Position numbers and translations under genes: made by a program
Shown: positions 1 through 14,106 of the stretch, in pieces
How positions within the stretch are numbered: the stretch's first letter is position 1
Layout: the number at the start of each line of letters is the position of its first letter
The notes under the pieces: generated by a model
Databases searched by the model: none
Seen by the model: the letters and a program-made list of their open reading frames with translations, nothing else
What the model was told of the DNA's origin: nothing
NCBI GenBank assembly: GCA_949283905.1
Contig: CASDUB010000085.1
Coordinates: forward strand, 1 to 14,106
DNA from: an uncultured Lachnospiraceae bacterium
GTDB taxonomy: Bacteria; Bacillota; Clostridia; Lachnospirales; Lachnospiraceae
Reading direction: 5' to 3'
Length of the DNA stretch: 14,106 nt

Positions 1-363
1 TACGGAGAAGAAGGTATTATGCATGGCTTTAACAGTATTATGCTAAAAGATGAAAACGGTGAGCCCGCTCCTGTTTACTCGGTTGCAAGCGGCCTTGATT
101 ATCCGTCTTCAGGTCCGGAGCACGCATTCCTTCATGATCTCGGAAGAGTTAAATATGACGTTGTAAACGACGAAGAGACTATCGATGCATTCTTCGAACT
201 TTCAAGAATGGAAGGAATCATTCCGGCTATCGAAAGCTCCCACGCCGTTGCCTATGGTATGAAACTCGCACGTACAATGGGTAAAGGTTCTATACTTATC
301 AATCTTTCGGGCAGAGGCGACAAAGACATGGATTATATCATAGAAAACTATGGTATTCGTTGA
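1..363 (+). CDS. trpB: Tryptophan synthase beta chain, C-terminal part (left-truncated)
   Basis: TrpB condenses indole with serine to make tryptophan; it is a cytosolic PLP enzyme that works in complex with TrpA. Only the last 120 or so residues are in the window; the frame is open from base 1 and the start lies upstream. Family landmarks visible are the segment [13 protein letters not shown], the stretch [12 protein letters not shown], and the phosphate-binding/C-terminal GRGDKD motif close to the end. The gene ends with TGA at 361-363, followed by a hairpin terminator, so it is the last gene of its transcript; no trpA follows, unlike the common trpB-trpA order. Nothing looks broken. Family assignment is firm from these motifs. 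Confidence 0.95.
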
Positions 364-395
364 ACAGATATTCTATCTGAATAAGTAAATTATAT

Positions 396-441
396 AAAAA
401 ATCCCATCTTATAGAACAGATCTACAAGATGGGATTTTTTT
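396..441. terminator. Bidirectional rho-independent terminator between trpB and the leuCD-like operon
   Basis: A perfect 15-bp inverted repeat, 396-410 against 426-440, encloses a 15-nt loop. The stem has an A-run on the left and a T-run on the right, so it reads as an intrinsic terminator on both strands. It lies between converging genes, and its right arm touches the stop codon of the minus-strand gene. Confidence 0.93.
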
Positions 442-1678
442 AATCAGTAATTTTTCCCGCCAATGCGCATTTGGCGGCAGTTATCGGTGAAGCAAGGTAT
501 ATTTCTACTTTTGAAGTTCCCATACGTCCGAGGAAGTTTCTGTTGTTTGTAGCTACAACGCGTTCACCGTCGGTTAATATTCCTCCTGCTCGTCCGCAGC
601 AGAGACCGCATCCGGGATGAGTAATCATAGCGCCTGCTTCGGAAAGAATTGAAAGAGTTCCGTCAGCTATGGCTTCTCTGTAGATCTTGCGGCTTGCGGG
701 AGTAACTATAAGCTTTACAAACGGAGCGACTTTTTTGCCCTTCAGAATGGCGGCAGCGTTGTGAAGATCTTCAAGGCGTCCGTTTGTACATGAACCGATA
801 AATACCTGATCAATAGGCGTTCCTTTGATCTCGGAAACGGGACGGATCTTATCCACCTGAGATGGACATGCCATTACAGGTACAAAGTCTTCGGCGTTAT
901 AATTTATAACATGGCAGTAGTCGGCGTCTTCGTCCCCGTACAGATTTTTCATTGTATCGTCAAGCATTACATTGCAGTATTCGGCTGTTTTTTCGTCAGG
1001 AGAGAAGAGACCGCATTTTGCGCCTGCTTCTATAGCCATGTTTGAGATGGTCATACGGCTTGCAACAGACATATTTTCAACTGTATCTCCTGCAAATTCA
1101 AGAGATTTATAAGTGGCGCCGTCAGCTCCCAGATCGCCAATAAGAGTCAGAATAATATCTTTTGATGTTACGTTTTCCGGAAGCTTTCCGTTGATATTTA
1201 CCCTGATAGTTTCCGGTACTTTGATCCAGAGTTTTCCTGTTCCGAGGATACTTGCCATCTCAGTATATCCGATGCCGCTTGAAAAAGCGCCGACGCTTCC
1301 GTATGTTGTTGTATGGCTGTCGGTTCCGAAAACTACATTTCCGGGTTTAACGTAGCCGGCTTCTGTCATAAGCTGATGGCATATACCGTCCGAATGGTGT
1401 ACGTTTTTCATGCCGTATTTTGCGGCAAATTCATTGCCTTTTCTAAAATGGCGTGTATCGTCAACCTGACTTGCAGGAACGAGGTGATCGTAAATCAATA
1501 CAACTTTATCGGGATCCCAAAGTTTCTTAAAACCCATTTCTTCAAATTTATCTGCAACAAACGGTATAAAGATATCGTGTATCATAACCCTGTCAACATT
1601 TACGGTTACGATATCGCCTGCTTTTGCGTCGATACCCGTATTATTTTTTATTATTTTTTCAATAAGCGTTGAACCCAT
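440..1678 (-). CDS. Aconitase-family hydro-lyase large subunit (LeuC/HacA type), copy 1
   Basis: A 412-residue LeuC-type large subunit, which with a small partner isomerises a 2-hydroxy acid by dehydration and rehydration at a [4Fe-4S] cluster (3-isopropylmalate, citramalate, homocitrate or 2,3-dimethylmalate type reactions). The cluster ligands are visible: C297 in GSCTNGR and the pair C357/C360 in HPGCGLCCG. The substrate-site stretch FGTDSHT lies at 117-123 and DH in YDHLVPA near 64. It is the last gene of the four-gene minus-strand operon, 16 nt after its own small subunit; an AGGAGG site at 1692-1687 fixes the start. The early segment VDRVMIHD differs from the HD.TTP-like segment common in LeuC. 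The substrate cannot be told from sequence, so no symbol is given. Confidence 0.9.
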   Translation of the reverse strand: MGSTLIEKIIKNNTGIDAKAGDIVTVNVDRVMIHDIFIPFVADKFEEMGFKKLWDPDKVVLIYDHLVPASQVDDTRHFRKGNEFAAKYGMKNVHHSDGICHQLMTEAGYVKPGNVVFGTDSHTTTYGSVGAFSSGIGYTEMASILGTGKLWIKVPETIRVNINGKLPENVTSKDIILTLIGDLGADGATYKSLEFAGDTVENMSVASRMTISNMAIEAGAKCGLFSPDEKTAEYCNVMLDDTMKNLYGDEDADYCHVINYNAEDFVPVMACPSQVDKIRPVSEIKGTPIDQVFIGSCTNGRLEDLHNAAAILKGKKVAPFVKLIVTPASRKIYREAIADGTLSILSEAGAMITHPGCGLCCGRAGGILTDGERVVATNNRNFLGRMGTSKVEIYLASPITAAKCALAGKITD

Positions 1679-1694
1679 TTTAATATCCTCCTTA

Positions 1695-2195
1695 TCAGTC
1701 TTCCAGTCCGTTCAGGCGGCGCATGGCTTTAACAAGTCCGCCTGCGTTCAGAATGTCTAAAAGATTTTCAGGAAGTGAAGATATTGGATATTCTTTTCCG
1801 TTTGCACAGACAGCCTGACCGACGCAGACTTCTATTTCATCGCCTTCTTTTATCTCGTCATGAAGATCGGGATTTTCTATAAGCAAAAGACCGTTATTTA
1901 TAGAATTTCTGAAAAAGATCCTTGCATATGATTTTGCTATTATAGCTTTGATGCCGAGAGCTTTTATTACTTCGGGAGCCTGTTCTCTTGATGAACCGCA
2001 GCCGAAGTTTTTTCCGGCAACGATGATATCTCCTTCTTTGATCTGTCCGGCCAGTTCGGGACGGAGAGGAGAGAATGCGTATGGAGCCATGTCGTTTACT
2101 GTCTTAAGTGCAAGATATTCTGTCGGAATAATGATGTCCGTATCTATATCATCTCCGAGGAGCCAGACTCTTCCTTTAAATTTATCCATGATCAT
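1695..2195 (-). CDS. Aconitase-family hydro-lyase small subunit (LeuD type), copy 1
   Basis: A 166-residue swivel-domain small subunit that pairs with the large subunit encoded just downstream. DIDTDIIIP lies at 16-24, the substrate-loop tetrad at 27-30 reads YLAL, and the conserved GCGSSREQAP is at 65-74. In studied LeuD and homoaconitase small subunits this tetrad tracks substrate choice (YLRT for homoaconitase and YLVY/YLVM for isopropylmalate in methanogens, from memory); YLAL matches neither. Two in-frame ATGs are possible, at 2195 and 2189. The upstream AGGA at 2202-2199 is only about 3 nt from the first and about 9 nt from the second, so translation may start at 2189 (MDKFKG), two residues shorter. 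It is 19 nt downstream of copy-2 large subunit. Confidence 0.9.
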   Translation of the reverse strand: MIMDKFKGRVWLLGDDIDTDIIIPTEYLALKTVNDMAPYAFSPLRPELAGQIKEGDIIVAGKNFGCGSSREQAPEVIKALGIKAIIAKSYARIFFRNSINNGLLLIENPDLHDEIKEGDEIEVCVGQAVCANGKEYPISSLPENLLDILNAGGLVKAMRRLNGLED

Positions 2196-2214
2196 TTTCC
2201 TTTCACGATAAGGG

Positions 2215-3465
2215 TTATTTTATTTCGTCAGCTGTTGCTATGCATCCTTTGATTGCCGAAGCAGCAACAGTAGCTGAGGATGCGAGATATACAAATGAAT
2301 CTTTATGTCCTGCGCGTCCTTTGAAATTACGTGTTCCGGTGCTGATGAGTGTTTCGCCTTCGCCTATAACGCCCTGGCAGCTTCCCCAGCAAACAGAACA
2401 GTTGGGATTCATTACGATTGCGCCTGCCTCCATAAAAATATCGATAAGTCCCTCTGAAAGCGCCTGTTCATAAACTGCCTGGCTCGCCGGAACTACGAGA
2501 AATCTTACAGTAGGAGCGATCTTATGGCCTTTAATGACAGAGGCAGCAAGTCTTAAATCCTCAATACGTCCGTTGTTGCATGAACCGAGAAAAGCTTCGT
2601 CTATCCTCATTCCTGAACATTCTGTCGCAGGAACAACATTGTCAACAAAGTGAGGTTTGGCAACGATAGGAACTATAGTTGACATATCGATGTTATATGT
2701 TGCCGCGAATACGGCGTCAGCATCACTTGAAAAACAAGCTTTAGGAGTGCGTCCGTGTTCTTTAAGGTAATCCATTGCGATATCGTCAACTTCCATAAGA
2801 GCCGTTTTGGCGCCGGCCTCAACACAGAGATTGCAGATGGAGATTCTGTCGCTCATGTTAAGTGTTTTCATACCTTCGCCAGCAAATTCCATTGCTTTGT
2901 AATTTGCTCCGTTTGCACCGATTTTGCCGATGATCGTAAGGATAAGATCTCTGGCGGTAACTCCGGGATTTAACTTTCCTGTGAGATTAAAACGGATTGT
3001 TTCTGGAACAAGCACCCAGCTGTGTCCCGTTACCATCCCGTAGAGATAGTCGGTGCATCCTACGCCTGTACCGAACGCGCCAAGGGCTCCGTAAGCGCAG
3101 GTATGACTGTCAGCTCCGAATATAAGTTCGCCCGGTCTTACATGATTTTCCATCATTATCTGATGGCATACGCCTTTTCCTTCATAAAATTTGATACCGT
3201 TTTCCTTCGCGAAATCACGCATTTTTTTGTGCGAAGCAGCTGTTTTAACGCTGTCGCAGGGTACATTATGATCGATTACCCAGACAAGTTTGCTGACGTC
3301 TGCAATCTTAGGATTTTTTAAATTATTATACATATCTATAGTAAGATGAGTCGTACCGTCGTTGCTTAAGAGCCGGTCGAGCTCTACAGTATGTATGTCG
3401 CCTGCTTTAACAGAGTCAACGCCTGCAGCGAGGGCGATTATCTTTTCAGCAATAGTCATTCCCAT
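2215..3465 (-). CDS. Aconitase-family hydro-lyase large subunit (LeuC type), copy 2
   Basis: A 416-residue LeuC-type large subunit and second paralogue in the same operon. The Fe-S cysteines are C296 (GSCNNGR) and C356/C359 (NPNCSVCWG). FGADSHT is at 116-122 and VIDHNVP at 63-69. The two large subunits share the whole architecture but differ at many positions, including the N-terminal segment (SNDGTTHLTID here, MIHDIFIPF in copy 1), so this is an old duplication or two separate acquisitions rather than a recent tandem copy. An AGAGGA at 3478-3473 sits 7 nt before ATG 3465, supporting the first of two close ATGs. Its partner is most likely the small subunit immediately upstream. Substrate unassigned. 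Confidence 0.9.
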   Translation of the reverse strand: MGMTIAEKIIALAAGVDSVKAGDIHTVELDRLLSNDGTTHLTIDMYNNLKNPKIADVSKLVWVIDHNVPCDSVKTAASHKKMRDFAKENGIKFYEGKGVCHQIMMENHVRPGELIFGADSHTCAYGALGAFGTGVGCTDYLYGMVTGHSWVLVPETIRFNLTGKLNPGVTARDLILTIIGKIGANGANYKAMEFAGEGMKTLNMSDRISICNLCVEAGAKTALMEVDDIAMDYLKEHGRTPKACFSSDADAVFAATYNIDMSTIVPIVAKPHFVDNVVPATECSGMRIDEAFLGSCNNGRIEDLRLAASVIKGHKIAPTVRFLVVPASQAVYEQALSEGLIDIFMEAGAIVMNPNCSVCWGSCQGVIGEGETLISTGTRNFKGRAGHKDSFVYLASSATVAASAIKGCIATADEIK

Positions 3466-3505
3466 AGAAATATCCTCTTTTCTGAATTTTTATGTAATAA
3501 ATATC

Positions 3506-3973
3506 TTATTTGTTCAGCGACGCTATCAGACCGCCCTGATCCAGAATTCCCTGCATATATTCGGGGAGTTTTGTACATGTATATTCTTTGCCGTTTACTT
3601 TCGCTATGCCCTCGGTAAGTGAGAGCTCCATTTCCTGTCCGTCTTCAACTGCATCATAAAGATCTTTGCAAACGATAACAGGAAGTCCGATATTGATGGA
3701 ATTGCGGTAAAAGATCCTTGCAAAAGATTTTGCGATAACTGCTTTAACTCCAAGGGCTTTTAAAACTGCCGGAGCCTGTTCTCTGGAAGAGCCGCATCCG
3801 AAGTTTTCACATGCCACTACAAAATCGCCCGGCTTAACGGATGATGCAAAGTCGGAGTTTAATGATTCAAACGCATGAGATTTCATCTCGTCAACAGTAG
3901 GGTACAGCAGATACTGAGAAGCTATGATCTGATCTGTATCCACATCATTATTAAATTTAAATATCTTTCCCAT
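3506..3973 (-). CDS. Aconitase-family hydro-lyase small subunit (LeuD type), copy 2
   Basis: First gene of the minus-strand operon; a 155-residue small subunit. DVDTDQIIASQ lies at 10-20, the substrate-loop tetrad YLLY at 21-24, and GCGSSREQAP at 60-69. YLLY is close to the YLVY of methanogen isopropylmalate isomerase (from memory), so of the two pairs this one is the better candidate for an isopropylmalate/citramalate-type isomerase, but this is inference. An AGGAG at 3984-3980 is 6 nt from ATG 3973. A 40-nt gap separates it from the large subunit that follows. No leader long enough for a T-box or peptide attenuator separates it from the putative promoter. Confidence 0.9.
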   Translation of the reverse strand: MGKIFKFNNDVDTDQIIASQYLLYPTVDEMKSHAFESLNSDFASSVKPGDFVVACENFGCGSSREQAPAVLKALGVKAVIAKSFARIFYRNSINIGLPVIVCKDLYDAVEDGQEMELSLTEGIAKVNGKEYTCTKLPEYMQGILDQGGLIASLNK

Positions 3974-4036
3974 TTTTTTCTCCTGTCTTTATATTTGTTA
4001 AAAAGTGCATAATTTACTTTAAAATTTATATTCAAT

Positions 4037-4053
4037 CTAAACTAATACTTTAG
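4037..4053. promoter_or_regulatory. Imperfect palindrome downstream of the leu-like promoter, candidate operator
   Basis: The 17-bp sequence CTAAACTAATACTTTAG pairs with its reverse complement at 14 of 17 positions, including outer arms CTAAA/TTTAG. It would sit about 10-25 bp downstream of the predicted minus-strand start, where a repressor could block transcription. The regulator is unknown, and A/T-rich DNA gives such repeats by chance. Confidence 0.25.
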
Positions 4054-4066
4054 CATTAAATGAATA

Positions 4067-4094
4067 ATTATACAAGAAATTTGTATTTATTAAA
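4067..4094 (-). promoter_or_regulatory. Candidate promoter of the leuDC-leuDC-like operon
   Basis: On the minus strand a perfect TATAAT lies at 4072-4067, with a weak -35 TTTAAT at 4094-4089 (16-nt spacer). This predicts a leader of about 85-90 nt before ATG 3973. The -10 is convincing and the -35 is poor, which suits an activator-dependent promoter. Confidence 0.5.
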
Positions 4095-4142
4095 TTTACT
4101 CCAAAAATCAAAAAAAGGAATGCAAATACAGCGATACTGATG

Positions 4143-4174
4143 TATACTTTCTTGTTAGATGTTGATATATCTAA
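4143..4174 (+). promoter_or_regulatory. Candidate -10 and overlapping inverted repeat before the murD-like gene
   Basis: TATACT at 4143-4148 is a good -10; the best -35 at 17-nt spacing is a weak ATGCAA at 4120-4125. Just downstream, TTAGAT (4155-4160) and ATCTAA (4169-4174) form a 6-bp inverted repeat with an 8-nt loop at the expected transcription start. It could be an operator or a 5' mRNA stem. The rest of the 3974-4194 divergent gap is A/T-rich with nothing else I can name. Confidence 0.35.
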
Positions 4175-4194
4175 GACAACGAAAGAGGATGGTA

Positions 4195-5388
4195 ATGAAT
4201 AAGATCACAGAAACATTATCCGGTAAAAAAATTCTTATCTGGGGATACGGACGTGAAGGAAAGTCCACAGAAAATTTTATCAATAAACATTGTCAGGTTC
4301 TTAAAGCCGACGTATTTGAAGGACCTGAAAGTGAATTAAACGTCGGGGACTATGATATTATTATTAAAAGTCCCGGAATCAAAGTTGAAAATTACATCGA
4401 TAAGTATACTTCACAAACTGAACTGTTCTTATCGCAGTTTGCGTCTCAGACGATCGGAATAACAGGAACAAAGGGAAAGAGCACAACATCGACGATGATG
4501 GCTGAAGTACTGTCGAAATGTTCGGGGAAAAAGGTTCTGCTTGTAGGAAATATAGGCCTTCCGTGCCTGGATCATTATGATGAGATCGACGAGGATACGG
4601 TCATTGTATTTGAGATGTCATGTCATCAGCTTTCTCATATTCACTATTCACCGCATGTGGCAGTATTTCTTAACCTGTTTCAGGATCATCTGGATTATTA
4701 CGGAACCGTTGAAAAATATTTTGAAGCAAAGCAGAACATAGCGTTACATCAGAGCGAAGACGATATATGCTATATAGGCGATCAGGTTCCGGATTTTCCT
4801 AAAAAATCTAAAGTAAATACGGTATATTACGACAGATCGATGAAATTCGACATGCTTCTTAAAGGAGAACATAATCAATACAACGCGACATTTGTATACA
4901 GAATTGCGACTGAACAGTTTGGGTGTGATCCTGAAGAAGTGATAAATGTTATAGACAGTTTCCATGGACTTTCTCACAGGATGGAATATGTCGGAAAAGT
5001 AAACGGTATTGAATATTATAACGATTCGATCTCAACGATTCCTGAAGCTGCCATTCAGGCTGCATCAAGTATTCCTAACGTTAAGACTATTCTCATCGGA
5101 GGAATGGACAGGGGAATCGATTATTCGAAGCTTGTTGAGTTTGTAAAAAAACATCCCGAATACAATTATATTTTTTCATATGAGTCGGGCAGACGAATTT
5201 ACGAAGATGTTTCGGAATTTGAGTATTGTAAATACTGCAATGATATCGATGAATCTGTTGAGCTTGCAAAAACAATCACGCCGTCACAGGGTGCTGTGCT
5301 GTTTTCGCCTGCAGCGGCTTCATATGGTTATTTTAAGAATTTCGAAGAACGCGGAGAATATTTCAAGAAGCTGGTTTTAAACAGTTAA
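4195..5388 (+). CDS. MurD-like Mur ligase (UDP-MurNAc-L-Ala:glutamate ligase family)
   Basis: ATP-dependent ligase of the MurD family, which adds glutamate to UDP-MurNAc-L-alanine in the cytoplasm. I take ATG 4195, 5 nt after AGAGGA; an earlier in-frame ATG at 4159 has no ribosome site and lies inside an inverted repeat. The protein is 397 residues, shorter than the usual 440-460. Landmarks: N-terminal Rossmann motif GYGREG at 17-22, ATP loop GTKGKST at 91-97, E140, NLFQDHLDYYG at 160-170, the expected carbamylated lysine K179, and SPAAASYGYFKNFEERG at 371-387. Unusual residues are NDSISTIP at 276-283, where MurD normally has NDSKATN (E. coli K319 becomes Ile279), and GGMDRG at 302-307 (K348 becomes Arg306). 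Both lysines line the D-glutamate site, so this may be a MurD2-type or other specialised ligase rather than the housekeeping MurD. It is coupled to a CapA-like gene. Confidence 0.85.
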   Translation: MNKITETLSGKKILIWGYGREGKSTENFINKHCQVLKADVFEGPESELNVGDYDIIIKSPGIKVENYIDKYTSQTELFLSQFASQTIGITGTKGKSTTSTMMAEVLSKCSGKKVLLVGNIGLPCLDHYDEIDEDTVIVFEMSCHQLSHIHYSPHVAVFLNLFQDHLDYYGTVEKYFEAKQNIALHQSEDDICYIGDQVPDFPKKSKVNTVYYDRSMKFDMLLKGEHNQYNATFVYRIATEQFGCDPEEVINVIDSFHGLSHRMEYVGKVNGIEYYNDSISTIPEAAIQAASSIPNVKTILIGGMDRGIDYSKLVEFVKKHPEYNYIFSYESGRRIYEDVSEFEYCKYCNDIDESVELAKTITPSQGAVLFSPAAASYGYFKNFEERGEYFKKLVLNS

Positions 5389-5401
5389 AGGTATTTGGAT
5401 T

Positions 5402-6565
5402 ATGAAAAAAGATTTTTCACTTGTTTTTACAGGCGATATCGGTTTTGATCGATATATGGACAAAAAATGGGAAGACGATGAACTTATATCTTCTGAAGTT
5501 CTGGATTTTTTACACAGCGCAGATCATGTAATCGCCAATATTGAAGGACCGCTGGTACCGCAGGAAACAAATAAAACTACGGAAGGAACTGCCCAGCTGC
5601 TTCATACGATGAATCCTGAAGCCGTAAAAGTTTTCAGAAACATGCATGCTGATATCTGGAATATCTGCAATAATCACATGATGGATGCCGGAGAATGCGG
5701 CGTTGAAGCAACGTTGAATGAAGCTGAAAGATTCGGGGCTAAGACGATAGGCGCCGGAATGAATCTTGAGCAGGCGATGAAACCGGTATATTTCTCTGAG
5801 GCAGGGGGTATAGGAGTATTTTCTGTCGGATACAGAAGAGGATGCAAACCTGCCGGCGAAAACAATGCGGGATGTTTTATGTGGCACGAAATGGATCTGA
5901 TCAGAAAAGCAATAAAAGAGATAAAAAGCAAATGTCGCTGGTGTATAATGGTCGTGCACGGCGGAGAAGAATTTACAGCATTGCCTCATCCTTACACAAG
6001 GGACAGATATCTTGAATATCTCGATATGGGAGCCGATATAATAGTGTCTCATCATCCGCATGTGCCGATGAATTATGAGAGGGTAGGAGATAAGATAATA
6101 TTTTATTCTCTCGGCAACTTTATTTTTGATACTGATTACCAGAGAGCCCAGTTCAACACGGAAAAAGGGATTCTTGTAAAACTTATTTTTACGGATGAAA
6201 AATATGATTTTGAAGCCATGGGGCTTGAGATAGTAAGAGGACCCGAACATGTTGTAAGAGCCGAACTTCCTAAGATATTTACGGATGTGCAGCCTGATGA
6301 ATACGAAAAGCTGATCCCTCTGTCTGCTAAAATGTTTATCTCGGCCACTAAAAGACAGCTGATATATTTAAATCCGAAAGAGTATTCAAATGCTTCCGAA
6401 GAAAAATGGCTTGAAAACTTTTCGAATCCGAAGAGAAGCGGACGTGTCATCGGCGAGGGACTTGATTTTGCTATAATCTGTCCTTTAGCCGAAAAGGAAA
6501 AAGAAAAGGAATGGATGAAAAGCAATCTGGAAGATGTAAAGGAATATTTACTTGAACAGATTTGA
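5402..6565 (+). CDS. CapA/PgsA-like metallophosphatase-fold protein, cytosolic form
   Basis: 387 residues of the PGA_cap (CapA) family, named for capsule poly-gamma-glutamate synthesis and built on a calcineurin-like phosphoesterase fold. The metal-site motifs are all present in order: TGDIGFDR 10-17, NIEGPL 46-51, NNHMMDAG 90-97, HGGEE 186-190, SHHPHVP 216-222 and YSLGNFIFD 235-243, followed by a C-terminal extension of about 140 residues with no recognised motif. Classical CapA/PgsA proteins have an N-terminal membrane anchor; this one starts directly at the catalytic strand with no signal peptide or anchor. An AAAGG overlapping the stop of the MurD-like gene serves its ATG 13 nt later, so the two are translationally linked. 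PgsB/CapB is itself a Mur-ligase relative, so the pairing suggests joint work on glutamyl ligation. Function is otherwise unproven. Confidence 0.8.
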   Translation: MKKDFSLVFTGDIGFDRYMDKKWEDDELISSEVLDFLHSADHVIANIEGPLVPQETNKTTEGTAQLLHTMNPEAVKVFRNMHADIWNICNNHMMDAGECGVEATLNEAERFGAKTIGAGMNLEQAMKPVYFSEAGGIGVFSVGYRRGCKPAGENNAGCFMWHEMDLIRKAIKEIKSKCRWCIMVVHGGEEFTALPHPYTRDRYLEYLDMGADIIVSHHPHVPMNYERVGDKIIFYSLGNFIFDTDYQRAQFNTEKGILVKLIFTDEKYDFEAMGLEIVRGPEHVVRAELPKIFTDVQPDEYEKLIPLSAKMFISATKRQLIYLNPKEYSNASEEKWLENFSNPKRSGRVIGEGLDFAIICPLAEKEKEKEWMKSNLEDVKEYLLEQI

Positions 6566-6590
6566 CCTTGATACATTTATAGTTTATAAT
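6562..6590 (+). promoter_or_regulatory. Strong sigma-A type promoter of the rmlA-like gene
   Basis: TTGACC at 6562-6567 and TATAAT at 6585-6590 are separated by exactly 17 nt. The -35 overlaps the TGA stop codon (6563-6565) of the CapA-like gene. Predicted start near 6597, about 35 nt before the ATG. Confidence 0.8.
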
Positions 6591-6631
6591 AGTACGCATA
6601 TGTATAACAATTACAGTAGGAGATTATTCAA

Positions 6632-7492
6632 ATGAAAGGCATTATATTAGCAGCGGGAAAAGGCACACGTCTTTACCCGATGACGAAACCAGTTTGTAAA
6701 CCGTTAGTTCCGGTATACGATAAACCGTTAGTCTATTATCCGCTTGCCACTCTTATGCAGGCTGGAATAAGAGAAATAATGATAATCATACCTCCCGGTG
6801 AAGAAGAGTCCTTTAAAAATCTTCTCGGCGACGGTTCTCATATCGGTATTCATATCGAATATGCGGTTCAGCATGTGGCCAGAGGTATTGCAGACGCGCT
6901 CCTTATCGGCAAGGATTTTATCGGAAAAGACAGCGTATGTCTTATCCTTGGAGACAATATTTTCCATAAACCCAATATGGACAAGATGCTCACAAAGGAA
7001 AACAGCATAGCCGATAAAGGCGCTATAGTATTCGGATATAAAGTTGCAGATCCGAGACCTTTCGGCGTTGTTGAATTTGATGAAGACGGAAACGTTGTAT
7101 CTATTGAAGAAAAACCGAAATTTCCAAAATCAAATTATATCATTCCGGGTCTTTATTTTTACGACAATCAGGTTGTTGAGATCGCTGAAAATCTTAAACC
7201 GTCCGCAAGGGGCGAGCTTGAGATCACGGATGTTAATCTTGAGTACATGAGACGCGGACAGCTTAAAGTTTTCCCTCTCAAGAGAGGTCTTACATGGCTT
7301 GACGCAGGAACTGCGGATAGTGTTCTTGAAGCTGCGGTTGCAGTTAAATCTTATCAGCTTTCAGGATACAATATGGGTTGTATTGAAGAAATCGCATGGA
7401 AGATGGGATTTATCACATTAGAAGAAGTTCATAAACTCGGCGAGTCAATGAAGACAACAAATTACGGACAGTATTTAATGGAACTGGAATAA
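6632..7492 (+). CDS. rmlA: Glucose-1-phosphate thymidylyltransferase family nucleotidyltransferase (RmlA/RfbA)
   Basis: 286 residues, the usual RmlA length. RmlA makes dTDP-glucose from dTTP and glucose-1-phosphate, the first step of dTDP-rhamnose and related deoxysugar synthesis for wall polysaccharide. Visible motifs: nucleotide loop LAAGKGTRLYPMTKP 6-20 (the usual second glycine is alanine), DKPLVYYPLATLMQAGI 30-46, LGDNIF 106-111 with the metal aspartate D108, GVVEFD 145-150, EEKP 159-162, and WLDAGT 222-227, which is normally WLDTGT. AGGAGA at 6618-6623 is 8 nt from the ATG. It has its own promoter and a terminator on both sides of its function, so it is a single-gene unit; rmlB, rmlC and rmlD are not here. 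Sugar specificity cannot be read with certainty. Confidence 0.88.
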   Translation: MKGIILAAGKGTRLYPMTKPVCKPLVPVYDKPLVYYPLATLMQAGIREIMIIIPPGEEESFKNLLGDGSHIGIHIEYAVQHVARGIADALLIGKDFIGKDSVCLILGDNIFHKPNMDKMLTKENSIADKGAIVFGYKVADPRPFGVVEFDEDGNVVSIEEKPKFPKSNYIIPGLYFYDNQVVEIAENLKPSARGELEITDVNLEYMRRGQLKVFPLKRGLTWLDAGTADSVLEAAVAVKSYQLSGYNMGCIEEIAWKMGFITLEEVHKLGESMKTTNYGQYLMELE

Positions 7493-7499
7493 TTTAATC

Positions 7500-7529
7500 G
7501 AGGCAGGTTCAGCCTGCCTCTTATTTTAT
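7500..7529. terminator. Rho-independent terminator between rmlA and the DUF4317 gene
   Basis: GAGGCAGG at 7500-7507 pairs with CCTGCCTC at 7513-7520 around a 5-nt loop, followed on the plus strand by TTATTTT. The right arm directly abuts the stop codon of the converging minus-strand gene, so it may also serve that gene, though the T-run on that side is weak. Confidence 0.88.
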
Positions 7530-8135
7530 GCCGAGAATATTAAGGATCTCGTTGTTGGTGCTTTTTGAAAAAACATCTATATGATCAAGATCGGCGCTTC
7601 TGTCGGCAAATGCCGGAAACAGAAAGCCGCTTATCGGCTCTGACGGTTCGTATTCTCCGATGAGAGGAGAAATTGTACATATCAGATATTCATAGACTTC
7701 TTCGGAATCACCGTAACGCTGTTTGTCTGATCCTTTTACGGGAATATCATATGCACCGAAAAACATATATACTGCGTAATCAAATCCCGGATTGTAATGT
7801 TCTCTTACAATTTCATAGAACAGATCGAGCATAGCGTCGTTTTCGAGACGGCATTTCTTTAATTCCCACAAAAGTTTGTACAGGTCGCGAGAGAAAGAGT
7901 TTTCTGAAGGATACCTGTATTCTTTTAACTCACTGTTAGTTCCTGCGAAAGGTATTGCTTTAGCTATTTCAAGATTTTTTGTTTTATCCTGTGAAGAAAG
8001 CTTAAGAAAGTGAGTGTTAAAACTGCCGTCTGTCTCATTTTCCGAATCTATATAGCATCCGGCGATCCTTGAAATGTGCGTTCTTTTTATATTCATTCGC
8101 CTCGTAAGCTCAAGCATATCATTTCTGTCTATCAT
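7521..8135 (-). CDS. DUF4317 family protein, short form
   Basis: 204 residues of unknown function. I recognise DUF4317 from the N-terminal stretch ending THISRIAGCYIDSEN, the middle YAVYMFFGAYDIPVKGSD, DSEEVYEYLICTISPL, and the GFLFPAFADRSADLDHIDVFSK segment. It is a soluble protein with no signal peptide or membrane segment. As I recall, family members run to roughly 400 residues and continue well past the FPAF segment, whereas this one stops about 20 residues later at an ordinary stop next to the terminator, so the C-terminal half is absent. GGGGG at 8148-8144, 8 nt from ATG 8135, sets the start. It is transcribed alone, converging on rmlA. No function should be inferred from the neighbours. 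Confidence 0.75.
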   Translation of the reverse strand: MIDRNDMLELTRRMNIKRTHISRIAGCYIDSENETDGSFNTHFLKLSSQDKTKNLEIAKAIPFAGTNSELKEYRYPSENSFSRDLYKLLWELKKCRLENDAMLDLFYEIVREHYNPGFDYAVYMFFGAYDIPVKGSDKQRYGDSEEVYEYLICTISPLIGEYEPSEPISGFLFPAFADRSADLDHIDVFSKSTNNEILNILGIK

Positions 8136-8167
8136 AAATTATTCCCCCAATTGAAATTAACTTTAGT

Positions 8168-8196
8168 ATCATACCATAAATATTTAATAATCTGAA
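8168..8196 (-). promoter_or_regulatory. Promoter of the DUF4317 gene
   Basis: On the minus strand TATGAT at 8173-8168 is preceded by TGG, giving an extended -10, with TTCAGA at 8196-8191 and a 17-nt spacer. Predicted leader is about 25 nt. Confidence 0.6.
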
Positions 8197-8207
8197 CAAA
8201 GATTATC

Positions 8208-8236
8208 ATGACATACTAAGCAATCCGTGTTATCAT
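8208..8236 (+). promoter_or_regulatory. Promoter of the small membrane protein/ttcA-like operon
   Basis: ATGACA at 8208-8213 and TATCAT at 8231-8236 are 17 nt apart, and TGT before the -10 makes it an extended -10. It is divergent from the DUF4317 promoter, with the two -35 elements only about 12 bp apart. Confidence 0.7.
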
Positions 8237-8277
8237 AGTAGATATTTTAAGCAGTAGAAGGTATATTGGGAAGCAGT

Positions 8278-8511
8278 ATGAGTAAAGAAAAGAATAATAA
8301 AAATTTAAATAACAATATTTTTAATGGTGAAAGAAAATTTGCGTCTGTATTTCTTAAATTACTTATTGCCGCAGTTATAGTCGTTGTAGCAGCGCTCATT
8401 ATTGTGCTTGTTGTGAAAAACAATGATCAGGATCCGACCAATGAGATCAGCATCAGTTCTGATATGTCTGAACCGGATGTAAATACGGATCAGAATCTGA
8501 ATGCAGGATAA
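8278..8511 (+). CDS. Small single-pass membrane protein of unknown function
   Basis: 77 residues from ATG 8278; an in-frame TTG at 8266 would add four residues and has AGAAGG 4 nt upstream, while GGGAAG lies 4 nt before the ATG, so the start is not settled. The N-terminal third is rich in Lys and Asn (MSKEKNNKNLNNN), followed by one hydrophobic helix of about 23 residues (FLKLLIAAVIVVVAALIIVLVV), then a polar acidic tail rich in Asp, Ser and Asn. The charge pattern predicts a cytosolic basic N-terminus and an exported acidic tail. No family is recognised. The stop TAA (8509-8511) lies inside the ribosome-site spacer of the TtcA-like gene, so the two are cotranscribed and probably coupled, although no functional link is evident. 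Confidence 0.7.
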   Translation: MSKEKNNKNLNNNIFNGERKFASVFLKLLIAAVIVVVAALIIVLVVKNNDQDPTNEISISSDMSEPDVNTDQNLNAG

Positions 8512-8515
8512 TAAT

Positions 8516-9358
8516 ATGGAACAGATTGAATTACAGAAAAATAACGAGATCGAAAAAAGTATTCAGAAAAAGTTCAGAAAATCTATTTTTTCAAAGTTTA
8601 CTAAGGCTTTGAATAAATACGATCTCATACAGGAAAACGATCATATTGCAGTTTGCATTTCCGGCGGAAAAGACTCGATGCTGATGGCGAAGCTTTTTCA
8701 GGAACTGAAACGGCACGATAAATTTAATTTTGACCTTACTTTTTTGGTAATGGATCCCGGCTACAATAAAGCTAATCGTGAGATGATCGAATACAACGCC
8801 AAATTGATGAATATTCCGATCACAATATTTGAATCTGATATTTTTGATTCGGTAGATCAGATCGAAAAAAATCCGTGTTATCTCTGCGCAAGGATGCGCC
8901 GCGGACATTTATACAGCAAGGCTAAGGAACTCGGATGCAATAAAATAGCTTTGGGACATCACTATGACGATGTTATAGAGACTATACTTATGGGAATGCT
9001 TTACGGCGGACAGGTACAGACAATGATGCCGAAGCTTCACAGTACAAATTTTGAAGGCATGGAACTGATAAGACCGATGTATCTTGTACGTCAATCCGAT
9101 ATAGAACACTGGCGTGATTATAACGGCCTTAAATTTCTTCAATGTGCGTGCCATTTTACGGAAACATGCTGGACAGTATATGAAGACGGTTCTACAGAAT
9201 CGAAAAGGCTTGAGATTAAAAATCTGATAGCAGAACTGAAGAAAACAAATCCGTTTGTCGAAGGAAATATATTTAAGAGCGTGGAGAATGTAAATATAGA
9301 TACTGTGATTGAATATAAACAGCACGGAATAAGACATAATTTTCTTGAAACATATTAA
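8516..9358 (+). CDS. TtcA/TilS-family PP-loop protein, probable tRNA 2-thiocytidine (C32) synthetase-like
   Basis: 280 residues from ATG 8516, chosen because AGGA at 8505-8508 is 7 nt upstream; an in-frame ATG at 8501 lacks a ribosome site. The PP-loop SGGKDS at 49-54 binds ATP and activates the target base as an adenylate. CYLC gives C121 and C124, and C210 or C212 in FLQCAC is the expected third ligand of the TtcA-type [4Fe-4S] cluster that delivers sulfur. GHHYDD at 147-152 and the IRPMYLV stretch are also TtcA-like. TtcA makes 2-thiocytidine at tRNA position 32 in proteobacteria; Clostridia carry several TtcA-like paralogues, so the exact tRNA target is unproven. It ends at a strong hairpin. 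Confidence 0.85.
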   Translation: MEQIELQKNNEIEKSIQKKFRKSIFSKFTKALNKYDLIQENDHIAVCISGGKDSMLMAKLFQELKRHDKFNFDLTFLVMDPGYNKANREMIEYNAKLMNIPITIFESDIFDSVDQIEKNPCYLCARMRRGHLYSKAKELGCNKIALGHHYDDVIETILMGMLYGGQVQTMMPKLHSTNFEGMELIRPMYLVRQSDIEHWRDYNGLKFLQCACHFTETCWTVYEDGSTESKRLEIKNLIAELKKTNPFVEGNIFKSVENVNIDTVIEYKQHGIRHNFLETY

Positions 9359-9423
9359 GGGACAGGACCTTTTATTCTGCAGAAGCTGATCTGTAAGATA
9401 AAAGGCTCTGTCCCTTGATTTTT
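9357..9423. terminator. Long two-part hairpin terminator between the ttcA-like gene and ribU
   Basis: AAGGGACAG at 9357-9365 pairs with CTGTCCCTT at 9408-9416. After a 2-by-2 internal loop, CCTTTTA at 9368-9374 pairs with TAAAAGG at 9399-9405, leaving a loop of about 24 nt. GATTTTT follows on the plus strand. The hairpin starts inside the ttcA-like stop codon and serves converging genes. Confidence 0.85.
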
Positions 9424-9979
9424 AATTATGAAGGAAATTTGAAATTCTCTTATAAAGGAAAAATGTTACAAATCCGTTGATGCCGGCTTTGATTATATTA
9501 AAACCAAATATGAAAGGCATCAATGTCCATACTACTTCGGCAGGAACTCCCATAAATATAGGAGTGATTATCATGTTTGCAGGTATCATGACACAGCCCA
9601 TGGCGAGGATTCCGAGTATTATGCCGATAAGTGCGCTTTTTCTTGTCTTTTTTCTTTTATAAATCAATCCTGAAACAAGAACAAAAACTCCTGTAGCTAT
9701 GATATGCATTAATATTCCGTATGCACCGCTTCCGGCGCTTACTGTTACGCCCTGAAGAAAAGCAGTGATAACAGTAACCAGAAGACCTGCAAACGGTCCG
9801 AATGCAAAAGATCCGATCATAATCGGAATATCGGCAGGATCGTATTCGAGAAAAGCGACTGCCGGGAAAATAGGAATATGTATCAGCGCTACCAGAACAA
9901 TAGCGATTGCTATCAGCATACCCATTTTAACGATCTTGATAGTAGTTTTCTGAGTATTCGTTTTATTTATGTTTGACAT
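9422..9979 (-). CDS. ribU: ECF transporter substrate-binding (S) component, RibU-like (riboflavin)
   Basis: 185 residues, almost wholly membrane-embedded with about six hydrophobic helices. The signature FLEYDPADIPIMIGSFAFGP (44-62) is the RibU form of the loop 1/TM2 region, and NMIITPIF (135-142) with a C-terminal NGFVTFFLYKR are consistent. RibU binds riboflavin or FMN outside and works with the shared EcfA1/A2/T energising module, which is not in this window. It begins 40 nt after the stop of the FeoA-FeoB gene on the same strand, with GAGAGGGG about 9 nt before the ATG, so it is probably in one transcript with iron uptake. I see no FMN riboswitch in the short gap. Riboflavin specificity is inferred from motif; another flavin-like ligand is possible. 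Confidence 0.82.
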   Translation of the reverse strand: MSNINKTNTQKTTIKIVKMGMLIAIAIVLVALIHIPIFPAVAFLEYDPADIPIMIGSFAFGPFAGLLVTVITAFLQGVTVSAGSGAYGILMHIIATGVFVLVSGLIYKRKKTRKSALIGIILGILAMGCVMIPANMIITPIFMGVPAEVVWTLMPFIFGFNIIKAGINGFVTFFLYKRISNFLHN

Positions 9980-10019
9980 CTGTCATTACCCCTCTCATTA
10001 AATTCATCATATGTATTCA

Positions 10020-12371
10020 TTATAGCGCATTTGCGATCAAAGTAAAAATAAAAGCTGCGATCCATGCGATAACACACTGCCATATAACTACTATAATCGC
10101 CCATTTAGCTCCAAGCTCACGTTTGATGGAGGCGATAGCAGCAATACAAGGAGTATAAAGCAGACTGAAAACAAGTATTGCGCCTGCGGCAACAGGCGTT
10201 ATTGCCATTGCGATGCCGCCTGCTCCTGCAAATAATATCTGCATAGTTGAAACGACGCTTTCTTTAGCCATTACTCCGCAGATAAGCGACGTTACGATCC
10301 GCCAGTCTCCAAGTCCGAGCGGAGCAAAAACAGGAGTAATTGCTCCGGCTATCATTGCCATGATGCTTTGTGATGAATCGGAAACAAAATTCAGCTGAGG
10401 ATCAAAGCTCTTCAGGAACCATACTACGATAGATGCTATGAGGATTATAGTAAAAGCTCTCTGAATAAAATCTTTTGATTTTTCCCACATCAGCTGAAGA
10501 GTTGTTCTTAAGCCGGGAAGTCTGTATATAGGAAGTTCCATAACAAATGGAACGGCTTCACCTTTAAACAAGAATTTTTTATATAAAAATGCTATAAGTA
10601 TTCCGATGGCAATTCCCGCAACATAGATGCCGGTCATTACGAGACCGCCGTATTCCGGGAAAAATGCGTTTACAAAAAACGCATATATCGGAAGTTTAGC
10701 TGTACAGCTCATAAACGGCGTCAGCAGGATAGTCATCTTTCTGTCGCGTTCGCTTGGAAGAGTACGCGTCGCCATAACGGCGGGTACAGTACATCCGAAA
10801 CCTATCAGCATAGGTACTATACTTCTTCCGGAAAGTCCTATCTTTCTTAAGAGCTTGTCCATAAAAAATGCGACGCGGGCAATGTAACCGCTGTCTTCAA
10901 GCATCGAGAGAAAGAAGAACATTACAACAACGATAGGAAGGAAGCTCAATACGCTGCCGACACCTTCAAAGATTCCGTCTAATACAAGACTTTGAACCGT
11001 AGGATTGACATTGGCAGCAATCATTGCGTTCGAAGCGAGATCCGCAAGGGCTGAGATTCCCATGTCCATCAGTTCCTGAAGCCATGCGCCGACTACATTA
11101 AAAGTGAGTATAAAGACAAGAGCCATAATTCCGATAAAAACCGGAATAGCAGTATATTTTCCTGACAGGATCCTGTCAATCTTTTCGGTACGTATATGTT
11201 CTTTGCTCTCTTGCGGTTTGTTTACACACTCTTCACAGACTTTCTTTATAAAAGAGAATCTCATATCGGCCATTGCCGCGCTTCTGTCAAGACCTCTTTC
11301 ATTTTCCATCTGAACTGTTATATGCCTTAAAAGCTCAAGTTCATTTTCGTCGAGTTTAAGCTGTTTCAATATGAGAGGATCTTCTTCGATTGCCTTGCTT
11401 GCGGTAAAGCGGAGCGGAAGATCGGCTGCTTTACAGTGATCGTCTATAAGATGAATCACTGAGTGTATGCATCTGTGTATTGCGGCTTCTTTACCTTCGT
11501 TTTTGCAGAAATCGTTATACAGAGGTTTTTCCTGATATTCGGCGATATGGACCGCATGAGTTATAAGTTCGTCAATACCCTGGTTTTTCGCGGCAGAGAT
11601 AGCGACTACAGGTACTCCAAGGAGTGATTCCATGGCGTTGATATCTACTGATCCGCCGTTTCCTGTAAGTTCATCCATCATATTGAGAGCGACAACCATC
11701 GGCCTGTCCATTTCGAGCAGCTGCATCGTAAGATACAGATTACGTTCGATATTTGTTACGTCAACGATATTGATTATCGCGTCAGGTTTCTCGTTCAATA
11801 CAAAATTTCTTGAAACTATTTCTTCAGCCGTATAGGGCGACATGGAATATATGCCCGGCAGATCAGTGACTTTAGTATTTGGATATCCGATGATGGCTCC
11901 GTCTTTTCTGTCTACTGTAACGCCGGGGAAATTTCCTACATGCTGGTTTGATCCTGTTATTTTATTGAAAAGAGTTGTTTTTCCGCAATTCTGATTTCCG
12001 ACAAGGGCAAATGTAAGCACATGATCCGGCGGAAAGGATTTTACCGTATTCTTTTCATGATGTATGCCGGGTTCTCCCAGGGCGGGATGAAAAGATTTGG
12101 AACGGGAAGATCTCCTGTTTTCTTTATCGTCTTTATATTGACTGGCGTTGGTAAGTGAAACGTCGATTTTTTCGGCTTCCGAAAGGCGAAGGGTAAGATT
12201 ATATCCATGAATATTTATTTCCATGGGATCGCCTAAAGGCGCGAATTTTACGACTTTAAGTTTAGCTCCGGGTATGACACCCATGTCTAAAAAATGCTGT
12301 CTTAAAGCTCCTTCTCCGGACACCGTGTCAATTTTTGCGGATTGTCCGATCGTTAATTTATTTAATTTCAT
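10020..12371 (-). CDS. feoB: FeoA-FeoB fusion, ferrous iron transporter
   Basis: 783 residues. Residues 1 to about 74 are a FeoA (SH3-like) domain with the HFLDMGVIPGAKLKV stretch; a polar linker of about 40 residues, with RRSSRSK and HH, joins it to FeoB. The G domain has G1 GNQNCGKTT 125-133, G3 DLPG 170-173, G4 NMMD 230-233 and G5 SAA 259-261, followed by the helical spacer and a membrane part with two Gate repeats of many helices. FeoB imports Fe(II) driven by nucleotide hydrolysis, and FeoA normally is a separate small protein. AGAGGA sits about 4 nt before ATG 12371. ribU follows at 40 nt. Divergent from the signal-peptidase-like gene. The usual Clostridia FeoB features are intact, with no frameshift. 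Confidence 0.95.
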   Translation of the reverse strand: MKLNKLTIGQSAKIDTVSGEGALRQHFLDMGVIPGAKLKVVKFAPLGDPMEINIHGYNLTLRLSEAEKIDVSLTNASQYKDDKENRRSSRSKSFHPALGEPGIHHEKNTVKSFPPDHVLTFALVGNQNCGKTTLFNKITGSNQHVGNFPGVTVDRKDGAIIGYPNTKVTDLPGIYSMSPYTAEEIVSRNFVLNEKPDAIINIVDVTNIERNLYLTMQLLEMDRPMVVALNMMDELTGNGGSVDINAMESLLGVPVVAISAAKNQGIDELITHAVHIAEYQEKPLYNDFCKNEGKEAAIHRCIHSVIHLIDDHCKAADLPLRFTASKAIEEDPLILKQLKLDENELELLRHITVQMENERGLDRSAAMADMRFSFIKKVCEECVNKPQESKEHIRTEKIDRILSGKYTAIPVFIGIMALVFILTFNVVGAWLQELMDMGISALADLASNAMIAANVNPTVQSLVLDGIFEGVGSVLSFLPIVVVMFFFLSMLEDSGYIARVAFFMDKLLRKIGLSGRSIVPMLIGFGCTVPAVMATRTLPSERDRKMTILLTPFMSCTAKLPIYAFFVNAFFPEYGGLVMTGIYVAGIAIGILIAFLYKKFLFKGEAVPFVMELPIYRLPGLRTTLQLMWEKSKDFIQRAFTIILIASIVVWFLKSFDPQLNFVSDSSQSIMAMIAGAITPVFAPLGLGDWRIVTSLICGVMAKESVVSTMQILFAGAGGIAMAITPVAAGAILVFSLLYTPCIAAIASIKRELGAKWAIIVVIWQCVIAWIAAFIFTLIANAL

Positions 12372-12421
12372 ACTTTCCTCTTTATTATGTTGACTCTGAT
12401 TTAAAAATTAATCCAGTTAGC

Positions 12422-12450
12422 ATATTACAATAATAGTTAGTTCATAGCAA
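12422..12450 (-). promoter_or_regulatory. Promoter of the feoAB-ribU operon
   Basis: On the minus strand TTGCTA at 12450-12445 and TAATAT at 12427-12422 have a 17-nt spacer; predicted leader about 45 nt. AGTTAG occurs in direct repeat at 12415-12420 and 12435-12440, two helical turns apart around the -10, a possible site for an iron regulator. No clear Fur consensus. Confidence 0.5.
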
Positions 12451-12500
12451 CTTTTTTATCGGTGCAAAATAAATTTTTTAAACAAAAACTCAAATGAGTA

Positions 12501-12529
12501 TTGAATATATTTCAAAACAATGTTATGAT
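12501..12529 (+). promoter_or_regulatory. Promoter of the signal-peptidase-like/sortase operon
   Basis: TTGAAT at 12501-12506 and TATGAT at 12524-12529 are 17 nt apart, and TGT precedes the -10, making an extended -10. The predicted start near 12536 leaves a leader of about 120 nt to ATG 12659. A perfect TTGACA at 12588-12593 has no good -10 at normal spacing. The leader also holds a small hairpin, ACGCA 12629-12633 with TGCGT 12639-12643. The rest of the 12372-12658 gap is A/T-rich with nothing else I recognise. Confidence 0.65.
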
Positions 12530-12658
12530 TTGAATATCCAAAAACTAATCTTATTACATATCATAAAATTATCTTATATTTCTATTTTTGACATTTCAAT
12601 AGTTTATCTTCCAAATATATCATTATTGACGCAGCAAGTGCGTAAGAAAGAAGTAAAG

Positions 12659-13159
12659 ATGAAAAAAAAGAAATTAAGTCCTGTTTTGCGGCTGCTGATC
12701 AAATCGTTTTTGATAATAACAGCGGGGATCATCACTTTGTTATTTGTAGTTGAACCCTACAGAATGACAGGCAATGAAATGTCTCCGTATGTAAAAGACG
12801 GAGATCTGTGTATTTTTTATAAATTAGAAAAAATTCATATAAATGATGTCGTTCTTTATGAGACGGATAACGGCGAAACAAAGGTAGGAAGAGTAGCTGC
12901 ATATTCTGGTCAGACCATAGATTTTACCGATAACGGAGAGTACCTGACGGACGGCTATTTTCCGGCGGAGGAGAACCCTTACGATACTTACGTTTCGGAC
13001 AGTTCTGAAAATACTTATCCTCTGAAGCTGGATGAAGATGAAGTTTTTATCTTGAATGATTTCAGACAGTTAACTTCCGACAGCAGGGAATACGGACCCG
13101 TCAAAATTGAAAAGATAAAGGGAAAACTGTTATTTCTGATGAGGAGAAGGGGATTTTAG
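12659..13159 (+). CDS. Signal peptidase I-fold protein lacking the catalytic dyad (SipA-like, candidate pilus assembly factor)
   Basis: I take ATG 12659 (166 residues). The frame is open back to an ATG at 12494, but that lies upstream of the promoter and the extra residues resemble nothing; the site before 12659 is A-rich with only a weak Shine-Dalgarno match. One N-terminal membrane helix spans about 11-31, followed by the S26 fold: MTGNEMSPYVKDGD (36-49), INDVVLY, VGRV (76-79) and SDSREYG (140-146). In active enzymes the first motif reads G.SM.P with the catalytic serine; here that place is Glu40. The catalytic lysine just before the RV pair is Gly77. Ser42 and Lys75 are near but off register. 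Streptococcal SipA, needed for pilus polymerisation, has Asp and Gly at these places, also 37 residues apart as I recall. The sortase follows after one base. Confidence 0.85.
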   Translation: MKKKKLSPVLRLLIKSFLIITAGIITLLFVVEPYRMTGNEMSPYVKDGDLCIFYKLEKIHINDVVLYETDNGETKVGRVAAYSGQTIDFTDNGEYLTDGYFPAEENPYDTYVSDSSENTYPLKLDEDEVFILNDFRQLTSDSREYGPVKIEKIKGKLLFLMRRRGF

Positions 13160-13160
13160 A

Positions 13161-13871
13161 TTGAAAGTAATTAAACAGATCATACGGTGCTTAAGCCTGT
13201 TTGAAGATATATTGCTTCTGTTTGTGTTTTTGATTTTTCTTATAACCGGGATATATGCGATTTACGACAATTTTCTTTTATATCAAAGCGCCGGCAACAG
13301 CAGTATTTCGTCTGATAAATCAGGCGGAGATGATAGAGAAAATGAGAAAAGCATAGTCGGATATATGGCTGCCCGGCTGACTATAGATGGAACAAATATC
13401 GATTATCCGATAATGCAGGGCGAAACAAATATCGAATATCTAAATAAGGATCCGTATGGTGAATATTCTTTATCAGGATCAATTTTTCTTGACAGCCGTA
13501 ATGACGGCAAATTTGAGGATGATTACTCGATTGTTTACGGTCATCATATGGAAAACGGATATATGTTCGGAGCGTTGGATGATTTTCTTGATGAGGATTA
13601 TTTAGCCAAACACAGCAGCGGGACGCTGAGGATAAGTGAAGATCTGATTTACAAGATAAAAATCTTTGCGGTGCTTATAGATGACGCCACATGTGATTAT
13701 TTTTTCGCTCCGGGCAGCAGGAGCAATGAAGAAATAATTGAACACATTAAAGAAAAGGCGTTGATACTGACAAAAGATGTGAACGATGCGGATAAGATTA
13801 TCGCACTTTCTACCTGCAGACAGGCGGGCAGCAACAGACGAACAATAGTTATAGGAAGTTTATATGTATAA
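13161..13871 (+). CDS. Class B sortase (transpeptidase)
   Basis: 236 residues, translated from TTG 13161 with AGGGGA about 7 nt upstream; one base separates it from the preceding stop. A membrane helix at about 15-35 anchors the N-terminus in, catalytic domain out. The class B pattern is clear: YPIMQGETNIEYLNKD 82-97, SIFLDSRND 107-115, YGHHM 126-130 with catalytic H128, the MFGALDDFLDEDY segment 135-147, LSTC 216-219 with nucleophile C219, and the active-site arginine R226 or, more likely, R227 before TIVIG. Sortases cleave a C-terminal sorting signal of secreted proteins and join the acyl product to an amine, either the wall precursor or the next pilin. Its neighbours, a SipA-like protein and a secreted protein, favour pilin polymerisation, as with the class B enzyme of the S. 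pyogenes FCT locus. The sorting motif is not visible here. Confidence 0.92.
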   Translation: MKVIKQIIRCLSLFEDILLLFVFLIFLITGIYAIYDNFLLYQSAGNSSISSDKSGGDDRENEKSIVGYMAARLTIDGTNIDYPIMQGETNIEYLNKDPYGEYSLSGSIFLDSRNDGKFEDDYSIVYGHHMENGYMFGALDDFLDEDYLAKHSSGTLRISEDLIYKIKIFAVLIDDATCDYFFAPGSRSNEEIIEHIKEKALILTKDVNDADKIIALSTCRQAGSNRRTIVIGSLYV

Positions 13872-13876
13872 AATAA

Positions 13877-13889
13877 ACGCGTTTCGCGT
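13877..13889 (+). other. Small GC-rich hairpin between sortase and secreted-protein genes
   Basis: ACGCG (13877-13881) pairs with CGCGT (13885-13889) around a TTT loop, 5 nt after the sortase stop. It lacks a following T-run, so it is not an intrinsic terminator by itself. It could mark mRNA processing or slow decay between the sortase and the next gene. Confidence 0.35.
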
Positions 13890-13922
13890 ATCACATAGAT
13901 AAAAAAATGAAAGGAGATTATT

Positions 13923-14106
13923 TTGAAAAAACAAAAAATATCGAAAAAAGCGCTGAGGATAATATCGGTGTTATTTTTAGCTCTATCGTTATTTGCAGGC
14001 AGTATTGCAGCTTCTGCTTCGGTTTTGCCGGATGCTGATCAATCGGAGAGCATCAGTCTTGAGAAAAAGGTGGAAACTGAAACGGAAGAAGACGAAGACA
14101 AAGAAA
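13923..14106 (+). CDS. Secreted protein, N-terminal part (right-truncated); candidate sortase substrate
   Basis: The start is TTG 13923, with AAGGAG at 13911-13916 exactly 6 nt upstream; the frame stays open to the window end (61 residues). The N-terminus is a classical signal peptide: a basic KKQKISKKALR stretch, a hydrophobic core IISVLFLALSLFAG, and a likely cleavage after ASA near residue 33. The mature start is polar, then becomes strongly acidic (VETETEEDEDKE). It lies 52 bases after the sortase on the same strand, so it is probably in the operon and the substrate of that sortase, for example a pilin or surface adhesin. The C-terminal sorting signal that would prove this is outside the window. 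The protein family is not recognisable from this fragment. Confidence 0.7.
   Translation, partial: MKKQKISKKALRIISVLFLALSLFAGSIAASASVLPDADQSESISLEKKVETETEEDEDKE

Follow-up and report, generated by a model that had tools for sequence, protein, structure and literature searches.

A SipA-like pseudo-peptidase and a class B sortase at the end of a Lachnospiraceae contig: very probably the assembly part of a sortase-dependent pilus operon

The three genes that close the window (the entire contig G000:C85, 14,106 bases, from a Lachnospiraceae assembly of 299 contigs that is 82.6% complete) very probably form the assembly part of a pilus operon that relies on SipA and a class B sortase, the type used by S. 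pyogenes FCT-2 to FCT-4. This reading is based on the SipA fold with its lost catalytic dyad, the class and tree branch of the sortase, and conservation of the operon in relatives; by analogy with streptococci, the sortase chemistry, the partner role of SipA and the formation of a pilus would follow.

Open reading frames for the three genes (sipA, srtB and gene 3; Table 1) were found on the plus strand where the earlier note had placed them. srtB starts one base past the sipA stop, and gene 3 begins 51 bases past the sortase stop and breaks off with the contig after 61 aa (184 bases). The note had read the row as a signal-peptidase fold without its catalytic residues, a class B sortase and a truncated secreted protein with a signal peptide, and each of these assignments holds. 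The sipA start was taken as the ATG behind a Shine-Dalgarno-like stretch; the list of open reading frames opens the frame further up, at 12494. A Pfam scan of the 61 aa of gene 3 gave no match. A promoter scan of the region was uninformative (4 promoter-like sites vs. 7.3 in shuffles), and terminator-like sites numbered 4 vs. 1.1 in shuffles. Elsewhere in the window (7521-8135, minus strand) lies a gene for a DUF4317 protein of 204 aa, the best stretch of which covers positions 3-158 of the 370-position family model; this gene is possibly truncated.

Table 1. Features at the end of the window and copies of the leader element found in front of sipA
Feature	Location	Strand	Properties and evidence
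SipA-like pseudo signal peptidase	12659-13159	+	166 aa; N-terminal hydrophobic stretch; Ser -> Glu40, Lys -> Gly77; Pfam Peptidase_S26, PDB 4n31/4k8w
Class B sortase, pilin-polymerase branch	13161-13871	+	236 aa; TTG start; TIGR03064, PDB 3psq, tree
5' end of secreted protein, presumably pilin	13923-14106	+	TTG start; signal peptide then strongly acidic stretch
Dispersed leader element at sipA	12608..12661	+	Same element before other genes of the genome; RNA model R1 matches
feoB (FeoA-FeoB fusion)	10020-12371	-	Divergent from sipA, upstream neighbor
Leader copies in G000	C252:2655-2735, C160:6366-6446, C195:14103-14183, C144:11296-11347
Leader copies in G003 and G049	L237-L256

The product of gene 1 matches Pfam Peptidase_S26 and the NCBIfam signal peptidase I model, and thus shares its family with type I signal peptidase. 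Among solved structures it comes closest to S. pyogenes SipA (4n31, E = 8.9e-29; 4k8w, E = 9.8e-29), whereas no chain named signal peptidase I does better than E = 9.8e-6, so that SipA is the better match by 23 orders of magnitude in E. In an alignment read by eye, Glu40 stands opposite SipA Asp48 at the place of the catalytic Ser, Gly77 opposite SipA Gly85 at the place of the catalytic Lys, and Lys75 aligns with SipA Lys83; the SipA residues at the catalytic places are those named in PMC4049620. The Ser-Lys dyad of an active type I signal peptidase is therefore absent, both residues being replaced. SipA itself is described in the same source as essential for polymerization and without peptidase activity.

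Loss of the dyad extends to the relatives. When the window protein was aligned with 92 others of SipA type (93 in all), the catalytic-Lys column held Gly in 84, with Ser, Arg and Lys in 3 each. The catalytic Ser is kept in 34 of the 93 and Ser and Lys occur together in only three (loci L131, L145 and L167), so these proteins are generally marked by a missing lysine rather than a missing serine. The S26 genes with an intact dyad at these three loci lie near the large-protein gene of a pilus locus; their products look like active peptidases, judging from sequence, and each is perhaps a dedicated signal peptidase. The source genome (G000) has a further S26 gene on contig C199.

Gene 2 matches Pfam Sortase and the class B sortase model TIGR03064 (158.3 bits; cut-off 153.75). 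The solved structure that it matches best is 3psq (E = 2.5e-38), identified in PMC3019223 as Spy0129, the S. pyogenes pilin polymerase; weaker matches are 4y4q (7.5e-31), Lmo2181 (3.7e-23) and other SrtB chains (1.4e-22 or poorer). His128, His129, Cys219 and Arg227 are invariant among 38 aligned sortases (window plus 37). Class B membership and catalytic residues are shared with ordinary or haem-anchoring class B sortases such as S. aureus SrtB and Lmo2181, and placement within the class was read from a tree of 74 rows: the window sortase, 33 from named pilus loci (every second eligible one), 18 from pilus loci of the family, 19 ordinary SrtB and 3 solved structures. Three contigs are common to the named-locus and family-locus sets. 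A branch with support of 100/100 unites the window, the 51 pilus-locus sortases, Spy0129 and 4y4q, and parts them from Lmo2181 and the 19 ordinary SrtB. The nearest rows to the window by path are L090, L070, L155, L103 and L164, and a weak fork (91/38) joins the window with L090, L070, L103 and L116, all of which have sipA and srtB adjacent, as the window does.

This placement bears on a different account of the same genes, in which gene 2 would encode an ordinary SrtB for attaching an iron or haem protein to the cell wall, with the S26 protein as a bystander. The FeoA-FeoB fusion gene divergent from sipA hints at iron uptake, and one related pilus locus, L089, also has feoB beside it (L089:3439-5769, 67% identity). 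The window sortase does not, however, group with anchoring SrtB in the tree, for which the yardstick is Lmo2181 and 19 SrtB of unknown substrate, and S. aureus SrtB, compared by score only, gives 83 bits against it where Spy0129 gives 135. feoB occurs in 1 of the 100 loci L070-L169, and ordinary SrtB differ from the relatives of the window sortase in their neighbors (below). We consider an iron- or haem-anchoring role highly improbable. A general link between feoB, or iron uptake, and the pilus operon was likewise rejected on the count of 1 in 100; the presence of feoB beside pilus genes in the window and in L089 reflects either a shared insertion place or chance.

Two more sortases of the genome, G000:C87:9216-9737 and C229:4634-5161, show 32% and 31% identity to the window sortase; going by names given from translations, the former lies on a contig with polysaccharide-type genes and the latter between translation and replication genes. 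In a viral collection, five loci with a related sortase were seen.

Lack of co-occurrence of the genes in relatives, which the earlier note had named as refuting, was put to a scan of one genome per species, and the outcome did not refute the reading. The best 80 of 329 confirmed relatives were kept; a sortase open reading frame was called in 77 of these (L105, L107 and L153 were left out of the rates, and L157 was counted despite a low-scoring sortase of 88 bits). SipA lies within 3 kb of the sortase in 66/77 (>120 bits, same strand), a rate to be read with the fact that both profiles, SipA and sortase, took their seeds from the counted loci (L070-L169) and are thus tuned in sensitivity to them. 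The 11 misses include five loci with <1.3 kb upstream of the sortase, and L145, which has only the dyad-intact S26 gene. A sorting-signal protein of 250-620 aa lies within 3 kb of the sortase in 71/77. As a control we took 20 SrtB matches from other genomes, one per genome and with wider flanks; L179 had no sortase open reading frame, which left 19. In contrast to the pilus-locus sortases, none of these ordinary SrtB has SipA nearby (0/19, one having only 1.35 kb upstream) and none has a sorting-signal protein of 250-620 aa nearby (0/19), in agreement with the claim of the earlier note that most class B sortases elsewhere have no SipA partner. Conversely, 19 of 20 loci picked within the family by SipA similarity hold a related sortase. 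The lost SipA dyad, the polymerase-branch sortase and the difference in SipA neighborhood between related and ordinary sortases thus together point to the assembly half of a SipA/class-B-sortase pilus.

The usual gene order in the relatives' loci, seen in most of those listed, is sipA-backbone-srtB-base-large protein. In the window sipA and srtB are adjacent, and the same adjacency is seen in L070, L088, L090, L100, L103, L116, L118, L125, L126 and L139. Among these loci, the gene after srtB is the backbone in L100, L103 and L116 (no pilin being seen upstream of sipA; in L116 the backbone gene is masked by an antisense open reading frame) and also in L090, where the contig starts just before sipA. 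L118 and L126 have the backbone upstream and a base pilin after srtB, and L070, L125 and L139 have pilins upstream. At L139 (3980-8686) several tandem xPTG sorting-signal proteins precede sipA-srtB.

The pilins of these relatives support the pilus-type assembly reading, since the loci hold FctA-type backbones with [I/V]PTG signals together with base and tip-type proteins. C-terminal signals of the 89 sorting-signal proteins in named loci are IPTG in 56 and VPTG in 6, and the rest include KTGD-type base pilins. For the backbones, the selection of 66 proteins used length and an [I/V/L]PTG motif, which therefore cannot count as independent evidence for this set; 64 were aligned, two extra L139 copies being left out. 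DUF7601 is found in 64/64 and FctA in 39/64 (E up to 0.001). The backbone profile matches the S. pyogenes pilins T18.1 (8f70, E = 1e-48) and Spy0128 (3b2m, E = 6.6e-29). Lys189, Asn195 and the PTG are invariant in the 64, with Lys189 six residues before Asn195; in the profile match T18.1 has a lysine at the same column as the invariant Lys, and Spy0128, read by eye, has one near it. The acceptor lysine of FctA is given as Lys161 in PMC7900414. Lys43, Glu145, Lys206, Glu289 and Asn323 are each conserved in at least 90% of the 64 backbones, and the invariant and conserved residues together would fit two isopeptide domains (Lys-Glu-Asn), from what is known of Spy0128.

For the base pilins, 26 of the 30 proteins listed among 52 candidates were aligned; those of L100, L101, L116 and L122 were dropped as lying upstream and looking like other genes. 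FctA matches 21 of the 26 small proteins, and the profile finds a two-copy T18.1 pilin chain best (9.6e-25), followed by the 3klq pilus anchoring protein (1.9e-17) and FctB3 (2.7e-17). The large proteins are often about 2000 aa long; in the 20 scanned of 43 complete ones, SpaA occurs in 18 and DUF7601 in 17. Of two such sets of proteins, one includes a thioester domain, found in the L070 protein of 791 aa.

Within the preferred reading of the window as a pilus operon, gene 3 could encode a large tip protein or adhesin rather than the backbone, a variant to which we give somewhat less than an even chance. The acidic fraction after its signal peptide is 0.38, above the maxima for backbones (0.24, 60 proteins) and base pilins (0.28, 49 proteins) and within that for large proteins (mean 0.20, maximum 0.41, 66 proteins), in classes that were sorted roughly and in which some rows are other genes. 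A search with the 61-aa protein, which considers proteins of similar length only, gave no candidate; a loose BLAST against the open reading frames of related loci gave at best a weak match, to the beginning of the 1993-aa L090 protein (E = 0.036). Gene order stands against the tip variant: the gene after srtB is the backbone in the four loci named above (L090, L100, L103 and L116), and the window would then differ in order from its nearest relatives. When profiles of pilin N termini were compared with gene 3, shuffled sequences scored as high in 255/300 cases for tip, 35/300 for backbone and 144/300 for base. Acidity thus favors a tip, gene order favors a backbone, and profile scores favor neither.

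No recognizable pilin lies in the window, and the pilin genes expected further along were sought in the rest of the assembly. FctA was not found in the G000 contigs, in a search in which no positive control gave a match either. DUF7601 was also not found there, and the same search found it in 5/5 genomes that hold such loci; it was not found in either of the two congeners searched. SpaA has one match in G000, on contig C70 beside two other sortases. This region (G000:C70:1-3800, L171) holds a SpaA-domain protein ending in LPGTGG with a membrane tail, two sortases (313 aa and 293 aa) and the first part of a further secreted protein, and looks like a separate, second pilus-type locus of the genome.

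Absence of FctA and DUF7601 from an incomplete assembly fits pilins lost in assembly gaps. It could also be cited for a decayed or orphan remnant, in which sipA and srtB would persist beside a stray secreted protein but with no functional pilins, and so could the lack of a close SipA in six congeners (matches only in G003, 36% identity, and G005, 25% identity). Yet sipA and srtB are open and keep their expected residues, the contig stops after 184 bases of the next gene, and pilin genes do follow at the four loci where srtB directly follows sipA and the backbone comes next. A remnant is accordingly very unlikely in our judgment, and we retain the reading of an operon that is truncated where the contig stops.

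If the system works as in S. pyogenes (PMC3019223 and PMC7900414), a pilin of such an operon would be secreted and then held in the membrane through its C-terminal signal. The class B sortase would cut the Thr-Gly bond of the [I/V]PTG-type signal and link the pilin through its Thr to a lysine on the following subunit, with the SipA-like protein as a membrane-bound, non-proteolytic partner needed for polymerization. A base pilin would end growth of the pilus. The secreted protein encoded after srtB would be a pilin of the operon.

The S. pyogenes FCT-2 to FCT-4 loci use this SipA/class-B-sortase gene set, according to PMC7900414 (Cpa, SipA, FctA, class B SrtC and FctB). The window shares with them the dyad-less pseudo-peptidase and the class B sortase branch, and its relatives share the FctA/DUF7601 xPTG backbone, an FctB-like base pilin and large proteins with SpaA domains. 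Unlike in the S. pyogenes pilus, sipA and srtB are adjacent in the window with no pilin between them, and the large proteins of the relatives often reach the length given above. A similar clostridial operon is that of the necrotic enteritis pilus of C. perfringens VR-10B (CnaA, FimA, FimB, a signal peptidase and the class B SrtB1), compared here by description only. PMC8088525 reports a pilus, seen by electron microscopy, whose operon includes genes for a class B sortase and a signal peptidase, and its authors note synteny with streptococcal loci.

The earlier description of a little-described surface polymer system was thus too strong, a class B sortase pilus of C. perfringens having already been shown (PMC8088525). 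The window adds one more example of a machine already known, which many Clostridia of gut and rumen also carry. The C. perfringens operon belongs to a pathogen; in the open-access literature we found no report of the operon in Lachnospiraceae or rumen Clostridia, and within that literature its occurrence in commensal gut and rumen Bacillota seems less described. The window itself, a truncated member, is an ordinary result. Cultured commensals that carry the operon include Sharpea azabuensis (L118), Eubacterium ruminantium (L124) and Lachnospiraceae NE2001 (L123). What the comparison adds is several dozen additional operon versions, most of them from commensals, which can be used to test whether SipA travels with the sortase and how the position of the acceptor lysine relates to sortase class, for which the invariant Lys of the 64 backbones is a starting point.

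More tentatively, SipA/class-B-sortase/FctA pili may be common among the sortase-built pili of Clostridia and Erysipelotrichia from gut and rumen, with the streptococcal class B pili as one transferred branch and sortase class going with acceptor-lysine position (the invariant Lys of clostridial backbones lies near Lys161 of Spy0128). We hold this wider scheme to be possible but rather less probable than not. The placement of Spy0129 inside the pilus branch falls on a poorly supported fork, so that transfer in either direction would be compatible with the tree.

The region in front of sipA carries a dispersed element. In the window it comprises a short hairpin at 12629-12643 (ACGCA-GCAAG-TGCGT) and a Shine-Dalgarno-like stretch, AGAAAGAAG, followed by the ATG. 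The element is about 75 bases long; many copies have an upstream hairpin-like stretch (AGTTTGGAAG..CTTCCAAAT), degenerate in the window copy, then a hairpin GACGC-AGCAAGT-GCGTC with a few compensatory changes, the Shine-Dalgarno stretch and a start codon. Rfam gave no match in the window at the gathering score, and three weak matches were judged to be chance. An RNA model (R1) was built from 14 copies (5 from G000 and 9 from G003) and applied under strict filters, accepting E values up to 0.01. It matches 10 times in G000, 26 times in the congener G003 and twice in G049, which belongs to another genus, and not in the other 58 of the 61 genomes searched; the model included the ATG and the search covered the training genomes, so the G000 and G003 counts are partly by construction and the G049 matches are independent. 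Most inspected copies end where an unrelated gene has its start codon, with nearly constant spacing. The genes behind them, named from their translations, include ALDH, a ddl-like gene, cobT, hisS, adk in tandem and lon, among others.
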